This document shows, piece after piece, positions 1 through 64,000 of a DNA stretch of 64,000 nucleotides. Each line of letters begins with the position of its first letter. Position 1 is the first letter of the stretch. The stretch covers positions 1 to 64,000 of the forward strand of contig NZ_JAANHS010000007.1 in the NCBI RefSeq assembly GCF_011174775.1, given 5' to 3'. The notes beneath the pieces are model-generated. The model was not told the origin of the DNA and did not search any database. It was given only the letters and a program-made list of their open reading frames with translations. Source of the DNA: Rhodobacter calidifons (GTDB lineage Bacteria > Pseudomonadota > Alphaproteobacteria > Rhodobacterales > Rhodobacteraceae). The position numbers and the translations under genes are program-made.

Positions 1-4
1 GCGG

Positions 5-1054
5 GTGTCGAAGGCGCCGTCGGCGGTGACGCTGGCGATCTCTTGCTCCGGCGGGATCTGGTCGAGCAGGTCGGGCAAGCGCGTGATCGAGGCCCTGTCT
101 GGCAAGTGGATCGTGGAGGCGGGCGAGCTGAAGGGGCTGAAGAAGGGCGGGGCCGACCACCTGAAGGGCTTCCTGTCGCGGACCCACGACAAGGCCCGGC
201 TCGCCTATGACCGGCTGGCGCTCGCCTCGGGCGATCTTGTCGTGGTGTTCGATGGCGAGGACCGGCCCGACCCCGGGCAGGCCCGCCTTGCCGCCGCCGC
301 GCTGGCCGCAGACCCCCGCCTTGCCGTGGTGCAGGCCCGCCTCGGGTGCGACCACGCCGGGCCGGGCAGCCCCATCGTCGCCCGGCTCTGGGCGCTTGAG
401 TACGCGGCGCTGTTCGGGGCCATCCTCCCGCTGCTGTCGCGGCTCGGGCTGCCCTTCCTCTTGGGCGGGACCTCCAACTGGTTCCAGGCGTCAGCCCTGC
501 GCGCCGCCGGGGGCTGGGATGCCCACAACGTGACCGAGGACGCGGACCTTGGGGTGCGGCTCGCGCGGATGGGCTGGCGCTCCGGCACCATCGACAGCAC
601 GACATGGGAGGAGGCCCCGGTGCGCGTGGGGGCTTGGCTGCGCCAGCGGGCGCGCTGGTTCAAGGGCTTCGCCGTCACGGTCATCGTCCACGCGAGCGAG
701 CCCCGGCGGACCATGCGGGAGCTTGGTGCTCCGGGATTCATCGCCCTGCTGGCGCAGCTTCCCGTGGCGCTGCTGTGCGCGGCGGCTCACCCCCTCGGGC
801 TGATCGTCGGCGCGGCGGGGGATCCCTCTGGCCCGCTCGCGGCGCTGCTCCTGCTGGGCTACTGCGCCGCCGTCGCGCTCCATGCCGCCGCTGCCCCCCG
901 GGCTGGGCTGCCCGTGTGGCTGGCCCTCCTGCTGCCGTTCTACTGGCTCCTGCACTGGGCCGCGCTCCTGCTGGCCCTGTCCGACCTCGCCCGCGACCCC
1001 GCCCACTGGCGCAAGACGGAACACGGGGCGGCGGTGCGGGCCGCAGCGGCTTAG
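5..1054 (+). pseudogene. Chimeric ORF: VapE-like fragment fused to family-2 glycosyltransferase
   Basis: The 349-aa frame joins two unrelated proteins. Residues about 24-67 (GKWIVEAGELKGLKKG, FLSRTHDKARLAYDR) match the P-loop ATPase region of phage/island VapE proteins. From about residue 68 (nt ~205) it becomes the catalytic middle and end of a membrane GT2: FDGEDRPDPGQ, GGTSNWF, NVTEDADLGVRLARMGW, QRARWFKG, then hydrophobic C-terminal segments. The N-terminal nucleotide-binding part of the GT2 is missing, as are the remaining VapE domains. The start is a GTG at the window edge, so more VapE may lie upstream. The product is probably non-functional as either protein. Family assignments are by motif recognition; the junction is visible directly. 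Confidence 0.65.
851..1054 (+). repeat. GT2 3'-end repeat, copy 1
   Basis: This segment encodes the last about 67 residues of the glycosyltransferase (LLGYCAAVALHAAAAPRAG through a TAG stop). It matches 1723-1929 in the same orientation. Over the first 168 nt I count 18 mismatches (about 89% identity), 13 of them synonymous, so both copies appear to have diverged as coding sequence before ending up here. Confidence 0.8.
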
Positions 1055-1084
1055 CGGTGGAGTTTCAGCCCAAGGAGGTCTAGC

Positions 1085-1954
1085 TTGTCGAAAAACACAA
1101 GATCATGTAGCGTTCATGGAATGTTCGCAGGAGGAATGGGATTGGCAGAGACGGCGCTTGTAGTTGCAGACGGCCAGCGGCGCGAGGTGTCGCCGGGCCT
1201 TGATGAGGATGGCCGCAAGCGCCTCGGGCAGTTCATGACCCCGGCCACGGTTGCGCGGATGCTCGCGGGCCAGTTCGACATGCCCGGGGAGGTGAGGCTT
1301 CTGGACGCCGGGGCCGGGATGGGTGCGCTCACCGCCGCCTTTGTTGAAGCCGCCTGCTCAGGTGAGGTCCGCCCGCGATCCATCGCCGTCACCTGCTATG
1401 AGGTGGACCCGGGCATGGTCGCCATCCTCAGGGAGACGCTGGCCCGCTGCGCCAGCGACTGCGCCCGGGCGGGCATCGACTTCCACGCCGAAGTTGTTGC
1501 CGATGACTACATCCTCCGGTCAGCCGAGCCCCTGCTTGCGGCAGCGGGGCGCTTCAACTGCGCCATCCTTAACCCGCCGTACGGCAAGATCAACACGGGC
1601 TCGCGCTGGCGGGCTGCGCTCCGCTCGCAGGGCATCGAGACGGTGAACCTCTACACCGCATTCGTGGCGCTCGCCCTGCAACAGCTTGAGCATGGCGGGC
1701 AGCTAGTGGCGATCACACCGCGCTGCTGGGCTATGCCACCGCCGTCGCCCTCCACGCCGCTGCTGCCCCCCGGGCTGGGCTCCCGGTGTGGCTGGCCCTC
1801 CTGCTGCCCGCCTACTGGCTCCTGCACTGGGCCGCGCTCCTGCTGGCCCTGTCCGACCTCGCCCGCGACCCGGCGCATTGGCGGAAAACCTCGCATCGCG
1901 AGGCAACAGGCCGTCAGGCCGCAGCCTAGACGCGCGCCTCATAGGCTTGGCTGA
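1085..1954 (+). pseudogene. Truncated N6-adenine DNA methyltransferase (Eco57I/PstI-type) run into a GT2 fragment
   Basis: The N-terminal about 212 residues are a class I (gamma-order) N6-adenine methyltransferase. They contain LGQFMTPATVARML, motif I LDAGAGMGALTAAF, an acidic CYEVDP strand and motif IV NPPYGKI starting at residue 163. The family resembles methylases of BsuBI/PstI-type systems, normally about 500 aa. At about nt 1720 the homology stops, and the frame continues out of register through a copy of the GT2 3' end, giving a nonsense tail. The TTG start at 1085 has an AAGGAGG Shine-Dalgarno 6 nt upstream. The target-recognition half is missing, so activity is unlikely. Confidence 0.65.
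1723..1929 (+). repeat. GT2 3'-end repeat, copy 2 (truncates the methyltransferase)
   Basis: Read from 1723 this encodes LLGYATAVALHAAAAPRAG and onward to a TAG at 1927-1929, the C-terminal 68 residues of the same GT2 as in 851-1054. It lies 2 nt out of register with the upstream methyltransferase frame and has no start of its own. Its stop overlaps the stop of the convergent restriction-enzyme gene. The 872-nt offset between copies makes this a direct repeat flanking the methyltransferase fragment. Confidence 0.8.
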
Positions 1955-2633
1955 TCCGGGCGAGTGCCGCCCCGTAGTCAAGCGCCGTCGCCATCTGGTT
2001 CACCCACGAAAAGGGGAAGGGGTCCTCATTGGTCGCCTTGAACCGGAGGATGATTAATTCATCGAAGGCCGGGGCCGCGTGCTGCAACAGCCGGGCCTCC
2101 GCGTCTGCGGCCTCCTGTATGGGGTGCTTGTACTTCTTGCCATCGGTCGGGAAGGCCCGCTCACCCTCATACGATGTGCAGTGGTCGGCATGGTTGATGC
2201 CCACAACGCCAACGCGGATCGGGTTGCCGCCCCGGGACCGGAAGTGCGCCGCCTGTCCCCGGAGGTCGCTCGCCACCCGGTCAATCTGCTTGATCATCGC
2301 CTTCATCAGTATCTTGACCTCAATCCCCACCTCAATGGTGGCGATTGGTCCCCGGCTGACCGCAAAGCCCGGGTCCCGGATTGGGCCAGCGTTCGGCACG
2401 ACCTCGCCAAAGCTGCCGTCGCCACGCCGGGCCTTGATGCCGTGGCGCTGGTTCATGGTGTTCAGGACGGAGAGCTCAGTGTCCACCCGGTGGACCAGCT
2501 TCTTGCTGCGCCCGAGGCCGTGCAAGTCCTCATAGAGGTGCATCGCCACGAGGTCGCCAAGGTTGGACTTCCGGTGCAGGTAAGCCTGCCCATCGAACAA
2601 CCCACGGAACGCATCAAGGAGCCTGTACGTCAA
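1926..2633 (-). CDS. Probable type II restriction endonuclease, PD-(D/E)XK type
   Basis: This 235-aa protein lies 8 nt downstream of the DNA methyltransferase gene on the same strand, the usual arrangement of a type II restriction-modification pair. It has no family I recognise outright. Residues 100-107 (IEVGIEVK) look like the E-x-K half of a PD-(D/E)XK nuclease core, with Glu101 or Glu105 and Lys107 as candidate catalytic residues and acidic residues upstream (for example Asp51). The start is taken as TTG at 2633, because an in-frame stop lies just before it and AGGTGA is suitably spaced. Function is inferred mainly from context and is moderately sure. Confidence 0.6.
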   Translation of the reverse strand: MTYRLLDAFRGLFDGQAYLHRKSNLGDLVAMHLYEDLHGLGRSKKLVHRVDTELSVLNTMNQRHGIKARRGDGSFGEVVPNAGPIRDPGFAVSRGPIATIEVGIEVKILMKAMIKQIDRVASDLRGQAAHFRSRGGNPIRVGVVGINHADHCTSYEGERAFPTDGKKYKHPIQEAADAEARLLQHAAPAFDELIILRFKATNEDPFPFSWVNQMATALDYGAALARISQAYEARV

Positions 2634-2641
2634 ACATCACC

Positions 2642-3652
2642 TCACGCGCGCCTCCGGCGCTCCTTCTCGGGGCCTGCAAAGACCGCCTCCACCGCTCCGA
2701 CCTTGCGCGTCAGACCGGCGGCGCGCGTGATGTTCTCAGCCGCCAACTTCACATAGCCAGGGTCCACCTCAACCCCGAGCGAGTTCCTGCCCGCCGCAAT
2801 GGCGGCAACCGTGGTGCTGCCAGAGCCCAAGAACGGGTCAAGCACCGTGTCCCCTGCGAAGGAGAACATGCGGATGAGGCGCTCCGCCAGCGCAGCCGGG
2901 TACGGCGCGGGGTGCCCCGCCCGGGTGGATGCCCCCCGGAGGTCGGTCCAGATTGAGCGCCACCATCCCTGCATCTCCTCCTTGGTCAGCATGGACAGGG
3001 CCTTCTGCAACGGGGTGGGCTTCCGGTACTCCCCGCCCTTGCGCATGAACAGGATGTACTCCACGTCATTCTTGATCACGGCCCCGGGCTGGTAGGGCTT
3101 GCCGTAGAAGCCCGCGCCGTTGCCCTTCGCTTCCGTCACGCCGTTGGCGATCTTGTGCCAGAGGATGGGCGTCAGGACATCCAGCCCGAGCGCGCGGGAC
3201 CGCACCTGAATGTCTGCGTGGAGCGGCATCACGAGGTGGCGGCCCATCTGCCGCCGGGAAACTGTCACGTCCCCGACAACGCAGCAGATGCGCCCGCCGG
3301 GAACGAGGACGCGGGCGCACTCGCGCCAGACCTTGTCGAGTTCGGTCAGGAACGCCTCATAGTCCTCAATCGCGCCAAGCTGTCGCGCGCCGCCCCCGCC
3401 CGCGTACTCCTTGAGGGTCCAGTAGGGGGGCGAGGTGACCACAAGGTGCACCGACTCATCCGGTATTGCAGAGAGGTCGCGGGCGTCCCCCTGCCAGATG
3501 CGGTGCGAGGTTTGGTTGAATGGTGTGGGCCATGGGACTTGGCGGAAGCGCTCGTTGGCCGCACGGAGCACCTTGAGCCCCTCGGGCGTGTTGTCCGCCG
3601 CGCTCAGTTCCATCTCGCCTTCGTAGAGCTTCACCACGTTCTTTGTTGTCAT
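2642..3652 (-). CDS. DNA methyltransferase, beta class (N4-cytosine or N6-adenine)
   Basis: A 336-aa site-specific DNA methyltransferase with permuted (beta-class) motif order. The catalytic motif IV TSPPYW is at residues 73-78 and the SAM-binding motif DPFLGSGST at 272-280, followed by GVEVDPGYVKLA. SPPY is typical of N4-cytosine methylases, but N6-adenine cannot be excluded. The longer open frame begins at 3760, but ATG 3652 is preferred because GGAGGGA lies just upstream and the protein starts cleanly there. It presumably protects DNA from the nuclease encoded directly downstream. Confidence 0.85.
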   Translation of the reverse strand: MTTKNVVKLYEGEMELSAADNTPEGLKVLRAANERFRQVPWPTPFNQTSHRIWQGDARDLSAIPDESVHLVVTSPPYWTLKEYAGGGGARQLGAIEDYEAFLTELDKVWRECARVLVPGGRICCVVGDVTVSRRQMGRHLVMPLHADIQVRSRALGLDVLTPILWHKIANGVTEAKGNGAGFYGKPYQPGAVIKNDVEYILFMRKGGEYRKPTPLQKALSMLTKEEMQGWWRSIWTDLRGASTRAGHPAPYPAALAERLIRMFSFAGDTVLDPFLGSGSTTVAAIAAGRNSLGVEVDPGYVKLAAENITRAAGLTRKVGAVEAVFAGPEKERRRRA

Positions 3653-3789
3653 TGAGTCCCTCCATTCAATCGGATACACGACAAGTTGCGGTTGTGGAAG
3701 CGAATTTGCCCCACATCTGGGATGCGGGGATACCGTAGCATGACAGGGCGTGGCAAACAAAACGTGAACATCGGCGGGCTGTTCACAAA

Positions 3790-3825
3790 GACGGAAAAAG
3801 CGCCCGCAGGTGGGCGCTTTCCGTC
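3790..3825 (-). terminator. Hairpin terminator downstream of tRNA-Asn
   Basis: Arms GACGG(A)n-GCGCCC and GGGCGC-TTTCCGTC form a long stem with a two-base bulge. Read on the minus strand it is followed by TTTGTG, placing it about 60 nt past the tRNA-Asn 3' end as its likely intrinsic terminator. It also separates the tRNA from the island genes. Confidence 0.6.
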
Positions 3826-3885
3826 TTAAAACCCGTCCTAGCTCCCCGTCTTAGGAGCCCTTCGGGCCGTAAGTATCTGATTTCT

Positions 3886-3960
3886 TGGCTCCGGCGGTAG
3901 GGATCGAACCTACGACCAATTGATTAACAGTCAACTGCTCTACCGCTGAGCTACGCCGGA
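3886..3960 (-). tRNA. tRNA-Asn (GTT)
   Basis: A complete cloverleaf on the minus strand. The acceptor stem TCCGGCG pairs with CGCCGGA, the TTCGATC T-loop is present, and the loop CTGTTAA carries anticodon GTT (plus positions 3926-3928). The discriminator is G and CCA is encoded. Its 3' end faces the accessory genes at 1-3885, the usual orientation of an integration site. Confidence 0.95.
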
Positions 3961-4030
3961 ACACGGGCGGGTCTATAGCAAGGCCGCCTGGGGGCGGCAA
4001 GAGGCAAAACCGGGGAAAATGAACCGGCGG

Positions 4031-4906
4031 TCACGAGAGCCGGAACTCGGCGCCGGGTTCAAGGGCGGGATGGGCGGAAATCAGGTTTCTGCCCGACAGA
4101 TCAACAAGATGCGCAAGGGCATTGCGCGCGGCTTCCGGCAGCAGATGGGGCGGGGTGCCGGCATAGATGCGCGCCGTCAGATCCGGGAGCCGCGCCGGGG
4201 CCCGGGCAAGTGCGGCCAGGATCTGCGCCTCGCGGCCCTGACGATGGGCGATCAGCTCGGCCAGCCGCCGCTCGGGATCGGGGACCGGAGCGCCGTGGCC
4301 GGGCAGGAGGCGCGACCAGCGTCTGCCCGCAAGGCGGCGGAGCGAGGCCATGTAGTCGGTCATGTCGCCATCGGGCGGCGAGACGATCGAGCTGGACCAG
4401 CCCATGACGTGATCACCGGAAAAAAGCGTCTCGCCCAGCGCCAGGCACAGGTGGCCGCCCAGATGCCCCGGCGTGTGCAGCGCGCGAAGCGTCCAGTCCG
4501 GTCCGGCGACGGTCTCGCCCTCGGCCAGCCTGAGGTCGGGCACGAAGCCGCGGTCAAGCCCTTCACCTTCGGCCGCAAGCCGGTCGGCCAGCGCCTGCAT
4601 GACCGGGCTGCGGCCTTCTGTCGCGGTGCCGAAGGCGTGGGTCGGCGCCCCGGTCAGCGCGCCCAGGCGTGCGGCGAGGGCGGAATGGTCGCGGTGTGCG
4701 TGGGTGACGAGGATATGGGCGATGCGCTGCCCGGGACCGACGGCGGCCAGGATCGCCGCCAGATGCGCGGGATCGTCCGGACCGGGGTCGATCACCGCCA
4801 AAGCGCTGCCTCCGACGATCCAGGTGTTGGTTCCGGCCCCGGTCAGCGGCGAGGGGTTCGGCGCGACCAGGCAGCGCAGCGGCGGGTCCGAGCCGGGCCT
4901 GCTCAT
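4031..4906 (-). CDS. MBL-fold metallo-hydrolase
   Basis: About 291 aa of metallo-beta-lactamase fold, related to LACTB2/glyoxalase II-like hydrolases. The zinc motif THAHRDH (H-x-H-x-D-H) is clear, followed by TPGHLGGHLCL, FSGDHVMGW and LLPGHG, supplying the remaining metal ligands. A small C-terminal winged-helix-like extension follows (RIYAGTPPHLLPEAARNALAHL). The TTG at 4927 is possible, but ATG 4906 matches the usual N-terminus preceding the LVAPNPSPLTGAGTNTW segment. It is transcribed divergently from the kinase gene, with only 50 bp between. The substrate cannot be told from sequence. Confidence 0.85.
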   Translation of the reverse strand: MSRPGSDPPLRCLVAPNPSPLTGAGTNTWIVGGSALAVIDPGPDDPAHLAAILAAVGPGQRIAHILVTHAHRDHSALAARLGALTGAPTHAFGTATEGRSPVMQALADRLAAEGEGLDRGFVPDLRLAEGETVAGPDWTLRALHTPGHLGGHLCLALGETLFSGDHVMGWSSSIVSPPDGDMTDYMASLRRLAGRRWSRLLPGHGAPVPDPERRLAELIAHRQGREAQILAALARAPARLPDLTARIYAGTPPHLLPEAARNALAHLVDLSGRNLISAHPALEPGAEFRLS

Positions 4907-4956
4907 CCTCTGCAACCGGCTTTCCAAGCGGGCAGGGCAGGGGTAGGGTCGGGGGG

Positions 4957-6270
4957 ATGTCGATGTTCCAACGTCTTCTTCCCAGAGGTCTCTACGGCCG
5001 CGCGGCGCTGATCCTGATCGTGCCGATCCTTGCGATCCAGCTGGTCTTTTCCACCGAGTTCATCCAGCGCTTCTATGAAGGCGTAACCGCGCAGATGACG
5101 CAAGGTGTCGCGATCGATCTGGACTTCCTGATGGACCAGATCGAAGCAACCGCCTCGCTGGAGGAGGCCCGCGCGCGGGTGACGCCGCTGGCCGAGGCGC
5201 TGGAGATCACCCTCACCCTGCCGGCAGGGCCCGAGGCCCCGGTCGAGGACCGGATGGCCTTCATCGACCTGTCGGGCGGCACGATCATGGCGACGCTGCG
5301 CGCCCGGCTGCCGGGCTTGCAGGCCGTGGACCTGACCGATCCGCGTCGGCGGGTCTTTCTGCGCCTGGACAGCCGGTTCGGACCTGTCGGCGCCGAGGTC
5401 AGCCGGCGGCGGATGTCGGCGACCAATCCGCACCAGCTGATCGTGCTGATGCTGTTCACCTCGATCCTGCTGACGGTGATCGCCTACTATTTCCTGCGCC
5501 GGCAGCTTCGGCCGATCACCAAGCTGGCCGAGGCGGCCGAAGCCTTCGGCAAGGGGCAGACGGTCCGCTACCGGCCGCGAGGGGCGCTGGAAGTGCGGGC
5601 GGCGGGGCGGGCCTTCCTGGACATGCGCGCTAGGATCGAACGGCAGATCGAACAGCGCACGCTGATGCTGTCCGGTGTCAGCCACGACCTGCGCACGCCG
5701 CTGACCCGCATGCGGCTGGCGCTGTCTCTGATGCCCGAGGATCCCGAGGTTGCCGCCTTGCAGGCGGATGTCGCGCAGATGGAGCGGATGGTGGACGAGT
5801 TCCTGGCCTTCGTGCGCAGCGATGCCGTGGAACAGCCCGAGCCTGCGGATGCGGTCGCGCTGGTCGGCGAACTGGCCGCGCAGGCCGGGCCGGCGGTGCG
5901 GCTGGTCTCGGTCGAGGGGCAGGCCGAGCCGGTGGACATGCGCCCCCTGGCCATTCGGCGTGCCGTCGAGAACCTGATCGGCAACGCCTTGCGCCATGGC
6001 CGGCAGGTGCAGCTTCGGCTGATCTTTCAGGATCGCAGCCTGCGCATCCTGGTCGAGGACGATGGCCCGGGAATTCCGGCGGATCGCCGCGACGAGGCGC
6101 TGCGGCCCTTTGCCCGGCTGGAGGCATCCCGCGATCCGAACCAGGGCGGCGGGGTCGGACTGGGTCTGTCGATCGCAGCGGACATCGCAAGGAGCCACGG
6201 GGGAGCGTTGCGCCTGTCGCAAAGCGAGGCTCTGGGCGGGCTGAAGGCCGAGCTGGTGATCGCGCGCTAG
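4957..6270 (+). CDS. EnvZ-like sensor histidine kinase
   Basis: A 437-aa inner-membrane kinase. TM1 is at residues about 12-32, followed by a periplasmic segment of about 130 residues, TM2 at about 165-183 (LIVLMLFTSILLTVIAYYFL) and HAMP. HisKA follows with SGVSHDLRTPLTRMR and phospho-acceptor His243. The HATPase domain has N-box NLIGNALRHG, G1 VEDDGPGIP and G2 GGVGLGLSI. The H-box is EnvZ/OmpR type. No response regulator gene is adjacent, so its partner must lie elsewhere. It ends 1 bp before the convergent CAP-domain gene. Confidence 0.9.
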   Translation: MSMFQRLLPRGLYGRAALILIVPILAIQLVFSTEFIQRFYEGVTAQMTQGVAIDLDFLMDQIEATASLEEARARVTPLAEALEITLTLPAGPEAPVEDRMAFIDLSGGTIMATLRARLPGLQAVDLTDPRRRVFLRLDSRFGPVGAEVSRRRMSATNPHQLIVLMLFTSILLTVIAYYFLRRQLRPITKLAEAAEAFGKGQTVRYRPRGALEVRAAGRAFLDMRARIERQIEQRTLMLSGVSHDLRTPLTRMRLALSLMPEDPEVAALQADVAQMERMVDEFLAFVRSDAVEQPEPADAVALVGELAAQAGPAVRLVSVEGQAEPVDMRPLAIRRAVENLIGNALRHGRQVQLRLIFQDRSLRILVEDDGPGIPADRRDEALRPFARLEASRDPNQGGGVGLGLSIAADIARSHGGALRLSQSEALGGLKAELVIAR

Positions 6271-6271
6271 G

Positions 6272-6757
6272 CTATTTCGAGGCGCCGACGACGACGATCC
6301 AGTGCAGCTTGTTGTCGGGGGCGGGGCTGAGGGCGATGCCGATCCCGACCTCACGCGCCTTGCGCAGCAGGATGTTGTCCTTGTGCTTGGGCGAGTTCAT
6401 CCACCACTGCACCGCGCGCGCGCCGGTGCCGAAGCCGCGGCCGGTGTTTTCGGCCGCCGTGCGGAAGGCATAGCCCGCCCGGCGCAGGCGGGTCTTCAGC
6501 GTGCCGCCGTCCGAGGAGGTGTGGCTGATCGACCGGCGGCTGGCATTGTCGCAGGCATGGCCTTGCGCCGCCTTGTCAAGCTTGGCCGAAAGGGTCAGCG
6601 GCGAAAGGCCGCGCGCCTTCCGTTCGGCGTTCAGGTGCGTCAGCACCTCTTGCTGGAGCGCCGCGGCATTTCCCGGCACGGCGCAGGCCTGGGCGGTCGA
6701 TCCGGCACACAGAAGCGCGGTTGCGGCAGCCGCCGCAAGGATCAGGCGCATCGACAT
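6272..6757 (-). CDS. Secreted CAP-domain protein (SCP/PR-1 family)
   Basis: A 161-aa exported protein with a signal peptide MSMRLILAAAAATALLCAGS ending near an AQA site. The CAP domain follows: LTHLNAERKARGL, a KLDKAAQGHA helix, SHTSSDGGTLKTRLRRAGY, AENTGRG and QWWMNSPKHKDNIL. The conserved His/Glu cavity residues of the family are visible. Bacterial CAP proteins are of uncertain biochemical role, with lipid or glycan binding proposed. ATG 6757 is chosen over upstream starts because GGGGA precedes it and it begins the signal peptide. Confidence 0.88.
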   Translation of the reverse strand: MSMRLILAAAAATALLCAGSTAQACAVPGNAAALQQEVLTHLNAERKARGLSPLTLSAKLDKAAQGHACDNASRRSISHTSSDGGTLKTRLRRAGYAFRTAAENTGRGFGTGARAVQWWMNSPKHKDNILLRKAREVGIGIALSPAPDNKLHWIVVVGASK

Positions 6758-6980
6758 GAAAATTCCCCGTAGAGTGGCACCTGGCATTAGTCGCGCCCCA
6801 GTTGGGCCGGAATCGGGCAGAATGTGGCTCAATCTTGGAATTATGCCGGGAATGTTGCCGCGCGCACAGAAATTTCGCGCGCGGCGGCTGCTCTGGTCCC
6901 CATGCGAGCGGAATGCCGCGGAAAGGTGACTTCCATGTGATCCGACAACCGGGAATCATGCGCCGAATCGGGAGGGCGGC

Positions 6981-7589
6981 ATGCTGGACGGGATGATGCG
7001 CGGAGTGATTGACGCCCCCTTGAACGAGGGTGGGCGCTGGCTGGCGGCGCGGGGGGCCACGGCCAATGCGGTGACGCTGGTCGGGCTGGTGCTGGGGCTG
7101 GCGGCGGCGGGGCTGGTCGCGGTGGGCTGGTCCGGGGTTACGGTGGCGCTGGTGCTGCTGGCCAGCCGGCTTGCCGATGGCCTGGACGGGGCGGTGGCGC
7201 GGGCCCGCGGCAAGACCGATTTCGGCGGCTACCTGGACATCGTTGCCGATTTCGCCTTCTACGGCGCGATCCCGCTGGCCTTTGTCCTGCGCGATCCGGG
7301 GGCGAACGGCCTGGCCGGGGCGGTACTGCTGTTCAGCTTCTACGTGAACGCGGCCACTTTCCTGGGCTTTGCGATCCTGGCCGAGCGGCAGGGGCTGGAA
7401 ACCCGCAGTCGGGGGGAGAAGTCGCTTTACTTCACCGCCGGGCTGATGGAGGGGACCGAGACGATCCTGTGCTTCCTGGTGCTGGTGCTGTGGCCCGGGC
7501 TGTTCGCGCCCCTTGCCTGGGCCTTCGCCGGCCTGTGTCTGGTGACGGCGGCTGCCCGCCTGGTGCTGGCGGCGCGGACCTTCCGTTAG
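6981..7589 (+). CDS. CDP-alcohol phosphatidyltransferase family protein
   Basis: A 202-aa integral membrane enzyme with five or six hydrophobic segments. The signature D-x2-DG-x2-AR-x8-G-x3-D-x3-D is intact, from ADGLDGAVAR through GGYLDIVAD. The family transfers a phosphatidyl (or phosphoalcohol) group from a CDP-alcohol to an acceptor alcohol at the cytoplasmic membrane. The exact substrate is not evident. The lack of a paired phosphatase or synthase neighbour leaves the pathway open. The stop overlaps the stop of the convergent photolyase-like gene by 4 bp. Confidence 0.85.
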   Translation: MLDGMMRGVIDAPLNEGGRWLAARGATANAVTLVGLVLGLAAAGLVAVGWSGVTVALVLLASRLADGLDGAVARARGKTDFGGYLDIVADFAFYGAIPLAFVLRDPGANGLAGAVLLFSFYVNAATFLGFAILAERQGLETRSRGEKSLYFTAGLMEGTETILCFLVLVLWPGLFAPLAWAFAGLCLVTAAARLVLAARTFR

Positions 7590-8752
7590 CCCATGACCAC
7601 CTCGCGGAAGCGGAAGAAACCATGCGTCGCGTGTGGCCAGGCGCGGCGGTCGTGGTCGCGCAGGATGCGGGCAAGCGGGATGCCGCGGGCGGTGGCAAGC
7701 GGTTCCAGCGCGTTCAGGGCGCAGGCCGCCGGGCCGACCGGGGCCCATGGCGTTACGATCTGGCCGGCCGCCGCACCTTCGGCGAAGTCAAGGAGGGCCG
7801 TCAGATCGGCCGGACCGAAGCGCGGCGCATCCGTTGCGTCAAGCCGGGACAGGGCGTCCGAAAATGCGCCTTCGGTGAAGGCCTGCACGGGGGCTGCGAC
7901 CTGCCGGGGCGAGCGTCCGGCGACATCGCCGAGGACAGCCACGGCACGGGGGCGATAGCCGAGGTCCAGCAGGAATTCGGGCGACAGGTCCTCTTCGGTC
8001 AGCAGAAGCAGCGCCGGGATGTCGGGGGCGGGCGCATCGCCCGTCGGCGCGGGACGCGGTGCGGGCAATGGCGCGAGGGGCAGGGCAGGTGCCTCGGTCG
8101 CCAGGCCCTCGGGCCGGAAACGCCCGTTCGTGTTGCGGGCGATGTTCTCGGCGGTGGCAAGATAGGTCTTGCCCGGCGTGTGCAGCCCGCCGACCCAGCG
8201 CCAGGACAGGGTGTTCGAGGCGGGATCGCCGTCGATCAGGTGGCGCAGGAAGAAGTCGGCCCCCAGTTCCCAGGGCAGCCGCAGCGTGAAGATCCAGATC
8301 GAGGCGAACCACATACGGGCGTGATTGTGCAGATAGCCGGTGGCGACCAGCTCTTGCGCCCAGTGGTCGAAGCCGTCGATCCCGGTCTCGCCCAGCATCG
8401 CCGCCTCGGCGCGCGCGGCAAGGCCCGGTTCCACCGCCAGTCGGTTCAGCGCCGCCTGCACGCCCTGCCGGTAGCTGGCCCAGATGCCGGGGCGCAGTTC
8501 CAGCCAGCCTTTCCAGTAGGTCCGCCACCAGACTTCGGCCAGGAACTTCTCGGCCCCGGTCGGATGGACGCGCAGGGTGGCGTCGATCACCTCGGCCTCC
8601 GTCACCAGCCGATGCCGCAGCCAGGGCGACAGGGCGGAGACATGCGGGTGGCCGGGCAGGTCCAGGTTGCGCAGGGCCGCATAGTCGCGGCCCGCGCGGG
8701 GCAGGAAGGCGGTCAGGCGGTCGAGGCCGGCGTTGCGCGTCGGTGTGAACAT
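7586..8752 (-). CDS. Photolyase/cryptochrome-like FAD-binding protein with swapped domain order
   Basis: 388 aa. Residues about 50-230 are the FAD-binding helical domain normally found at the C-terminus of photolyases: WWRTYWKGWLE, GYLHNHARMW, HLIDGDPASN, WRWVGG, NTNGRF. After a Pro/Ala linker, residues about 250-388 form an alpha/beta segment (ALLLLTEEDLSPEF, AVAVLGDVAGRS, HDRRAWPHATHGFF) resembling the antenna/Rossmann domain that usually comes first. The order therefore appears reversed relative to class I photolyases. Known members repair pyrimidine dimers or act as blue-light sensors; which applies here is unknown. Confidence 0.7.
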   Translation of the reverse strand: MFTPTRNAGLDRLTAFLPRAGRDYAALRNLDLPGHPHVSALSPWLRHRLVTEAEVIDATLRVHPTGAEKFLAEVWWRTYWKGWLELRPGIWASYRQGVQAALNRLAVEPGLAARAEAAMLGETGIDGFDHWAQELVATGYLHNHARMWFASIWIFTLRLPWELGADFFLRHLIDGDPASNTLSWRWVGGLHTPGKTYLATAENIARNTNGRFRPEGLATEAPALPLAPLPAPRPAPTGDAPAPDIPALLLLTEEDLSPEFLLDLGYRPRAVAVLGDVAGRSPRQVAAPVQAFTEGAFSDALSRLDATDAPRFGPADLTALLDFAEGAAAGQIVTPWAPVGPAACALNALEPLATARGIPLARILRDHDRRAWPHATHGFFRFREVVMG

Positions 8753-8823
8753 GCCGGTGGTCTAGGGCCAGTGCGGCGGCTTTCAAGGCATGGTGCCCCC
8801 GCGGCAAAAGCGCATGTGGTGCC

Positions 8824-8849
8824 CTTGCAGCCCCCGTGTCACCCCACTA
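8824..8849 (+). promoter_or_regulatory. Possible heat-shock (RpoH) promoter of clpP
   Basis: CTTGCA and CCCCACTA, separated by 12 nt, resemble the sigma-32 -35 (CTTGAAA) and -10 (CCCCATnT) elements. They end 57 nt before the clpP start. clpP is commonly in the RpoH regulon. The -35 match is imperfect, so this is tentative. Confidence 0.4.
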
Positions 8850-8906
8850 AGACTCTCGCAATACATTCGACGATATTCCTCGAACGACCGAAAGAGGCAG
8901 GCCCCG

Positions 8907-9539
8907 ATGCGCGATCCCGTTGAGCACTACATGAATACCCTTGTCCCGATGGTCGTCGAGCAGACCAGCCGGGGCGAGCGCGCCTATGACATCTACAGCC
9001 GACTGTTGAAGGAGCGGATCATCTTCCTGGCCGGCCCGGTGCATGACGGCATGTCCAGCCTGATCTGCGCGCAGCTTCTGTTCCTGGAATCGGAAAACCC
9101 GACCAAGGAGATCAGCATGTACATCAACAGCCCCGGCGGCGTGGTGACGGCGGGCCTGTCGATCTACGACACGATGCAGTACATCCGGCCGAAGATTTCC
9201 ACCCTGGTGATCGGGCAGGCGGCCTCGATGGGCTCGCTTCTGCTGACGGCGGGCGAGAAGGGGATGCGCTTCAGCCTGCCGAACAGCCGGATCATGGTGC
9301 ACCAGCCCTCGGGCGGCTATCAGGGCCAGGCGACCGACATCTGGATCCATGCGCAGGAGACGCTGAAGCTGAAGCGGCGGTTGAACGAGATCTATGTCAA
9401 GCACACCGGCAACGAGTATGACACGGTCGAGGCGGCGCTGGAGCGCGACAACTTCATGTCGGCCGAGGATGCCAAGGACTGGGGTCTGATCGACCAGATC
9501 CTGGAAAGCCGCGGAAAGGCCGACGATACGTCGAAATGA
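8907..9539 (+). CDS. clpP: ATP-dependent Clp protease proteolytic subunit
   Basis: A 210-aa serine peptidase forming the double-heptamer chamber that degrades substrates delivered by ClpX or ClpA in the cytoplasm. Catalytic Ser107 lies in [10 protein letters not shown] and His132 in MVHQPSGG. The Asp is in the family position after HTGNEYD. The full family signature YINSPGG and C-terminal [12 protein letters not shown] are present. Start ATG 8907 follows AGAGGCAG and matches the short unprocessed N-terminus usual for the order. Its substrate unfoldase clpX follows, separated by a terminator, so the two can be expressed independently. Confidence 0.97.
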
Positions 9540-9549
9540 CGCCCAGTTT

Positions 9550-9575
9550 CCCGCCGATTTTCCGGTCGGGTTTTT
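9550..9575 (+). terminator. Intrinsic terminator after clpP
   Basis: A hairpin CCCGCCG / CGGtCGGG (one bulged T) with loop ATTTTC is followed directly by five T residues. It sits 10 nt after the clpP stop, in the clpP-clpX gap. Confidence 0.65.
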
Positions 9576-9659
9576 CGGATTGTGGTGCCTTTGGGAAGGG
9601 CCTAGACTTCCCGCATGGCACCGGCCCGGCAGAGCGGGTCACAGCTTAGAGGACGGCGG

Positions 9660-10922
9660 ATGGCGAACAATTCGGGTAGCGACAGCAAGAACACGCTCTA
9701 TTGCTCGTTCTGCGGTAAAAGCCAGCACGAGGTGCGCAAGCTGATCGCGGGGCCCACGGTCTTCATCTGCGACGAATGTGTCGAACTGTGCATGGACATC
9801 ATCCGCGAGGAGACCAAGACCACGGGTCTGAAATCCTCGGACGGTGTGCCGACCCCGCGGGAAATCTGCAAGGTGCTGGACGACTATGTGATCGGTCAGG
9901 TCCATGCCAAGCGCGTGCTGTCGGTGGCGGTGCACAACCACTACAAGCGGCTGAACCATTCCTCGAAGAACGACATCGAACTGTCGAAGTCGAACATCCT
10001 GCTGATCGGCCCCACCGGCTGCGGCAAGACGCTGCTGGCCCAGACGCTGGCGCGCATCCTGGACGTGCCCTTCACCATGGCCGACGCGACCACGCTGACC
10101 GAGGCGGGCTATGTCGGCGAGGATGTCGAGAACATCATTCTCAAGCTCTTGCAGGCCAGCGAATACAACGTCGAACGCGCGCAGCGCGGGATCGTCTACA
10201 TCGACGAGGTCGACAAGATCACGCGCAAGTCCGACAACCCCTCGATCACCCGCGACGTGAGCGGCGAGGGCGTGCAGCAGGCGCTGCTGAAGATCATGGA
10301 GGGCACCGTTGCGTCGGTGCCGCCGCAGGGGGGCCGCAAGCATCCGCAGCAGGAATTCCTTCAGGTCGATACCACGAACATCCTGTTCATCTGCGGCGGC
10401 GCCTTCGCCGGTCTGGAAAAGATCATCGCGCAGCGCAACAAGGGCTCGGGCATCGGCTTCGGCGCCGATGTGAAGGGACCGGAAGAGCGCAGCGTGGGCG
10501 AGCTGTTCAAGGAGCTGGAGCCCGAGGATCTGCTCAAGTTCGGCCTGATCCCGGAATTCGTCGGCCGTCTGCCGGTCATTGCCACGCTGACCGACCTGGA
10601 CGAGGCGGCTCTGGTGACGATCCTGACCGAACCGAAGAACGCGCTGGTGAAACAGTATCAGCGCCTGTTCGAGATCGAGGGCGTGAAACTGACCTTCACA
10701 CCGGATGCGCTGACCGCCATCGCCAAGCGCGCGATCAAGCGCAAGACCGGCGCGCGCGGCCTGCGGTCGATCATGGAGGACATCCTTCTGGACACCATGT
10801 TCGAACTGCCCGGCATGGACGGGGTCGAGGAAGTGGTGGTCAAGGAAGAGGCGGTGAACTCGGGCGCAAAGCCGATGCTCGTCTACACCGAGACGAAGAA
10901 GAAAGAGCCGGTCAAGGCCTGA
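9660..10922 (+). CDS. clpX: ATP-dependent Clp protease ATP-binding subunit ClpX
   Basis: A 420-aa AAA+ unfoldase. The N-terminal zinc-binding domain has four cysteines (CSFC and CDEC pairs). Walker A is GPTGCGKT, followed by Walker [11 protein letters not shown], the pore loop region [10 protein letters not shown], an IGF-loop region (GSGIGFGAD) for docking on ClpP, sensor 1/2 and [10 protein letters not shown]. It unfolds tagged proteins and feeds them to ClpP. ATG 9660 follows GAGGACGGCGG and gives the standard N-terminus [15 protein letters not shown]. Confidence 0.98.
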
Positions 10923-10942
10923 TCCGGTCGCGCTGGTGATCG

Positions 10943-10968
10943 AAGGCGGGCCGCAAGCCCGCCTTTTC
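10943..10968 (+). terminator. Intrinsic terminator after clpX
   Basis: Stem AAGGCGGG / CCCGCCTT with loop CCGCAAG is followed by TTCCTTTG. It is placed 20 nt after the clpX stop and before the NDUFA12 gene. Confidence 0.75.
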
Positions 10969-11078
10969 CTTTGTCCTGTCGGCGGGACATCCGCTGGCGC
11001 CCCCCGAGAGATGCGCCTTCGCCCTAGACCTTGGCGAGGCTTTCGGCCATATGGGGGAAAACGAAGACGGAGGCCCCG

Positions 11079-11453
11079 ATGTACTTCCTCAAACGCCTGC
11101 TGACCTGGTGGAACAGCCAGACCATCGGCACCCAGCTGTTCACCGCCCGCAAGGGTGTGCGGGTCGGCGAGGACGAGGCGGGCAACGTCTTCTACCAGAC
11201 CGCCGACGGCAAGCGGCGCTGGGTGATCTACAACGGCGACATGGAAGCCTCGCGCATCTCTCCCGACTGGCACGGCTGGCTGCACCACACCTGGGACGAG
11301 CCGCCGACCAAGGCCCCCCTGAAGCACAAGCCCTGGGAAAAGCCGCATCAGGAGAACCTGACCGGCACCGAGGCGGCCTATGTCCCGCCGGGCTCGATCC
11401 GGCGCGCCGCGCCCGTCGCCCGGCGCGACTACGAGGCCTGGGCCCCCGAGTGA
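11079..11453 (+). CDS. NADH:ubiquinone oxidoreductase subunit NDUFA12-like
   Basis: A 124-aa homologue of the mitochondrial complex I accessory subunit NDUFA12 (B17.2), found in alphaproteobacterial complex I. Diagnostic parts are [53 protein letters not shown] and the [12 protein letters not shown] tail. It probably binds the peripheral arm of complex I at the membrane. The main nuo operon is not in this window. The stop codon shares bases with the mlaD start (TGATG), so the three genes here are translationally linked. Confidence 0.92.
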
Positions 11454-11926
11454 TGGCCTACGAACGCGCCGAGATCCTGGCCGGGGCCGTGGTGCTGGCG
11501 GTTGCCCTGGGCTTCACCGTCTTTGCCGCGCGCGGCGCCGGGGTGGGGGCGGGCGCGGACAGCTATGCGCTGACGGCAAGCTTCCGGTCGGCCGAAGGCG
11601 TGCGCGTCGGAACCGATGTCCGGCTTGCCGGCGTGAAGGTCGGCACCGTGACCGCCCTGACGCTGAACCCCGAGACCTATTTCGCCGATGCGACGATCTC
11701 GATGCGCAAGGACGTGGCGATTCCGGTCGATTCGACGATCCTGATCGCCTCGGAGGGCCTGCTGGGCGGCACCTTCGTCGAGGTCCAGCCCGGCGGCGCG
11801 CTGGAGATGCTGGAGCCCGGCGGCGAGATCGAGGACACCCAGGGCGCGGTCAACCTGTTGACGTTACTGATGAAGTTCGCCGGCGGCGGCACTGAGGCCG
11901 CGGCTGACGGCACGCCTTCGCCATGA
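11453..11926 (+). CDS. mlaD: MlaD-like MCE-domain protein, outer membrane lipid asymmetry
   Basis: 157 aa. An N-terminal membrane anchor (ILAGAVVLAVALGFTVFAA) is followed by one MCE domain: LTASFRSAEGVRVGTDVRLAGVKVG and VPVDSTI-like strands ending in LGGTFVEVQPGG. MlaD forms a hexameric ring in the periplasm that hands phospholipids to the MlaFE ABC transporter. The other mla genes are not adjacent. It overlaps the preceding stop by 1 nt and the next gene by 4 nt (ATGA). In this order mlaD is commonly linked to NDUFA12 and DUF2155 genes. Confidence 0.88.
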   Translation: MAYERAEILAGAVVLAVALGFTVFAARGAGVGAGADSYALTASFRSAEGVRVGTDVRLAGVKVGTVTALTLNPETYFADATISMRKDVAIPVDSTILIASEGLLGGTFVEVQPGGALEMLEPGGEIEDTQGAVNLLTLLMKFAGGGTEAAADGTPSP

Positions 11927-12366
11927 AACCGCTGACAGGGGCGCTCTTGCTTCTTGTGCTGGCGCTGCCGGCTTCGGCGCAGGAGGCCGCATCCCCCACG
12001 GGGCCGGAGTTCACCGAGTCGTACGGCGCCTCGTTGCGCTTTCTGGACAAGCTGACCAGTTCGACCGGCGATGTCACCCTGTCGCGCGGCCAGACCGCAA
12101 AGTTCGGTCGGCTGATCGTCCGGCTGGACAGCTGCCGCTATCCGACCGCCAACCCGGCCTCGGAGTCCGAGGCGCATCTGACCATCCTTGAAGAAACGCG
12201 CGAGGCGCCGCTGTTCACCGGCTGGATGCTGGCGTCCTCGCCCGCGCTGTCGGCGCTGGATCACCCGCGTTACGATGTCTGGGTGCTGGGCTGCATCCTC
12301 CCGGGCGATGCGCTGCCGGAGATGGACCCCGCGGAAGAGGCTACCAGCGACGGCGAGGGCGAATAG
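11923..12366 (+). CDS. DUF2155 periplasmic protein
   Basis: 147 aa with a signal peptide (MKPLTGALLLLVLALPASAQ). The body contains LRFLDKLTSSTGDVTL, GQTAKFGRLIVRLDSCRYP, SEAHLTI and FTGWMLASSPALSALDHPRYDVWVLGC, the conserved core of DUF2155. Two cysteines could form a disulfide. Function is unknown; the domain is common in alphaproteobacteria. The gene overlaps mlaD by 4 nt and its 3' end overlaps the convergent aat gene by 97 nt. Confidence 0.82.
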   Translation: MKPLTGALLLLVLALPASAQEAASPTGPEFTESYGASLRFLDKLTSSTGDVTLSRGQTAKFGRLIVRLDSCRYPTANPASESEAHLTILEETREAPLFTGWMLASSPALSALDHPRYDVWVLGCILPGDALPEMDPAEEATSDGEGE

Positions 12367-12965
12367 CCCTCGGGCGCAAAGTCGGCCGACAGGGTCAGGG
12401 CTTCGGCCAGCCTGCGGTGATAATCCGCGCGCGAGATCTCCATGGCGCCGAGGCTGGCCAGGTGCGGGGTCAGGAACTGGGTGTCGAACAGCCGGAACCC
12501 GCCCGCCCGCAGCCGGTGGACCGTATAGGCCAGCGCCACCTTCGAAGCATCGGTTACCCGCGAGAACATGCTTTCGCCGAAGAAGGCCGCGCCCAGCGTG
12601 ACGCCGTAGACCCCGCCGACCAGCGTCGCGCCCTGCCGGATCTCGACGCTGTGGGCAAAGCCCAGACGGTGCAGGTCGGCATAAAGCCGCTGGATGCGGC
12701 GGCTGATCCAGGTTTCGTCCCGATCGGCGCAGGCTTCCACGACCGCCTCGAAATCCTGGTCCACCGTGACGCGAAAGCGGCCCGAGCGGATGCGCTTGGC
12801 CAGCGACCGCGAGATGCGCAGCCCGTCAAGCGGCAGCACCCCGCGGCGGCGCGGGTCGATCCAGTGGATCTGCGGATCCTCGCGCCCGTCCGACATCGGA
12901 AAGATGCCCATGGCATAGGCACGCAGCAGGATGTCCGGGGTGATTTCGTCGGCGGGGACGGACAT
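12270..12965 (-). CDS. aat: Leucyl/phenylalanyl-tRNA--protein transferase
   Basis: About 231 aa. Aat adds Leu or Phe from aminoacyl-tRNA to N-terminal Arg/Lys of proteins, making N-degrons for ClpS/ClpAP. Core motifs are LLRAYAMGIFPMSDGR, IHWIDPRRRGVLPL, DETWISRRIQRLYADLHRLGFAHSVE, LVGGVYGVTLGAAFFGESMFSR and LFDTQFLTPHLASLGA. ATG 12965 gives the usual N-terminus. The last about 33 residues (Ser/Pro-rich) are read from DNA antisense to the DUF2155 gene and look non-homologous. It is the third gene of an accB-accC-aat run, after a hairpin cluster. Confidence 0.93.
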   Translation of the reverse strand: MSVPADEITPDILLRAYAMGIFPMSDGREDPQIHWIDPRRRGVLPLDGLRISRSLAKRIRSGRFRVTVDQDFEAVVEACADRDETWISRRIQRLYADLHRLGFAHSVEIRQGATLVGGVYGVTLGAAFFGESMFSRVTDASKVALAYTVHRLRAGGFRLFDTQFLTPHLASLGAMEISRADYHRRLAEALTLSADFAPEGYSPSPSLVASSAGSISGSASPGRMQPSTQTS

Positions 12966-12966
12966 C

Positions 12967-13012
12967 GCAAAATCCTTCGAAGGATTTTGCAAAAGTTTTC
13001 GAAAACTTTTGC
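12967..13012. repeat. Two overlapping 24-nt perfect palindromes (TTCGAA-centred)
   Basis: 12967-12990 has half-site GCAAAATCCTTC and 12989-13012 has half-site GCAAAAGTTTTC. Each is a perfect 24-nt palindrome with flanks GCAAAA/TTTTGC, and the two share one GC dinucleotide. A GC-rich hairpin follows (GCGCCCC at 13021-13027 with GGGGCGC at 13034-13040). The first palindrome recurs almost exactly at 57798-57821. The cluster fills the accC-aat gap and could form three successive RNA hairpins there. Confidence 0.9.
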
Positions 13013-13049
13013 GGACCGGAGCGCCCCGGCGAAGGGGCGCCCCCTCAGG

Positions 13050-14396
13050 TCAGGAGAACTGCTTTTCCAGCCACTTCTCCAGCCAGTGAATGTTGTAGTC
13101 TCCGTTCTGGATGTCGGGTTCGGCCAGCAGCATGTCGAACAGCGGGATCGAGGTGTCGATGCCGTCGATGATCAGCTCGCCCAGCGCGCGCTTCAACCGC
13201 GCCAGCGCCTCGGGCCGGTCGCGGCCATGCACGATCAGCTTGCCGATCAGGCTGTCGTAATAGGGCGGGATGCGGTAGCCGTCATAGATCGCGCTGTCCA
13301 TCCGCACGCCAAGGCCGCCCGGGGCGTGGAACTGGGTGATGCGGCCGGGGCAGGGGCTGAAGGCGGGGATCTTCTCGGCATTGATCCGGACCTCGATCGC
13401 GTGGCCGTTGATCTCCAGCTCGTCCTGCATGAAGGACAGGCCGAGGCCGCTGGCCACGCGGATCTGTTCGCGCACGAGGTCCACGCCGAAGATGGCCTCG
13501 GTCACCGGATGTTCGACCTGCAACCGCGTGTTCATCTCGATGAAGTAGAAGTTCCCATCCTCGTAAAGGAATTCGATGGTGCCCGCGCCGATGTATTTCA
13601 GCTTTTTCATCGCATTGGCGCAGATCGTGCCGATCTCGGACCGCAGCTTGGGCGTGATGGCCGGCCCCGGCGCCTCTTCGAACACCTTCTGGTGGCGGCG
13701 TTGCAGCGAGCAGTCGCGTTCGGCCAGATGCACTGCGCCGCCCTTGCCGTCGCCGAAGACCTGGATCTCTATGTGGCGCGGGCGCTGGAGGTATTTCTCC
13801 ATGTAGACTTCGTCGTTGCCGAAGGCGGCCTTCGCCTCGGACCGCGCGGTGCGGAAGGCGACTTCCAGCTCCTCGACCGATTTCGCGACCTTCATCCCGC
13901 GCCCGCCACCGCCGGCGGTGGCCTTGATGATGACCGGATAGCCGATCTGGTCGGCCACGGTCCTGGCCGTCTCGAAATCCGGCAGGCCGCCGTCCGAGCC
14001 GGGCACCACCGGGATGCCAAGCTCTTTCGCGGTTTCCTTCGCGGTGATCTTGTCGCCCATGATGCGGATATGTTCCGCGTTCGGGCCGATGAAGGTGATG
14101 CCGTGGTCTTCCAGAGCCTGGGCGAAACTGGCGTTCTCCGACAGGAAGCCATAGCCCGGATGCACGGCCTGCGCCCCGGTGATCTCGCAGGCCGAGATGA
14201 TGGCGGCCTTGTTCAGGTAGCTGGCGGAGGACGGCGCGGGGCCGATGCAGACGCTTTCGTCCGCCATGCGGACATGCATCGCGTCGGTGTCGGCGGTGGA
14301 ATGCACGGCGACCGACTTGATCCCCATTTCCCGACAGGCGCGGATCACGCGAAGCGCGATCTCTCCGCGGTTGGCGATCAGGATCTTGTCAAACAT
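13050..14396 (-). CDS. accC: Acetyl-CoA carboxylase, biotin carboxylase subunit
   Basis: A 448-aa ATP-grasp enzyme that carboxylates the biotin on AccB, the first step of fatty acid synthesis. It has N-terminal [23 protein letters not shown], then [12 protein letters not shown], the glycine-rich ATP loop [27 protein letters not shown], catalytic-site [28 protein letters not shown] and [11 protein letters not shown]. Length and all motifs are normal. It lies 10 nt downstream of accB on the same strand, so the two are co-transcribed. Confidence 0.98.
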
Positions 14397-14406
14397 CTGC
14401 CCGCCC

Positions 14407-14904
14407 TTATTCGATGATCATCAGCGGGGCGCCGAATTCGACGGGGTGGCCATCCTCGACCAGGATGCGCTTCACCGTGCCCGCGCGGGGGGCGGGAATG
14501 TGGTTCATGGTCTTCATCGCCTCGATGATGAGCAGGGTCTGGCCTTCGGCGACCTGGGCGCCCAGGGTGACGAAGGGGGCAGCACCGGGTTCGGCGGCCA
14601 GGTAGACCGTGCCGACCATTGGCGAGGTCACGGCACCGGGATGCTGGGCCGGATCCTCGCTTGCGGCCGGGGCGGAAACGGGGGCTGCCGGGGCGGCCGC
14701 AGCCGCAGGGGCGGCGGCAGCGGTCACCGGCGCCTGCGCGGCTGCAACCGTCACCACATTGGCCTGCTTGACGACGCGCACTTCCAGGCTGTCGTCCTCG
14801 CCGTATTCGCGCTTCACCGACAGTTCGGTCAGGTCGTTCTTGTTCAGAAGCTCGGCCAGCGCCGAGATGAAGGCGACGTCGGTATCGGTGTTCTGCTTGC
14901 TCAT
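14407..14904 (-). CDS. accB: Acetyl-CoA carboxylase biotin carboxyl carrier protein
   Basis: 165 aa with the classic BCCP layout. An N-terminal helix region ([33 protein letters not shown]) is followed by a long Ala/Pro-rich flexible linker and a C-terminal biotinyl domain. The biotinylated lysine is in EAMKTMNHI, near residue 135. The carrier shuttles carboxyl-biotin between AccC and the AccAD transferase. It is the first gene of the accB-accC-aat run. The 254-bp gap upstream, shared with divergent preT, presumably holds its promoter. Confidence 0.96.
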
Positions 14905-15091
14905 CGGGTCCTCTGTTCTTCTCTTCGCCTCAGCCGCGTGCGGCTCGGGCCCGAAGCCCCCCCGCAGTCTGGTATCCGGCGCTTATACGCGAGGCCATGG
15001 GGGCTGAAAAGCCGCGAAAGCGCCCAAGAGACAGGCAGCGCCGATCCGCCAGCGGGAAAGTTTGCAGAAAGCGGCGGTCCGGGAAAATTTA

Positions 15092-15110
15092 CCGTTTGAT
15101 AAAAAAACGG
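15092..15110. promoter_or_regulatory. Inverted repeat in the accB-preT intergenic region
   Basis: CCGTTT and AAACGG are separated by GATAAAA in the AT-rich part of the divergent accB/preT gap, 49 nt before preT. It could be a protein-binding site or part of the preT promoter region. No RutR-type box was seen here. Nothing else was found in 14905-15158. Confidence 0.25.
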
Positions 15111-15158
15111 ACCTGTGCCAGCCTGAGTCCAATCACAAGCCAGGGAGGCCCCCAGCCC

Positions 15159-16478
15159 ATGTCGAACAGCCCGCTGACGCCCGGCATCGTTCCGGGTCGC
15201 CTGCAAGCCGAAGCCTATGCCCGCAACTTCGCCGATCACGAGCCGCCGCTGGACCGGCACGAGGCGCGCGTCGCGGCGGATCGCTGCTATTTCTGCCACG
15301 ATGCGCCCTGCATTGCGGCCTGTCCGACCTCGATCGACATCCCCTTGTTCATCCGCCAGATCGCCACCGGCACGCCCGAGGCGGCGGCCACCACGATCTG
15401 GAGCCAGAACATCCTGGGCGGCATCTGCGCCCGGGTCTGCCCGACGGAAACGCTGTGCGAAGAGGCCTGTGTGCGCGAGGCGGCCGAGGGCAAGCCGGTG
15501 GAGATCGGGCGGCTGCAACGCTATGCGACCGATGTGGCGATGGCCCGGGGCCTGCATCCCTTTACCCGCGGCGCGCCGACCGGCAAGCGGGTAGCGGTCG
15601 TCGGTGCCGGCCCGGCGGGGCTGGCCTGCGCGCATCGGCTGGCCATGCACGGGCATGACGTGGTGGTGTTCGAGCGCCGGCCCAAGGCGGGCGGGCTGAA
15701 CGAATACGGCATCGCCAGCTACAAGGCGACCGGCGGTTTCGCGCAGAAAGAGGTGGACTGGCTCTTGTCCATCGGCGGGATCGAGCTGCGCTGCGGGGTG
15801 GAACTGGGCCGCGATGTGACCCTTTCCCAGCTCGAGGCCGAATATGACGCGGTGTTCCTGGGCATCGGCCTTGCGGGCGTGAATGCGCTGCGCGCTCCGG
15901 GCGAGGACAAGGCGGGGGTCCGGGATGCGGTGGATTTCATCGCCGAACTGCGGCAGACCGCAGACCTTGCGACCTTGCCGATCGGACGCGATGTCGTGGT
16001 GATCGGCGGCGGGATGACCGCGGTGGATGCCGCCGTGCAGTCGAAACTGCTGGGCGCGGAGAACGTCACCATCGTCTATCGGCGCGGGCAAGAGAAGATG
16101 AGCGCATCGGCCTACGAACAGGACCATGCGACGAGCGTCGGCGTGCGCATCATCTGCAACGCGATGCCGGTGGCGATCCACGGCAACGGCGCGGTGCGCG
16201 AGGTGGAATTGGCCTACACGGTCGAGACGCCCGAGGGGCTGAAACCCACCGGCGAGACCTTCCGGCTGAAAGCGGACCAGGTGTTCAAGGCCATCGGCCA
16301 GACGCTTGCGGGCGCGCCCGAGGGGCTTGCCGTCGCCGGCGGCAAGTTCGCCGGGCCTGCGGGCAGGGTCTGGGTCGGCGGCGACTGCGCGGCGGGGGGC
16401 GAGGATCTGACGGTGACGGCGGTGGCCGAGGGGCGCGATGCCGCCGAGGCGATCCATCAGCGGCTGACCGGCGCATGA
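15159..16478 (+). CDS. preT: NAD-dependent dihydropyrimidine dehydrogenase, PreT subunit
   Basis: A 439-aa GltD-like flavoprotein. N-terminal Fe-S ligands lie in CYFCHDAPCIAACPTSIDIP and CARVCPTETLCEEACV. The FAD motif is GAGPAGLACAHRLAMHGHDVVVFERR and the NAD site VVIGGGMTAVDAAVQSKLLG. The end has VWVGGDCAAGGEDLTVTAVAEGRDAA. With PreA it transfers electrons from NAD(P)H to reduce uracil or thymine to dihydropyrimidine. ATG 15159 follows GGGAGG. A dedA gene lies between it and preA. Confidence 0.93.
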   Translation: MSNSPLTPGIVPGRLQAEAYARNFADHEPPLDRHEARVAADRCYFCHDAPCIAACPTSIDIPLFIRQIATGTPEAAATTIWSQNILGGICARVCPTETLCEEACVREAAEGKPVEIGRLQRYATDVAMARGLHPFTRGAPTGKRVAVVGAGPAGLACAHRLAMHGHDVVVFERRPKAGGLNEYGIASYKATGGFAQKEVDWLLSIGGIELRCGVELGRDVTLSQLEAEYDAVFLGIGLAGVNALRAPGEDKAGVRDAVDFIAELRQTADLATLPIGRDVVVIGGGMTAVDAAVQSKLLGAENVTIVYRRGQEKMSASAYEQDHATSVGVRIICNAMPVAIHGNGAVREVELAYTVETPEGLKPTGETFRLKADQVFKAIGQTLAGAPEGLAVAGGKFAGPAGRVWVGGDCAAGGEDLTVTAVAEGRDAAEAIHQRLTGA

Positions 16479-16544
16479 GGCCCGCGCGCGCCCCTTGCGT
16501 TCTGCGGGGCACCGGGCCAGAAGGGGCGCCGGAAAGGACCGCTC

Positions 16545-17075
16545 GTGGAAGCATTCGCCGACAGCATCATCGCCTTCATCGAGCAGAACCAGACCTGGTT
16601 CCCGCTGATCATGGTACTGTTTGCGGCGGCCGAGACCACGGCCTTCCTGTCGATCCTCATTCCTTCGACGCCGGTCCTTGCCGCGGTGGGCGCACTGGCG
16701 GCGACCGGGGCGCTGTCGTTCTGGTCGCTCTGGATCGGGGCGACGATCGGGGCGCTGATCGGATCGACCTTCAGCTACTGGCTGGGCTGGCGCTATGGCA
16801 GCCATGTGCTGACCATGCGCCCCCTGCGCGACCATCCAGACTGGGTGGAAAAGGCTCAGGCCGCCTTCGACCGCTACGGCCCGGTGACGATCTTCATCGG
16901 CCATTTCACCACGATCTTCCGCCCCGTCGTGTTCCTGATGGCCGGGATGAGCGGCATGACCCTGCCGCGCTTCCTGTTCTGGAACACGCTGGGCTGCGTC
17001 GCCTGGGCCTTCATCGTGCCCAAGCTTGGCCAGTTCGGCGGCGACCTCATCGGCTGGATCTGGTCGCTGTTCTGA
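16545..17075 (+). CDS. DedA-family membrane protein
   Basis: A 176-aa DedA/SNARE-associated protein with four or five hydrophobic segments. It shows the family block FLSILIPSTPVLAAVGALAATG, the re-entrant GATIGALIGSTFSYWLGWRYG, and FIGHFTTIFRPVVFLMAGMSGM, where Arg is the conserved functional residue. DedA proteins act in lipid flipping and proton-dependent envelope homeostasis. It starts at GTG 16545 after GGAAAGGA and sits between preT and preA with 60-70 bp gaps either side. A direct role in pyrimidine breakdown is not expected from the family. Confidence 0.85.
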   Translation: MEAFADSIIAFIEQNQTWFPLIMVLFAAAETTAFLSILIPSTPVLAAVGALAATGALSFWSLWIGATIGALIGSTFSYWLGWRYGSHVLTMRPLRDHPDWVEKAQAAFDRYGPVTIFIGHFTTIFRPVVFLMAGMSGMTLPRFLFWNTLGCVAWAFIVPKLGQFGGDLIGWIWSLF

Positions 17076-17081
17076 AGGAAC

Positions 17082-17104
17082 GGTGCGCTGTGGCGCACCC
17101 TACG
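17082..17104 (-). repeat. GTAG-type REP-like hairpin
   Basis: Stem GGTGCGC / GCGCACC with loop TGTG is followed by CTACG. On the minus strand it reads CGTAGGGTGCGC and onward, i.e. a GTAG tetranucleotide next to a palindrome, the layout of RAYT-associated REP elements. It is a single copy in the dedA-preA gap; no RAYT transposase is present in the window. Confidence 0.55.
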
Positions 17105-17138
17105 CTGTATCTCCCCGCTGATCGCCAGGAGGCATCCC

Positions 17139-18437
17139 ATGGCTAACCTTTCGTCCGATTTCATCGGCATCAAGTCGCCGAATCCGTTCTGGCTGGCCTC
17201 GGCCCCGCCCACGGACAAGCAGTACAACGTCGAGCGCGCCTTCGAGGCCGGCTGGGGCGGCGTCGTGTGGAAGACGCTCGGCGCAGAGGGGCCGCCGGTC
17301 GTGAACGTCAACGGGCCGCGCTATGGCGCGGTCTGGGGGGCGGACCGGCGGCTTCTCGGTCTGAACAACATCGAGCTGATCACCGACCGGCCGCTGGAGG
17401 TGAACCTGCGCGAGATCAAGGCGGTCAAGCGCAAATGGCGCGACCGCGCGCTGGTCATCAGCCTGATGGTGCCCTGCGACGAGGACAGCTGGAAGGACAT
17501 CCTGCACCGGATCGAGGATACCGAGGCCGACGGGGTCGAGCTGAACTTCGGCTGCCCGCACGGGATGGCCGAACGCGGCATGGGATCGGCCGTGGGCCAG
17601 GTGCCGGAATACATCGAGATGGTGACGCGCTGGGTGAAACAGCACAGCCGGATGCCCTGCATCGTGAAGCTGACGCCGAACATCACCGACATCCGCAAGC
17701 CGGCCGAGGCCGCCAGGCGGGGCGGTGCGGATGCCGTCAGCCTGATCAACACGATCAACTCGATCACCTCGGTCAATCTGGACGACTTCTCGCCCGAGCC
17801 GATGATCGACGGCAAGGGCACGCATGGCGGCTATTGCGGCCCGGCGGTCAAGCCGATTGCCCTGAACATGGTGGCCGAGATCGCGCGCAGCCCGGAAACG
17901 CGGGGCCTGCCGATCAGCGGTATCGGCGGCGTCACCACCTGGCGCGACGCAGCGGAATTCCTGGCGCTGGGTGCGGGCAATGTGCAGGTCTGCACCGCGG
18001 CGATGACCTATGGCTTCAAGATCGTGCAGGAGATGATCTCGGGCCTGTCGCAGTATCTGGACGACAAGCAGATCGGCCTGTCGGACCTGGTGGGCCGCGC
18101 GGTGCCGAACGTCACCGACTGGCAGTATCTGAACCTGAACTATGTCACCAAGGCACGCATCGATCAGGACGCCTGCATCAAGTGCGGGCGCTGCTATGCC
18201 GCCTGCGAGGACACCAGCCACCAGGCCATCGCCATGTCGGCGGACCGCACCTTCACCGTGAAGGACGAGGAATGCGTGGCCTGCAACCTCTGCGTCAATG
18301 TCTGCCCGGTGGAGAATTGCATCACCATGGTGCCGCTGCCGAAGGGCGCGGTCGATCCGCGCACGGGCCGCAAGGTCGGCGACTATGCCAACTGGACGAC
18401 GCATCCCAACAACCCGAGCGCTCAGGCCGCGGAATAG
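17139..18437 (+). CDS. preA: NAD-dependent dihydropyrimidine dehydrogenase, PreA subunit
   Basis: A 432-aa protein with an FMN TIM barrel of the dihydroorotate dehydrogenase type (NPFWLASAPPTD, GVVWKTLG, NFGCPHGMAERGMGSA, KLTPNITD, GISGIGGVTTWRDAAEF-like region). Two C-terminal 4Fe-4S clusters follow in CIKCGRCYAACEDTSHQA and CVACNLCVNVCPVENC. It reduces uracil/thymine using electrons from PreT, the first step of the reductive pathway. Start ATG 17139 follows CAGGAGG. The active-site Cys of the family lies in the NFGCPHG region. Confidence 0.96.
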   Translation: MANLSSDFIGIKSPNPFWLASAPPTDKQYNVERAFEAGWGGVVWKTLGAEGPPVVNVNGPRYGAVWGADRRLLGLNNIELITDRPLEVNLREIKAVKRKWRDRALVISLMVPCDEDSWKDILHRIEDTEADGVELNFGCPHGMAERGMGSAVGQVPEYIEMVTRWVKQHSRMPCIVKLTPNITDIRKPAEAARRGGADAVSLINTINSITSVNLDDFSPEPMIDGKGTHGGYCGPAVKPIALNMVAEIARSPETRGLPISGIGGVTTWRDAAEFLALGAGNVQVCTAAMTYGFKIVQEMISGLSQYLDDKQIGLSDLVGRAVPNVTDWQYLNLNYVTKARIDQDACIKCGRCYAACEDTSHQAIAMSADRTFTVKDEECVACNLCVNVCPVENCITMVPLPKGAVDPRTGRKVGDYANWTTHPNNPSAQAAE

Positions 18438-18479
18438 CGGCCGCCGCACCTCTGGCTGCGCCGCGTCGGGCGTCGCGTC

Positions 18480-18773
18480 TCAGGGCACCGGCAGCGGGTT
18501 GATCCCGGCGGCGATGCTGGCCTTGATGTAGGCGGCGCGCGCCGCCTCGGCCGCGGCTGCCGCGCTGGTCTCGGCCGTAGTCCGAACCGCCAGAAGCTGC
18601 GGCGCGCCCGGTCCGGCGGGCGCCGTCGTCTGCTGCACCGCCTGGGCCAGGATCGGCTGGCCCACGGGATCTGCGGTCTGCGAGGTCTCTCTGGTCGGCC
18701 CGGCCGGAACCGGAGCCGTTACCGCCTGTTCCGCCACCGGCGCGGGCGGCCGGATGCAGGTGATGATGCCCAT
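18480..18773 (-). CDS. Small Ala/Pro/Thr-rich hypothetical protein
   Basis: 97 aa with no recognised domain. Composition is strongly Ala/Pro/Thr/Gln, with a C-terminal amphipathic Ala-rich stretch (TTAETSAAAAAEAARAAYIK). Start ATG 18773 is chosen because AAGGAGGGC precedes it; upstream in-frame codons read through the neighbouring tetR. It lies between preA and the RutR-like gene on the repressor strand. Function is unknown; the strong ribosome site suggests it is real. Confidence 0.6.
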   Translation of the reverse strand: MGIITCIRPPAPVAEQAVTAPVPAGPTRETSQTADPVGQPILAQAVQQTTAPAGPGAPQLLAVRTTAETSAAAAAEAARAAYIKASIAAGINPLPVP

Positions 18774-18855
18774 GTCACGCCCTCCTTCTCTTGGGTGGAC
18801 AGGGTCGATCTTAACGCAAAAGCAACGGTTTTTCAGCCGGTTAATGGCTAAAATC

Positions 18856-19476
18856 CTAACGATCCGGCGCGAGGAGGCGCAGGAACAGCGTTTCGAGGAA
18901 GCCGCCCGCTTCGGCAAAGGGATCGTGCCCCGGCCCAAGCACGGCCCGGACCTGGACGTCGAAATCGGCATAATGCTGGGTCAGCGCCCAGATCGAGAAG
19001 ATCAGATGCACCGGATCGACCCGGGCGATCCGGCCCTGGTCCATCCAGTCGGTCAGCACCCTGGCCTTCTCTGCGACCAGAGCGCGCAGGTCGCCCTCGA
19101 TCGCCTCGCGCATGCGGGGCGCACCTTGCAGGATCTCGCCGGCGAAAAGCCGGCTTTCGCGGGGATAGTCGCGCGCGAGGTCGAGCTTGCGGCGGACATA
19201 GGCCAGCACCTCCTGCACCGGGTCGCCCGCCGGGTCCATGGCGCGCAGGGGGTCAAGCCAGGTGTCCAGCAGCCCGGTTAGCAGCGCCTTGTGCACCGCT
19301 TCCTTGGACGGGAAGTAGTAAAGAAGGTTCGGCTTCGACAGGCCCGCGACCTCGGCGATCTGGTCCAGCGTCGCGCCCCGGAAGCCGTGCAGCGAGAAGA
19401 CTTCAAGGGCGGCGTCCAGAATGACCTCGCGGTTCTTCTGCTGGATGCGCGAACGGGGGCGGGCGGAACTGGACAT
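18856..19476 (-). CDS. TetR-family regulator, RutR-like (copy 1)
   Basis: A 206-aa repressor. The N-terminal helix-turn-helix is REVILDAALEVFSLHGFRGATLDQIAEVAGLSKPNLLYYFPSKEAV. The ligand domain closely follows RutR: YVRRKLDLARDYPRESRLFAGEILQGAP, WMDQGRIARVDPVHLIFSIWALTQHYADF. E. coli RutR binds uracil/thymine and controls pyrimidine use. ATG 19476 gives the normal N-terminus. No RutR-type box was found directly upstream of this gene, so it may act on the operators at 20730-20779 or elsewhere. Confidence 0.88.
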   Translation of the reverse strand: MSSSARPRSRIQQKNREVILDAALEVFSLHGFRGATLDQIAEVAGLSKPNLLYYFPSKEAVHKALLTGLLDTWLDPLRAMDPAGDPVQEVLAYVRRKLDLARDYPRESRLFAGEILQGAPRMREAIEGDLRALVAEKARVLTDWMDQGRIARVDPVHLIFSIWALTQHYADFDVQVRAVLGPGHDPFAEAGGFLETLFLRLLAPDR

Positions 19477-19590
19477 GCGACGCGGATTTCCTGACGGACC
19501 ACAGGGATAGCCCGGGCCGAGGGTCGAGGTCAAACCCTGTGCCCCACCGCCGGTTCCTGTCGCCTTGCGGGTCGCTGCGGTCGGGCGCGA

Positions 19591-20055
19591 TCAGGACGGC
19601 CCGGTCGCCTCGATGAGGGCGCGGAGGCCGCGCACGACCAGCCGGTGATCCTCGACCTGCGGCAGACCCGAGACCGTAGCCACCGCCACGACCCCCGCGC
19701 CCGCCACCCGGATCGGCACCGCGCCGCCTGCGTCGGCGAAATCCTCGGCGGTCAGGCCGTGCCGCGCCAGCGTCTCGCCCCCGGCTGCATTGCGCTGTCC
19801 GACCAGCAGCGAAGGCAGCTGGAACATCAGCGCCGTGTTCGACTTCCTTCGCGCCCAGCGGTCGTTCAGCGGCGCCGAGCCCGGCAGGCCGGCGTGAAAC
19901 AGCGTCCGGTCCGGCGTGCGGATGTCGATGACCACCGGCAGATCCTCGGCCAGTGCCAGATCGACGAGGATCTGCCCCAGCCGCAGCGCCGCCAGTTCGT
20001 CGAACCGGGGCAGGGTGAGGGTGGCGTATTCCGCCTCAAGCTCGGTGATGTCCAT
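19591..20055 (-). CDS. UPF0303 / heme-degrading-domain family protein
   Basis: A 154-aa cytoplasmic protein of the GlcG/HbpS-like fold, UPF0303 branch. Family features include LGQILVDLALAEDLPVVIDIRTPDRTLFHAGLPG, NDRWARRKSNTALMFQ, and a C-terminal glycine-rich strand GGAVPIRVAGAGVVAVATVSGLPQVEDHRLVV. The biochemical role in this branch is unknown. It lies 9 bp past the second TetR gene on the same strand, so the two are probably co-transcribed from the RutR-box region. GGAGACGG precedes ATG 20055. Confidence 0.8.
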   Translation of the reverse strand: MDITELEAEYATLTLPRFDELAALRLGQILVDLALAEDLPVVIDIRTPDRTLFHAGLPGSAPLNDRWARRKSNTALMFQLPSLLVGQRNAAGGETLARHGLTAEDFADAGGAVPIRVAGAGVVAVATVSGLPQVEDHRLVVRGLRALIEATGPS

Positions 20056-20064
20056 TCCGTCTCC

Positions 20065-20712
20065 TCAGATCGCCCCGATCCCGCGCAGGACCATGTCCTT
20101 GACGCTGGCCTTGGCCTCTTCCCACTGCTTGTCGGAGAGCGGCTTGCCGTTGTTCAGCGTCTGGATCTGGTGGCCGAAATCGGCGTAGTGCTGCGTCGTG
20201 GCCCAGAGCATGTAAAGCAGATGCCGCGGGTTCACCGGGCGCATCTTGCCCTCGTCGATCCAGCGCTGGATCACCGCGATCCGGCCATTGGTCCAGTCGC
20301 GCAGCGTCGTCTCCAGATAGTCCTGGATCACCGGCGCGCCGTGCATCACCTCGGAGGCCCAGACCTTGGAGCCATGCGGATGGGTGCGGCTGATGTCCAT
20401 CTTGGCGTCGATATAGGCGCCGATCCCTTCCACCGGGCCGGGGGCGTCGTCGAAGCTGGAGGCCGCATCGAGCCAGATTTCGAAGATCTGCTGCACGACC
20501 TTGCGGTAAAGGTCTTCCTTGGTGGCGAAGTAATAGTGCAGGTTCGCCTTGGGCAGGCCGGCCATGTCGGCGATCAGCTGCATGGTGGCGCCCCCGAACC
20601 CGGCCTCGGCAAAGACCTTCTCGGCGGCGTCCAGGATCGCGCGTTCGTTCTCGCGCCGGATATTCGTGCGGCGGCCGGGTTTCAGGCGTGAAATCTGGGC
20701 GTCGCCGCTCAT
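20065..20712 (-). CDS. TetR-family regulator, RutR-like (copy 2)
   Basis: 215 aa. The helix-turn-helix is ENERAILDAAEKVFAEAGFGGATMQLIADMAGLPKANLHYYFATKEDL. The C-terminal domain shares the RutR pattern (IDAKMDISRTHPHGSKVWASEVMHGAP, WIDEGKMRPVNPRHLLYMLWATTQHYADF). It is a paralogue of the 18856-19476 product. It is divergent from the pydC-like gene, and two RutR-type operators lie between them, the nearer 18 bp from its own start. It is therefore the best candidate for autoregulation and for control of the catabolic genes. Confidence 0.9.
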   Translation of the reverse strand: MSGDAQISRLKPGRRTNIRRENERAILDAAEKVFAEAGFGGATMQLIADMAGLPKANLHYYFATKEDLYRKVVQQIFEIWLDAASSFDDAPGPVEGIGAYIDAKMDISRTHPHGSKVWASEVMHGAPVIQDYLETTLRDWTNGRIAVIQRWIDEGKMRPVNPRHLLYMLWATTQHYADFGHQIQTLNNGKPLSDKQWEEAKASVKDMVLRGIGAI

Positions 20713-20729
20713 CGCTCTCCGGATTTTTG

Positions 20730-20745
20730 TTGACCGTATGGTCAG
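20730..20745. promoter_or_regulatory. RutR-type operator 1
   Basis: TTGACCGTATGGTCAG is an inverted repeat (TGACC-N4-GGTCA) matching the RutR consensus TTGACCAnnTGGTCAA at most positions. It lies 18 bp upstream of the second tetR gene. Its core is the exact reverse complement of operator 2, and the two centres are 34 bp apart, about three helical turns. Confidence 0.8.
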
Positions 20746-20763
20746 GTTGTGCTGCGCTTCACC

Positions 20764-20779
20764 TTGACCATACGGTCAG
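20764..20779. promoter_or_regulatory. RutR-type operator 2
   Basis: TTGACCATACGGTCAG has the same TGACC-N4-GGTCA design, oriented oppositely to operator 1. It lies 56 bp before the ATG of the pydC-like gene, where a bound repressor would overlap or flank the promoter. Spacing on one helical face would allow cooperative binding of two dimers. Confidence 0.8.
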
Positions 20780-20834
20780 GAAATGAGTCGCGGCAAGGGG
20801 CAGGATGGCCCCGCGCGAACAGGGAGCCAAGCCG

Positions 20835-22085
20835 ATGCCAGCAACCGGGGACAACCTTCGGATCAATTCCGCACGCCTGTGGGACAGCCTGATGGAAATG
20901 GCGAAGATCGGCCCGGGTGTGGCGGGGGGGAACAACCGCCAGACCCTGACCGATGCCGACAGCGAAGGGCGGCATCTGTTCGCCTCCTGGTGCAGGGCGG
21001 CCGGGATGACGATGGGCGTCGATACCATGGGCAACATGTTCGCCACGCGGGCGGGGACCGACCCGGACGCCCTGCCGGTCTATATCGGCAGCCACCTCGA
21101 CACCCAGCCGACGGGGGGCAAGTATGACGGGGTCCTGGGCGTTCTGGCGGGGCTGGAAGTGGTGCGCACGCTGAACGACATGGGGGTCAAGACCAGGCAC
21201 CCGATCGTCGTGACCAACTGGACGAATGAAGAGGGCACCCGCTTTGCCCCCGCGATGCTCGCCAGCGGAGTCTTTGCCGGGGTGCTGGAGCAGGACTGGG
21301 CCTATGACCGCCGCGACGCCAAGGGCCTGCGTTTCGGCGACGAGCTGGAGCGGATCGGCTGGAAGGGGACCGAAAAGGTCGGCGCGCGCAAGATGAAGGC
21401 GATGTTCGAGCTGCACATCGAACAGGGCCCGATCCTCGAAGCCGAGGGCAAGGAGGTCGGCGTTGTGACCCACGGCCAGGGCTTGCGCTGGATCGAATGC
21501 ACAGTGACGGGCAAGGGGCAGCATACCGGCTCGACCCCGATGTATCTGCGCCGCAATGCCGGGCGGGGGCTGGCCCGGGTGATCGACCTGGTGCACGAGA
21601 TCGCCATGGCGCGGCAACCCAATGCCGTTGGGGCGATCGGGCACATCGACGTCTACCCCAACAGCCGCAACATCATCCCGGAAAAGATCGTTTTCACGGT
21701 GGATTTCCGCAGCCACATCCTGGAGACGCTGGAGGCGATGGTCGCCGAGTTCAACGCCCGTGCCCCGGGACTGTGTGCCGAGGTGGGGGTGAAGTTCACA
21801 TCGCAGCTCTCCGGCTGGTTCGACCCGCCGGCTTTCGACGAAAACCTTGTGAAGATCGTCCGCCAATCAGCTGAAAAGCTTGGATATTCCCACATGGACA
21901 TCGTTTCCGGCGCCGGTCACGACGCCTGCTGGATCAACCGCGTCGCCCCCACGGTGATGGTGATGTGCCCCTGCGTGGACGGCCTGTCGCACAACGAGGC
22001 GGAGGAGATCAGCCCGGAATGGGCGGCGGCGGGGACGGATGTGCTGCTGCATGCGGTGCTTGAGGTGGCGGAGGTGGTGGGGTGA
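20835..22085 (+). CDS. Zn-dependent M20 amidohydrolase, beta-ureidopropionase-like
   Basis: A 416-aa hydantoinase/carbamoylase-family enzyme. Metal ligands are visible in GSHLDTQPTGGKYDGVLGVLAGLE, TNWTNEEGTRFAPAM, ELHIEQGPILEAEG and near the C-terminus GLSHNEAEEI. It contains the dimerisation insert with the GQHTGSTPM motif. In this context it should hydrolyse N-carbamoyl-beta-alanine (or beta-aminoisobutyrate) to the beta-amino acid, CO2 and ammonia, the last reductive step. ATG 20835 follows AGGGAG. Allantoate amidohydrolase is the main alternative, but the preTA/hydA neighbours favour the pyrimidine role. Confidence 0.9.
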   Translation: MPATGDNLRINSARLWDSLMEMAKIGPGVAGGNNRQTLTDADSEGRHLFASWCRAAGMTMGVDTMGNMFATRAGTDPDALPVYIGSHLDTQPTGGKYDGVLGVLAGLEVVRTLNDMGVKTRHPIVVTNWTNEEGTRFAPAMLASGVFAGVLEQDWAYDRRDAKGLRFGDELERIGWKGTEKVGARKMKAMFELHIEQGPILEAEGKEVGVVTHGQGLRWIECTVTGKGQHTGSTPMYLRRNAGRGLARVIDLVHEIAMARQPNAVGAIGHIDVYPNSRNIIPEKIVFTVDFRSHILETLEAMVAEFNARAPGLCAEVGVKFTSQLSGWFDPPAFDENLVKIVRQSAEKLGYSHMDIVSGAGHDACWINRVAPTVMVMCPCVDGLSHNEAEEISPEWAAAGTDVLLHAVLEVAEVVG

Positions 22086-22094
22086 TATCCAACA

Positions 22095-22128
22095 GGATAC
22101 CCGTCCCGGGCGTGACCCGGGACCTCTG
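22095..22128 (-). repeat. CGGG-tailed REP-like element, copy 1
   Basis: Read on the minus strand it gives GGTCCCGGGTCACGCCCGGG followed by ACGGG. The stem is GTCCCGGG / CCCGGGAC with a 5-nt loop and a CGGG tail. It is inverted relative to copy 2, so 22095-22185 forms a REPIN-like pair. Confidence 0.8.
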
Positions 22129-22159
22129 CCTGACGCTCGCGGTGCGCCGGGTCGATCGA

Positions 22160-22185
22160 GGCCCCGGGTCAAGCCCGGGGCGGGG
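22160..22185 (+). repeat. CGGG-tailed REP-like element, copy 2
   Basis: GGCCCCGGGTCAAGCCCGGG followed by GCGGGG. The changes from the other copies are compensatory (T-A to C-G at the stem base), preserving the hairpin. It is 39 bp before the GIY-YIG start. Confidence 0.8.
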
Positions 22186-22223
22186 TTCACCTTCCATTAA
22201 CTCTCGCGCGCCAGACTGCGGGC

Positions 22224-22508
22224 ATGGCGCATTTCGTCTACATCATGGCCTCGCGGCCCTGCGGCGCGATCTATATCGGGCGCACCGGGAACCTTTCCGC
22301 GCGCGTCGAGGCGCATCGGGCCGGGCAGTCGGTGCACACGGCGAGATACAAGATTCACACGCTCGTCTGGTTCGAAGCGCACGAGGACTTTCAGACCAGC
22401 CTTCAGCGGGAACTCGCGATCAAGCGCTGGCCGCGTGCCTGGAAGAATGCGCTGATCGCCGAGCGAAATCCGAACTGGCAGGATATAACCGCACACATTC
22501 CGCACTAG
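22224..22508 (+). CDS. Small GIY-YIG nuclease-family protein
   Basis: A 94-aa single-domain protein of the YhbQ/UPF0213-like branch. The GIY-YIG motifs are VYIM (residues 5-8) and IYIGRTGNL (16-24), with Arg27 and a conserved Glu in QRELAIKRWPRAWKNALI. The end RNPNWQDIT is typical. These proteins have one catalytic domain and no DNA-binding partner, and their role is unsettled. No good Shine-Dalgarno precedes ATG 22224. The gene is enclosed by REP-like repeats on both sides, which suggests that nuclease and repeats travel together. Confidence 0.88.
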   Translation: MAHFVYIMASRPCGAIYIGRTGNLSARVEAHRAGQSVHTARYKIHTLVWFEAHEDFQTSLQRELAIKRWPRAWKNALIAERNPNWQDITAHIPH

Positions 22509-22528
22509 GCGTCAGCGCCGGTGCCAAC

Positions 22529-22563
22529 CAGAGGTCCCGGGTCAGGCCCGGGACGGGTATTCC
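22529..22563 (+). repeat. CGGG-tailed REP-like element, copy 3
   Basis: CAGAGGTCCCGGGTCAGGCC and onward to GTATTCC. It is the inverted partner of copy 1 including the CAGAGG and TATTCC flanks outside the hairpin. It ends 22 nt before hydA, so its hairpin could also affect the mRNA upstream of that gene. Confidence 0.82.
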
Positions 22564-22584
22564 TTTGTTCAGCAGGAGCCGCAC

Positions 22585-24036
22585 ATGACCACCATCATCA
22601 AGAACGGCACCGTCGTCACCGCCGATCTCACCTACAAGGCCGATGTGCGGGTGGAGAACGGGGTGATCACCGAGATCGGGCAGGCGCTCCGCGGCGGCAC
22701 CGAACTCGATGCGACCGGCTGCTATGTCATGCCCGGCGGGATCGACCCTCATACGCATCTGGAGATGCCCTTCATGGGCACCTATTCGGCGGATGACTTC
22801 GAGTCCGGCACCCGGGCGGCGCTGTCGGGCGGGACGACGATGGTCGTCGACTTCATCCTGCCGGGGCAGGGGCAGGACCTGATGGACGCGGCCAAGGTCT
22901 GGTCGAACAAGTCAACCCGCGCGACCTGCGATTATTCCTACCACATGGCCGTCACCTGGTGGGGCGAGAAGGTCTGGCAGGGGATCGAGGACTCGGCCAA
23001 GGCCGGGATCACCAGCTTCAAGCACTTCATGGCCTACAAGGGCGCGCTGATGGTGAACGATGATGAATTGTTCAACAGCTTCCGCCGGGTGGGCGACGTG
23101 GGCGGCCTGGCGATGGTCCATGCCGAGAACGGCGATGTGGTGGCGGAACTCACGGCGAAGCTCTTGAAGGAGGGCAACACAGGACCGGAAGCCCACGCCT
23201 ATTCCCGCCCGCCGCAGGTGGAGGGCGAGGCCACGAACCGCGCGATCATGATCGCCGACATGGCGGGTGTGCCGCTCTATGTCGTCCACGTCTCCTGCGA
23301 GGACGCGCATGAGGCGATCCGGCGCGCCCGCCAGCAGGGCAAGCGGGTCTGGGGCGAGCCGCTGATCCAGCACCTGACGCTGGACGAAAGCGAATATTTC
23401 CACCCCGACTGGGACCATGCCGCGCGGCGGGTGATGTCGCCGCCCTTCCGCAACAAGCAGCATCAGGACAGCCTCTGGGCGGGTCTGATGTCCGGCAGCC
23501 TCTCGGTGGTCGCGACCGACCATTGCAGCTTTACCACCGAACAGAAGCGCTTCGGTCGCGGCGACTTCTCGAAGATCCCGAACGGGACGGGGGGGCTGGA
23601 GGACCGGATGCCCATGCTCTGGACCCATGGCGTGAACACCGGGCGGCTGACGCCGAATGAATTTGTCGCGGTAACCTCGACCAATATCGCGAAAATCCTG
23701 AACTGCTACCCGAAGAAGGGCGCGGTGCTGGTGGGGGCGGATGCCGACCTTGTGGTCTGGGATCCGGAAAAGACCAAGACGATCACCGCTGCCAGCCAGC
23801 AATCGAAGATCGACTACAACGTGTTCGAGGGCCACACCGTGAAGGGTCTGCCCCGCTTCACCCTGACCCGCGGGCATGTGGCGATCCACGATGGCGAGGT
23901 GCGCACGCAGGAAGGCCACGGGAAGTTTGTCCCCCGCGAGCCGCGCCCGGCGGTGAACCGCGCGCTGACCCAGTGGAAGGACCTGACCGCACCCCGCCCG
24001 GTGGAGCGGACGGGTATTCCGGCGACGGGGGTCTGA
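22585..24036 (+). CDS. hydA: Dihydropyrimidinase
   Basis: A 483-aa cyclic amidohydrolase (D-hydantoinase type). The metal-binding HTHLEMPF is near residue 57, the carbamylated lysine lies in SFKHFMAYKG, further histidines are in MVHAENGDVV and VVHVSCEDAHEAI, and the catalytic Asp is in ATDHCSF. N-terminal KNGTVVTADLTYKADVRVENG and C-terminal GADADLVVWDPEKTKTI complete the fold. It opens dihydrouracil/dihydrothymine to the N-carbamoyl beta-amino acid, between PreTA and the M20 enzyme. AGCAGGAG precedes the start; a REP-like hairpin ends 22 nt upstream. Confidence 0.96.
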   Translation: MTTIIKNGTVVTADLTYKADVRVENGVITEIGQALRGGTELDATGCYVMPGGIDPHTHLEMPFMGTYSADDFESGTRAALSGGTTMVVDFILPGQGQDLMDAAKVWSNKSTRATCDYSYHMAVTWWGEKVWQGIEDSAKAGITSFKHFMAYKGALMVNDDELFNSFRRVGDVGGLAMVHAENGDVVAELTAKLLKEGNTGPEAHAYSRPPQVEGEATNRAIMIADMAGVPLYVVHVSCEDAHEAIRRARQQGKRVWGEPLIQHLTLDESEYFHPDWDHAARRVMSPPFRNKQHQDSLWAGLMSGSLSVVATDHCSFTTEQKRFGRGDFSKIPNGTGGLEDRMPMLWTHGVNTGRLTPNEFVAVTSTNIAKILNCYPKKGAVLVGADADLVVWDPEKTKTITAASQQSKIDYNVFEGHTVKGLPRFTLTRGHVAIHDGEVRTQEGHGKFVPREPRPAVNRALTQWKDLTAPRPVERTGIPATGV

Positions 24037-24041
24037 CGGTG

Positions 24042-24182
24042 TCAGGGTTCTCCCGGTTCGCTTTCCTCGTCCTCCCGGTCCGAGGGCGCGAAGGCGATGA
24101 TGGGGGCGTCGAAGTAGACCTCGTCCAGATCGTCCGGCGCCGGAGCAAAGGCGAGGGTCGTCTGCAAGGTATTGATCAGCAT
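24042..24182 (-). CDS. Small acidic hypothetical protein
   Basis: 46 aa, MLINTLQTTLAFAPAPDDLD through an acidic C-terminus (DREDEESEPGEP). There is no recognised domain. A perfect AAGGAGGT Shine-Dalgarno lies just upstream of ATG 24182. It is antisense-oriented between hydA and the ABC importer genes, with its stop 5 nt after that of hydA. Being short, it needs expression or conservation evidence, but the ribosome site is unusually strong. Confidence 0.5.
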   Translation of the reverse strand: MLINTLQTTLAFAPAPDDLDEVYFDAPIIAFAPSDREDEESEPGEP

Positions 24183-24274
24183 GGCGGACCTCCTTCTTGG
24201 CCCGAGATGGGAGTGCGCGCGAACGCGTGCAAGTCTGGCATCGGCAGGCAACGGGAATGTGAAGGGATGGCGGC

Positions 24275-25066
24275 GTGAAGGACAAAGCGAGCCAGCCGGT
24301 GATCGAGGCGAGGGGGCTGAACCTGGTGTTCCAGACCGCCGACGGTCCGGTGCAGGCGTTGAAGGATGTGAACCTGACGATCAACCAGGGCGATTTCGTC
24401 AGCTTCATCGGGCCCTCGGGCTGCGGCAAGACGACCTTCCTGCGGGCGATCGCGGCGCTGGAGCATCCGACGTCGGGCACGCTGACGGTCAACGGCATGC
24501 CCCCGGACGAGGCGCGCAGGCGGCGGGCCTATGGCTATGTCTTTCAGGCGGCGGGCCTGTATCCGTGGCGGACGATTGCGGGGAACATCAGGCTGCCGCT
24601 GGAAATCATGGGGTTTTCGAGGGCCGAGCAGGACGAGCGGACCGCGCGGGTTCTGGACCTGGTCGAATTGACGGGCTTCGGCAAGAAATTCCCCTGGCAG
24701 CTGTCGGGAGGGATGCAGCAGCGCGCCTCCATCGCGCGGGCCCTGGCCTTCGACGCCGATATCCTCTTGATGGACGAACCCTTCGGCGCTCTGGACGAGA
24801 TCGTGCGCGACCGGCTGAACGAAGAGGTGCTGAAGCTCTGGGCGCGCACCGGCAAGACCATCGGCTTCGTGACCCATTCCATCCCCGAGGCGGTCTATCT
24901 GTCCACGAAGATCGTGGTGATGTCCCCGCGTCCGGGACGGATCACCGACGTGATCGACAGTCCCTTGCCCAAGGAAAGGCCGCTGGACATCCGCGACAGC
25001 CGGGAATTCATCGAGATCGCCCATCGGGTGCGGGAGGGGCTGCGGGCCGGGCATCATGACGACTAG
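24275..25066 (+). CDS. ABC transporter ATP-binding protein, NitT/TauT type
   Basis: 263 aa. Walker A is GPSGCGKTTFLRA, the Q-loop FQAAGLYPWRT, the signature LSGGMQQRASIARAL, Walker B ILLMDEPFGALDE and the H-loop VTHSIPEAVYLS. It energises import by the two permeases that follow. The WRT after the Q-loop and overall form match the nitrate/sulfonate/riboflavin-precursor-type importers. GTG 24275 is the likely start. Placement after hydA suggests a pyrimidine or hydantoin-like substrate, which is inference. Confidence 0.93.
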   Translation: MKDKASQPVIEARGLNLVFQTADGPVQALKDVNLTINQGDFVSFIGPSGCGKTTFLRAIAALEHPTSGTLTVNGMPPDEARRRRAYGYVFQAAGLYPWRTIAGNIRLPLEIMGFSRAEQDERTARVLDLVELTGFGKKFPWQLSGGMQQRASIARALAFDADILLMDEPFGALDEIVRDRLNEEVLKLWARTGKTIGFVTHSIPEAVYLSTKIVVMSPRPGRITDVIDSPLPKERPLDIRDSREFIEIAHRVREGLRAGHHDD

Positions 25067-25159
25067 GTCCGGCGTCTGGAAACTGTCCGGCAGAGGTCGG
25101 GCATCGGCCCGGACGGGGTCGGGCGCATTGGCACTTTGGCCTGCGAACGGGGGGTGGGC

Positions 25160-26026
25160 ATGAACCGGGCGCTTCCCGTCCTGACCGTGCTGACCGGGAT
25201 CGTGGTGATCTGGTATGCCGCCGCCGTCTGGATGAATGCGGCCTGGGTCTTCGACCAGGCGCAGCGGGCCGGTCAGGAGGTGACCTGGGCCGAGGTGATC
25301 CCACAGACGATGGACCAGCCCCGCCCCCTGCTGCCGCCGCCGCATCAGGTAGGGGCGGAACTGTGGAAGGGCCTGTTCGATCAGGCGGTGACCTCGAAGC
25401 GCAGCCTCGTCTATCACGGGATCGTCACGTTGAAGGGCACGATGATGGGCTTCGGCCTGGGGATCGTCGTGGGGGTTCTGCTGGCCATGGCCATCGTGCG
25501 GTTCCGGGTGATGGACCTGTCGGTGATGCCCTGGGCGATCATCAGCCAGACGGTGCCCATCGTGGCGCTGGCGCCGATGATCATCACGGTCTCCAGCCAG
25601 CTGGGCCTGAGCGGGCGCGATGTGCCGAAGGCGGTGATCGCGGCCTACCTGTCGTTCTTCCCGGTGCTGGTCAGCATGGTGAAGGGCCTGCGCAGCCCCG
25701 ACCAGATGCAGCTGGACCTGCTCAAGACCTATGGCGCCGGCGAGGCGGCCACGTTCCTGAAGCTGCGGCTGCCGGCCTCGATGCCCTATTTCTTCGCCTC
25801 GCTGAAAGTGGCGGTCGCGGCCTCGCTGGTCGGCACCATCGTGGGCGAATTGCCGACGGGGGCGATCGAGGGGCTGGGCGCACGGATGCTGATCGGCAGC
25901 CAGTTCGGCGAGCCCTTGATCATGTGGGCGGCGCTGTTCGCGGCGGCGATCCTCGCGGGGCTTCTGATCCTGGTGGTCGGGATGGTCGAGCGGTTGGCCC
26001 GCAGGCGGATGGGGGTTCCGGCATGA
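25160..26026 (+). CDS. ABC transporter permease (first)
   Basis: A 288-aa membrane protein with six predicted helices and the EAA coupling loop at LLKTYGAGEAATFLKLRLPASMPYF, which contacts the ATPase. An extended periplasmic N-terminal part (residues about 25-75) precedes the BPD domain (TLKGTMMGFGLGIVVGVLLAMAIV). ATG 25160 follows a G-rich site. It overlaps the second permease by 4 nt (ATGA), so the two are co-translated and form a heterodimer. Confidence 0.9.
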   Translation: MNRALPVLTVLTGIVVIWYAAAVWMNAAWVFDQAQRAGQEVTWAEVIPQTMDQPRPLLPPPHQVGAELWKGLFDQAVTSKRSLVYHGIVTLKGTMMGFGLGIVVGVLLAMAIVRFRVMDLSVMPWAIISQTVPIVALAPMIITVSSQLGLSGRDVPKAVIAAYLSFFPVLVSMVKGLRSPDQMQLDLLKTYGAGEAATFLKLRLPASMPYFFASLKVAVAASLVGTIVGELPTGAIEGLGARMLIGSQFGEPLIMWAALFAAAILAGLLILVVGMVERLARRRMGVPA

Positions 26027-26868
26027 CCGCGCTGTGGATTGCCATCGGCGTCTGGCTTGCGGCCTGGGCGCTGAACGTCTGGCTGTCGGCCAGCCCGATT
26101 TCGCAGACGCGGCTGGGCAAGCTGCTGGTCCCGCTGGTGTTCGGCGCGACGGTTCTGGTGTTGTGGGAAGGCCTGGTGCGCGGCCTGGGCGTCGCGCCGG
26201 TGATCCTGCCCGCTCCAAGCGCGATTGCCGCGAAGATTGCGGTGTCGCTGCCGATCCTGTGGCAGGACTTTGCGCAGACCATCCTGAAAGGCGCGATCCC
26301 CGGTTTCCTGATCGGCGCGGGCGCGGCCTTCCTGGTGGCGATCGCGATTGATCGCTCGCCTTTCCTGCAACGCGGGCTGCTGCCCATCGGCAATTTCGTC
26401 GCCGCCCTGCCCATCGTCGGCCTCGCGCCGATCCTGGTGATGTGGTTCGGCTTCGACTGGCAGTCCAAGGCGGCGGTCGTGGTGGTGATGGTGTTCTTCC
26501 CGATGCTGGTGAACATCGTCGCGGGCTTGCAGGCCAGCGAACGGATGCAGCGCGACCTGATGGCGACCTGGGGGGCGAGCTATGTCCAGACCCTGGTCAA
26601 GCTGCGCCTGCCCGCGGCGATGCCCTTCGTCTTCAACGGGCTGAAAATTGCATCGACTCTGGCCTTGATCGGGGCCATCGTTGCCGAGTTTTTCGGCAGT
26701 CCGGTCTATGGAATGGGGTTCCGCATCTCGACCGAGGTGGGGCGGCTTGGCCTCGACATGGTCTGGGCCGAGATTGCGGTGGCGGCATTGGCGGGATCGG
26801 CCCTTTACGGACTGATCGCGCTGATCGAACGGTGGGTGACCTTCTGGCACCCGTCGCAAAGACATTAA
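26023..26868 (+). CDS. ABC transporter permease (second)
   Basis: 281 aa with an extra N-terminal helix pair before the six-helix BPD core. It has PAPSAIAAKIAVSLP, a LPIVGLAPILVMWFGFDWQSK segment and the EAA loop DLMATWGASYVQTLVKLRLPAAMPFVF. It pairs with the preceding permease and the ATPase of this operon. The start overlaps the upstream stop (ATGA), which fixes it at 26023 although the frame is open further upstream. Confidence 0.9.
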   Translation: MTALWIAIGVWLAAWALNVWLSASPISQTRLGKLLVPLVFGATVLVLWEGLVRGLGVAPVILPAPSAIAAKIAVSLPILWQDFAQTILKGAIPGFLIGAGAAFLVAIAIDRSPFLQRGLLPIGNFVAALPIVGLAPILVMWFGFDWQSKAAVVVVMVFFPMLVNIVAGLQASERMQRDLMATWGASYVQTLVKLRLPAAMPFVFNGLKIASTLALIGAIVAEFFGSPVYGMGFRISTEVGRLGLDMVWAEIAVAALAGSALYGLIALIERWVTFWHPSQRH

Positions 26869-26906
26869 CAAAGGCCCCGAGAGCGGGCCCAACACGGGAG
26901 AACGAC

Positions 26907-27887
26907 ATGAAAAGACTTCTGACGGCGGCGTTTCTGGCGTCGATGGCATCGGGGGCCAGCGCCGAGGATGTGAAGCTGCAACTGAAATGGGTGACCCAGG
27001 CCCAGTTCGCGGGCTATTATGTGGCCAAGGACAAGGGGTTCTACGAGGAAGAGGGGCTGAACGTCACGATCCTGCCGGGCGGGCCGGACATCGCGCCGAC
27101 CCAGGTCATCGCGGGGGGCGGGGCCGATGTGATCGTGGAATGGATGCCCGCCGCGCTGGCCGCGCGCGAAAAGGGCCTGCCCCTTGTCAACATCGCCCAG
27201 CCCTTCGCCAAGTCGGGGATGATGCTGACCTGCCTGGCCGAGACCGGGATCAAGGAGCCCAAGGATTTCGCCGACAAGACGCTGGGCGTCTGGTTCTTCG
27301 GCAACGAATATCCCTTCCTGTCCTGGATGTCCCAGCTTGGCTTCAAGACCGATGGCTCTCCGGGTGGGGTGACGGTGCTGAAGCAGGGCTTCAACGTCGA
27401 TCCGCTGTTGCAGAAGCAGGCGGCCTGCATCTCGACCATGACCTACAACGAATACTGGCAGGTGATCGACGCCGGCATCAAGCCCGAGGATCTGGTGACC
27501 TTCAAGTACGAGGATCAGGGCGTGGCGACGCTGGAGGACGGTCTGTACGTGCTTGAGGACCGTCTGGCCGACCCGGCCTTCCAGGAGACGATGGTCAAGT
27601 TCGTCCGGGCCAGCATGAAAGGCTGGAAATATGCCGAGGAGAACCCGGATGAGGCCGCGATGATCGTGCTGGAGAACGACCAGACCGGCGCGCAGACCGA
27701 ACAGCACCAGAAGCGGATGATGGGCGAGATCGCCAAGCTGACTGCGGGCTCGAACGGCGCGCTGGACGTGGCGGCAGCGGAACAGACCGTGGCGACGCTG
27801 CTTGCCGGCGGCTCGGACCCGGTCATCACCAAGGCGCCGGAAGGGGCCTGGACCAGCGTCATCACCGACAAGGCGCTGGCGAACTGA
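26907..27887 (+). CDS. ABC transporter substrate-binding protein, NMT1/THI5-like
   Basis: A 326-aa periplasmic receptor with a signal peptide (MKRLLTAAFLASMASGASA). Family features are LQLKWVTQAQFAGYYVAKDKGFYEEEGLNVTI, GGADVIVEWMPAALAAREKG, KTLGVWFFGNEYPFLSWM and an aromatic-rich cleft (TYNEYWQ). NMT1/THI5-like receptors bind pyrimidine precursors of thiamine, riboflavin precursors and related ring compounds. Downstream of hydA the likely ligand is a pyrimidine or hydantoin, but this is not proven. A terminator follows. Confidence 0.9.
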   Translation: MKRLLTAAFLASMASGASAEDVKLQLKWVTQAQFAGYYVAKDKGFYEEEGLNVTILPGGPDIAPTQVIAGGGADVIVEWMPAALAAREKGLPLVNIAQPFAKSGMMLTCLAETGIKEPKDFADKTLGVWFFGNEYPFLSWMSQLGFKTDGSPGGVTVLKQGFNVDPLLQKQAACISTMTYNEYWQVIDAGIKPEDLVTFKYEDQGVATLEDGLYVLEDRLADPAFQETMVKFVRASMKGWKYAEENPDEAAMIVLENDQTGAQTEQHQKRMMGEIAKLTAGSNGALDVAAAEQTVATLLAGGSDPVITKAPEGAWTSVITDKALAN

Positions 27888-27913
27888 TCCGGCGCGCCTG
27901 ACCGCAAGGCCTG

Positions 27914-27935
27914 ACGCCGCCCTTCGGGGCGGCGT
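27914..27935 (+). terminator. Hairpin terminator after the ABC importer operon
   Basis: Stem ACGCCGCCC / GGGCGGCGT with a TTCG loop is followed by TCCCGTCTT. It lies 26 nt after the substrate-binding protein stop. It is a strong stem with a weak T-run, probably the operon end. Confidence 0.6.
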
Positions 27936-27994
27936 TCCCGTCTTCAGGGTTGTAAAGCTTCACATCGCCTGTAAATCTGCGGCAAGGGGGTCCC

Positions 27995-29272
27995 ATGCCG
28001 CTGTCCGCCCTGACCGGAACCAAGCTGCGCGACCTGCGTCTGGCCCAGGGCCTGCGACAGGCCGATGTGGCACAGCGCGCGGGAATCTCGGCCAGTTACC
28101 TCAACCTGATCGAACACAACCGCCGCAAGGTCACGCCCGAGGTGATGGAGCGGCTGGCCGATGCCATCGGGATCGACCGCTCAGCCCTGGCCGAGGGCCG
28201 GAATGCCGCCCTGGTGGAGGATCTGCGCTCGGCCGCCGCCCGTGGCGGATCCCTGGCCGAGGTCGAGCGCGTGGAGGATTTCGTTGACCGCTTTCCGGGC
28301 TGGGCCGGGCTGCTGGCAAGCCTGGAGGCGCGGAGCCTGGCGCTGGAACGCGCCGTCGAGGCGCTGAACGACCGGATGAGCCACGACCCGCACCTGTCGG
28401 CCTCGCTGCACGAACTGCTGTCCTCGCTGGCGGCGGTGCGGGCGACGGCGGCGATCCTGGCCGAGACGCCGGACCTGGATGCCGAATGGGCGGCACGCTT
28501 TCATCGCAACCTGCATCAGGACAGCGAGAGGCTGGCGGCGGGCGCCGAGGCACTGGTGGGCTTTCTCGACGCGCGCCAGGGCATCGAGGAACAGGGGATC
28601 GCCGCGCCCCAGGAAGAGGTAGAGGACTGGCTGCGCGGCCGGGGCTGGCGGATTTCCGATGCCGAGTTGCAGACGGGGCTGGCGGAGGAGATCGCCGGGC
28701 TTGCCTCTTCGGCGGCGCGCAGCCTGGCCGGCGCCCACGTGGCCCGGGCGCGGGCCGATGCCGGGATCCTGCCCGAGGCGCCGTTCGCCGCGGCCCTGGC
28801 CGAGATCGGTCCCGATCCGCTGGCGCTGGCCGCGCGCTTTGCCGCCGCGCCGCTGGCGGTGATGCGCCGGCTGGCGGGCCGGCCGGAGGTGCAGGCCGGC
28901 CTTGTCCTCTGCGACGGGTCCGGCACGCTGACCTTCCGCAAGCCCGCCATCGGATTTCCGCTGCCGCGCTTCGGGGCGGCCTGCCCGCTCTGGCCGCTTT
29001 ACGCGGCGCTCGGCCGTCCGATGCAGCCGGTCGAGGCGCGGGTGCAGATGGCGGGGCAGGGCGACCGGCGCCACCGGGTCATCGCCTGGGCCGAGACACG
29101 GCACCCGCAGGGCCTGCGCGGGCCGGAACTGCGCGAGGCGGCCATGCTGATCCTGCCCGACGCGGGCGAGGGGCCGGTTCTGCGCATCGGGTCAAGCTGC
29201 CGGGTCTGTGTGTGCGGCGATTGCCCCGCCCGGCGCGAGCCGTCGATCCTGCCGGCCGAGGCCATCGGATAG
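27995..29272 (+). CDS. XRE-family regulator, ScfR/RamB-like with DUF2083 tail
   Basis: 425 aa. The N-terminal Xre helix-turn-helix is KLRDLRLAQGLRQADVAQRAGISASYLNLIEHNRRKVTPEVMERLADAIG. A long middle region is variable, and a C-terminal DUF2083-type block has cysteines in CRVCVCGDCPARREPSIL. This architecture belongs to regulators of short-chain fatty acid and propionate/acetate metabolism (RamB, PrpC-type). The central IrrE-like peptidase segment lacks an HExxH that I can see, so it probably senses rather than cleaves. Two TGTAAA repeats lie in its upstream gap. Targets here are unknown. Confidence 0.8.
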   Translation: MPLSALTGTKLRDLRLAQGLRQADVAQRAGISASYLNLIEHNRRKVTPEVMERLADAIGIDRSALAEGRNAALVEDLRSAAARGGSLAEVERVEDFVDRFPGWAGLLASLEARSLALERAVEALNDRMSHDPHLSASLHELLSSLAAVRATAAILAETPDLDAEWAARFHRNLHQDSERLAAGAEALVGFLDARQGIEEQGIAAPQEEVEDWLRGRGWRISDAELQTGLAEEIAGLASSAARSLAGAHVARARADAGILPEAPFAAALAEIGPDPLALAARFAAAPLAVMRRLAGRPEVQAGLVLCDGSGTLTFRKPAIGFPLPRFGAACPLWPLYAALGRPMQPVEARVQMAGQGDRRHRVIAWAETRHPQGLRGPELREAAMLILPDAGEGPVLRIGSSCRVCVCGDCPARREPSILPAEAIG

Positions 29273-29362
29273 CCGGCTCCTCGTGCGGCCATGCCGCCTC
29301 GTCGCTTTCGCGGTGCAACGTCCATGACAGGTCAACGGCACGGCGGACCCAGCCCTCAGGCT

Positions 29363-29392
29363 TTGACATGCGGTCCGGTTTGCGCCGATAGT
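29363..29392 (+). promoter_or_regulatory. Sigma-70-like promoter of the response-regulator operon
   Basis: A perfect TTGACA -35 box (29363-29368), an 18-nt spacer and GATAGT (29387-29392) lie 35 nt before the TTG start of the response regulator. It is the only good candidate in the 155-bp gap. Confidence 0.5.
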
Positions 29393-29427
29393 GGGGCGGG
29401 GCGGCACAGACTGTCCGGGGGGAACCA

Positions 29428-29805
29428 TTGGTCGCGCATGTCCTTCTTATCGAGGACGAACCGAACATCGCCGAGGCGATCCGCTTCCTGTTGACGCGCG
29501 ACGGCATGCGCGTGAGCCACGCGACCGAGGGCATGGCCGCCCTGGTCCTGGCGCGGCAGGATCCGCCCGATCTGGTGATCCTCGACCACATGCTGCCGGG
29601 GATGTCGGGTCTGGAGGTGCTGGCCAGCCTGCGCGCCGACCCGGCCAGCCGGGCTACGCCGGTGATGATGCTGACGGCGCGCGGCCGCGACCGCGAAGTG
29701 GCCGAACAGGCCGGGGCCGACCGGTTCATGACCAAGCCCTTCTCGAATGCCGAGATCCTGGCCGAGGTCCGCGCCATGCTGGGCCAGCCCGGACCCACCC
29801 CGTGA
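29428..29805 (+). CDS. Single-domain response regulator
   Basis: A 125-aa receiver domain alone. The acidic pair lies in LLIEDEPN, the phospho-acceptor is Asp53 in VILDHMLPGMSG, the switch Thr is in MMLTARGRD and the conserved Lys in FMTKPFSN. There is no output domain. It starts at TTG after GGGGGGAA. It overlaps the following small gene by 4 nt and precedes the symporter-type kinase, which is its probable phosphodonor. Confidence 0.9.
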   Translation: MVAHVLLIEDEPNIAEAIRFLLTRDGMRVSHATEGMAALVLARQDPPDLVILDHMLPGMSGLEVLASLRADPASRATPVMMLTARGRDREVAEQAGADRFMTKPFSNAEILAEVRAMLGQPGPTP

Positions 29806-30065
29806 CGCGCCGTCCGAAACCGCCCCTGTTCCTGGCGCGCGCGCCCTACCGCCGCCGCCGCCTGCGCGATGCCGCCCGCCTCCTGCCGGTGCTGGGCCTG
29901 TTCCTGCTGCTGCTGCCGCTGCTCTGGACGCCCGATGCGCGGATGGCGCTGACTTCGGGGGATGTGATCTACTTCTTCGCGGTCTGGCTGGGGCTGATCC
30001 TTCTGGCTGCGGCCTTCGCTCCGGGCCTGCGCGGCGGCGAGGGCGCGGAGGACGACGAGGACTGA
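29802..30065 (+). CDS. Small two-helix membrane protein
   Basis: 87 aa, starting at GTG that overlaps the response-regulator stop (GTGA). An Arg-rich N-terminus (APYRRRRLRDAARL) is followed by two hydrophobic helices (LPVLGLFLLLLPLLW and VIYFFAVWLGLILLAAAFAPGL) and an acidic tail (EGAEDDED). No family is recognised beyond its recurring place between a receiver and a symporter-type kinase. It is probably an accessory subunit of that kinase, by analogy with small helper proteins next to SSS transporters. Confidence 0.7.
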   Translation: MTRRPKPPLFLARAPYRRRRLRDAARLLPVLGLFLLLLPLLWTPDARMALTSGDVIYFFAVWLGLILLAAAFAPGLRGGEGAEDDED

Positions 30066-30066
30066 C

Positions 30067-32751
30067 ATGCCCTTCAACCTTCTGGTCCTGTCCTGCCTTC
30101 TGTATGTGGTCTTCCTTTTCACCGTCGCCTTCCTGGTCGAAAGGCGGGCGGCGCGCGGGCGGCTGGGCTGGCTGCGGTCGCCCCTGGTCTACACGCTGTC
30201 GCTGTCGATCTACTGCACCGCCTGGACCTTCTACGGCGCGGTGGGCTACGCGGCGCGCTCGGGCCTGGAATTCCTGACGATCTACTTCGGCCCGACGCTG
30301 GTCTTCATCGGCTGGTGGTGGCTTCTGCGCAAGCTGGTGCGGATCGGCCGGCAGCACAATGTGACCTCGATCGCCGACCTGATCTCTTCGCGCTATGGCA
30401 AATCGAACAGTCTGGGGGTGATCGTCACCGTCATCATGGTCGTGGCGGCGACGCCCTACATCGCCTTGCAGCTGCAATCGGTGGTGCTGGCCTTCGGGGT
30501 CTTCGCCGCGACCGAGCCCGGCGGCTCGCGTCCGCTGGATCCCGGCCAGATCGCGGTCTGGGTGGCGGTGGGGCTGGCGCTGTTCACCATCCTCTTCGGC
30601 ACCCGCAATCTTGATGCGCGCGAGCAGCACCATGGCATCGTCACCGCCATCGCGGTCGAGGCGGTGGTCAAGCTTCTGGCCCTTCTGGCGGTGGGCAGCT
30701 TCGTGGTCCGGGGCATCGCAGGCGGGGTGGCCGACGTGATCGCCCGGATCGACGCGGCCGATCTGGCCGCCTGGCAGGTCCAGCCCGGGCGCTGGACCGG
30801 CCTGATCTTCCTGTCCGCCGCCGCAGTGATCTGCCTGCCGCGGATGTTCCAGGTCATGGTGGTGGAGAACGAGGACGAGGGCCATCTTGCCCGCGCGAGC
30901 TGGGCCTTTCCGCTGTATCTGATGGCGATGAGCCTGTTCATCGTGCCCATCGCGGTCGTGGGCCTTGACCGGCTGCCCGAGGGCGCGAACCCCGACATGT
31001 TCGTCCTGACCCTGCCGCTGGCCGAAGGTCAGGGGGCGCTGGCCATGTTCGCATTCCTGGGCGGCTTCTCCTCGGCGACCTCGATGGTGATCGTGGAATC
31101 CATCGCGCTGGCCACGATGATCTCGAACCATGTGATGATCCCCCTCTGGCTGCGGCTTCGCCCGAAGGCTGCGGCGGGGGACGACCTGCGACAGGTGGTG
31201 CTGATGGCGCGCCGGCTGGCCATCGCCGCGGTGCTGGCGCTTGGCTATGGCTATTATCAGGTCTCGGGCGGCTCGGCGGCGCTGGCGGCCATCGGGCTGA
31301 TCGCCTTTCTCGGGGTGGCCCAGGTGCTGCCGGCGATGATCGGCGGCATCTTCTGGCGCGGCGCCACCCGGACCGGGGCAAGCCTCGGCCTCGTCACCGG
31401 GCTGGTGGTCTGGGCCTACACCTCGTTCCTGCCCTCCTTCGGCCCCGGCGCGGCGCTCTCGGCCGAAGTCTTTGCCCAGGGGCCCTTCGGTCTGTCCTGG
31501 CTGCGCCCGCAGGCGCTGTTCGGAACCGAGGCGATGGACCCGATGATCCATGCGCTGTTCTGGTCGCTGACGCTGAACATCATGGCCTTCTGCCTGGGGT
31601 CGCTGTTCACCTTTCCCGGCCCGGTCGAACGCTTGCAGGGCGCGGCCTTCGTCAACGTCTTCGAGGGCGCGGTCGGCCCGCAACGCTGGGCGCGCGGGCA
31701 GGTGGAGCCAGAGGCGCTTCTGACCATGGCGCAGCGCATCCTGGGCGAGGACGCGGCGCTGGCGCTGTTTCAGGAGGCGGCGCGCGCGCAGGGCAAGGAC
31801 AGCTTCCTGCCCGATCCCACGCCCGGCTTTCTCGACAGTCTGGAATCGCGGCTTTCGGGATCGGTGGGCGCGGCCACGGCGCATGCGATGATCAGCCAGC
31901 TGGTCGGTCGCGCCACGGTGACAGTCGAGGACCTGATGGCCGTCGCCTCGGAATCGGCACAGCTGCTGGAATATTCCGCCCGGCTCGAAGCGCGCGAGGC
32001 CGAACTGACCCGCACCGCCGGCGCGCTGCGCGAGGCGAACGAGAAGCTGACCCAGCTGTCCTTGCAGAAGGACGCCTTCCTCAGCCAGATCAGCCATGAA
32101 CTGCGCACGCCGATGACCTCGATCCGCGCCTTTTCGGAGATCCTGACCGAGGGCGACCTGCCTCCCGAGCAGGTGGTCCGCTACGGCAAGATCATCCATG
32201 ACGAGGCCAAGCGGCTGACGCGGCTTCTGGACGATCTTCTGGACCTCTCGGTGCTGGAGAACGGCTCGGTGCAGCTGACGGTGGGGCTGGCAAGCCTCCA
32301 GGGCATGATCGACACCGCGCTGACCGCGGCGCGGGCGACCCGGCCGGAACGCGAGTTCACCGTGATCCGCGACCTGCCCTCCGAGGCGATCTATCTCAAG
32401 ACCGATGCCGACCGGCTGACGCAGGTGTTCATCAACCTGATCTCGAACGCCCGCAAGTACTGCGACGCGGCCCGGCCCGAACTGCGGATTGTCGTGCGAC
32501 AGCGCGCCGGGCGGGTGACGGTGGACTTCATCGACAACGGCAAGGGCATCCCCAAGGACGCTCAGCGGCTGATCTTCGAGAAATTCGCCCGGCTGACCGA
32601 CGCCAACCGGGCCGGCGGCGCGGGACTGGGCCTGGCGATCTGCCGCGAGATCATGACCAACCTCGGCGGCTCGGTCGCCTATCTGCCGGGGCAGGGCGGG
32701 GCCGCCTTCCGGGTGACGGTGCCCCTGCGGCTGGAAACGCTGGCCGCTTAA
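30067..32751 (+). CDS. Sodium:solute symporter-type sensor histidine kinase
   Basis: 894 aa. Residues about 1-500 form an SSS-family transporter domain with 12-13 helices (SLSIYCTAWTFYGAVGYAARSG, SIADLISSRYGKS, FLGGFSSATSMVIVESIALATM). A linker follows, then HisKA with QISHELRTPMTSIRAFSE and His677. The HATPase has NLISNARKYCD, IDNGKGIP and GAGLGLAIC. It resembles CbrA-type kinases that couple solute sensing or uptake to phosphorylation. It is third in an operon with a receiver and a small membrane protein. Confidence 0.93.
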   Translation: MPFNLLVLSCLLYVVFLFTVAFLVERRAARGRLGWLRSPLVYTLSLSIYCTAWTFYGAVGYAARSGLEFLTIYFGPTLVFIGWWWLLRKLVRIGRQHNVTSIADLISSRYGKSNSLGVIVTVIMVVAATPYIALQLQSVVLAFGVFAATEPGGSRPLDPGQIAVWVAVGLALFTILFGTRNLDAREQHHGIVTAIAVEAVVKLLALLAVGSFVVRGIAGGVADVIARIDAADLAAWQVQPGRWTGLIFLSAAAVICLPRMFQVMVVENEDEGHLARASWAFPLYLMAMSLFIVPIAVVGLDRLPEGANPDMFVLTLPLAEGQGALAMFAFLGGFSSATSMVIVESIALATMISNHVMIPLWLRLRPKAAAGDDLRQVVLMARRLAIAAVLALGYGYYQVSGGSAALAAIGLIAFLGVAQVLPAMIGGIFWRGATRTGASLGLVTGLVVWAYTSFLPSFGPGAALSAEVFAQGPFGLSWLRPQALFGTEAMDPMIHALFWSLTLNIMAFCLGSLFTFPGPVERLQGAAFVNVFEGAVGPQRWARGQVEPEALLTMAQRILGEDAALALFQEAARAQGKDSFLPDPTPGFLDSLESRLSGSVGAATAHAMISQLVGRATVTVEDLMAVASESAQLLEYSARLEAREAELTRTAGALREANEKLTQLSLQKDAFLSQISHELRTPMTSIRAFSEILTEGDLPPEQVVRYGKIIHDEAKRLTRLLDDLLDLSVLENGSVQLTVGLASLQGMIDTALTAARATRPEREFTVIRDLPSEAIYLKTDADRLTQVFINLISNARKYCDAARPELRIVVRQRAGRVTVDFIDNGKGIPKDAQRLIFEKFARLTDANRAGGAGLGLAICREIMTNLGGSVAYLPGQGGAAFRVTVPLRLETLAA

Positions 32752-32803
32752 CCTTTCCGCAAGGATGACCGGCCTAGGGTGGCGGGACAAGGGACAGTCC
32801 GCG

Positions 32804-33793
32804 ATGCCCGCCACGATGACCGACGTGATCCGCCGCAAGATCGACCGTGCCCGTCCGGCCCAGGCGGACGGTGCCCCCGGGGCCGACCGGGGTTGGCGGC
32901 TGGCGCTTGCCCGCGCGGCGCGCGATGCCATGGGGCTGGACCTCGAGATCCGCTCGCTGGCCATCGCGCGATACAGTCTGGCCGAGATCCTGGAAATCGT
33001 CCCGGACCGCGCGCTTCTGGCGCTGCTCGACGGTCCGCAGGGCGGGCTGGGCGTCCTTCTCATGTCCCCCGTTGTCACCGCCACGCTGATCGAGATGCAG
33101 ACGCTCGGTCGCCTCGTGTCGCAAGCCCCGCCCCCCCGGCGACCCAGCCGGATCGACGCGGCGATGGTGGCCGGTGTCATCGACCGGGCGCTGGCCGGGC
33201 TGGACGAGACGCTGGCCGAAGAGGCGGATCTGGTCTGGGCCGGGGGCTTCCGCTATGCCTCCTGGCTGGAGGATGCGCGTCCGCTGTCCCTGATGCTGGA
33301 AGAGGACAGCTATCGCGTGCTGACCGCCGAGGTCGCGATGGGCGGCGGGGCGCGTGTGGGGCAGGTGATCCTGGTCCTGCCCGCCGAAGGCCGGGGCGAA
33401 CGTCCGGTCCTTGCCTCCGATCCCGGCGAAAATGCTGCGCCGCAGTTCACGCAGGACCTTCAGGCCCAGGTGCTGCTGGCCGATTGCCGGCTGGACGCGG
33501 TGGTCGGGCGGTTGCGGCTGCCGCTGCACCGGGTCATGGCTCTGACCGTCGGCGAAACCCTGGTCCTGCCGTCAGCGGCCCTGGATGCCATCGCGCTGGA
33601 AACCCTGGAGGGGCGCCGCATCGCCGGTGCGCGCCTTGGCCAGCATCGCGGCATGCGGGCGCTGAAGCTCACCGAGGCGCCCGTCGCGACGCCGAAACCG
33701 GCGCCGGCCACGGGCATCAATCCGGCTGCGGCCGCCGTTCCGGTCGGCTCGTCCGGCCCAAGTCCAGGTGAGGAGCTGCGCGCAGCCGGCTAG
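32804..33793 (+). CDS. FliM/FliN-type flagellar motor switch-like protein
   Basis: 329 aa. The C-terminal SpoA/FliN domain is recognisable (DLQAQVLLADCRLDAVVGRLRLPLHRVMALTVGETLVLPSAAL and AGARLGQHRGMRALKL). The middle contains a FliM-like region (EMQTLGRLVSQAPPPRRPSRIDAAMVAGVIDRAL). The Pro/Ala-rich tail is not conserved. FliM forms the C-ring that binds CheY-P, yet no flagellar gene is near; the gene instead follows the symporter-type kinase by 53 nt. It may be a divergent paralogue rather than the main motor protein. ATG 32804 is preferred. Confidence 0.72.
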   Translation: MPATMTDVIRRKIDRARPAQADGAPGADRGWRLALARAARDAMGLDLEIRSLAIARYSLAEILEIVPDRALLALLDGPQGGLGVLLMSPVVTATLIEMQTLGRLVSQAPPPRRPSRIDAAMVAGVIDRALAGLDETLAEEADLVWAGGFRYASWLEDARPLSLMLEEDSYRVLTAEVAMGGGARVGQVILVLPAEGRGERPVLASDPGENAAPQFTQDLQAQVLLADCRLDAVVGRLRLPLHRVMALTVGETLVLPSAALDAIALETLEGRRIAGARLGQHRGMRALKLTEAPVATPKPAPATGINPAAAAVPVGSSGPSPGEELRAAG

Positions 33794-33828
33794 CCGGACA
33801 TCCGCCGGCCGGCCTTCCCTGTGTCGGC

Positions 33829-34254
33829 CTATCCCCGGGACAGCGCCTCGATCTGGGGGCGCAGGTGTTCCAGCTGATAGCCAAAGCGGGCGGGCAGGCC
33901 GATCAGCTCGTCCACGGGCCGCTTGCCGGCATTGGCCAGCGCCCAGACGATGGACGACCGGTTGCCGCTGGCGCAATAGGCGAAGACCGGCCCGGTCGAG
34001 GCCGCGATCGCGGCCGCCTGCGCCGTCACGTTGTCCATCGTCAGCGCGCCGCCGATCACCGGGTTGACCACGAAGACCAGCCCCAGCGCCTCGGCCGCAC
34101 GGCGCATCTCCTCGCTGTGCAGATGCGGCGGGATCTCGCCGTCGGGGCGGTTGTCGATGACCGTCACATAGCCTGCCGCCTTGATCGCCGGCAGATCCCC
34201 GGGTTCGATCTGCGGGGACACGGCATAGTCTGGGGTGATCGCGCGGATGTCCAT
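33829..34254 (-). CDS. TIGR01244/DUF442 family phosphatase-like sulfur transferase
   Basis: A 141-aa dual-specificity-phosphatase-like fold. The catalytic loop is YCASGNRSS (C-x5-R), and the N-terminal VSPQIEPGDLPAIKAAGYVTVIDNRPDGE is the family start. In related proteins this domain precedes an MBL persulfide dioxygenase (the BlhA/Blh type) in sulfide metabolism; here it stands alone. ATG 34254 is chosen over 34266 from the usual N-terminus MDIRAITPDYAVSPQ. It is divergent from the DksA/TraR-type gene. Confidence 0.83.
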   Translation of the reverse strand: MDIRAITPDYAVSPQIEPGDLPAIKAAGYVTVIDNRPDGEIPPHLHSEEMRRAAEALGLVFVVNPVIGGALTMDNVTAQAAAIAASTGPVFAYCASGNRSSIVWALANAGKRPVDELIGLPARFGYQLEHLRPQIEALSRG

Positions 34255-34394
34255 GTCTCTCTCCACTTCCGGGCCTGGGCAGGTGCCTCGGCGACCATAG
34301 CCAGCCCCGGCGGAAAGCGAAAGCGCCCTTGACCTGTGTCAAGGACTGCGCAGCCGGCGCCGCCTATTCTTGCGGGCCAAGCAGGGAGGATGCG

Positions 34395-34727
34395 ATGCAG
34401 GCCCAGGTTCCGAAACCGATCTCTGTCCGCAAGGCAGCGTTGCAACAGCGGCTCGTCGAACTTGGCGCCCGGCTGGAGGCGATCGAGGAAGAACTCGATT
34501 CGCACCACAATCCCGACTGGGAGGATCTGGCCACCGAACGCGAGGGCGACGAGGTGCTGGAAGCCACCGGCCAGGCGGGCCTTGCCGAAATCACCCGGAT
34601 CCGCGCCGCGCTGCGCCGCATCGAGGAGGGGACCTACGGCCTGTGCACTCGCTGTGGCGCACCCATCGCCGAGGCGCGGCTCGACGCTCTGCCCTGGACC
34701 CCGCATTGCCGGAGTTGTGCCCGATGA
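34395..34727 (+). CDS. TraR/DksA-type C4 zinc-finger protein
   Basis: 110 aa. A coiled-coil N-terminal part (ALQQRLVELGARLEAIEEELDSH) is followed by a DksA-like zinc finger with four cysteines (CTRCGAP and CRSC). It may bind in the RNA polymerase secondary channel, as DksA/TraR do, although the coiled coil is short. GGGAGG precedes ATG 34395. Its stop overlaps the next gene (ATGA). It differs from the single-Cys DksA encoded at 56081-56503. Confidence 0.82.
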   Translation: MQAQVPKPISVRKAALQQRLVELGARLEAIEEELDSHHNPDWEDLATEREGDEVLEATGQAGLAEITRIRAALRRIEEGTYGLCTRCGAPIAEARLDALPWTPHCRSCAR

Positions 34728-34918
34728 CCGCCCGCAAACCCGCCGATCTGATCCGCGCCGAAGCCGACCTGCTGGCCGCCGGCATCGAGTTGCAGCAGCA
34801 GGGACTGGAGCTGCTGCTGGCTGAAATGCGCGCCCTTGCGGCCCTGATGCCGGGCGAGGATTCGCGCCTGCCCACCGATGCCGAGGTCGAAGCGGGCTTC
34901 GACAACATGCCGGTCTGA
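34724..34918 (+). CDS. Small hypothetical protein coupled to the zinc-finger gene
   Basis: 64 aa, helical and rich in Leu/Ala/Glu (ADLIRAEADLLAAGIELQQQGLELLLAEMRAL), ending in an acidic stretch. It has no recognised domain. The ATGA overlap with the TraR/DksA-type gene points to translational coupling and a possible partner role. Confidence 0.55.
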   Translation: MTARKPADLIRAEADLLAAGIELQQQGLELLLAEMRALAALMPGEDSRLPTDAEVEAGFDNMPV

Positions 34919-35011
34919 AACCCGGATGCGCGGGCCCGGCCTGATCCACGGGCGCATTTGCGTCCGGTCGGGCCGGGACGCCGGTCCTGCGCGGCACCGG
35001 GGAATTCGTGC

Positions 35012-35233
35012 CTAACCCAGCAGGATCCCCGCGACGACGGCCGCAAGCCCGAGCGCCGAGACACCCACCGCCGCCAGGTTCAGCGTGACGACGCGCTGCA
35101 ACGCCGCCCGCATCGCCGCGTCGTCCAGTCCCGCACGCCGGGCGCGGGAGGCGGCCAGGATGCAATAGCCCAGCCCCGCAACGCCCAGAAATGTCAGTGC
35201 CGTGCCCGCCCAGATCAGAACCTGCATCTGCAT
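35012..35233 (-). CDS. Small two-helix membrane protein
   Basis: 73 aa with two hydrophobic helices (VLIWAGTALTFLGVAGLGYCILAA and VTLNLAAVGVSALGLAAVVAGILLG) separated by an Arg-rich cytoplasmic loop (RARRAGLDDAAMRAALQR). ATG 35233 follows AGGGGGG. No known function; the hairpin topology is common among uncharacterised proteins of this order. Confidence 0.65.
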   Translation of the reverse strand: MQMQVLIWAGTALTFLGVAGLGYCILAASRARRAGLDDAAMRAALQRVVTLNLAAVGVSALGLAAVVAGILLG

Positions 35234-35380
35234 CCCCCCTGTCCCTGCGCCGCTAGCTAGCCGCATCCCGCCTGCCGCGCAAGCAAAGCGCGCCGTGCCG
35301 CCGATCCCGCCTTGAACCCCGGGGCAAGGGCGGGGTAGGAACGCCCGACCATCCCGATCCATCCAGACCCGGAGTAAGCC

Positions 35381-35635
35381 ATGGCCGACGCGACCGACCC
35401 CTATGCCGTCACCGCCGACGAGCTGCGTCAGTTCATCGAACGCTACGAACAGCTGGAGGCGGAGAAGAAGGACGTGACCGAGCAGCAGAAAGAGCTGATG
35501 GCCGAGGCCAAGGGGCGCGGCTACGACACCAAGGTCATGCGCAAGGTCATCGCGCTGCGCAAGCGCAAGCCCGACGAGATCGCCGAGGAAGAGGCGGTTC
35601 TGGAAATGTACAAGGCCGCGCTGGGGATGAGCTGA
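35381..35635 (+). CDS. gapR: GapR-family (DUF2312) DNA-binding protein
   Basis: An 84-aa protein close to the GapR length. It shows ELRQFIERYEQLEAEKKDVTEQQKELMAEAKGRGYDTKVMRKVIALRKRKPDEIAEEEAVLEMYKAALG. GapR is a tetrameric clamp that binds overtwisted DNA ahead of polymerases and stimulates topoisomerases in alphaproteobacteria. The basic residues of helices 2-3 are present. Its TGA is immediately followed by the reverse-strand stop of the next gene (TGATCA). Confidence 0.93.
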   Translation: MADATDPYAVTADELRQFIERYEQLEAEKKDVTEQQKELMAEAKGRGYDTKVMRKVIALRKRKPDEIAEEEAVLEMYKAALGMS

Positions 35636-36508
35636 TCACGGCTCCAGCAGCCTGACCCCGGGGATCTGCGCGATGCGTTCGACATCGGTCAGATATTCCC
35701 GGGTCAGCGCCGCGACCAGCTCTTCGGTCCAGCCAGGCAGGGTGATCGGCACCTCGATCCGCTCGGGGCGGCCGAACCTTTCCAGGAAGGCGGTCACGAT
35801 GCGGCGGCGCTGCGATACCGATTGCGGCGGATGTTCGCGGCAATAGGCGTGATAGCGCGCAAGGCCCGCCTCTGTCAGCAGCAGGCCCAGAAGCTCGTCG
35901 GAATCCTCCAGCACCGTGCCGGTCGCATGGCCCGAGACCACGGCCAGGACTTCGGGCCAGATCAGGGGCGTGTCCTCGTCGCACCAGACCGTCAGCGGCA
36001 CGCCGGGGTTGTGGTCCAGGATCCCGCGCACCGCGCCGGACCAGCGCAGGGACAGGGGATCGACGCCCTCCAGGATGTCGTCGTGGCCCTTCTCCCGCGC
36101 CCGGTCGCGCAGGTCGGGCAGGAAGGTGGCGGGGTTGCGGATCGCCAGGCAGAACTCGGCCTCGATGTCGGGGAAGATCTGGGTGAAGGTTCGCAGCCGC
36201 TGGCCACCCTGGCCGTACAGCCCGTTCGACACGGCATAGGCAGGAAAGCTCAGAAAACTGGTCCAGGACAGGATCAGCCGGTCGGCCGAGGGCTCGTCCA
36301 TGATCTGGTCAAGGATCATGGCCTCGGTCTCCTCGGAGGCTGCCGCCCCGCGCAACTGCAAGGCCGTGTCGCGCAGAAGCTTGCGATAGCGGGTCGGCGC
36401 GGGCACCACGATGCCCTGTTCGGCCAGCCTGGCGCGGTTCTTCAGAAGGCAGCGGACCAGCCGGTCGTCGTCGGTGCAATGCGCACCCAGGTGGTAGACA
36501 ATACGCAT
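35636..36508 (-). CDS. Conserved hypothetical protein, possibly sulfotransferase-like
   Basis: 290 aa. The N-terminus MRIVYHLGAHCTDDDRLVRCLLKNRARLAEQGIVVPAP resembles the start of P-loop sulfotransferase-like proteins found in this order (strand, then short loop in place of a canonical P-loop). Further regions (LILSWTSFLSF, FCLAIRNPATFLPDLR, VWCDEDTPLIWPEVL) fit that fold loosely. No catalytic motif is certain. It may modify surface glycans or be enzymatically dead. The stop directly abuts that of gapR. Confidence 0.6.
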   Translation of the reverse strand: MRIVYHLGAHCTDDDRLVRCLLKNRARLAEQGIVVPAPTRYRKLLRDTALQLRGAAASEETEAMILDQIMDEPSADRLILSWTSFLSFPAYAVSNGLYGQGGQRLRTFTQIFPDIEAEFCLAIRNPATFLPDLRDRAREKGHDDILEGVDPLSLRWSGAVRGILDHNPGVPLTVWCDEDTPLIWPEVLAVVSGHATGTVLEDSDELLGLLLTEAGLARYHAYCREHPPQSVSQRRRIVTAFLERFGRPERIEVPITLPGWTEELVAALTREYLTDVERIAQIPGVRLLEP

Positions 36509-36606
36509 CGGGCCTGACTTCGCAGCGCGGGCAACCCTTGCCCGACGCGGCGACTATAAGGGCTTTTCTGGACAGTTGAACCGCTTTCATGTAACCGCTG
36601 ATCAGG

Positions 36607-38265
36607 ATGTCCGACCGTTTCTCTCAACTTGCCTATCGCCGCTTCCGGCTGATCCCGGACCGCTGGACGCTGGGGGCTTTTCTCATCGCGGCAGTGGTTC
36701 TTGCGCCGATCCTGTCGATCCTCTGGCTGGCCGTGACCGCCAGCGGAAACATCTGGCCGCATCTGATGGCGACGGTTCTGCCGCGCTATCTGGGCACGAC
36801 GCTGATGCTGATGGGCGGCGTGGCCGTCCTGACCGCCGCGATGGGGACGGGGGCGGCCTGGCTGATCAGCCAGTACCGCTTTCCCGGCCGTGACTGGCTG
36901 GCCCATGCGCTGCTGTTTCCTCTGGCGATCCCGGCCTTCGTCGGCGCCTATGCTCTGGTCGACCTGATGGACTATGCCGGACCGGTGCAGTCGGCCTTGC
37001 GCGCGGCCTTCGGCTGGACCTCGGCGCGGGACTACTGGTTTCCGCAGATGCGCTCGCTGCCGGGGGCGATCCTGGTCCTGTCCTTTGCGCTTTACCCCTA
37101 CGTCTACCTTCTGGCCCGCGCCGCCTACCGCGAACAGTCCGGCCGCGCCTACGAGGTCGCGCGGTCGCTGGGCTGCGGGCCCTGGGGTCTGTTCCTGCGG
37201 CTGGGCTGGCCGCTTGCGCGCCCGGCCATCGCGGCCGGCGTGGCGCTGGCGCTGATGGAGACGGTGGCCGATTACGGCACGGTGCTGCATTTCGGCGTGC
37301 AGACGCTGACGACGGGGGTGTTCTCGACCTGGCTGAACGGCGGCAACGCGGGCGGGGCGGCGCAGATCGCGCTGGTGATCCTGGCGCTGATCCTGATTCT
37401 GGTCGGCCTGGAACGCGCGGGCAGGGGCGGGGCGCGCTTTCACCGCCTTGGCCGGGCCGCGCAGACGGTCGAGCCGCATCCCATCGCCGGGCGCAAGCGC
37501 TGGTATGCCACGATCCTCTGCCTGATCCCATTCGCGGGGGGCTTCGTGCTGCCGGTCGCGGTGATGCTGGTCCATTCCGCCGCCGCGCCCGCGGGCTGGC
37601 TGGCGCCGGGGCTGTTCCAGGCGCTGCGGAACACGCTGGTTGTCGGCGGGCTTGCCGCGCTGGCCACGGTCGCGGCGGCGGTGTTCCTGGTCTATGCGCT
37701 GCGGATGAAGGGCTCGCGCGGGGCGCAATGGCTCTTGCCGGTGACGCTGATCGGCTATGCCGCGCCGGGGGCGGTACTGGCGCTGGGACTTCTGTTGCCG
37801 CTGGCGGCGCTGGATCACCGGCTGGCGGACGCCGTGCTGGCGCTGACCGGCTGGGATCCCGGGCTGATGATCACCGGCACCGCCTTTGCGCTGGGTCTGG
37901 CCTATATGGTGCGCTTCTTCGGCATCGCGCAGGGTGCGGTCGACGCCGCCTTCGGCCGCGTGGCGCCGAGCCTCGCCATGGCCGCGCGCTCCTTGGGACG
38001 GTCGGCGGCGGGGACGCTGGGGTCGGTCTATCTGCCGCTGATGCGGGGCTCGGTGCTGACGGCGCTCTTGGTCGTGTTCGTCGATTGCGTGAAGGAGCTT
38101 CCCGCGACGCTTCTGCTGCGCCCGTTCAACTACAATACGCTGTCCACCCGGGTGTTCGAACTGGCCAGCCTGGAGCGCCTGTCCGAAGCCGCCCCGGCCG
38201 CGCTTCTGGTCATGGCCGTGGGCCTTGTCGCCGTGGCGATCCTGGCGCGCGACCAGCGGGACTGA
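36607..38265 (+). CDS. ABC transporter permease, iron(III)/thiamine type (two fused BPD domains)
   Basis: A 552-aa fused permease with two sets of about six helices, the FbpB/SfuB/ThiP arrangement. Each half has an EAA-like loop: EVARSLGCGPWGLFLRLGWPLARPAI and AARSLGRSAAGTLGSVYLPLMRG. The end VDCVKELPATLLLRPFNYNTLSTRVFELAS is typical of iron permeases. It has no binding protein or ATPase neighbour, so partners must be elsewhere. No Fur-like box was recognised upstream. Confidence 0.88.
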   Translation: MSDRFSQLAYRRFRLIPDRWTLGAFLIAAVVLAPILSILWLAVTASGNIWPHLMATVLPRYLGTTLMLMGGVAVLTAAMGTGAAWLISQYRFPGRDWLAHALLFPLAIPAFVGAYALVDLMDYAGPVQSALRAAFGWTSARDYWFPQMRSLPGAILVLSFALYPYVYLLARAAYREQSGRAYEVARSLGCGPWGLFLRLGWPLARPAIAAGVALALMETVADYGTVLHFGVQTLTTGVFSTWLNGGNAGGAAQIALVILALILILVGLERAGRGGARFHRLGRAAQTVEPHPIAGRKRWYATILCLIPFAGGFVLPVAVMLVHSAAAPAGWLAPGLFQALRNTLVVGGLAALATVAAAVFLVYALRMKGSRGAQWLLPVTLIGYAAPGAVLALGLLLPLAALDHRLADAVLALTGWDPGLMITGTAFALGLAYMVRFFGIAQGAVDAAFGRVAPSLAMAARSLGRSAAGTLGSVYLPLMRGSVLTALLVVFVDCVKELPATLLLRPFNYNTLSTRVFELASLERLSEAAPAALLVMAVGLVAVAILARDQRD

Positions 38266-38306
38266 ACTCTTGCACAGCCCCGCGTCGGCCTGTATCTGGA
38301 AAAGGG

Positions 38307-38382
38307 GCCCCTATAGCTCAGCTGGTAGAGCATCTGATTTGTAATCAGAGGGTCGGGGGTTCGAGTCCCTCTGGGGGCACCA
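38307..38382 (+). tRNA. tRNA-Thr (TGT)
   Basis: A complete cloverleaf with encoded CCA. The acceptor is GCCCCTA with TGGGGGC, the D-arm AGCTCAGCTGGTAGAGC and the T-arm GGGGGTTCGAGTCCCTC. Anticodon stem TCTGA/TCAGA encloses the loop TTTGTAA with anticodon TGT at 38340-38342. Confidence 0.96.
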
Positions 38383-38531
38383 CGGCATCCATTGCGGCGA
38401 CCGGCAAGCGCTCTGCACGTGGGTGCATGGTTTGACATGGGTCATTCCCGGCGGACCCGATCCGTGCACAGATCCCGGCAACGCCTTGAAGGCGCCGGCT
38501 GTCTGCCCCTCGCCACCTAAGGACGTCTTTC

Positions 38532-39368
38532 ATGCCCGAACGCCTTGCCAGCATCCCGCTTTCCACCTACCCCGAGCCGGTTCCCGACGCGGCGATTCTG
38601 GCCAGCCTCGATCTGGCGCGGGTGCTCGGCTGTCGGGCCGAGGTCACGGCCTATGCCGTCCAGATCCCGCCCGTCGCCGCGCCGCTTGGCAATTTCCTCG
38701 TCAACGTCGAGGCCATGGCCCGGACGGCCGAAGAGCGAAGCCTCGCGGAGTGCGACCGGATCGCTGCGCTTGTGGCAACGCGTGGCGCCGGGACAGACGC
38801 TATCGGCTTCTCCCGGCGGCAGGCGCAGCCCGGGGTGATGACAGAGCTTGCAACCCGCGCCGCGCGCTATGCGGACCTTGCCGTGGTGGCCTGGGCGCCC
38901 GATATGCTGGCGGCGCAGGATATGGCGCAGGCGCTGATCTTCGGCGCGGGCGTTCCGGTCATCCTCATGCCGCCCACGGCTTCGCCCGACCGGCTGGATC
39001 ACATCGCCGTCGCCTGGGACGAAAGCCGGGTCGCCGCCCGGGCGCTTGGCGATGCGCTGCGGCTGCTGGCCCCTGGCGGGCGGGTCTCGGTCCTGACGGT
39101 GCGGGACGAAAAGGCGCTGAGCGGCGCGGATATCGCCGACCGCCTGGCCGCGACGCTGGGCGCGCGCGGCTACAGCGCCGCGCCGGTCAGCCTGACGCTG
39201 GACGGCCGCAGCATCGGCGTGGCGCTGCAAGAGGCCGCCTTGGCTGCGGGCGCGCAGCTGATGGCGATGGGGGGCTTCGGACATTCGCGCCTGCGCGACT
39301 TCATCCTGGGCGGGGCGACGACGGATATCCTGGCAGAGCTGCGGCTGCCGGCACTTCTGGCGCATTAG
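38532..39368 (+). CDS. Universal stress protein (tandem UspA-type)
   Basis: 278 aa. The first half is a degenerate Usp domain (LDLARVLGCRAEVTAYAVQ, TELATRAARYADLAVVAWAP). The second half is complete (HIAVAWDESRVAARALGDALRLLA, VSVLTVRDEK, ALQEAALAAGAQLMAMGGFGHSRLRDFILGGATTDIL), with the G-x2-G-x9-G(S/T) nucleotide-binding pattern altered to GGFGHSRL with GGAT. It likely forms dimers and responds to stress. It follows tRNA-Thr with a 149-bp gap. Confidence 0.88.
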   Translation: MPERLASIPLSTYPEPVPDAAILASLDLARVLGCRAEVTAYAVQIPPVAAPLGNFLVNVEAMARTAEERSLAECDRIAALVATRGAGTDAIGFSRRQAQPGVMTELATRAARYADLAVVAWAPDMLAAQDMAQALIFGAGVPVILMPPTASPDRLDHIAVAWDESRVAARALGDALRLLAPGGRVSVLTVRDEKALSGADIADRLAATLGARGYSAAPVSLTLDGRSIGVALQEAALAAGAQLMAMGGFGHSRLRDFILGGATTDILAELRLPALLAH

Positions 39369-39377
39369 GCGCAACGC

Positions 39378-39716
39378 CTATCCGCGTTCGACCACGCCCA
39401 GAAAGCTGAGCATCCGTTCGACATCGGCGCGCAGCCTGGCATCCGACCGGTTGAACCCGGCGCACAGCGCGTCGAACCGCTTGCGCAGAGCCTTCTTCTC
39501 TTCGCCCTTGCAGTCGTTCCAGGGACGGCCCTGTAGACCCATCACCAGCACGTAATAGCCGATGAAATGCGGCCGCGATCCGCCTTCCAGCAGCCGGCGA
39601 TAGGCTTCATCCGCACCCAACGCGCGCAGCGCCTCGGCCGAGGTGATGCCGACGCGGGCAAAGGCCGCCTCCGAGGCGGGGCCGAGGTTCGGGATCGAAG
39701 AGACGGGCTCGGGCAT
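39378..39716 (-). CDS. TfoX C-terminal-domain protein
   Basis: 112 aa. The helix-hairpin-helix-like TfoX C domain is at the start (SSIPNLGPASEAAFARVGITSAEALRALGADEAYRRLLEGG), followed by a family extension (FIGYYVLVMGLQGRPWNDCKGEEKKALRKRFDAL). It lacks the TfoX N domain, so a role in competence regulation is uncertain. ATG 39716 matches the usual N-terminus, but a GTG at 39746 is possible. Confidence 0.75.
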   Translation of the reverse strand: MPEPVSSIPNLGPASEAAFARVGITSAEALRALGADEAYRRLLEGGSRPHFIGYYVLVMGLQGRPWNDCKGEEKKALRKRFDALCAGFNRSDARLRADVERMLSFLGVVERG

Positions 39717-39794
39717 CGGGGGCTTGCTGGGGAACAAAACGCGCACACCGTCGCGGCTCGCCGCCAGCTTGTCAAGATCCCCGAGGGCGAGGGA

Positions 39795-39926
39795 TCAGAT
39801 CGAGGCCCAGTCGCGGAAGATCGGCTGACCGGCCTGCTGGGTGGACCCGCCGGCTTGCTGACCCTGTTGCTGCGGGCTGGGATTCGTACTGCCACCCTGC
39901 TGCGGCTGTGTTGTGGTCCTGGCCAT
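39795..39926 (-). CDS. Small Gln/Gly-rich hypothetical protein
   Basis: 43 aa. A low-complexity Gln/Gly/Ser/Pro body (QPQQGGSTNPSPQQQ, AGGSTQQAG) ends in a distinct QPIFRDWASI. GGAGCAG lies 7 nt upstream of ATG 39926. The ordered hydrophobic C-terminus on a disordered tail could be a short binding motif. There is no known family. Confidence 0.45.
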   Translation of the reverse strand: MARTTTQPQQGGSTNPSPQQQGQQAGGSTQQAGQPIFRDWASI

Positions 39927-40136
39927 CTGACTGCTCCGTATCGCTGGCTCTTTTTCCCATATTGCGCGGGCCTCTGGCCGCAACAAGCCGGGTTCATGAC
40001 GTTTTTGCGACGCTTTGTCGGAAATGTGCGTCTTTCGCAACAGGTCGTCGATCACATTCCGGTTTTCCAGACCCGGGGTCCGGGGCTTGCCGTTTCCCGG
40101 CAACGGGTTCACCCTGTCCGGCGAAGGAGACCGCAT

Positions 40137-41303
40137 ATGCCCGTCAAGAACCGTTTCGCCGAGCTCTTGCCCGAAATCACCGCCTGGCGCCGGGATTTCC
40201 ATGCCCATCCCGAGCTTCTGTTCGACGTCCACCGCACCGCTGCGAAGGTGGCCGAGCTTTGCCGGGCCTTCGGCTGCGACGAGGTGGTGGAAGGCATCGG
40301 TCGCACGGGGGTCGTCGCGGTCATCAGGGGACGCAGCGACAGCAAGGGCAGGGTGATCGGCCTGCGCGCCGACATGGACGCCTTGCCGATCACCGAACAG
40401 ACCGGGGTCCCCTATGCCTCGACCGTCCCGGGCAGGATGCATGCCTGCGGACATGACGGACACACCGCGATGCTCCTGGGCGCTGCGAAATATCTGGCCG
40501 AGACGCGGAACTTCGACGGCACCGTGGTCTGCATCTTCCAGCCCGCCGAAGAAGGCGGCGGCGGGGGGCGCGAGATGGTGCGGGACGGAGTGCTCACGCG
40601 CTGGAACGTGCAGGAGGTCTACGGCATGCACAACATGCCCGGCATTCCCGTGGGCCATTTCGCGATCCGCCCCGGTGCGATGATGGCCGCCGCCGACCAG
40701 TTCGAGATCGTGGTGACCGGCAAGGGAGGTCACGCCGCCAAACCGCATGACTGCATCGATACCACCGTGGTCAGCGCACATATCATCCTGGCCTTGCAGA
40801 CCATCGCCAGCCGCAATGTCGATCCGCTGAAACAGGTGGTCGTCAGCGTCTGCACCGTCGAAACCGACTCGACCGCCCACAACGTCATTCCCCAGGTGGT
40901 CAGGATGAAGGGCACGGTCCGCACCATGGATCCCCAGGTCCAGGACTTCGTCGAGACGCGGCTCGGCCAGATCGTCGAGGGCACGGCGCTTGCCCTCGGC
41001 GCCCGGGCCGAAGTGCATTACCAGCGCGGATATCCCGTGACGGTGAACACGCCCGAGAACACCGATTTCGCCGCCGAGGTGGCGCGGCGTGTCTCGGGCC
41101 ATGTCGATACCGACACCGCCCCCCTGATGGGGGCCGAGGATTTCAGCTTCATGCTGAACGAACGCCCCGGCGCCTATATCTTCCTTGGCAACGGCGACAC
41201 CGCGATGGTGCATCACCCGGCCTACAATTTCGACGACGCCGCCATTCCCTTCGGCGCAAGCTGGTATGCCGAGATGGCGGAAAGCCGGATGCCGGCGGGA
41301 TGA
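40137..41303 (+). CDS. M20 family amidohydrolase (hippurate/aminoacyl hydrolase-like)
   Basis: A 388-aa metallopeptidase. The start WRRDFHAHPELLFDVHRTA and LRADMDALPITEQTG are typical. Metal ligands occur in MHACGHDGHTAML, QPAEEGGGGGREM, YGMHNMP and, near the end, LMGAEDFSFML. The dimerisation domain has GKGGHAAKPH. It cleaves N-acyl or amide bonds of amino acids, e.g. hippurate or N-acetyl amino acids; the exact substrate is unknown. ATG 40137 follows GAAGGAGA. Confidence 0.93.
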   Translation: MPVKNRFAELLPEITAWRRDFHAHPELLFDVHRTAAKVAELCRAFGCDEVVEGIGRTGVVAVIRGRSDSKGRVIGLRADMDALPITEQTGVPYASTVPGRMHACGHDGHTAMLLGAAKYLAETRNFDGTVVCIFQPAEEGGGGGREMVRDGVLTRWNVQEVYGMHNMPGIPVGHFAIRPGAMMAAADQFEIVVTGKGGHAAKPHDCIDTTVVSAHIILALQTIASRNVDPLKQVVVSVCTVETDSTAHNVIPQVVRMKGTVRTMDPQVQDFVETRLGQIVEGTALALGARAEVHYQRGYPVTVNTPENTDFAAEVARRVSGHVDTDTAPLMGAEDFSFMLNERPGAYIFLGNGDTAMVHHPAYNFDDAAIPFGASWYAEMAESRMPAG

Positions 41304-41355
41304 TCGGAACCGCCCCTGTGACGCTCGTCGCGCTCATCCATGCGCCAACCTGGCG

Positions 41356-41520
41356 ATGAAGATGTTCCTGCGGGAGGCCAGGCCGGTGCGCGCCCTCTTC
41401 GGCATTTCGGCGAAGATCGCGGCCGACACCCGGGTGATGGCGGCGAACCGGGGGCTCTGCACCGGCTTCCTCGTGGCCGGACTGATCCTGGCCCTGCTTG
41501 CAGTGCCGGCCGGGGCGTGA
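41356..41520 (+). CDS. Possible small membrane protein
   Basis: 54 aa ending in one hydrophobic segment (GLCTGFLVAGLILALLAVPAGA) after a basic N-terminus (MKMFLREARPVRALF). It lies in the 304-bp gap between the M20 and DUF1800 genes. The ribosome site is weak and no family is known, so it may be spurious. I see nothing else in this gap. Confidence 0.25.
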   Translation: MKMFLREARPVRALFGISAKIAADTRVMAANRGLCTGFLVAGLILALLAVPAGA

Positions 41521-41607
41521 CCGGCAGGGTTCCGCCGGCAGAACCACGGCGCCGATGGCGGAATCGGTGGGAGACGTGGCAGACTTGCCTTTGCGGAGGG
41601 CACGCCC

Positions 41608-43275
41608 ATGCTGACACGGCGCATGTTCCACACCCGGCTCATGGCTGCGCTGGCCGCGGCAGCACTTCCGGTGCCCAGGGGCGCGCGCGCCGCGGCGCAG
41701 GCGGCCGACGACCTCTGGCTGAACCGGCTGACCTTCGGCGCCTCGCCGGCCGCGCGGGCCGAGATCGCCGCGCTCGGGCGCGAGGCCTGGCTTGACCGGC
41801 AACTGGCGCTGCGCCCCGAGGACGATGCCGCGCTTGCCGACCGGCTGGCCCGGGCACGGCTGCGCATCGCCTATGGCGCGGGCGAGGATGACATCGGCAC
41901 CTGGGAGGCGCGCGACGAGCTGCGGCCGCTGGGCTTCCTCTCGGCCGGGCCCGAGGCCATCGTGCCGCTTCTGGAATGGCAGCCCGGCCGCGCGATGGAA
42001 TATTCCGAACGGACCCGCCCGGCGCAGGAGGTGGTGGCCGCCTCGCTGATCCGCGCCGTTCATGCCGAGGCGCAGCTGCGCGAGATGGTCACCCAGTTCT
42101 GGCACGACCATTTCAACGTGAACGCCGACAAGGACCACACGACCGCCGCCCCCTTCGCGCTGTATGACCGGGCGCTTCGGACGCATGCGCTGGGGAATTT
42201 CCGGGCGCTTCTGGGCGAGGTCGCCGCCGCGCCCGCGATGCTGTCCTACCTCAACAATGCCGACAGCCGCGCCTCGCCCGCGAACGAGAATTTCGCGCGC
42301 GAGCTTCTGGAACTGCACACGCTGGGGGCTGCCAACTATCTGAACGACCGTTACCAGGACTGGCGCGAGGTGCCCGGCGCGACCGAGGGGCTGGCCCGGG
42401 GCTATCTTGACCTTGACGTCTACGAGGTCGCACGCGCCTTCACCGGCTGGTCCATCGGCGACGGCCGCTGGCTGGCCGAGGGCGAGGAGGCGCCGCGCAC
42501 CGGGCAGTTGCATTACGTCGCACGCTGGCACGACCCCTATCAGAAGCGCGTGCTGGGCCGCGAGTTTCCGCCGCATCGCGGGCCGCTGGAGGACGGCGCG
42601 GAGGTGCTTGACATCCTTGCCCGCCACCCCGGCACCGCGCGTTTCATCTGCGAAAAGCTGGCGCGGCGCTTCCTGTCCGACGACCCTCCGCCCGCGCTGG
42701 TGGAGCGGATGGCCGCAACCTTCCGTGCACAGGCCGAGGCCCCCGACCAGATCGCGCAGGTGCTGCGCCTGCTGGTCCTGTCGCCCGAGTTCGCCGCACC
42801 CCCTGCCAAGCTGCGCCGGCCCTTCGAATTTCTCGCTGCACTCTACCGCGCCACCGGGGCCGAGGTCACGGTCACTGAAAACGGTTTTCACTGGCACCTG
42901 TCCCGCGCCGGCTGGCGCCAGCATGGCTATGGCCCGCCAACCGGCCATCCCGACCGGATCGAGGCCTGGACGGGGGCCAGCACGCTGAACCGCAGCATAG
43001 ATCTGGCGATTTCGGCCTTCGACGACTGGTTCGATGGCGCAAGGGCCGACCTTGCGCAGCCTGCGGGCAATGCTGCAACCTTGGGCGCTTTCGCTGCGCA
43101 GCATGCCGATGCGCTGGCGCCGGGGCAGGGGGCGGGCATCGCGGCCGATCTGGCCGGCGCCTTCGGCATCGACCCTGCCGCGCCCCTTGACGCGCTGGCG
43201 CCCGAGGATCGCCGCAGCCTCGGCCAGGCCGCCGTGGCCTTCGCCGCGCTGACCCCGGAATTCCTCTTGCGATAG
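41608..43275 (+). CDS. DUF1800 protein with Tat-like leader
   Basis: 555 aa. The N-terminus MLTRRMFHTRLMAALAAAALP looks like a twin-arginine signal. The body shows LNRLTFGASPAARAEIAALGREAWLDRQL, VTQFWHDHFNVNADK, NADSRASPANENFARELLELHTLG, VYEVARAFTGWSI and LARRFLSDDPP, all DUF1800 hallmarks. These proteins are encoded next to DUF1501 partners; their role is unknown, with carbohydrate or envelope functions proposed. The DUF1501 gene follows after 8 nt. Confidence 0.9.
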   Translation: MLTRRMFHTRLMAALAAAALPVPRGARAAAQAADDLWLNRLTFGASPAARAEIAALGREAWLDRQLALRPEDDAALADRLARARLRIAYGAGEDDIGTWEARDELRPLGFLSAGPEAIVPLLEWQPGRAMEYSERTRPAQEVVAASLIRAVHAEAQLREMVTQFWHDHFNVNADKDHTTAAPFALYDRALRTHALGNFRALLGEVAAAPAMLSYLNNADSRASPANENFARELLELHTLGAANYLNDRYQDWREVPGATEGLARGYLDLDVYEVARAFTGWSIGDGRWLAEGEEAPRTGQLHYVARWHDPYQKRVLGREFPPHRGPLEDGAEVLDILARHPGTARFICEKLARRFLSDDPPPALVERMAATFRAQAEAPDQIAQVLRLLVLSPEFAAPPAKLRRPFEFLAALYRATGAEVTVTENGFHWHLSRAGWRQHGYGPPTGHPDRIEAWTGASTLNRSIDLAISAFDDWFDGARADLAQPAGNAATLGAFAAQHADALAPGQGAGIAADLAGAFGIDPAAPLDALAPEDRRSLGQAAVAFAALTPEFLLR

Positions 43276-43283
43276 GAGGCCCC

Positions 43284-44438
43284 ATGGCCCGCGATCCGAT
43301 CCTGGTGGTGGTCTTCCTGCGCGGCGGGGCGGATGGTCTGGCGCTGGTCTCGCCAGCCTCGGACCCGGATTTCATCGCCGCGCGCCCCGAGGCGCTGCGC
43401 GTGCTGCGCCAGGGCGATACCGCAGGGCGGCCCATCGCGCAGGACATCGCCGATGTCGATTTCCGCTTTCACCCGGCGGCTGCGGCCTTTGCCGATCTCT
43501 ACGATGCGGGCGACCTGTCGCTGATCCATGCCGCCGGTCTGCCCGAGGCCACCCGCAGCCATTTCGACGCCGAGGCCCGGATCGAGCGCGGGATCTTCGG
43601 CGCCGATGTCGCGCTGAACGATGCTTCGGGCTGGCTGGGCCGCTGGTTGCGCGCCGAGGCACCCGGCGGCCCGCTGCCGGCGCTTGCCGTCGGTGCGATG
43701 CGCCCGGCCAGCCTGAGCGGTGCAGATACGGCGGTGGCCGAGACGCTGGCCGATCTGGTCCTGGCGCAGGGACACTGGCTGTCTGACCTCTTGCAGGCGC
43801 GGCTGGCTGCGGGTTTCGGGGCTCATGCCGCGTTGCAGCGGCCGATCCGCGACCTGATCGGCCTGTCCGACCTGGTGCGGGGCCGGTTCTGGTCCTCCGA
43901 GGACCAGGCGCTGCGCAGCTACGTTGCAAGCACCGCCTATCCCGAGGGCAATCCGCTGTCCGGCCCGCTGATGACCGTCGCGCAGACCATCAAGGAGGAT
44001 CTGGGCCTGCGCATCACGACGGTGGATTTCCCCGGCTGGGACACGCATGTCAACCAGGCCGCCGATTTCCCCGCCCAGGTGGCGGCGCTGTCGCAGGCGC
44101 TCATGGCCTTCTGGCGCGATCTGGGTCCGTTGCAGCAGGATGTCTCGGTCGTGGTGATGAGCGAGTTCGGCCGACGGCTCGTCTCGAATTCCAGCGGTGG
44201 CACCGATCACGGGCGGGGCAACGTGATGCTGGTGCTTGGCCCCCAGGCGCGGGGCGGGCGGATGATCGGTTCGTGGCCGGGTCTGGCGAACGCGGCGCTG
44301 GACGAAGGCGCCGACCTTGCGGTGGTGACCGACTACCGCAACGTGCTGGCGGAACTGCTGACCGGCCACATGCGCCTTGCCGACCCCGGCCAGGTCTTTC
44401 CCGGCCATGCCGCCGCGCCGCTGGGGCTCTGGGGCTGA
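43284..44438 (+). CDS. DUF1501 protein without a leader
   Basis: A 384-aa alkaline-phosphatase-fold protein of DUF1501: VVVFLRGGADGLALVSPASD, DLSLIHAAGLPEATRSHFDAEARIERG, TVDFPGWDTHVNQ, VVVMSEFGRRLVSNSSGGTDHGRGNVMLVLG. Most relatives carry a Tat signal, but this one begins MARDPILVVVF directly, so it lacks its own export signal. It may leave the cell with the Tat-bearing DUF1800 partner as a complex. Start ATG 43284 follows AGGAGG. Confidence 0.9.
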   Translation: MARDPILVVVFLRGGADGLALVSPASDPDFIAARPEALRVLRQGDTAGRPIAQDIADVDFRFHPAAAAFADLYDAGDLSLIHAAGLPEATRSHFDAEARIERGIFGADVALNDASGWLGRWLRAEAPGGPLPALAVGAMRPASLSGADTAVAETLADLVLAQGHWLSDLLQARLAAGFGAHAALQRPIRDLIGLSDLVRGRFWSSEDQALRSYVASTAYPEGNPLSGPLMTVAQTIKEDLGLRITTVDFPGWDTHVNQAADFPAQVAALSQALMAFWRDLGPLQQDVSVVVMSEFGRRLVSNSSGGTDHGRGNVMLVLGPQARGGRMIGSWPGLANAALDEGADLAVVTDYRNVLAELLTGHMRLADPGQVFPGHAAAPLGLWG

Positions 44439-44512
44439 GCATGCCTCCGGCGAAGTTGTATTGCCGGCACTCAACTTCTGGGGAATAGTTGCGGGGCCGG
44501 GACAGAGGACGC

Positions 44513-47500
44513 ATGAGACACGCTGGTCAGCCCGATATCATGACCGCCGAACCGGCGCGGATCGAGTTCCGCGTGGTCGAGCTGATGAACCGGCTGCTCG
44601 ATGTCACCCCGGAAAACCTGGATGCCGAGATCGACTCGGTCCTGGCCGCCCTGGGTCAGGCCGGAGATTTCGCCCGGACGTTCGTGTTCCGCTACGAAGA
44701 GGCTTCCGGCTACAGCAACACCCATGAATGGGTGCGGCCCGGCGTCAAGGCCCTTAAGCCGGCGATGCAGCGTCAGGCGGGCGCGCTTTTGCCGTGCTGG
44801 CACGAACAGTTCATGGCCGGCAAGACGGTCATGGTGGCCGATGTCGATGACTTGCCGCCGGGCTCGGCCGAACGGTGCTTTCTGGAAGGGATCGGGGTCC
44901 GGTCGTCCCTGATGGTGCCGCTGATGGATGGCGCGCGGCTGTTCGGGCTGATCGGCTTCGACAGCGCCTGCCCGAACCGGACCTGGCTGGAGGATGGCGT
45001 CTTTCTGCTGACCTCGATCGGTCGGGCGGTATCTTCGGTCCTCTTGCGGATCGAGGCCGCGACCGCCGAGGCAGCGATGCGCAGCCATCTTTCGGCAACG
45101 CTGCACGCGCTGCCCGATCTGGTCATCGAACTGTCCGGTTCGGGACAGATCGTCGCCTGCCACAGCGACAAGCTGCCCTGGCTGGCAAACCTGGTGCGGG
45201 CCGGGATCGGCCGTCCCCTGGGCGAGATCCTGCCCGAGCCGCTGGCCGGCGTGCTGGGCGAGCTTGTGGCAACCCCCCCGCCCGATCATGCTGCGGTGAC
45301 GCGCCGCGTCGGGCGGTCGACCCTGGTTGCCCCGCACCGCTACGAGGTGTCGGTCGCGCGGCTTGCGCCGTCCGGCGCACCGGGCGGGCCAAATCTTCTG
45401 GCGGTCATCCGTGACATCTCGGTGGCGGATCGTTCCAGCGAGATGCTGTCCTTCCGCGAAAGCCAGTTCACCGCTTTCTTCGAGATGAGCCCGCATGCGA
45501 TCCTGGTGAACGATTTGGACACTGCGCTGGTCCTGGACGGCAACCGCGCCTTCCGCGAGATCTTCGGGGTGGACCCGCAGGTCGGACGGGATGTCGATGT
45601 GCGACGGATCCTGCCGCCGGAAAGCGCCTGGGTGATCGAGGACTCGATCGCCGCTCTTAAGGCGACAAGCAGCTATGGCCCGGTCGAGGCGCAGTTCCGC
45701 CGCATCGACGGAACCGTCTTTCCCGCGATCGTGCGCTGTTTTCTGAGTGTCGATCCGAACGGGCGGCGGCTGGTCTGGTCGCTGATCGAGGACGTTACCG
45801 AAGTGCGCGCGAAGGAGGCCGCCTTGCAGGCCGAAAGTCGGGCGCTGGCGGCGACCAAGGTGCGGCTTCTGGCCGCGATCGAGGCGCTGGACGACGGCTT
45901 TGCGATCTTCGATGCCGAGGATCGGCTGGTCCTGTGGAACACGCCCTATGTCCGCGTCTTCAACCGCATCGCCGATCTGATCTGCGAAGGCGCCCTTTAC
46001 GACGATCTGCTGCGCGCGGCCATCGATCGTGGCGTCTTCGGAGAGGCGGGCGAGCGTGACGATGCCAATCTGCAACGCAGGCTCGACCGGCCGCTGACCG
46101 AGATCTGGGACAATGAGGACAAGCTTGCCGATGGCCGGCTGATCTGGGTGCGTGAACGCGCCACGCCGGCGCGCGAGACGGTCGGGCTTTACGAGGACGT
46201 GACCGCGCGCCGCCTGGCGGACCTGCGCCTGCAACAGGTCGTTGACGGCGGCGAGATCGCGGTCTGGGACTGGGATGCCGGGCAAGGCTTCAGCGCGATC
46301 AACGACCGCTGGGGCGCGATGCTGGGGCTGGACCAGACGGTCAGCCTCGACGCCCTGGTCGACCTGATCCATCCCGAGGACCGGACAGCGGTTGCAACTG
46401 TCCAGCGCGCGGTGTTTCTGGAAGGCCGCGACGATTTCTCGCTGCGCTGCCGCATGCGGCATGCCAATGGCGGCTGGGTCTGGCTCTTGACCCGCGGCCG
46501 CATCGCGCTGCGCGCGGCCGACGGCAGCCCGCGCCGGATCTCGGGGATCACGCTCGATGTCTCGACCCAGGCCGAGGCGGAACAGCGGCTCAGCCAGGTG
46601 ATCGACGGCACCAAGGTCGGTACCTGGGAACATGACCTGCGGACCGGCGTCACCCTGGTCAGCGACCGCTGGGCCGAGATCCTTGGCTACGAGGCCGTCG
46701 AGATCAATCCGCTGCCGCTGTCGGGCTGGCTTGGCATGCTGCATCCCGACGACGCGCGGGATCTCATCGCGCATGAACGCGAGGCCTTCGCGGCCGGCCA
46801 GTGGCAGGTCGAACACGAAGTCCGCCTGCGGCACAAGCAGGGCCATTGGGTCTGGGTGCTGACCCGGGCCCAGGTTTCGGAATGGGACGATGCCGGACGC
46901 CCGGTCCGCACCAGCGGCATCAACCTCGACATCTCGCCGGCCAAGGCGCTTGAATCCGCCCTGGCGCGGGAACGTGACACGCTGGCGCGGGTGATGGAGG
47001 CTTCGGTCTCGGGCATCGTGGTGGTGGACGAAAAGGGTGGCGTCGTCTTCACCAATGCCGCGGCTGCGCGGGTTCTCGGCCGGGCGGTCAGCGCCGGCGA
47101 CAACCTGCTGACGCTGCTGGATGCGGCGGCGGTGCGGGGGCTGGAGGGCGAGCCGCTCGATCCGGCCGAACTGCCGGTCGCACGCGCGCTTGCCGGCGAC
47201 CCCGGAATGCACGAGCTCCGGCACCGCCTGACCTGGCCCTCGGGCGCCTCGCGCTGCGTCGCGGCCACCTCGGCCCGGCTCGTCGCGGTGGGGACGGATC
47301 ATGCCGTGGTCTGCACCTTCACCGACATCACCGACGAGATGGAGGCCGAGGCCCGGCTGCGCGCCGCGATGACCGCCGCCGAGACGGCGAACCGCGCCAA
47401 GTCCGATTTCCTTGCCGCGATGAGCCACGAAATCCGGACCCCCCTGAACGGGGTGCTTGGCATGGCAACGGTGCTGGCGGGCCGGCTTTCGGATCCGACC

Positions 47501-48523
47501 GAGCAGGCCATGGTCCGGGTCATCAGCGATTCGGGTGAACATCTTCTGGGCGTCATCAACGACATCCTCGACCTTGCCAAGATCGAGGCGGGGCGCGTGG
47601 TGCTTGATCCCTGGCCGATCCGGCTGTCCGAGGTGCTGTTCCGGGTGACGGCCCTGCATCAGCTGGCCGCCGACGAAAAGGGCATCCGCCTGCAAGCCCG
47701 CTGCGTCGGCGGTGCGGCCGACGAGGTTCGGTTGGGCGACGAGAAGCGGCTGATCCAGATCCTGCACAACCTGATCGGCAATGCCCTGAAATTCACCGAT
47801 TCCGGCGAGATCCGGGTCGAGATCGACTGTTCCGACCGCGAGGTGATCCAGATGCGGGTGCGCGATACCGGCATCGGCATGTCGCAGGCCGAGATCGCGC
47901 GCGCCTTCGACGAGTTCTCGCAAGGCATGGGCGGGTCGCGCCGCAGCCATGTCGGCACCGGGCTGGGTCTGCCGATCGTGCGCCGCCTGGCCCGTCTGAT
48001 GGGCGGGGATGTCGCGCTGAGCTCGGTCGAGGGGCAGGGGGTCACCGCCCGGGTCTGGCTGAAATGCCCGGTGCTCGAGCGCGGCTCGGCCAGAGGCCGG
48101 GACCAGACCGCGCTGCGTCTGCCCGGGCTGCGGGTCCTGGCCGCCGAGGACAACGCCACCAACCGCATCATCCTGCAAAGCATGCTTCAGGCGCTGGGGG
48201 TCGAGGCGGTGATCGTCGAGGACGGGGCCGAGGCGCTGGCACGGTTCAACGGCTCGGCCTTCGATGCCGTGCTTCTGGACATCGCGATGCCGGTGATGGA
48301 CGGGATCGAGACGCTGGACGCCCTGAACGACCTTGCCCGTTCGCTGGGCCGGCCGCTGCCGCGGGCCATCGCCGTCACCGCGAACGTCATGACCCATCAG
48401 GTCGAGGAGTACCTTGCGCACGGCTTCAGCGCTGTCGTGGCCAAACCCATCCGCCTGGAAATGCTGGGCGAGGCGCTGGAGCGCAGCATGTCCCTTGCAG
48501 ACCCGTCGAAGGACGCAGGCTGA
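44513..48523 (+). CDS. Cytoplasmic hybrid sensor histidine kinase (GAF, multiple PAS, REC)
   Basis: 1336 aa with no transmembrane segment. A GAF domain is at about 30-180 (GIGVRSSLMVPLMDGARLFGLIGFDS). Then come about six PAS-type units (for example FFEMSPHAILVNDLDT, AIEALDDGFAIFDAEDRLVLWN, AVWDWDAG, GTWEHDLRTGVTLVSDRWAEILGY and VMEASVSGIVVVDEKGGVVFTN). HisKA has MSHEIRTPLNGVLGMA with His972, and HATPase has NLIGNALKFTD and GTGLGLPIVRRL. The C-terminal receiver has phospho-acceptor Asp1256 in LLDIAMPVMDG. There is no Hpt domain, so the relay partner is elsewhere. ATG 44513 follows AGAGGA. Confidence 0.92.
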   Translation: MRHAGQPDIMTAEPARIEFRVVELMNRLLDVTPENLDAEIDSVLAALGQAGDFARTFVFRYEEASGYSNTHEWVRPGVKALKPAMQRQAGALLPCWHEQFMAGKTVMVADVDDLPPGSAERCFLEGIGVRSSLMVPLMDGARLFGLIGFDSACPNRTWLEDGVFLLTSIGRAVSSVLLRIEAATAEAAMRSHLSATLHALPDLVIELSGSGQIVACHSDKLPWLANLVRAGIGRPLGEILPEPLAGVLGELVATPPPDHAAVTRRVGRSTLVAPHRYEVSVARLAPSGAPGGPNLLAVIRDISVADRSSEMLSFRESQFTAFFEMSPHAILVNDLDTALVLDGNRAFREIFGVDPQVGRDVDVRRILPPESAWVIEDSIAALKATSSYGPVEAQFRRIDGTVFPAIVRCFLSVDPNGRRLVWSLIEDVTEVRAKEAALQAESRALAATKVRLLAAIEALDDGFAIFDAEDRLVLWNTPYVRVFNRIADLICEGALYDDLLRAAIDRGVFGEAGERDDANLQRRLDRPLTEIWDNEDKLADGRLIWVRERATPARETVGLYEDVTARRLADLRLQQVVDGGEIAVWDWDAGQGFSAINDRWGAMLGLDQTVSLDALVDLIHPEDRTAVATVQRAVFLEGRDDFSLRCRMRHANGGWVWLLTRGRIALRAADGSPRRISGITLDVSTQAEAEQRLSQVIDGTKVGTWEHDLRTGVTLVSDRWAEILGYEAVEINPLPLSGWLGMLHPDDARDLIAHEREAFAAGQWQVEHEVRLRHKQGHWVWVLTRAQVSEWDDAGRPVRTSGINLDISPAKALESALARERDTLARVMEASVSGIVVVDEKGGVVFTNAAAARVLGRAVSAGDNLLTLLDAAAVRGLEGEPLDPAELPVARALAGDPGMHELRHRLTWPSGASRCVAATSARLVAVGTDHAVVCTFTDITDEMEAEARLRAAMTAAETANRAKSDFLAAMSHEIRTPLNGVLGMATVLAGRLSDPTEQAMVRVISDSGEHLLGVINDILDLAKIEAGRVVLDPWPIRLSEVLFRVTALHQLAADEKGIRLQARCVGGAADEVRLGDEKRLIQILHNLIGNALKFTDSGEIRVEIDCSDREVIQMRVRDTGIGMSQAEIARAFDEFSQGMGGSRRSHVGTGLGLPIVRRLARLMGGDVALSSVEGQGVTARVWLKCPVLERGSARGRDQTALRLPGLRVLAAEDNATNRIILQSMLQALGVEAVIVEDGAEALARFNGSAFDAVLLDIAMPVMDGIETLDALNDLARSLGRPLPRAIAVTANVMTHQVEEYLAHGFSAVVAKPIRLEMLGEALERSMSLADPSKDAG

Positions 48524-48537
48524 GCCCGGCCGCAGGT

Positions 48538-49380
48538 TCAGGCCGGGTGCAGGGCGCGCGCCAGGGCACAGAACCCCTCCAGCCCGATCTCCTCGGCCCG
48601 GGCGGTCGGCGGGATGCCCGCGCGGAGCAGCAGCGCCTCGATGTCGGGATGCAGCGCCTTCAGACTGGTGCGCAGCATCTTGCGGCGCTGGTTGAAGGCC
48701 ATCGCAGTCGTTCGTTGCAAGACCTTGAAATCGCAGGGATGGCGCGGCGCTTGCAGAGCGGTCAGCTGCACAACCGCCGAATGCACCTTGGGGGCCGGGG
48801 TGAAGGCCTCGGGCGGCAGGCTCATCACAACCCGCGCCTCGCAGCGGTATTGCGCCAGAAGCGCGAGCCGCCCGTAATGCTCTGTTCGCGGCTTCGCAAC
48901 AATCCTTTCCGCCACCTCCTTCTGGAACATCAGCGTCAAGGATGTCCAAAGCGGCGGCCAGGCATCGGGCGTCAGCCAGCGGATCAGGAGTTCGGTGCCC
49001 ACGTTATAGGGCAGGTTCGCCACGATCTTGACCGGCGGCGCCAGGTGGCGGCCAAGGTCCAGTTCCAGCGCATCGCCGTGCAGCACCTCCAGCCGTCCAG
49101 GGTATGCCGACGCGATCTCGGCCAGGGCGGGCAGGGCGCGGGCGTCCTTTTCCACGGCAACCACGCGCCGCGCGCCCTCGGCCAGAAGGCCCCGCGTCAG
49201 GCCACCCGGGCCGGGGCCGACCTCCAGCACGTCGCAGCCCGACAGATCCCCCGCCGCCCGCGCGATCTTGGCGGTCAGGTTCAGATCCAGCAGGAAGTTC
49301 TGCCCCAGCTGCCTTTTCGCAACCAGATCATGCGCCCGGATCACCTCGCGCAGGGGCGGCAGCCCGTCGATCGTTCCCAA
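48538..49380 (-). CDS. rsmA: 16S rRNA (adenine1518-N6/adenine1519-N6) dimethyltransferase
   Basis: 280 aa. KsgA/RsmA dimethylates two adjacent adenines in helix 45 of 16S rRNA late in 30S assembly. Motifs are [41 protein letters not shown] (SAM site), [22 protein letters not shown] and catalytic [18 protein letters not shown]. The C-terminal domain [21 protein letters not shown] is present. The start codon is apparently TTG after GGGGGCGGG. It is the last gene of a five-gene minus-strand run. Confidence 0.96.
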
Positions 49381-49440
49381 ACCCGCCCCCTTTGCGCTAA
49401 GCCAGAGCCGTCCTAGCCGTTTGCGGGCGATTTGCCAACG

Positions 49441-50127
49441 TCACCCCAGCCAGCGCGCCTCGTTCGCCTCGATGGCGGCGATGCGTTCATCGACCCTGGG
49501 ATGGCTGAGCAGCCAGGCCGGAATCCCTTCGGCCCGGTTCTGGGTCAGGGCATCCAGCTTGCGGAACAGGGACTTCTGCGGCCCGGTCCCGATCCCTGCC
49601 TTGATGAGAAGCGCGCTGGCATAGGCATCCGCCTCGAACTCGTCGCGCCGCGACAGCCGCGCCATCAGGGCGACCGAGATCAGATTGGCGATCCAGATGC
49701 CGATGAAGGGCAGGAATCGGTTCAGCACGGCCGAGAGCATGACGAAGACCGCGTTCTGCCCGGTGAAGTCGATCATCCGCCGCCGCATGTGGCCTTGCGC
49801 GACATGGCCCATCTCATGCGCGATGACCGAGGCCAGTTCCTCCGCCGTCACCTCGCCCCGGGCCTTTCGGTTCAGGAACCCGCGCGTCAGGAAGATGCGC
49901 CCGTCCGGGGCGGCCAGACCGTTCACGGCATCGACCTCGAACACGTTGACCTTGATCTCGGGGATGCCCATGGCCGCCGCCATCCGGTCGGCCAGCCGCG
50001 TGATGGACGGGTCCGTCAGCGGCTGCGAGCGTTCGTCCAGAAGCCGCCTGGTGCGCCAGACCGAAAAGCGCATCATCAGGAAGGCATAGCCGACCGCCAG
50101 CAGGAGGGGGAGAAACAGCTTTGTCAT
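49441..50127 (-). CDS. M48-family zinc metalloprotease (HtpX-like)
   Basis: 228 aa. The zinc motif HEMGHVAQGH follows VTAEELASVIA, and the third ligand Glu lies in DEFEADAYASALL. The hydrophobic N-terminus (LFLPLLLAVGYAFLMMRF) and a central pair (FVMLSAVLNRFLPFIGIWIANLISVALM) anchor it in the membrane. HtpX-type proteases degrade damaged membrane proteins. RVDERIAAIEANEARWLG closes it. It sits 13 bp after the dedA gene in the same run. Confidence 0.88.
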   Translation of the reverse strand: MTKLFLPLLLAVGYAFLMMRFSVWRTRRLLDERSQPLTDPSITRLADRMAAAMGIPEIKVNVFEVDAVNGLAAPDGRIFLTRGFLNRKARGEVTAEELASVIAHEMGHVAQGHMRRRMIDFTGQNAVFVMLSAVLNRFLPFIGIWIANLISVALMARLSRRDEFEADAYASALLIKAGIGTGPQKSLFRKLDALTQNRAEGIPAWLLSHPRVDERIAAIEANEARWLG

Positions 50128-50140
50128 GTCCGGGATATAG

Positions 50141-50761
50141 TCAGCCCTTGCCTGCGGTCAAAGCGGGGTCCGCGTCACCGGACTGCGAGACCCAGAGCCA
50201 GTAGCCCAGGATGACCACACCCGCAGCGCCCGCGACGATCCCCAGCACCGAGCCGATCAAGTCGCCGGCTGCCGAGACATTGCCGGCAAAGGCATAGCCC
50301 GCACCGACATAGGTCCCGGCCCAGACCGCCTCGCCGGCGATCCCGGCCATGGTGAAGCGGCCCCAGCCATAGCCGGTGCTGCCGGCCGTCAGGTTGACCC
50401 AGGGGCCAAGCGGGCTGATCAGCCAGCGCGTCAGGAACACCGCCAGCAGCCCCTTGCGTTCCATGATCGCCACCGCCCGACCCAGAAGCTTGTCGCGCGC
50501 CGGATCGCGTCTGAGGCGGGTCAGCAGCGGCGCCCCGGCCTTGCGCCCGGTCCAGTAGCCGACCTGATCGCCCAGGCTGCCGCCGATGGCCGCCGCCGCG
50601 AAGGTCTGCCACAGCACCATTTCCTCGGCCGCGACAAAACCGCCCGCTGTCAGCATCAGGATCGAGGCCGGGATCGGCAGCGCAAGACAGGACAGGAACG
50701 TCGTCGCCGCCAGAAGCCAGATGCCATAGGTCGGCACCAGCTCCAGCATCCAGTCCATCAT
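50141..50761 (-). CDS. DedA-family membrane protein
   Basis: 206 aa with five hydrophobic stretches. Family signatures are FLSCLALPIPASILMLTAGGFVAA, AAIGGSLGDQVGYWTGRKAG and VFLTRWLISPLGPWVNLTAGSTGYGWGRF, with the conserved Arg in the last block. It likely flips or transports envelope lipids. It overlaps the upstream 114-aa gene by 4 nt (ATGA). It is distinct from the DedA at 16545-17075, which is shorter and has a different re-entrant sequence. Confidence 0.88.
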   Translation of the reverse strand: MMDWMLELVPTYGIWLLAATTFLSCLALPIPASILMLTAGGFVAAEEMVLWQTFAAAAIGGSLGDQVGYWTGRKAGAPLLTRLRRDPARDKLLGRAVAIMERKGLLAVFLTRWLISPLGPWVNLTAGSTGYGWGRFTMAGIAGEAVWAGTYVGAGYAFAGNVSAAGDLIGSVLGIVAGAAGVVILGYWLWVSQSGDADPALTAGKG

Positions 50762-51102
50762 TCCTGCGCCTCCGCCGCCTTCAGCGTCTGGACCGCAGCC
50801 TCGATCTCGGCGATCAGCTCTTCGACCGGAATGCCGCGGTCGCGGGCGATTTCACTCAGCGGCTGCGGGTGGCCCTTCACCTTCGGGCCCGGCAGACCCA
50901 CCGCCTGGTCGATCTGGGGCGGGGTCAGGTTCCAGGATCTTGCGATATAGCCCACCGTCATCCAGGGGCGGATCGGCTCTTCCTGGTGATTGGCCCAGTA
51001 GATCGCCGTCACCACGAAGCGCCCGGAAAAGAACAGCGTCACCGCACAGGCGATCAGGAAGGCCGTCGTCAGGATCGGCCGCATCCGCCAAAGTCTGATC
51101 AT
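50758..51102 (-). CDS. Conserved hypothetical membrane-anchored protein
   Basis: 114 aa. One N-terminal helix (ILTTAFLIACAVTLFFSGRFVV) is followed by a soluble part containing EEPIRPWMTVGYIARSWNLTPPQIDQAVGLP and ISEIARDRGIPVEELIAEIEAAV-like text. The soluble part looks like a short helix-turn-helix-like repeat. It overlaps both neighbours by 4 nt (VWA gene upstream, dedA downstream), so all three are translationally coupled. No function known. Confidence 0.78.
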   Translation of the reverse strand: MIRLWRMRPILTTAFLIACAVTLFFSGRFVVTAIYWANHQEEPIRPWMTVGYIARSWNLTPPQIDQAVGLPGPKVKGHPQPLSEIARDRGIPVEELIAEIEAAVQTLKAAEAQE

Positions 51103-52280
51103 CGCAGCTCCCTGATCCCTCGTGCCAACCCGTCCAGCGTCATCGGCACCATCCTGCCCTCGAAGATCTCGCGGATCATCGCCGTCGATCGGGTATGACC
51201 CCAGGCGCGTTTCTCCACCGGATTGATCCACAGATGATACGGCCATTGCGCCCGTATCCGTCGCAGCCAGACCTCGCCCGCCTCGCGGTTCCAGTGTTCG
51301 TTCGCGCCGCCCGGATGGGTGATCTCGTAGGGCGACATCGCCGCATCCCCCACGACGATCAGCCGCCAGTCCGCGCCATAGGTGCGGATCACCTCCCAGG
51401 TCGGGGTCTGATGCTCCCACCGGCGGCGGTTGTCGCGCCAGAGCCCCTCATAGACGCAGTTGTGGAAGTAGAAGACCTCCAGATGCCGGAACTCGGCCTT
51501 CGCGGCCGAAAACAGGTCCTCCATCACCCGCACATGGGGGTCCATCGACCCGCCGATGTCCAGAAACAGCAGCACCTTGACCGCATTCCTGCGTTCAGGT
51601 CGGGTCTGGACATCCAGCCAGCCCTGCGCCGCCGTCGCGCGGATCGTGCCGTCCAGGTCCAGCTCTTCCGCCGCCCCCTCGCGCGCCCAGCGGCGCAACC
51701 GGCGCAGCGCCAGCTTCATCGTCCGCGTGCCGATCTCGGCATCGCCGTCCAGATTGCGGAACTCGCGCCGGTCCCAGACCTTGACCGCGCGCCGGTGGCG
51801 GCTTTCCTCTTGCCCGATCCTGACACCTTCCGGGTTGTAGCCCCAGGCCCCGAACGGAGAGGTCCCCGCGGTGCCGATCCACTTCGACCCGCCCTGGTGT
51901 CGCCCCTTCTGCTCCGCCAGGCGCTGGCGCAGCGTCTCCATCAGCTTGTCGAACCCGCCCAGCGCCCGGATCGCTGCGCGTTCCTCGGCCGACAGGTGCC
52001 GTTCGGCCAGCTTTTCCAGCCAGTCGCGCGGCAGGTCGAGCGCGGCCAGCACCTGTTCGGCCGTCACCGACTCCAGCCCGGCAAAGGCCCGGGCAAAGGC
52101 GCGGTCAAAGCGATCGATGTGACGCTCGTCCTTGACCAGGGTCAGCCGGGCCAGGTGGTAGAAGCCTTCGGGGTCGTAGATCACCAGCCCCGCGGCCATG
52201 GCTTCGAGAAACGACAGGAACTCCCGCAGCGAGACGGGAACCGCTTCCTCGCGCAGGGTCTGGAAGAAGCGCAGGAACAT
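51099..52280 (-). CDS. CoxE-like VWA-domain protein, partner of MoxR
   Basis: 393 aa. The N-terminal helical part is MFLRFFQTLREEAVPVSLREFLSFLEAM, and the VWA domain begins AVKVLLFLDIGGSMDPHV. Its MIDAS motif is DIGGS, with Gly for the usual second Ser. The end is LWINPVEKRAWGHTRSTAMIREIFEGRMVPMTLDGLARGIREL. VWA/MoxR pairs act as ATP-driven metallo-chaperones. The MoxR gene is at 55068-55907, separated by several genes. A triple-hairpin run lies immediately upstream. Confidence 0.88.
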   Translation of the reverse strand: MFLRFFQTLREEAVPVSLREFLSFLEAMAAGLVIYDPEGFYHLARLTLVKDERHIDRFDRAFARAFAGLESVTAEQVLAALDLPRDWLEKLAERHLSAEERAAIRALGGFDKLMETLRQRLAEQKGRHQGGSKWIGTAGTSPFGAWGYNPEGVRIGQEESRHRRAVKVWDRREFRNLDGDAEIGTRTMKLALRRLRRWAREGAAEELDLDGTIRATAAQGWLDVQTRPERRNAVKVLLFLDIGGSMDPHVRVMEDLFSAAKAEFRHLEVFYFHNCVYEGLWRDNRRRWEHQTPTWEVIRTYGADWRLIVVGDAAMSPYEITHPGGANEHWNREAGEVWLRRIRAQWPYHLWINPVEKRAWGHTRSTAMIREIFEGRMVPMTLDGLARGIRELR

Positions 52281-52290
52281 GCACTACCCG

Positions 52291-52358
52291 CCGATTTCTT
52301 CGCAGAAATCGGACCGGAGCCTTGGAAGGCTCCGCAGCGGAATTTGGTCAAATTCCGC
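52291..52358. repeat. Run of three 9-bp-stem hairpins
   Basis: Hairpin 1 is CCGATTTCT / AGAAATCGG (52291-52312), hairpin 2 is CGGAGCCTT / AAGGCTCCG (52315-52334) and hairpin 3 is GCGGAATTT / AAATTCCGC (52337-52358). Loops are 4, 2 and 4 nt, and spacers are 2 nt each. They fill the gap between the small membrane-protein gene and the VWA gene. The sequences differ, but the tandem layout matches the palindrome clusters at 12967 and 57776. Confidence 0.85.
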
Positions 52359-52372
52359 CCTGCACCCGGCCA

Positions 52373-52543
52373 TCAGACGCGCAGCATCCGGTCAAGGTAG
52401 ATGGTCAGGAACAGCCCGACCAGCGCAAGGATCAGGCCGTGCACGAAGGCATATTGCAGGATGTCGGCCGGCCTGCCTCCGCGTGCCCGGGCCCGCAGGC
52501 CGCCGGCAACTGCACCAAGAAGAAATCCGCCGATCACGAACAT
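52373..52543 (-). CDS. Small two-helix membrane protein
   Basis: 56 aa, MFVIGGFLLGAVAGGLRARA then a basic loop (RGGRPADILQYAFVHG) and a second helix (LILALVGLFLTIYL) ending LDRMLRV. GGGGCGAC precedes the ATG at 52543. It lies 38 bp after the DUF2927 gene on the same strand and ahead of the VWA gene. No named family; conservation in relatives would be the test. Confidence 0.65.
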   Translation of the reverse strand: MFVIGGFLLGAVAGGLRARARGGRPADILQYAFVHGLILALVGLFLTIYLDRMLRV

Positions 52544-52581
52544 GTCGCCCCATTTCCGGGGCGCGTCGCTGGCGTGCCCCC

Positions 52582-53898
52582 TCAGCCCCTTTCGGCGCGG
52601 TTCGCCACGGCTGCGATGTTCCGCATCCGGCTTTGCACCCCGCCTTCCGAGCCGAAGCCATAGCGCGCATGGGGCGCAGTGTCCATGCGCAGCGCGGCGG
52701 CGGCGGCGGGGTTGCCCATGGCCTCCAGCGCTTCGGCCTTGATCAGCATCAGCGTGGCCAGAAGTGCCGGATTGTCATGGCGCCGGACCACAGGCATGGC
52801 CCGGTCGGCCAGCCGCGCGGCCTCTTCCGGCACCCCGCCGGCCAGCGCCAGCACGGCAAGCTGTGTGTCGACATGGGCCAGCTGCAACTCCGCCCCGGGC
52901 AGCCGGGCATAGATCGCCGCGGCGCGCACGAAGGCAGCCTGGGCAGCGGGCGGGTCGCTTGCGGCCATCAGACGGCCCGCCACGAAATGGCTGAAGGCCA
53001 GCCGGTTGTCCTGCCATCCCGCCGCCTGCGCCAGGGCCAGGGCGCGCCCGGCCGCAGCCCGGCGTGCCGCAGGCGAGCCGTTGCGACCGAGCGCCGCCTC
53101 GATCTCGCGGACCCATTCCGGCGCTGTCCCAGAGCCTGCGACAGGCGCTGTTCCCAGACGCGCGGCGACTTCGGACAGGCTCATCCCGCTGGCAAGCTGC
53201 GGCGAATAGGTCAGGCGCAGGATCGCCATGTCGAAGCCGGTCAGCACCGAATGGAAGTTGTCGTCGTTGAACACGCTGTCCGTCAGCCGGTACAGGTCGT
53301 TCAGCGGGCCCAGCGCCTGGGCCAGTTCCTCGTGCAGGCAGTCGCGTATTTCCTGCGGGCTGGTATCGGCGGGAATGAAGATCGCCGCCCGCTCGCGCCG
53401 CGTGACCTGGGCCCAATCCACCGCGTCCGACCCGCGCTTGCGGCGGAACTCGGCCAGGGAGCTCACATTCGGCACCACGAAACAGGCCGCCGTCGGCGCC
53501 AGCCGGCGCAGATCGGCGCGACTGGTGAATTCGATCGTGATCGCGGCGGCCCCCGAGGTCTGCGCGATGTCGATCCCCGCTTCCGACCGCAGCCGGCCGA
53601 TCAGCGCCGTCAGGTCGCGGCCTGCGGACGGCGGAACTTGTCCGGTCATGGCCACCGTCACCGGTCCTTCGAAGCGGCTGAAGGTCTGAAGCGACCGTCC
53701 GCTTTCCATGGCGAAGGTCAGTTCCATGAAGTCGCGCACCAGCGATCCGCCGCTCTGCGCCGTCTGCTCCAGCCGGTAGCCGCCGGGTGCGCCAAAGCCG
53801 ACGCCGACCTCTTCGACCGGGCCGCCTTTCGAGACCTGGGCAGGTTCGCCACAGGCCGACACCACGCAAAGCGCGGCAAGAAGAAGGGGCAGGCGCAT
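52582..53898 (-). CDS. DUF2927 lipoprotein
   Basis: 438 aa with a lipoprotein leader (LLLAALCVVSAC), lipidated Cys at residue 16. The DUF2927 core includes RFEGPVTVAMTGQ, AACFVVPNVSSLAEFRRKRG, DCLHEELAQALGPLNDLYRLTDSVFNDDNFHSVLTGFDMAILRLTY. The HEELAQALG segment resembles a zincin-like HExxH helix with Ala/Gln changes. A C-terminal TPR-like helical region follows (ALAQAAGWQDNRLAF and onward). It is a periplasmic envelope protein of unknown role. Confidence 0.85.
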   Translation of the reverse strand: MRLPLLLAALCVVSACGEPAQVSKGGPVEEVGVGFGAPGGYRLEQTAQSGGSLVRDFMELTFAMESGRSLQTFSRFEGPVTVAMTGQVPPSAGRDLTALIGRLRSEAGIDIAQTSGAAAITIEFTSRADLRRLAPTAACFVVPNVSSLAEFRRKRGSDAVDWAQVTRRERAAIFIPADTSPQEIRDCLHEELAQALGPLNDLYRLTDSVFNDDNFHSVLTGFDMAILRLTYSPQLASGMSLSEVAARLGTAPVAGSGTAPEWVREIEAALGRNGSPAARRAAAGRALALAQAAGWQDNRLAFSHFVAGRLMAASDPPAAQAAFVRAAAIYARLPGAELQLAHVDTQLAVLALAGGVPEEAARLADRAMPVVRRHDNPALLATLMLIKAEALEAMGNPAAAAALRMDTAPHARYGFGSEGGVQSRMRNIAAVANRAERG

Positions 53899-54183
53899 GG
53901 GCAGGACCTGTCTGGCAGCACCCCGGGCAGCTTGGGGCCGCTCAAGTGTCCGGTCACAGGCGGTCCCGAGTCAATTCGGGAAAAACCGAAGATTTTCCGC
54001 CTACTACCCATCGCGGTTGAAGTGACGGCAGCCGCAGGATTTATCCTTGTCGCTCACGCAGTGTTACAGCCTTGCGGGCTGCGTCGGCCCTTGACGGCTC
54101 AGTTTCGGCGGCCGCCGGTGATTCGGCTTGCATTTCCGGGCATCGGAGATTACCAAATAGAAATATAACCGATAGGCAATGCA

Positions 54184-54528
54184 ATGACCGATCCCCTTTC
54201 CCGCACCTTCCTGGCGCTGGCCGACCCGACCCGCCGCGCCATCCTTGCCCGGATTGCCGAGGGTGCGCAGTCGGTCTCGGCCCTCGTTGCGGCCAGCCAT
54301 CTGTCGCAGCCCGCCATCTCCAAGCATCTGAAGGTGCTGGAAGAGGCCGGCCTGATCCGGCGCGAGCGGGTGGCCAGGACGCGCCCGGTGCATCTTCGGG
54401 CCGAGGGGCTGCGCCCGGCCGGGGCCTGGATCGACCATTACCGCAAGCATTGGGAGGGCGCCTTCGACCGGATGGATGCGCTCATTGCCCGGCTGAACGA
54501 GGAGGCCCAAGGGAATGGACGACAATAG
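54184..54528 (+). CDS. ArsR-family transcriptional regulator
   Basis: A 114-aa winged helix: RTFLALADPTRRAILARIAEG, VSALVAASHLSQPAISKHLKVLEEAGLIRRERVARTRPVHLRAEGLRPAGAWIDHYRKHWEGAFDRMDALI. It lacks the CxC metal site, as do the ArsR regulators paired with SRPBCC genes. It overlaps the SRPBCC gene by 14 nt, so it probably regulates this two-gene unit. The 285-bp gap upstream is AT-richer near 54140-54180, where the promoter likely lies. Confidence 0.9.
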   Translation: MTDPLSRTFLALADPTRRAILARIAEGAQSVSALVAASHLSQPAISKHLKVLEEAGLIRRERVARTRPVHLRAEGLRPAGAWIDHYRKHWEGAFDRMDALIARLNEEAQGNGRQ

Positions 54529-55067
54529 CGCCAATGCGCTGCGCCTGACGCACCGCTTTGCCGGCCCGCCGGACCTGGTCTGGGCGATCTGGACCAGGCC
54601 CGAGCTGATCCGGTCCTGGTTCGGCTCCTCCCACGGGTTCCGCGCGCATGACGTCACCGTCGATCTGCGCCCGGGGGGCATATGGTCCTTGCGCAACGTG
54701 AACGGTGCGATCACCGAACATGTCACCGGCACCTATCACGAGGTGGAGCCGGTCCGCCGCCTGGTCTGTTCCTACCACTTCCGGGGAACCGAGTTCTTCT
54801 CCGTCATCTCGGTCGATCTGACCGCCGACGGCGACGGCACCCGGCTCGCCTTCCTGCAAACCGGCTTTCCCGACGCCCGGGCCCGGATCGAGCACGCCCG
54901 CGGCTGGCCCCACGCGCTGCGCGTCATGTCAGAGGCGCTGCTGGCCATGCACGGGATCGGCACGCTGTGGCCGAAACTGCCCGAGAAGGCCCATCTCGAC
55001 GGCGTCGCCCGCGACCTGGAAGCCGCCCGTCAGCGCCTGTCCGAGGCAAGCCTCAGCCACGATCAGG

Positions 55068-55090
<23 letters not shown>
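54515..55090 (+). CDS. SRPBCC/AHSA1-domain protein
   Basis: 191 aa of the helix-grip (START/Bet v1-like) fold, AHSA1 branch. LTHRFAGPPDLVWAIWTRPELIRSWFG is the family start, then DVTVDLRPGGIWSLRN, GTYHEVEPVRRLVCSYHF and TRLAFLQTGFPDARARIEHARGW. It is a small-ligand binding or detoxification protein encoded with its ArsR regulator. Its last 23 nt overlap the 3' end of the convergent moxR gene. Confidence 0.88.
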
Positions 55091-55907
<817 letters not shown>

Positions 55908-56080
55908 CGCGCGATCAACATCCTGTTTCCGGTACACCGGCAGACCCTACCCACGCCCAGAAAATGTCGCAACCGCTAGTGACAATCTACCGGGCTTGCG
56001 ATACATGCCCGCCGAACAGGAGCGCGTCCATGACAGAAGCCCACCTGTCGGAGCGATCCGACGCGAAGGAGAGAGTTTCG

Positions 56081-56503
56081 ATGAAGGCCGAGGTTTTCCT
56101 GCCCGATGACTATCGTCCCGCCGAGGACGAGCCGTTCATGAACGATCGCCAGCTTGAATACTTCCGCCGCAAGCTTCTGACATGGAAGCAGGAATTGCTG
56201 GAGCAGTCGGCCGAGACCATCGACAGCCTTCAGGACAGCGCGCGTAACGTGCCCGATATCGCCGACCGCGCCTCGGAAGAGACCGACCGCGCGCTGGAAC
56301 TGCGCACCCGGGACCGCCAGCGCAAGCTGGTGGCCAAGATCGACGCCGCCCTGCGCCGGATCGAGAACGGCGAATTCGGCTATTGCGAAGTGACGGGCGA
56401 GCCGATCAGCCTCAAGCGCCTGGATGCGCGTCCGATTGCCACGATGACGCTGGAAGCCCAGGAAAGGCATGAACGCCGCGAGAAGGTTCACCGCGACGAC
56501 TGA
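56081..56503 (+). CDS. dksA: RNA polymerase-binding transcription factor DksA (single-Cys type)
   Basis: 140 aa. The coiled coil carries the DksA tip Asp-Ala-type segment (PDIADRASEETDRALELRTRDRQRKL). The C-terminal globular part has only one Cys (CEVTGEPISLKRLDARPIATMTLEAQERHE) in place of the four zinc-binding Cys, as in Rhodobacter DksA. It works with ppGpp in the RNA polymerase secondary channel. ATG 56081 follows GAAGGAGAGAG. Confidence 0.94.
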   Translation: MKAEVFLPDDYRPAEDEPFMNDRQLEYFRRKLLTWKQELLEQSAETIDSLQDSARNVPDIADRASEETDRALELRTRDRQRKLVAKIDAALRRIENGEFGYCEVTGEPISLKRLDARPIATMTLEAQERHERREKVHRDD

Positions 56504-56589
56504 CGCCACAGCCGCCGGGGCCAGCGTCATCCTGCGCAGTTGACGCCGGGCCGCTGGTCCGGCGTTGTCGTCCGAAGGGGACGGAAGGG

Positions 56590-57765
56590 ATGCGCCTGAT
56601 CGGCCAGAGCGTGACGATCGTCGGGGCAGGGGTGGCGGGCCTGGCCGCCGCGCGGGCGCTTGCGCTGCGCGGCGCGCAGGTCACGGTGCTGGAACAGGCG
56701 GATGCGATCCGCGAGGTCGGCGCGGGTCTCCAGATCTCGCCCAACGGGGCCGCGGTGCTGCGTGCGCTCGGGCTGCAAGCGGCGCTGGATGCTGCATCCA
56801 TCCGGGCCGAGGCGGTGCAGCTGATCGATGGCCCGACCGGGGATCCGGTCGCGCGCCTCGACCTCGCGCGCCTGCGTCCCGGCCAGGGCTACCACTTCCT
56901 GCACCGCGCCGACCTGATCGCGCTGTTGCTGAAAGGGGCGCAGGAGGTGGGGGTCGCCCTGCGCCTTCTGGCCCGGATCGACAGCCTCGATCTTTCCGGC
57001 GCGCATCCCGCCGTGACGCTCGACACGGGCGAGCGCATCGAGACCCGGCTTCTCATCGGGGCCGATGGCCTGCACTCGAAGACGCGCAGGGCCCTGAACG
57101 GGCCCGAGACGCCCTTCTTCACCCGCCAGGTCGCCTGGCGCGCGGTGATCGCCTGCGAACCGGGGGCGGCCCCGGTGGCCGAGGTCCACATGGGTCCGGG
57201 CCGCCACCTCGTCAGCTACCCCCTGCGCGGCGGAAGCCTGCGCAACATCGTGGCCGTGGAAGAGCGCGAGAAATGGGCCGAGGAAAGCTGGACGCTCCGC
57301 GACGACAGCATGGACCTGCGGCTTGCCTTCGCCGGCTTCTCGTCCCGGGTGCGCGGCTGGCTGGACCAGGTCGAGGATCCCTGGCTCTGGGGCCTGTTCC
57401 GCCACAAGGTCGCCGAAACCTGGGTGCATCCGCTGGGCGTGGCGATCCTTGGCGATGCCGCCCATCCGACGCTGCCCTTCCTCGCGCAGGGGGCCTCGAT
57501 GGGGCTGGAGGACGCCTGGGTCCTCGCCGATGCGCTTGCGGGCCACGACAGCCTTGCCGCAGCGCTTGCCGCCTATCAGGCGCGTCGCAAACCCCGCACC
57601 ACGCGCATCGTCGCCGCCGCCAACGCCAATGCGCGCGCCTATCACCTGTCGGGCCTGCCCCGGATGATCGGCCACGCCGGTCTGCGGCTGCTCGGACGCC
57701 TGTCCCCGGCGGCGATGCTCGGCCGCTTCGACTGGCTTTACGGGCACGACGTGACGCAAGGCTAG
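56590..57765 (+). CDS. FAD-dependent monooxygenase (UbiH/salicylate hydroxylase type)
   Basis: 391 aa. The FAD dinucleotide fold is GAGVAGLAAARALALRGAQVTVLEQ, followed by AGLQISPNGAAVLRALGL, the second FAD motif GADGLHSKTRRAL and GDAAHPTLPFLAQGASMGLEDAWVLAD. This is the 3-hydroxybenzoate/salicylate hydroxylase branch. The substrate is unknown; neighbours give no clue. ATG 56590 lies just after GGAAGG. A pair of overlapping palindromes starts 11 nt after its stop. Confidence 0.9.
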   Translation: MRLIGQSVTIVGAGVAGLAAARALALRGAQVTVLEQADAIREVGAGLQISPNGAAVLRALGLQAALDAASIRAEAVQLIDGPTGDPVARLDLARLRPGQGYHFLHRADLIALLLKGAQEVGVALRLLARIDSLDLSGAHPAVTLDTGERIETRLLIGADGLHSKTRRALNGPETPFFTRQVAWRAVIACEPGAAPVAEVHMGPGRHLVSYPLRGGSLRNIVAVEEREKWAEESWTLRDDSMDLRLAFAGFSSRVRGWLDQVEDPWLWGLFRHKVAETWVHPLGVAILGDAAHPTLPFLAQGASMGLEDAWVLADALAGHDSLAAALAAYQARRKPRTTRIVAAANANARAYHLSGLPRMIGHAGLRLLGRLSPAAMLGRFDWLYGHDVTQG

Positions 57766-57775
57766 GTCATGGGGC

Positions 57776-57821
57776 GCAAATCTTTTCGAAAAGATTTGCA
57801 AAATCCTTCGAAGGATTTTGG
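57776..57821. repeat. Two overlapping 24-nt palindromes (TTCGAA-centred), second locus
   Basis: 57776-57799 has half-site GCAAATCTTTTC (perfect), and 57798-57821 has half-site GCAAAATCCTTC (one end mismatch). They share the GC at 57798-57799. The second matches the 12967-12990 palindrome in 23 of 24 positions, with the order of the pair reversed. It sits between the convergent monooxygenase and xthA genes, where it could act in both directions. Confidence 0.9.
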
Positions 57822-57915
57822 CCCGCACCCACCTTGTGCAAGGTAAACGCCGCATGAACGCAGGCGTCCAACCCATTGTTTTTCAATAGCCCGACCTTCG
57901 CGCCGCGCGCGGCGC

Positions 57916-58695
57916 TCACGCCGCCAGCCGCACCCAGACCGGCACATGGTCCGACGGTTTGTCACCCCCCCGGACCGCCTTGTCGACGCCTGCCTCCTCC
58001 AGCCGGTCGGCGGCCTGGGGGCTGCACAGGACATGGTCGATCCGGATCCCGTTGTTCCGCTCCCAGGCACCGGCCTGGTAGTCCCAGAAGGTATAGACCC
58101 CGGCTGACGGGTCCCGGACACGCACCGCATCGGTCAGCCCCAGATGCGCCATCCTCCGGAACGCCGCGCGGCTTTCGGGCAGGAACAGCGCGTCCGTCAC
58201 CCAGGCCTCCGGCTTCGCCGCATCCACCGGCTGCGGGATCACGTTGTAGTCGCCCAGGCAGACGAACGTTTCCTCCGCCGCCAGCAGCTCGCGCACCCGC
58301 GCCTCCATCCGCGCCATCCAGGCCAGCTTGTAATCGTACTTCGGCCCCGGCGCCGGGTTCCCGTTCGGCAGATACAGCCCGCAGACCCTGACCGGCCGCC
58401 CCGCATCCACCACTGCCTCGATCCAGCGCGCCTGCTCGTCCCCGGGATCCCCCGGCAAGCCGCGCCGCACATCGCTCAGTGGCAGCTTCGACAGGATCGC
58501 CACGCCGTTGAACGACTTCTGCCCATGCGTCTCGACCCGGTAGCCCAGCCCTTCGAAGACCTCGCGCGGGAAGGCCTCGTCCATCGACTTGATCTCCTGG
58601 AGACAGACCACATCCGGCGCCGCGTCGGCCAACCAGGCCTGCAAGGCCTCGATCCGCGCCTTGATCCCGTTGATGTTGAACGTCGCAAGCTTCAT
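57916..58695 (-). CDS. xthA: Exodeoxyribonuclease III
   Basis: A 259-aa AP endonuclease/3' exonuclease for base-excision repair. It has MKLATFNINGIKARIEALQAWL, metal-binding CLQEIKSMDEAFP, GYRVETHGQKSFNGVAILSK, CGLYLPNGNPAPGPKYDYKLAWM, FVCLGDYNVIPQPVD and RIDHVLCSP followed by SDHVPVWV with the catalytic Asp-His. Length and motifs are normal. Confidence 0.96.
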   Translation of the reverse strand: MKLATFNINGIKARIEALQAWLADAAPDVVCLQEIKSMDEAFPREVFEGLGYRVETHGQKSFNGVAILSKLPLSDVRRGLPGDPGDEQARWIEAVVDAGRPVRVCGLYLPNGNPAPGPKYDYKLAWMARMEARVRELLAAEETFVCLGDYNVIPQPVDAAKPEAWVTDALFLPESRAAFRRMAHLGLTDAVRVRDPSAGVYTFWDYQAGAWERNNGIRIDHVLCSPQAADRLEEAGVDKAVRGGDKPSDHVPVWVRLAA

Positions 58696-58741
58696 GACCG
58701 GGTCCTCCTCGCCAGGACCCTAGGCCCGCAGACGCATAGGC

Positions 58742-59461
58742 TCAAGCCGTCTGCCGCAGGGGCGGGGATGCCGCCTGCAACCACAGCGCATCCAGCCGGT
58801 CCAGCGCAGTCGGATCGAACCGCTCCGCCTCTTCCCAGTAGCGCCCCGAAGGCACCCGGTAGTCCAGCTCTGCCTCCAACGCCAGCGCCTCGGCGGCACG
58901 GTCGGGACACCAGCGCCCCGGCCGGGCCTGCGCCACCGCCGCCCGCGACACCCGCGGAAGGATCAGCCGGGAGGGGCCTGTCGACAGGTTCACCACCGCG
59001 CAGCCCCGCATCGCGGCCAGCACCATCAGCCGCGCCGATTTAGCCTCCAGGCTGCGTAGCGTGATGTCGGACCGCAGCGGGTCGGGCGTGCCGGTGCCGT
59101 AGAAATGCGTCAATCCCGATTTCGGGTAATGCATGTCGCAGCCGAACACCGCCAGCACGCGCGGTTTCAGCGCATGCAGCGCCCAATAAGCCGCCGTGAA
59201 GGCCATTGTTGCCCCTGCATAGACAAAGCCGCCGAAAGCATTCTGCGCCGGAACGAACTCCGTCTCTGTCACCAACTGCTGTCCGGCGGCGGGAACCGGC
59301 TGACGCTCGACCGGGAAATCCCAGGGGAAGACCGAATAATCCCAGTCCGCCCGCACCCGCCACGCGTTGTTGATCGCCACGATCCGGTCGAACGGCCCGC
59401 GCGGCCAGGTCGTGGCTTCGGCCGCCATCGGGGCCGAGCCCAGCATCAGCACAATGGCCAT
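58742..59461 (-). CDS. Conserved hypothetical protein (Rossmann-like, possibly MptE/DUF115-related)
   Basis: 239 aa. The start MAIVLMLGSAPMAAEATTWPRGPFDRIVAINNAWRVRADWDYSVFPWD resembles proteins that bind a nucleotide in a GS-x-P loop, and VLAVFGCDMHYP fits the later strand seen in DUF115/MptE-like folds. No catalytic set is certain. ATG 59461 follows GGAGAGAAG. A glycan-modifying or pterin-like role is speculative. Confidence 0.6.
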   Translation of the reverse strand: MAIVLMLGSAPMAAEATTWPRGPFDRIVAINNAWRVRADWDYSVFPWDFPVERQPVPAAGQQLVTETEFVPAQNAFGGFVYAGATMAFTAAYWALHALKPRVLAVFGCDMHYPKSGLTHFYGTGTPDPLRSDITLRSLEAKSARLMVLAAMRGCAVVNLSTGPSRLILPRVSRAAVAQARPGRWCPDRAAEALALEAELDYRVPSGRYWEEAERFDPTALDRLDALWLQAASPPLRQTA

Positions 59462-59522
59462 TTCTTCTCTCCAACTGCCCGCGCAGAAGCTAGTGCTGCG
59501 CAGCGGAAGGGCCAGAGGAAAG

Positions 59523-59855
59523 TCAGATCGAAAAACTCGTCCCGCAGCCGCAGCTGGTCTTGGCGTTGGGGTTCTGCACCACAAACCGTGCGCCGATCAG
59601 CTCGTCGGTAAAGTCGATCACCGCATTCGACAGGAAGGGCAGGCTGACCTGATCGACCAGCACCCGCTGGCCATCCTTTTCCAGTACCAGATCGTCGGCC
59701 GCAGGCTCGTCCAGCGTGATCGAATACTGGAACCCCGAACAGCCCCCGCCATCCACGGCCACGCGCAGGGACTTTGCCTCGCCCATGGCTTCGGCGATCT
59801 CGGCCAGCCGGGCAAAGGCCCGATCCGTGACTTTCGGCGGCAGCGTCAGTTCCAT
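59523..59855 (-). CDS. erpA: Iron-sulfur cluster insertion protein, ErpA/IscA-like
   Basis: A 110-aa A-type carrier. Three cluster-ligand cysteines are in GGGCSGFQY and NAKTSCGCGTSF. It delivers Fe-S clusters to apo-proteins. ATG 59855 follows GGGAAC. It is transcribed away from dgt. The length and GCSGF / SCGCG spacing are typical; the ErpA name over IscA/SufA rests on lone placement away from an isc/suf operon. Confidence 0.88.
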   Translation of the reverse strand: MELTLPPKVTDRAFARLAEIAEAMGEAKSLRVAVDGGGCSGFQYSITLDEPAADDLVLEKDGQRVLVDQVSLPFLSNAVIDFTDELIGARFVVQNPNAKTSCGCGTSFSI

Positions 59856-59925
59856 GGCTGTTCCCGTATCCTTCGGCCTGCGGGATGAATATATGAAACC
59901 CGACCGCGCCTCACAAGGACAGCCC

Positions 59926-61107
59926 ATGCTCGCGCCCTTCGCCTGCCAACCCGACGCCAGCCGCGGACGGCTCTGGCCCGAGCGGCTGTCCTCCTTCCGC
60001 TCGCCCTTTCAGCGCGACCGCGACCGGATCATCCATTCCTCGGCCTTCCGCCGCCTGAAGCACAAGACGCAGGTCTTCGTGGAACACGAGGGCGACTATT
60101 ACCGCACCCGCCTGACCCACACGATCGAGGTGGCGCAGGTCGCCCGCACCATCGCCGGGGTCCTTGGCCTGAACACCGACCTTGCCGAGGCGGTGGCCCT
60201 GGCCCACGACCTGGGCCACACCCCCTTCGGCCATACCGGCGAAGACGCGATGGAACGGCTGATGGCGCCCTATGGCGGCTTTGACCACAACGCCCAGGCG
60301 CTGCGGATCGTGACCCGGCTGGAACGGCACTACGCCGACTTCGACGGATTGAACCTGTCCTGGGAAACACTTGAAGGCATTGCGAAACATAACGGCCCGG
60401 TTATCGGCCCCAATGCGGACGGGAAGCATGACGGCCCCCTCCCTTACGCGCTGGCCGAGGTCAACGCCCAATGGGATCTGGAACTCGACACTCACGCCAG
60501 CGCCGAGGCGCAGGTGGCGGCCATCGCCGACGACGTGGCCTATTCCCACCACGACCTGCACGACGGCTTGCGCTCGGGCCTGTTCACCGAGGACGATCTG
60601 ATGGATCTGCCCGTCACCGGCCCGGCCTTCGAGGAGGTGGACCGCCTTTATCCGGGCCTGGAAAGGATGCGCCGTCGGCACGAGGCGCTGCGCCGGGTCT
60701 TCGGCCGCATGGTCGAGGACGTGATCGCCGTGGCGCAGAACCGCCTGGCCAGCGCCCAGCCGAAATCGGTGGACGATATCCGCCACATGGGCACGACGAT
60801 CATCCGCTTCTCCAAGCCGCTGTATCAGGAACTGAAGGCGGTGCGCAGCTTTCTTTTCCACCGCATGTACCGCGCGCCCAGCGTGATGGCAGTGCGGGCC
60901 GAGGTGACGCGCAAGCTGGACGATCTCTTCCCGCTCTTCCTGTCGCGGCCCGACCTTCTGCCGCCGGAATGGCAGGCCGATGTCCGGGCGGCGCAGGACG
61001 AGACCGCCCTGGCGCGCACGGTGGCGGATTACGTGGCCGGCATGACCGACCGTTTCGCGATCCAGGAACACCAGCGCCTGTGCGGCGGAACCCCGCCCCG
61101 GCCCTGA
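59926..61107 (+). CDS. dgt: Deoxyguanosinetriphosphate triphosphohydrolase-like protein
   Basis: A 393-aa HD-domain dNTPase. It has FQRDRDRIIHSSAFRRLKHKTQVF, RLTHTIEVAQVARTIA, metal-binding AHDLGHTPFGHTGEDAM, HYADFDGLNLSWETLEGI and ADDVAYSHHDLHDGL. It cleaves dNTPs to nucleosides and triphosphate. ATG 59926 follows AAGGAC; an earlier in-frame ATG at 59893 is less well placed. Its last codons and stop lie inside the first half of a REP-like inverted pair. Confidence 0.95.
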   Translation: MLAPFACQPDASRGRLWPERLSSFRSPFQRDRDRIIHSSAFRRLKHKTQVFVEHEGDYYRTRLTHTIEVAQVARTIAGVLGLNTDLAEAVALAHDLGHTPFGHTGEDAMERLMAPYGGFDHNAQALRIVTRLERHYADFDGLNLSWETLEGIAKHNGPVIGPNADGKHDGPLPYALAEVNAQWDLELDTHASAEAQVAAIADDVAYSHHDLHDGLRSGLFTEDDLMDLPVTGPAFEEVDRLYPGLERMRRRHEALRRVFGRMVEDVIAVAQNRLASAQPKSVDDIRHMGTTIIRFSKPLYQELKAVRSFLFHRMYRAPSVMAVRAEVTRKLDDLFPLFLSRPDLLPPEWQADVRAAQDETALARTVADYVAGMTDRFAIQEHQRLCGGTPPRP

Positions 61108-61157
61108 GCCGGGGCCTCGCCGCGATCAGGAGGTCCCGGGTCAGGCCCGGGACGGGG
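61091..61157. repeat. CGGG-tailed REP-like inverted pair (second locus)
   Basis: 61131-61157 (plus) reads AGGTCCCGGGTCAGGCCCGG and onward, nearly identical to the copy at 22529-22563. 61091-61116 is a degenerate copy in the opposite orientation (minus strand GGCCCCGGCTCAGGGCCGGG). The pair repeats the inverted layout of 22095-22185 without any nuclease gene. The first half overlaps the dgt stop codon. Confidence 0.75.
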
Positions 61158-61175
61158 GGTCGGAAGGCGCAGCGC

Positions 61176-61643
61176 TCAGCCCTTGCGCGCGGCCGCAACC
61201 CAGATCATTGCCAGACCCAGCGACAGGATGACATTCCATCCCGCCATCGAAATCCCCAGCAACGTCCAGGCAATTTCGTCGCAGCGCACCACGGCGGCCA
61301 CGTCCTTGGTCGGGTCCAGAAGATCCGCCGCCGAAATCCCGCTGATCGAACCCGCGGTGCACGTGGCCAGTCCCTCCCACCAGAGCTGCTCGACGCCCAC
61401 ATGAAAGACGCCGATGCCCGCCGTCGCCAGCGCCGCCAGCGCACCCGCCCAGGCCAGGCCGCGCCGCCCGGTGACCAGCGCCAGGACGCCGATCCCGATC
61501 GCCGCCGCATGCGGCCAGCGCTGGTAGAGGCAGAGCTGGCAGGGCGCGAGCCCGCCGATGTACTGGAAGGCGAAGGCGCCGCCCAGCAGACCCGCCGAGC
61601 CAAGGGTGGCGATCAGGATCAGGGTCGGACGGGTCAGGGTCAT
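61176..61643 (-). CDS. dsbB: Disulfide bond formation protein B
   Basis: A 155-aa four-helix inner membrane protein. The first periplasmic Cys pair is in APCQLCLYQRWPH (CxxC). The second pair is the Cys in LATCTAGS and VVRCDEIAW. It passes electrons from DsbA to quinone, keeping DsbA oxidised. ATG 61643 begins the first helix (LILIATLGSAGLLGGAF). No dsbA is adjacent. A REP-like pair lies between it and dgt. Confidence 0.92.
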   Translation of the reverse strand: MTLTRPTLILIATLGSAGLLGGAFAFQYIGGLAPCQLCLYQRWPHAAAIGIGVLALVTGRRGLAWAGALAALATAGIGVFHVGVEQLWWEGLATCTAGSISGISAADLLDPTKDVAAVVRCDEIAWTLLGISMAGWNVILSLGLAMIWVAAARKG

Positions 61644-61881
61644 CGGGGGTCTCGCTCTGGATGCGCTGCGACCATAGGTGCGACACGGCGAAAGGGGAAG
61701 GGCGCTCGCGCAGGCGTGCATTCCCGCTTCCGAATATGCCGGTCTGCGGATAGGATCCGGCCCGGGATCTTGCGGCGCATGTGTGGGTGAATCAGGAACG
61801 GCCGCTCGCATCCAGATGGTTCAATTCGGGTGAGCCGGCTTGTCCTGCTTGGACAGATCGCCTGCGGGAAGGGGTGACGAC

Positions 61882-62739
61882 ATGGAATGGCGCGGGCGCA
61901 GGGGCAGCAGCAACATCGAGGACCGGCGCCGGACGGGCGGCGGCAGGGCCGGGCAGGTGGCCGGGATCGGCGGCGGCGGGGCGATCATCGTCTTCCTTCT
62001 CGCCCTGTTCCTCGGGGTCGATCCCAGCCAGCTGCTGGGCACCGGCGGCGTGGCGCCCTCGGGCGGGGCCCCTGCCGAAATGACGGCTCAGGACCAGGCC
62101 GAGGGCGAATTCGTCTCGGTCGTGCTGGGCGACACCGAAGAAATCTGGACCCGCGTCTTCCGGGAACAGCTGAGCCGCAGCTACCAGCCCGCGACGCTGG
62201 TGCTGTTCAAGGAGGCCACCCGCTCGCCCTGTGGTGGCGCGACCGAGGCGACCGGGCCTTTCTACTGCCCGGCCGACAGGAAAGTCTATCTCGATACCGC
62301 CTTCTTCACGACCCTGCATCAGCGGCTGGGCGCGGGCGGGGACTTTGCCGCCGCCTATGTCGTCGCGCACGAGATCGGCCACCATGTGCAGAACGAACTG
62401 GGGATCCTGGGCAAGGCGAACCAGATCCGCCAGCAGGTCAGCCAGGCGGAATCGAACGCGATTTCGGTTCGGATCGAACTTCAGGCCGATTGCCTGGCGG
62501 GCATCTGGGCGCGCGAGGCCGCGCAGACCCTGGGCGTCGTCGAACGCGGCGACCTGGAAGAGGCGGTGAATGCTGCCCGCCAGATCGGCGATGACACGCT
62601 GCAACGCAACGCCGGCCAGCGCCCGATGCCACACACCTTCACTCATGGCACCTCGGAACAGCGGTCGCGCTGGTTCATGATCGGGCTTAAGTCCGGGCAG
62701 CTGGCCGATTGCGACACCTTCCAGACCGACAGCCTGTGA
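61882..62739 (+). CDS. Neutral zinc metallopeptidase (YpfJ family)
   Basis: 285 aa. The N-terminus MEWRGRRGSSNIEDRR is typical, then a membrane helix (GGGGAIIVFLLALFLG), an exported domain with FREQLSRSYQPATLVLF, GPFYCPADRKVYLDTAFF, zinc motif VAHEIGHHVQNELG and RIELQADCLAGIWA. It ends in QRPMPHTFTHGTSEQRSRWFMIGLKSG. It is predicted to cleave periplasmic proteins; substrates are unknown. GGAAGGGG precedes ATG 61882. Confidence 0.92.
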   Translation: MEWRGRRGSSNIEDRRRTGGGRAGQVAGIGGGGAIIVFLLALFLGVDPSQLLGTGGVAPSGGAPAEMTAQDQAEGEFVSVVLGDTEEIWTRVFREQLSRSYQPATLVLFKEATRSPCGGATEATGPFYCPADRKVYLDTAFFTTLHQRLGAGGDFAAAYVVAHEIGHHVQNELGILGKANQIRQQVSQAESNAISVRIELQADCLAGIWAREAAQTLGVVERGDLEEAVNAARQIGDDTLQRNAGQRPMPHTFTHGTSEQRSRWFMIGLKSGQLADCDTFQTDSL

Positions 62740-62783
62740 CGCGTTGACGGCGGGGACCCAAGGCGGTAGACCCGCAGCCGGTG

Positions 62784-62867
62784 GCCCGAGTGGCGGAATG
62801 GTAGACGCAGGGGATTCAAAATCCTCCGCCGCAAGGTTTGCGAGTTCGAGTCTCGCCTCGGGCACCA
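62784..62867 (+). tRNA. tRNA-Leu (CAA)
   Basis: A complete class II tRNA with encoded CCA. The acceptor GCCCGAG pairs with CTCGGGC. The anticodon loop TTCAAAA carries CAA at 62817-62819. The variable arm is of moderate length, and the T-arm has GAGTTCGAGTCTC. Confidence 0.96.
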
Positions 62868-63330
62868 AATCGATCCGGTCATCGCACTGGCGCTGATTCG
62901 GCATTGCTTTGCGCAGGCCTGATCAGTCCGGCTTGTCTGATGCCTTTGTCTGCGGATGTGGAAACATCGCCCGTGCGGGCATCCGGAGCGAACTGCGGAC
63001 CCGGCAAGACTGTGCCGATCAACAGCCAGTTGCACGGCGTTCCCTGGCCAGGCAGGCGTGCAGGGGCGCAGGGTGCACGCAAGGGTTGAAATTTTCGATT
63101 GCGCAACTGCTTGCGGCGCGCTTTTCCCGGCGCCGACACCTGACCTTCAGGCCTCCAGCCGCATTGGCGTCCCGACGCGCGGACTTCTGTACAGCCATAA
63201 GCTGAATCCCGCCCGGGTTGCCCTTGTTTAAAAACAATTTTCTGCTTTTCTCGCTGCGGCCCGCAACGCTATGCAGAGGGGGCGCTCCGGGCTTTCGGTC
63301 CGGCCGCATCCGTACAGGGAGTGTGATTGC
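62868..63330. other. 463-bp intergenic region
   Basis: No supported gene is found between tRNA-Leu and the Hint-domain gene. A palindrome TTGTTTAAAAACAA (63224-63237) lies about 95 nt before the Hint start and is the only marked AT-rich spot; it could be part of the promoter or a regulator site. Short open frames here lack ribosome sites and recognisable sequence. Confidence 0.5.
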
Positions 63331-63981
63331 ATGATGGCGACCAGCGTGCCCCGGCCACAGTCCGACCGCCAACCCGCCAGGCGGGCGCCGCGGGCAACGC
63401 CCTGCTTTACCCCGGGCACCCTGATCACGACGCATCGCGGTGAGGTTCCGGTCGAACGGATTTCGGCCGGCGATCGCGTGGTGACCCGCGACAACGGCAT
63501 CCAGACCGTGCGCTGGGTCGGCAAGACCCAGATGTTCCTGCATGATTTCCAGGCCGAGCCGCATCTCTTGCCGGTCTTCATCCAGCAAGGTTCGCTGGGC
63601 AAGGGTCTGCCCGAACGCGACATGATGGTCTCGCCGAACCATCGGATTCTGGTCACCAACAGTCGGGTATCGGTCCGCTACAGCGAACGCGAGGTTCTGG
63701 TCGCGGCCAAGCACCTTGCGGCGCAAGGCGTCCACACCGTGCAGTCCAGCGGCACCACCTACATCCATTTCATGTGCGACCGGCACGAGGTCGTTCTGAC
63801 GAACGGTGTCTGGACCGAGACCTTCCATCCCGACGACACCTCACTGAAGGGGATCGGCAATGCGCAGCGGCTGGAGATCCTGGAGCTTTTCCCGGAACTG
63901 AAAACCGCGGCAGGACGCGCGGCCTATGGCCAGTCGCGTCGCGTCCTGACGGAAACCGAAGCTGCGGGCCTCGCCCCTTGA
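63331..63981 (+). CDS. Hint-domain protein
   Basis: 217 aa. The Hint (hedgehog/intein) fold begins CFTPGTLITTHRGEVPVERISAGDRVVTRDNGIQTVRWVGKT, with the nucleophile Cys at about residue 25. Later parts are SPNHRILVTN, EVLVAAKHLAAQGVHTVQ and a YIHFMCDRHEVVLTNGVWTETFHP segment. It lacks the usual C-terminal His-Asn splice junction, so it is probably of the secreted Hint type rather than an intein. It may self-cleave or cross-link. ATG 63331 follows CAGGGAG. It ends 17 nt before the window edge. Confidence 0.8.
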   Translation: MMATSVPRPQSDRQPARRAPRATPCFTPGTLITTHRGEVPVERISAGDRVVTRDNGIQTVRWVGKTQMFLHDFQAEPHLLPVFIQQGSLGKGLPERDMMVSPNHRILVTNSRVSVRYSEREVLVAAKHLAAQGVHTVQSSGTTYIHFMCDRHEVVLTNGVWTETFHPDDTSLKGIGNAQRLEILELFPELKTAAGRAAYGQSRRVLTETEAAGLAP

Positions 63982-64000
63982 TGGGTCAGTTGTAGCGATT

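Follow-up and report, generated by a model that had tools for sequence, protein, structure and literature searches.

RAYTs are the known enzymes of REPs, and a RAYT of E. coli has been reported to nick GTAG REPs, according to the accessible portion of the survey by Di Nocera et al. (2013; PMC3733652). The same portion describes the CGTC superfamily of REPs, which spans five phyla and includes Neisseria dRS3 and Rickettsia RPE-4 and RPE-6, and it names S. meliloti, A. lipoferum, N. aromaticivorans and Neisseria as carriers (PMC3733652). In the words of the survey, CGTC REPs "apparently lack a dedicated transposase" (PMC3733652). As far as that portion of the text extends, these repeats are not tied to transposase genes, no tyrosine transposase gene is flanked by them, the few associations with other classes are fortuitous, and the authors left open which enzyme moves them (PMC3733652). 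The locus described here resembles a RAYT/REPtron with its GTAG REPs and REPINs in that the gene is flanked by the hairpin type dispersed in its own genome, in that inverted dimers occur, and in that some genomes have several repeat-specific genes, as the accessible part of the survey describes for RAYTs (PMC3733652). It differs in that the enzyme is a GIY-YIG protein (PF01541) rather than a Y1 HUH protein (PF01797), and in that the repeat tag is CGTC-like or ACCC rather than GTAG.

The window, a stretch of 64,000 nucleotides from Rhodobacter calidifons, contains on its plus strand a gene for a 94-residue GIY-YIG nuclease (22224..22508; PF01541, E 1.5e-10) between a pydC-like amidohydrolase gene on the left (20805..22085, plus strand; Peptidase_M20, PF01546, 1.4e-29) and hydA, encoding a dihydropyrimidinase-like amidohydrolase, on the right (22585..24036, plus strand; PF01979, 1.4e-23). 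Inverted-repeat search, the genomic consensus and folding together define REP 1 (22099..22126, plus strand), which consists of an ACCC tag on the outer side, a hairpin at 22103-22123 (GTCCCGGGCGTGACCCGGGAC) and a CTC tail. Its inverted partner, REP 2 (22158..22185, minus strand; hairpin 22161-22181, GCCCCGGGTCAAGCCCGGGGC), completes an upstream dimer whose spacer core occupies 22127..22157, the distance between the two hairpins being 37 nt with the CTC and GAG tails included. A lone downstream copy, REP 3 (22531..22558, minus strand; hairpin 22534-22554, GTCCCGGGTCAGGCCCGGGAC), also has its tag on the outer side. All three hairpins have an 8-bp stem and a 5-nt loop, and as single-stranded DNA they fold at -10.1, -11.7 and -10.4 kcal/mol in the order of their coordinates (z -3.6, -2.8 and -3.8), and the upstream dimer folds as a single long hairpin at -36.2 kcal/mol (z -4.7). 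The earlier note had described inverted repeats that bound the gene and extend past the hairpin, a REPIN-like pair on the left, and the interruption of a compact pydC-hydA run. Each of these is borne out: the outer arms (22090-22144 and 22513-22567) are 55 nt long and 80% complementary, the arms of the left pair (22100-22126 and 22158-22184) are 27 nt long and 89% complementary, and the pydC-hydA gap is 65-88 bp in 5 of 26 readable genomes of the genus versus 499 bp here. A search of 21900-22700 against Rfam gave Xoo8 alone, at chance level (E 0.31). A further dimer of the same family, with a spacer of 17 nt, lies at 61095..61153 of the window (L187).

The repeat is dispersed in the 3.62-Mb genome, for the most part in the form of inverted dimers. 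The 20-mer GGTCCCGGGTCAGGCCCGGG matches 68 genomic sites with at most 3 mismatches, versus 1 for a control pattern, and a degenerate 21-mer has 57 exact matches, versus 0 for its control. If sites were placed at random, the chance of finding one within 300 bp on both sides of a given gene would be about 3e-5, a figure that intergenic clustering would raise. The consensus of 68 hairpins with called orientation, taken from 32 fetched stretches and the window and including at least two palindromes of other kinds, reads CCC, then the stem-loop G[CT]CCCGG[AG]C[CT]TGA[TC]CCGGG[AG]C, then CTC, with an A-rich region further 5' and a G at position -8. The tag is mostly ACCC or CCCC in this genome, and the CTC tail is conserved at 93% in each of its three columns. 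Tags face outward and tails inward in 29 of 30 inverted dimers, the orientation of the remaining one being uncalled. The window repeats are thus like CGTC REPs in this predominantly single dimer orientation, and also in their stem and loop, which for CGTC REPs measure 8-9 bp and 4-5 nt in the accessible text of the survey (PMC3733652). They are unlike them in carrying ACCC instead of a CGTC, TGTC or CCTC tag and a CTC rather than a CCA tail. Judged by their sequence, they are a variant of CGTC-type REPs with tag ACCC and tail CTC. No GGTCCCGGGTCAGGCCCGGG-type site lies near the other two PF01541 genes of the genome.

The dimer spacers fall into two main length classes near 18 and 36 nt (17-18 nt in 18 of 30 dimers, 35-37 nt in 9, and 15, 19 and 21 nt in the remainder), and their likeness is limited to the CTC...GAG ends. 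Among the 22 of 30 spacers that were compared, the 18-nt class (n=12, including one local duplication at 0.92) has a mean core identity of 0.32 versus 0.29 for shuffled cores (sd 0.014), and the 17- and 36-nt classes are similarly near the shuffled level. Copying of spacers along with dimers was therefore rejected, and the unshared spacers suggest that the dimers either are not duplicated whole or date from long ago.

The 94-residue protein has no NCBIfam match, and Tabrizicola, Cypionkella and Szabonella supply its nearest named homologues. An alignment of 61 homologues, from which near-duplicates, copies with stop codons and several proteins with C-terminal extensions were excluded, contains among its invariant residues Y6, G19, R27, H31, E63, K67, W69, R71, W73, K74, N82 and W85. 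We take Y6, G19, R27, H31 and E63 to be the catalytic residues of the GIY-YIG fold. The AlphaFold2 model has a pLDDT of 94.5, and the predicted fold and the aligned positions of the putative catalytic residues place the protein in the GIY-YIG family. A profile search retrieves the UPF0213 structures 1zg2 and 1ywl, and Foldseek ranks 1zg2 first (1.1e-4), followed by Slx1 chains at E 0.017 or worse. The protein therefore resembles the single-domain UPF0213-type GIY-YIG proteins, of which two, from Bacillus halodurans and Enterococcus faecalis, have solved structures, in sequence profile, fold and motif positions. It shares the fold of Slx1 as well, but Slx1 works with Slx4. PADLOC leaves the protein unmatched, and a PHROG search gives no match for it.

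Homologous genes were gathered from four sources: a family sample in which 17 of 149 genomes have the gene, a species collection (60 loci), a selection of 41 genomes from the genus and family, 7 of them with a match, and a class sample (206 of 387 genomes with a match, 30 loci fetched). After removal of 9 duplicates from 118 loci, 109 distinct loci were scored by one common rule. A REP lies within 300 bp of the gene in 97 of them, on both sides in 68, and REP density is 4.04/kb near the gene, 0.139/kb far from it and 0.513/kb in far intergenic DNA (29-fold and 8-fold differences). The proposal in the earlier note of a RAYT/REP-like pairing with an unrelated GIY-YIG nuclease is thus strongly supported and extends well beyond the single locus. 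Twelve loci have no REP by this rule (L027, L028, L031, L043, L070, L083, L088, L091, L128, L143, L145 and L148). Several of these homologues are distant or incomplete, the hairpins of L043 have 4-nt loops and so fall outside the rule, and L070 and L083 received hairpin labels in a later tree script, which handles hairpins at the gene end differently. The nearest REPs at the 68 two-sided loci are arranged tags-outward in 34, minus/minus in 18 (the window type), plus/plus in 9 and reversed in 7. Relatives with the gene at pydC-hydA keep related hairpins, and homologues elsewhere mostly have their own hairpin type, which counts in favour of the pairing proposed in the earlier note. Two homologues with in-frame stops (L063, L074), probably decaying copies, still adjoin REP-like hairpins. 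Roseibium aquae (L086) has two homologues within 0.9 kb in opposite orientation. The pydC-GIY-hydA locus of L043 (CP059262.1) is as in Rhodobacterales and comes from a metagenome-assembled genome labelled Exiguobacterium profundum, a label that looks wrong.

Outside Rhodobacterales, most loci have CGTC or TGTC before the hairpin and CCA or CC after it, so that tag, stem and tail there are like those of the CGTC superfamily, and the hairpins mostly begin and end with AT (or AC/GT). A homologue is present in 32 records of a plasmid collection, and 11 were fetched for taxonomic spread. Clear CGTC REPs lie within 350 bp of the gene in 8 of these 11, namely Neisseria gonorrhoeae, Azospirillum lipoferum, Sinorhizobium meliloti, Aeromonas caviae, Photobacterium (on the downstream side only), Rhizobium CIAT894, Sphingobium and Shinella. 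Novosphingobium aromaticivorans has the CGTC tag with a different tail, Rhizobium tumorigenes has a CCTC variant, and the Planktothrix record has no CGTC REP beside its homologue. Two of the PLSDB "plasmid" records, L222 (N. gonorrhoeae, 2.17 Mb) and L226 (A. caviae, 4.94 Mb), are chromosome-sized.

The hairpin type follows the protein. On a protein tree of 116 sequences (4 of 120 were dropped for stops or length), which is built on few columns and has unsettled bootstrap support, the hairpin classes require 23 changes versus 48.1 with shuffled labels (0 of 200 shuffles as low). The Rhodobacterales (Rho) hairpin type requires 4 changes versus 23.6, even-length hairpins 11 versus 15.3 (2 of 500 as low), and the label 'none' 10 versus 10.7. 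Proteins with a KKW motif have 10 even-length hairpins (4-nt loop), 3 odd and 2 none, and of the 79 with a KRW motif 77 have odd or Rho hairpins, 1 even and 1 none; the other 22 rows of the tree carry other motifs. This covariation is due in part to shared descent, and therefore a comparison of paralogues within a genome is the stronger test. Two of the two homologues in G003 and two of the three in G054 are flanked, with hairpins that differ between the paralogues. In five multi-copy genomes (G284, G181, G527, G466 and G295), REPs are present at 17 of 20 loci, L239, L243 and L244 being without, and the hairpins differ at most same-genome paralogues; 3 of the 20 loci overlap those already used, and for G284 7 of 12 matches were fetched.

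Copy number of the repeat follows the presence of the gene. In the family sample, 11 of the 17 genomes that have the gene reach at least 10 copies, versus 5 of the 132 without it (p 3e-9, ignoring kinship), and the control pattern has 1 match in all 149 genomes. Where the window-type hairpin flanks the gene (13 genomes), the count is 5-240 copies, including the few beside the gene itself; in the 4 genomes where it does not, the counts are 0, 0, 0 and 2. In the class sample (n=387, with a few genomes in common with the family sample), which was scanned with one CGTC subtype pattern (4 control matches) and at most 13 candidates scored per genome, at least 10 copies occur in 43 of the 134 genomes that have a strong homologue (E below 1e-25) versus 16 of 253 others (p 1e-10, again ignoring kinship). 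The pattern covers one subtype, and in 91 of those 134 genomes it has fewer than 10 matches. The four genomes of the genus with the gene at pydC-hydA have 57, 26, 11 and 8 copies, three with another homologue elsewhere (L125-L127, beside 4-nt-loop hairpins) have 2, 0 and 4 window-type copies, and G160, with a partial match, has 7. The earlier note had asked in effect whether the repeats are equally common in genomes lacking the gene, and in both samples they are much commoner where it is present.

REP-rich genomes without the gene nevertheless exist. In the family sample they are G116, G010, G105, G076 and G118, with 218, 51, 25, 15 and 12 copies and no detectable homologue, and a profile search of ten REP-bearing gene-negative family genomes was also negative (0 of 10). 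Congeners with repeats and no homologue are G179 (42 copies), G161 (30), G163 (21), G156 (13) and G155 (10), and G161, G156 and G155 are 80%, 81% and 80% complete. Among 59 REP-rich genomes of the class sample, 9 have no match and 7 have weak matches only. Gene loss with persistence of the repeats would explain such genomes.

A 7-kb stretch of cobalamin genes with three REP dimers was compared across 31 congeners. At the site of dimer 1, readable in 22 relatives, G179 has the dimer and its spacer is identical, 17-22 bp stand in 14 relatives in place of the 116 bp of R. calidifons (G000), and other content is present in 7. Dimer 2 sits in frame inside cobN (L191 4757-4834; G000:C22:198556-198633), where 11 of 25 readable relatives have 42 bp versus 123 bp in R. 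calidifons, i.e. 27 codons fewer, and 11 have other content; G149, G152 and G163 carry REP dimers with different 36-nt spacers at this site. The in-frame dimer recalls the Rickettsia palindromic elements found inside genes. Dimer 3 is present in G152, and G179 is without 54 bp there yet retains GGGAC, which on the sequence looks like a deletion rather than an empty site. These comparisons of orthologous sites indicate that dimers come and go, even within a gene, the direction of change being unpolarised. The cobN loop that holds dimer 2 has other inserts in other congeners, and a second, unrelated C-rich repeat family (around CCCCATCCCTCCCCCACG and its inverse) is found at these same places, in the cobN loop and the cobN-cobW spacer, of several congeners (L193-L206).

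The pairing of this GIY-YIG clade with tagged hairpins is well supported. The observations show the recurrent flanking, the covariation of hairpin type and protein clade, the co-occurrence of copy number and gene, the absence of PF01797 from the genome, and the presence or absence of dimers at orthologous sites in congeners. We conclude that this clade probably supplies the REP-associated nuclease for CGTC-type REPs, as a functional analogue of RAYTs on an unrelated fold, and we infer that the nuclease spreads the repeats. The gene in the window is probably a host-resident member, single-copy in this genome, and the tagged hairpin found beside it and at dispersed genomic sites would be its cognate DNA. 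Most likely the enzyme recognises the hairpin, either single-stranded on the lagging strand or as a cruciform, together with the asymmetric tag and tail, and nicks at or near the tag, as the E. coli RAYT is reported to do on GTAG REPs; the nick would initiate the formation of new inverted REP pairs. The working would be RAYT/REP-like with a different nuclease fold, and for that reason joining would probably need host repair or replication. The tags-outward arrangement of the gene-flanking REPs, seen for the nearest REPs of half of the two-sided loci, is the layout of the dimers, suggesting that the gene with its REPs may be the autonomous (parental) form and the REP dimers the non-autonomous short form.

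The main puzzle is that unshared spacers of near-fixed length fit poorly with simple copying of dimers. A tentative and rather less than probable extension is that CGTC REPs in all five phyla, including Neisseria dRS3 and Rickettsia RPE-4 and RPE-6, are non-autonomous elements of a GIY-YIG nuclease that would nick hairpins without an HUH or DDE transposase. On this view every pair, having a spacer of its own and of almost constant length (about 18 or 36 nt), would be laid down anew around target or newly made DNA instead of being copied as a unit. We know of no description of such a pair-by-pair mode of transposition. The pairing would be a new case of a REP with a dedicated enzyme and possibly a new mode of transposition. 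With its relatives in many Proteobacteria, the gene is a strong candidate for the enzyme that a large repeat class has so far lacked, and it gives the question of what moves CGTC REPs, left open in the accessible text of the 2013 survey (PMC3733652), a concrete suspect. The candidate protein is small, usually annotated merely as 'GIY-YIG nuclease family protein', and provides natural nuclease-DNA pairs, several per genome in some species. If the reading is true, REP systems evolved on two or more occasions with unrelated nucleases at their centre, and a single enzyme family would lie behind Neisseria dRS3, the palindromic elements of Rickettsia and REP insertions in frame like the one in cobN. 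A literature search, with most subscription journals and preprints outside its coverage, found among the matches listed no paper coupling GIY-YIG with REP, REPIN, RAYT, CGTC repeats or dRS3. One paper containing GIY-YIG and REP terms is, from its accessible part, a carriage and pangenome study of Moraxella (PMC9465073).

The gene could instead be an element of the homing type that cleaves REPs and inserts into or among them, in the manner of some insertion sequences, the REPs being a target made by something else. GIY-YIG homing endonuclease genes share with it the nuclease fold, a patchy distribution and the repeated occupation of one site, and one homologue (L057) has a weak PHROG match to a homing endonuclease (3.4e-5). 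The gene usually lies beside or between REPs at loci that differ from clade to clade: other family members (L025-L031) and other clades occupy other sites, with the A. lipoferum gene between sufB and sufC, and REPs also occur in genomes without the gene. At the pydC-hydA loci (n=24), the identity of the GIY-YIG protein only weakly tracks that of its neighbours (Mantel r 0.23, with 67 of 2000 permutations as high), and the identity of the L022-L024 proteins to others is 41-47% where that of the neighbours is 83-87%. This weak correlation argues against strictly vertical inheritance, and replacement at the site probably occurred; such independence from the neighbours is also what a homing element would show. 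However, the main-clade gene stays at one junction, with the upstream neighbour common to 24 and the downstream neighbour to 25 of its 25 distinct loci, and copies per genome are few in the class sample (mostly 1-5, maximum 12). Among the within-genome paralogue pairs that could be aligned, DNA identity is 66-73%, and the absence of near-identical paralogues (20 loci, 5 genomes) speaks against a homing element and also against whole-gene transposition as the main mode. Paralogues have different REP types, so that a single REP pool is no common target. Also unlike homing endonuclease genes, no intron or intein was seen here, 94 residues leave no separate DNA-binding domain, and the gene is linked to a multicopy repeat. 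A homing element is therefore unlikely, and a REP-associated nuclease remains the preferred reading.

A structure-specific repair enzyme like Slx1, which would resolve REP cruciforms and let the host tolerate REPs without spreading them, is improbable. Slx1 and Slx4 act on branched DNA, and Slx1 stands second to UPF0213 in Foldseek, though with E above 0.01. The stable single-stranded folds of REPs and dimers agree with such a role, and co-occurrence of gene and repeats would follow from it, but it leaves unexplained why REPs flank the gene and why paralogues have different types, and REP-rich genomes without the gene exist.

That a RAYT or another transposase spreads the REPs in trans, the GIY-YIG gene being a bystander in a REP-rich spacer, is very improbable. 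RAYTs are established as REP enzymes in the accessible text of the survey (PMC3733652), and PF01797 (RAYT-type) occurs in 15 of 149 family genomes, but the R. calidifons genome has 0 matches, which disfavours a RAYT in trans there, and 14 of those 15 genomes have 0-3 repeat copies; the fifteenth, G098 (54 copies), also has the GIY-YIG gene. The lack of tyrosine transposase genes flanked by CGTC REPs, in the same part of the survey, is against it as well (PMC3733652). It is equally improbable that the hairpins serve only to control expression of the gene, as attenuators or mRNA stabilisers, with the dispersed copies being independent regulatory hairpins: their positions relative to the gene do recur at pydC-hydA, often at about -121 or -106, -63 and +7 to +35, but the dispersed copies have the same tag, stem, loop and tail as the flanking ones, form inverted dimers and in one case lie in frame inside cobN.

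The pydC-hydA junction itself (window 22086-22584; loci L096-L116) varies within the genus: 4 of the 26 readable genomes have the GIY-YIG gene and 17 have 175-784 bp of other content in addition to the five with the short gap. The longest open reading frames in this other content encode 67-197 residues, and a Pfam search of 10 of them gave one Trypco2 and one HEPN pEK499_p136 match above the cut-off, one match below threshold and none for the remaining 7. Three of these junctions (L105, L106 and L112) have contents that look mutually related.
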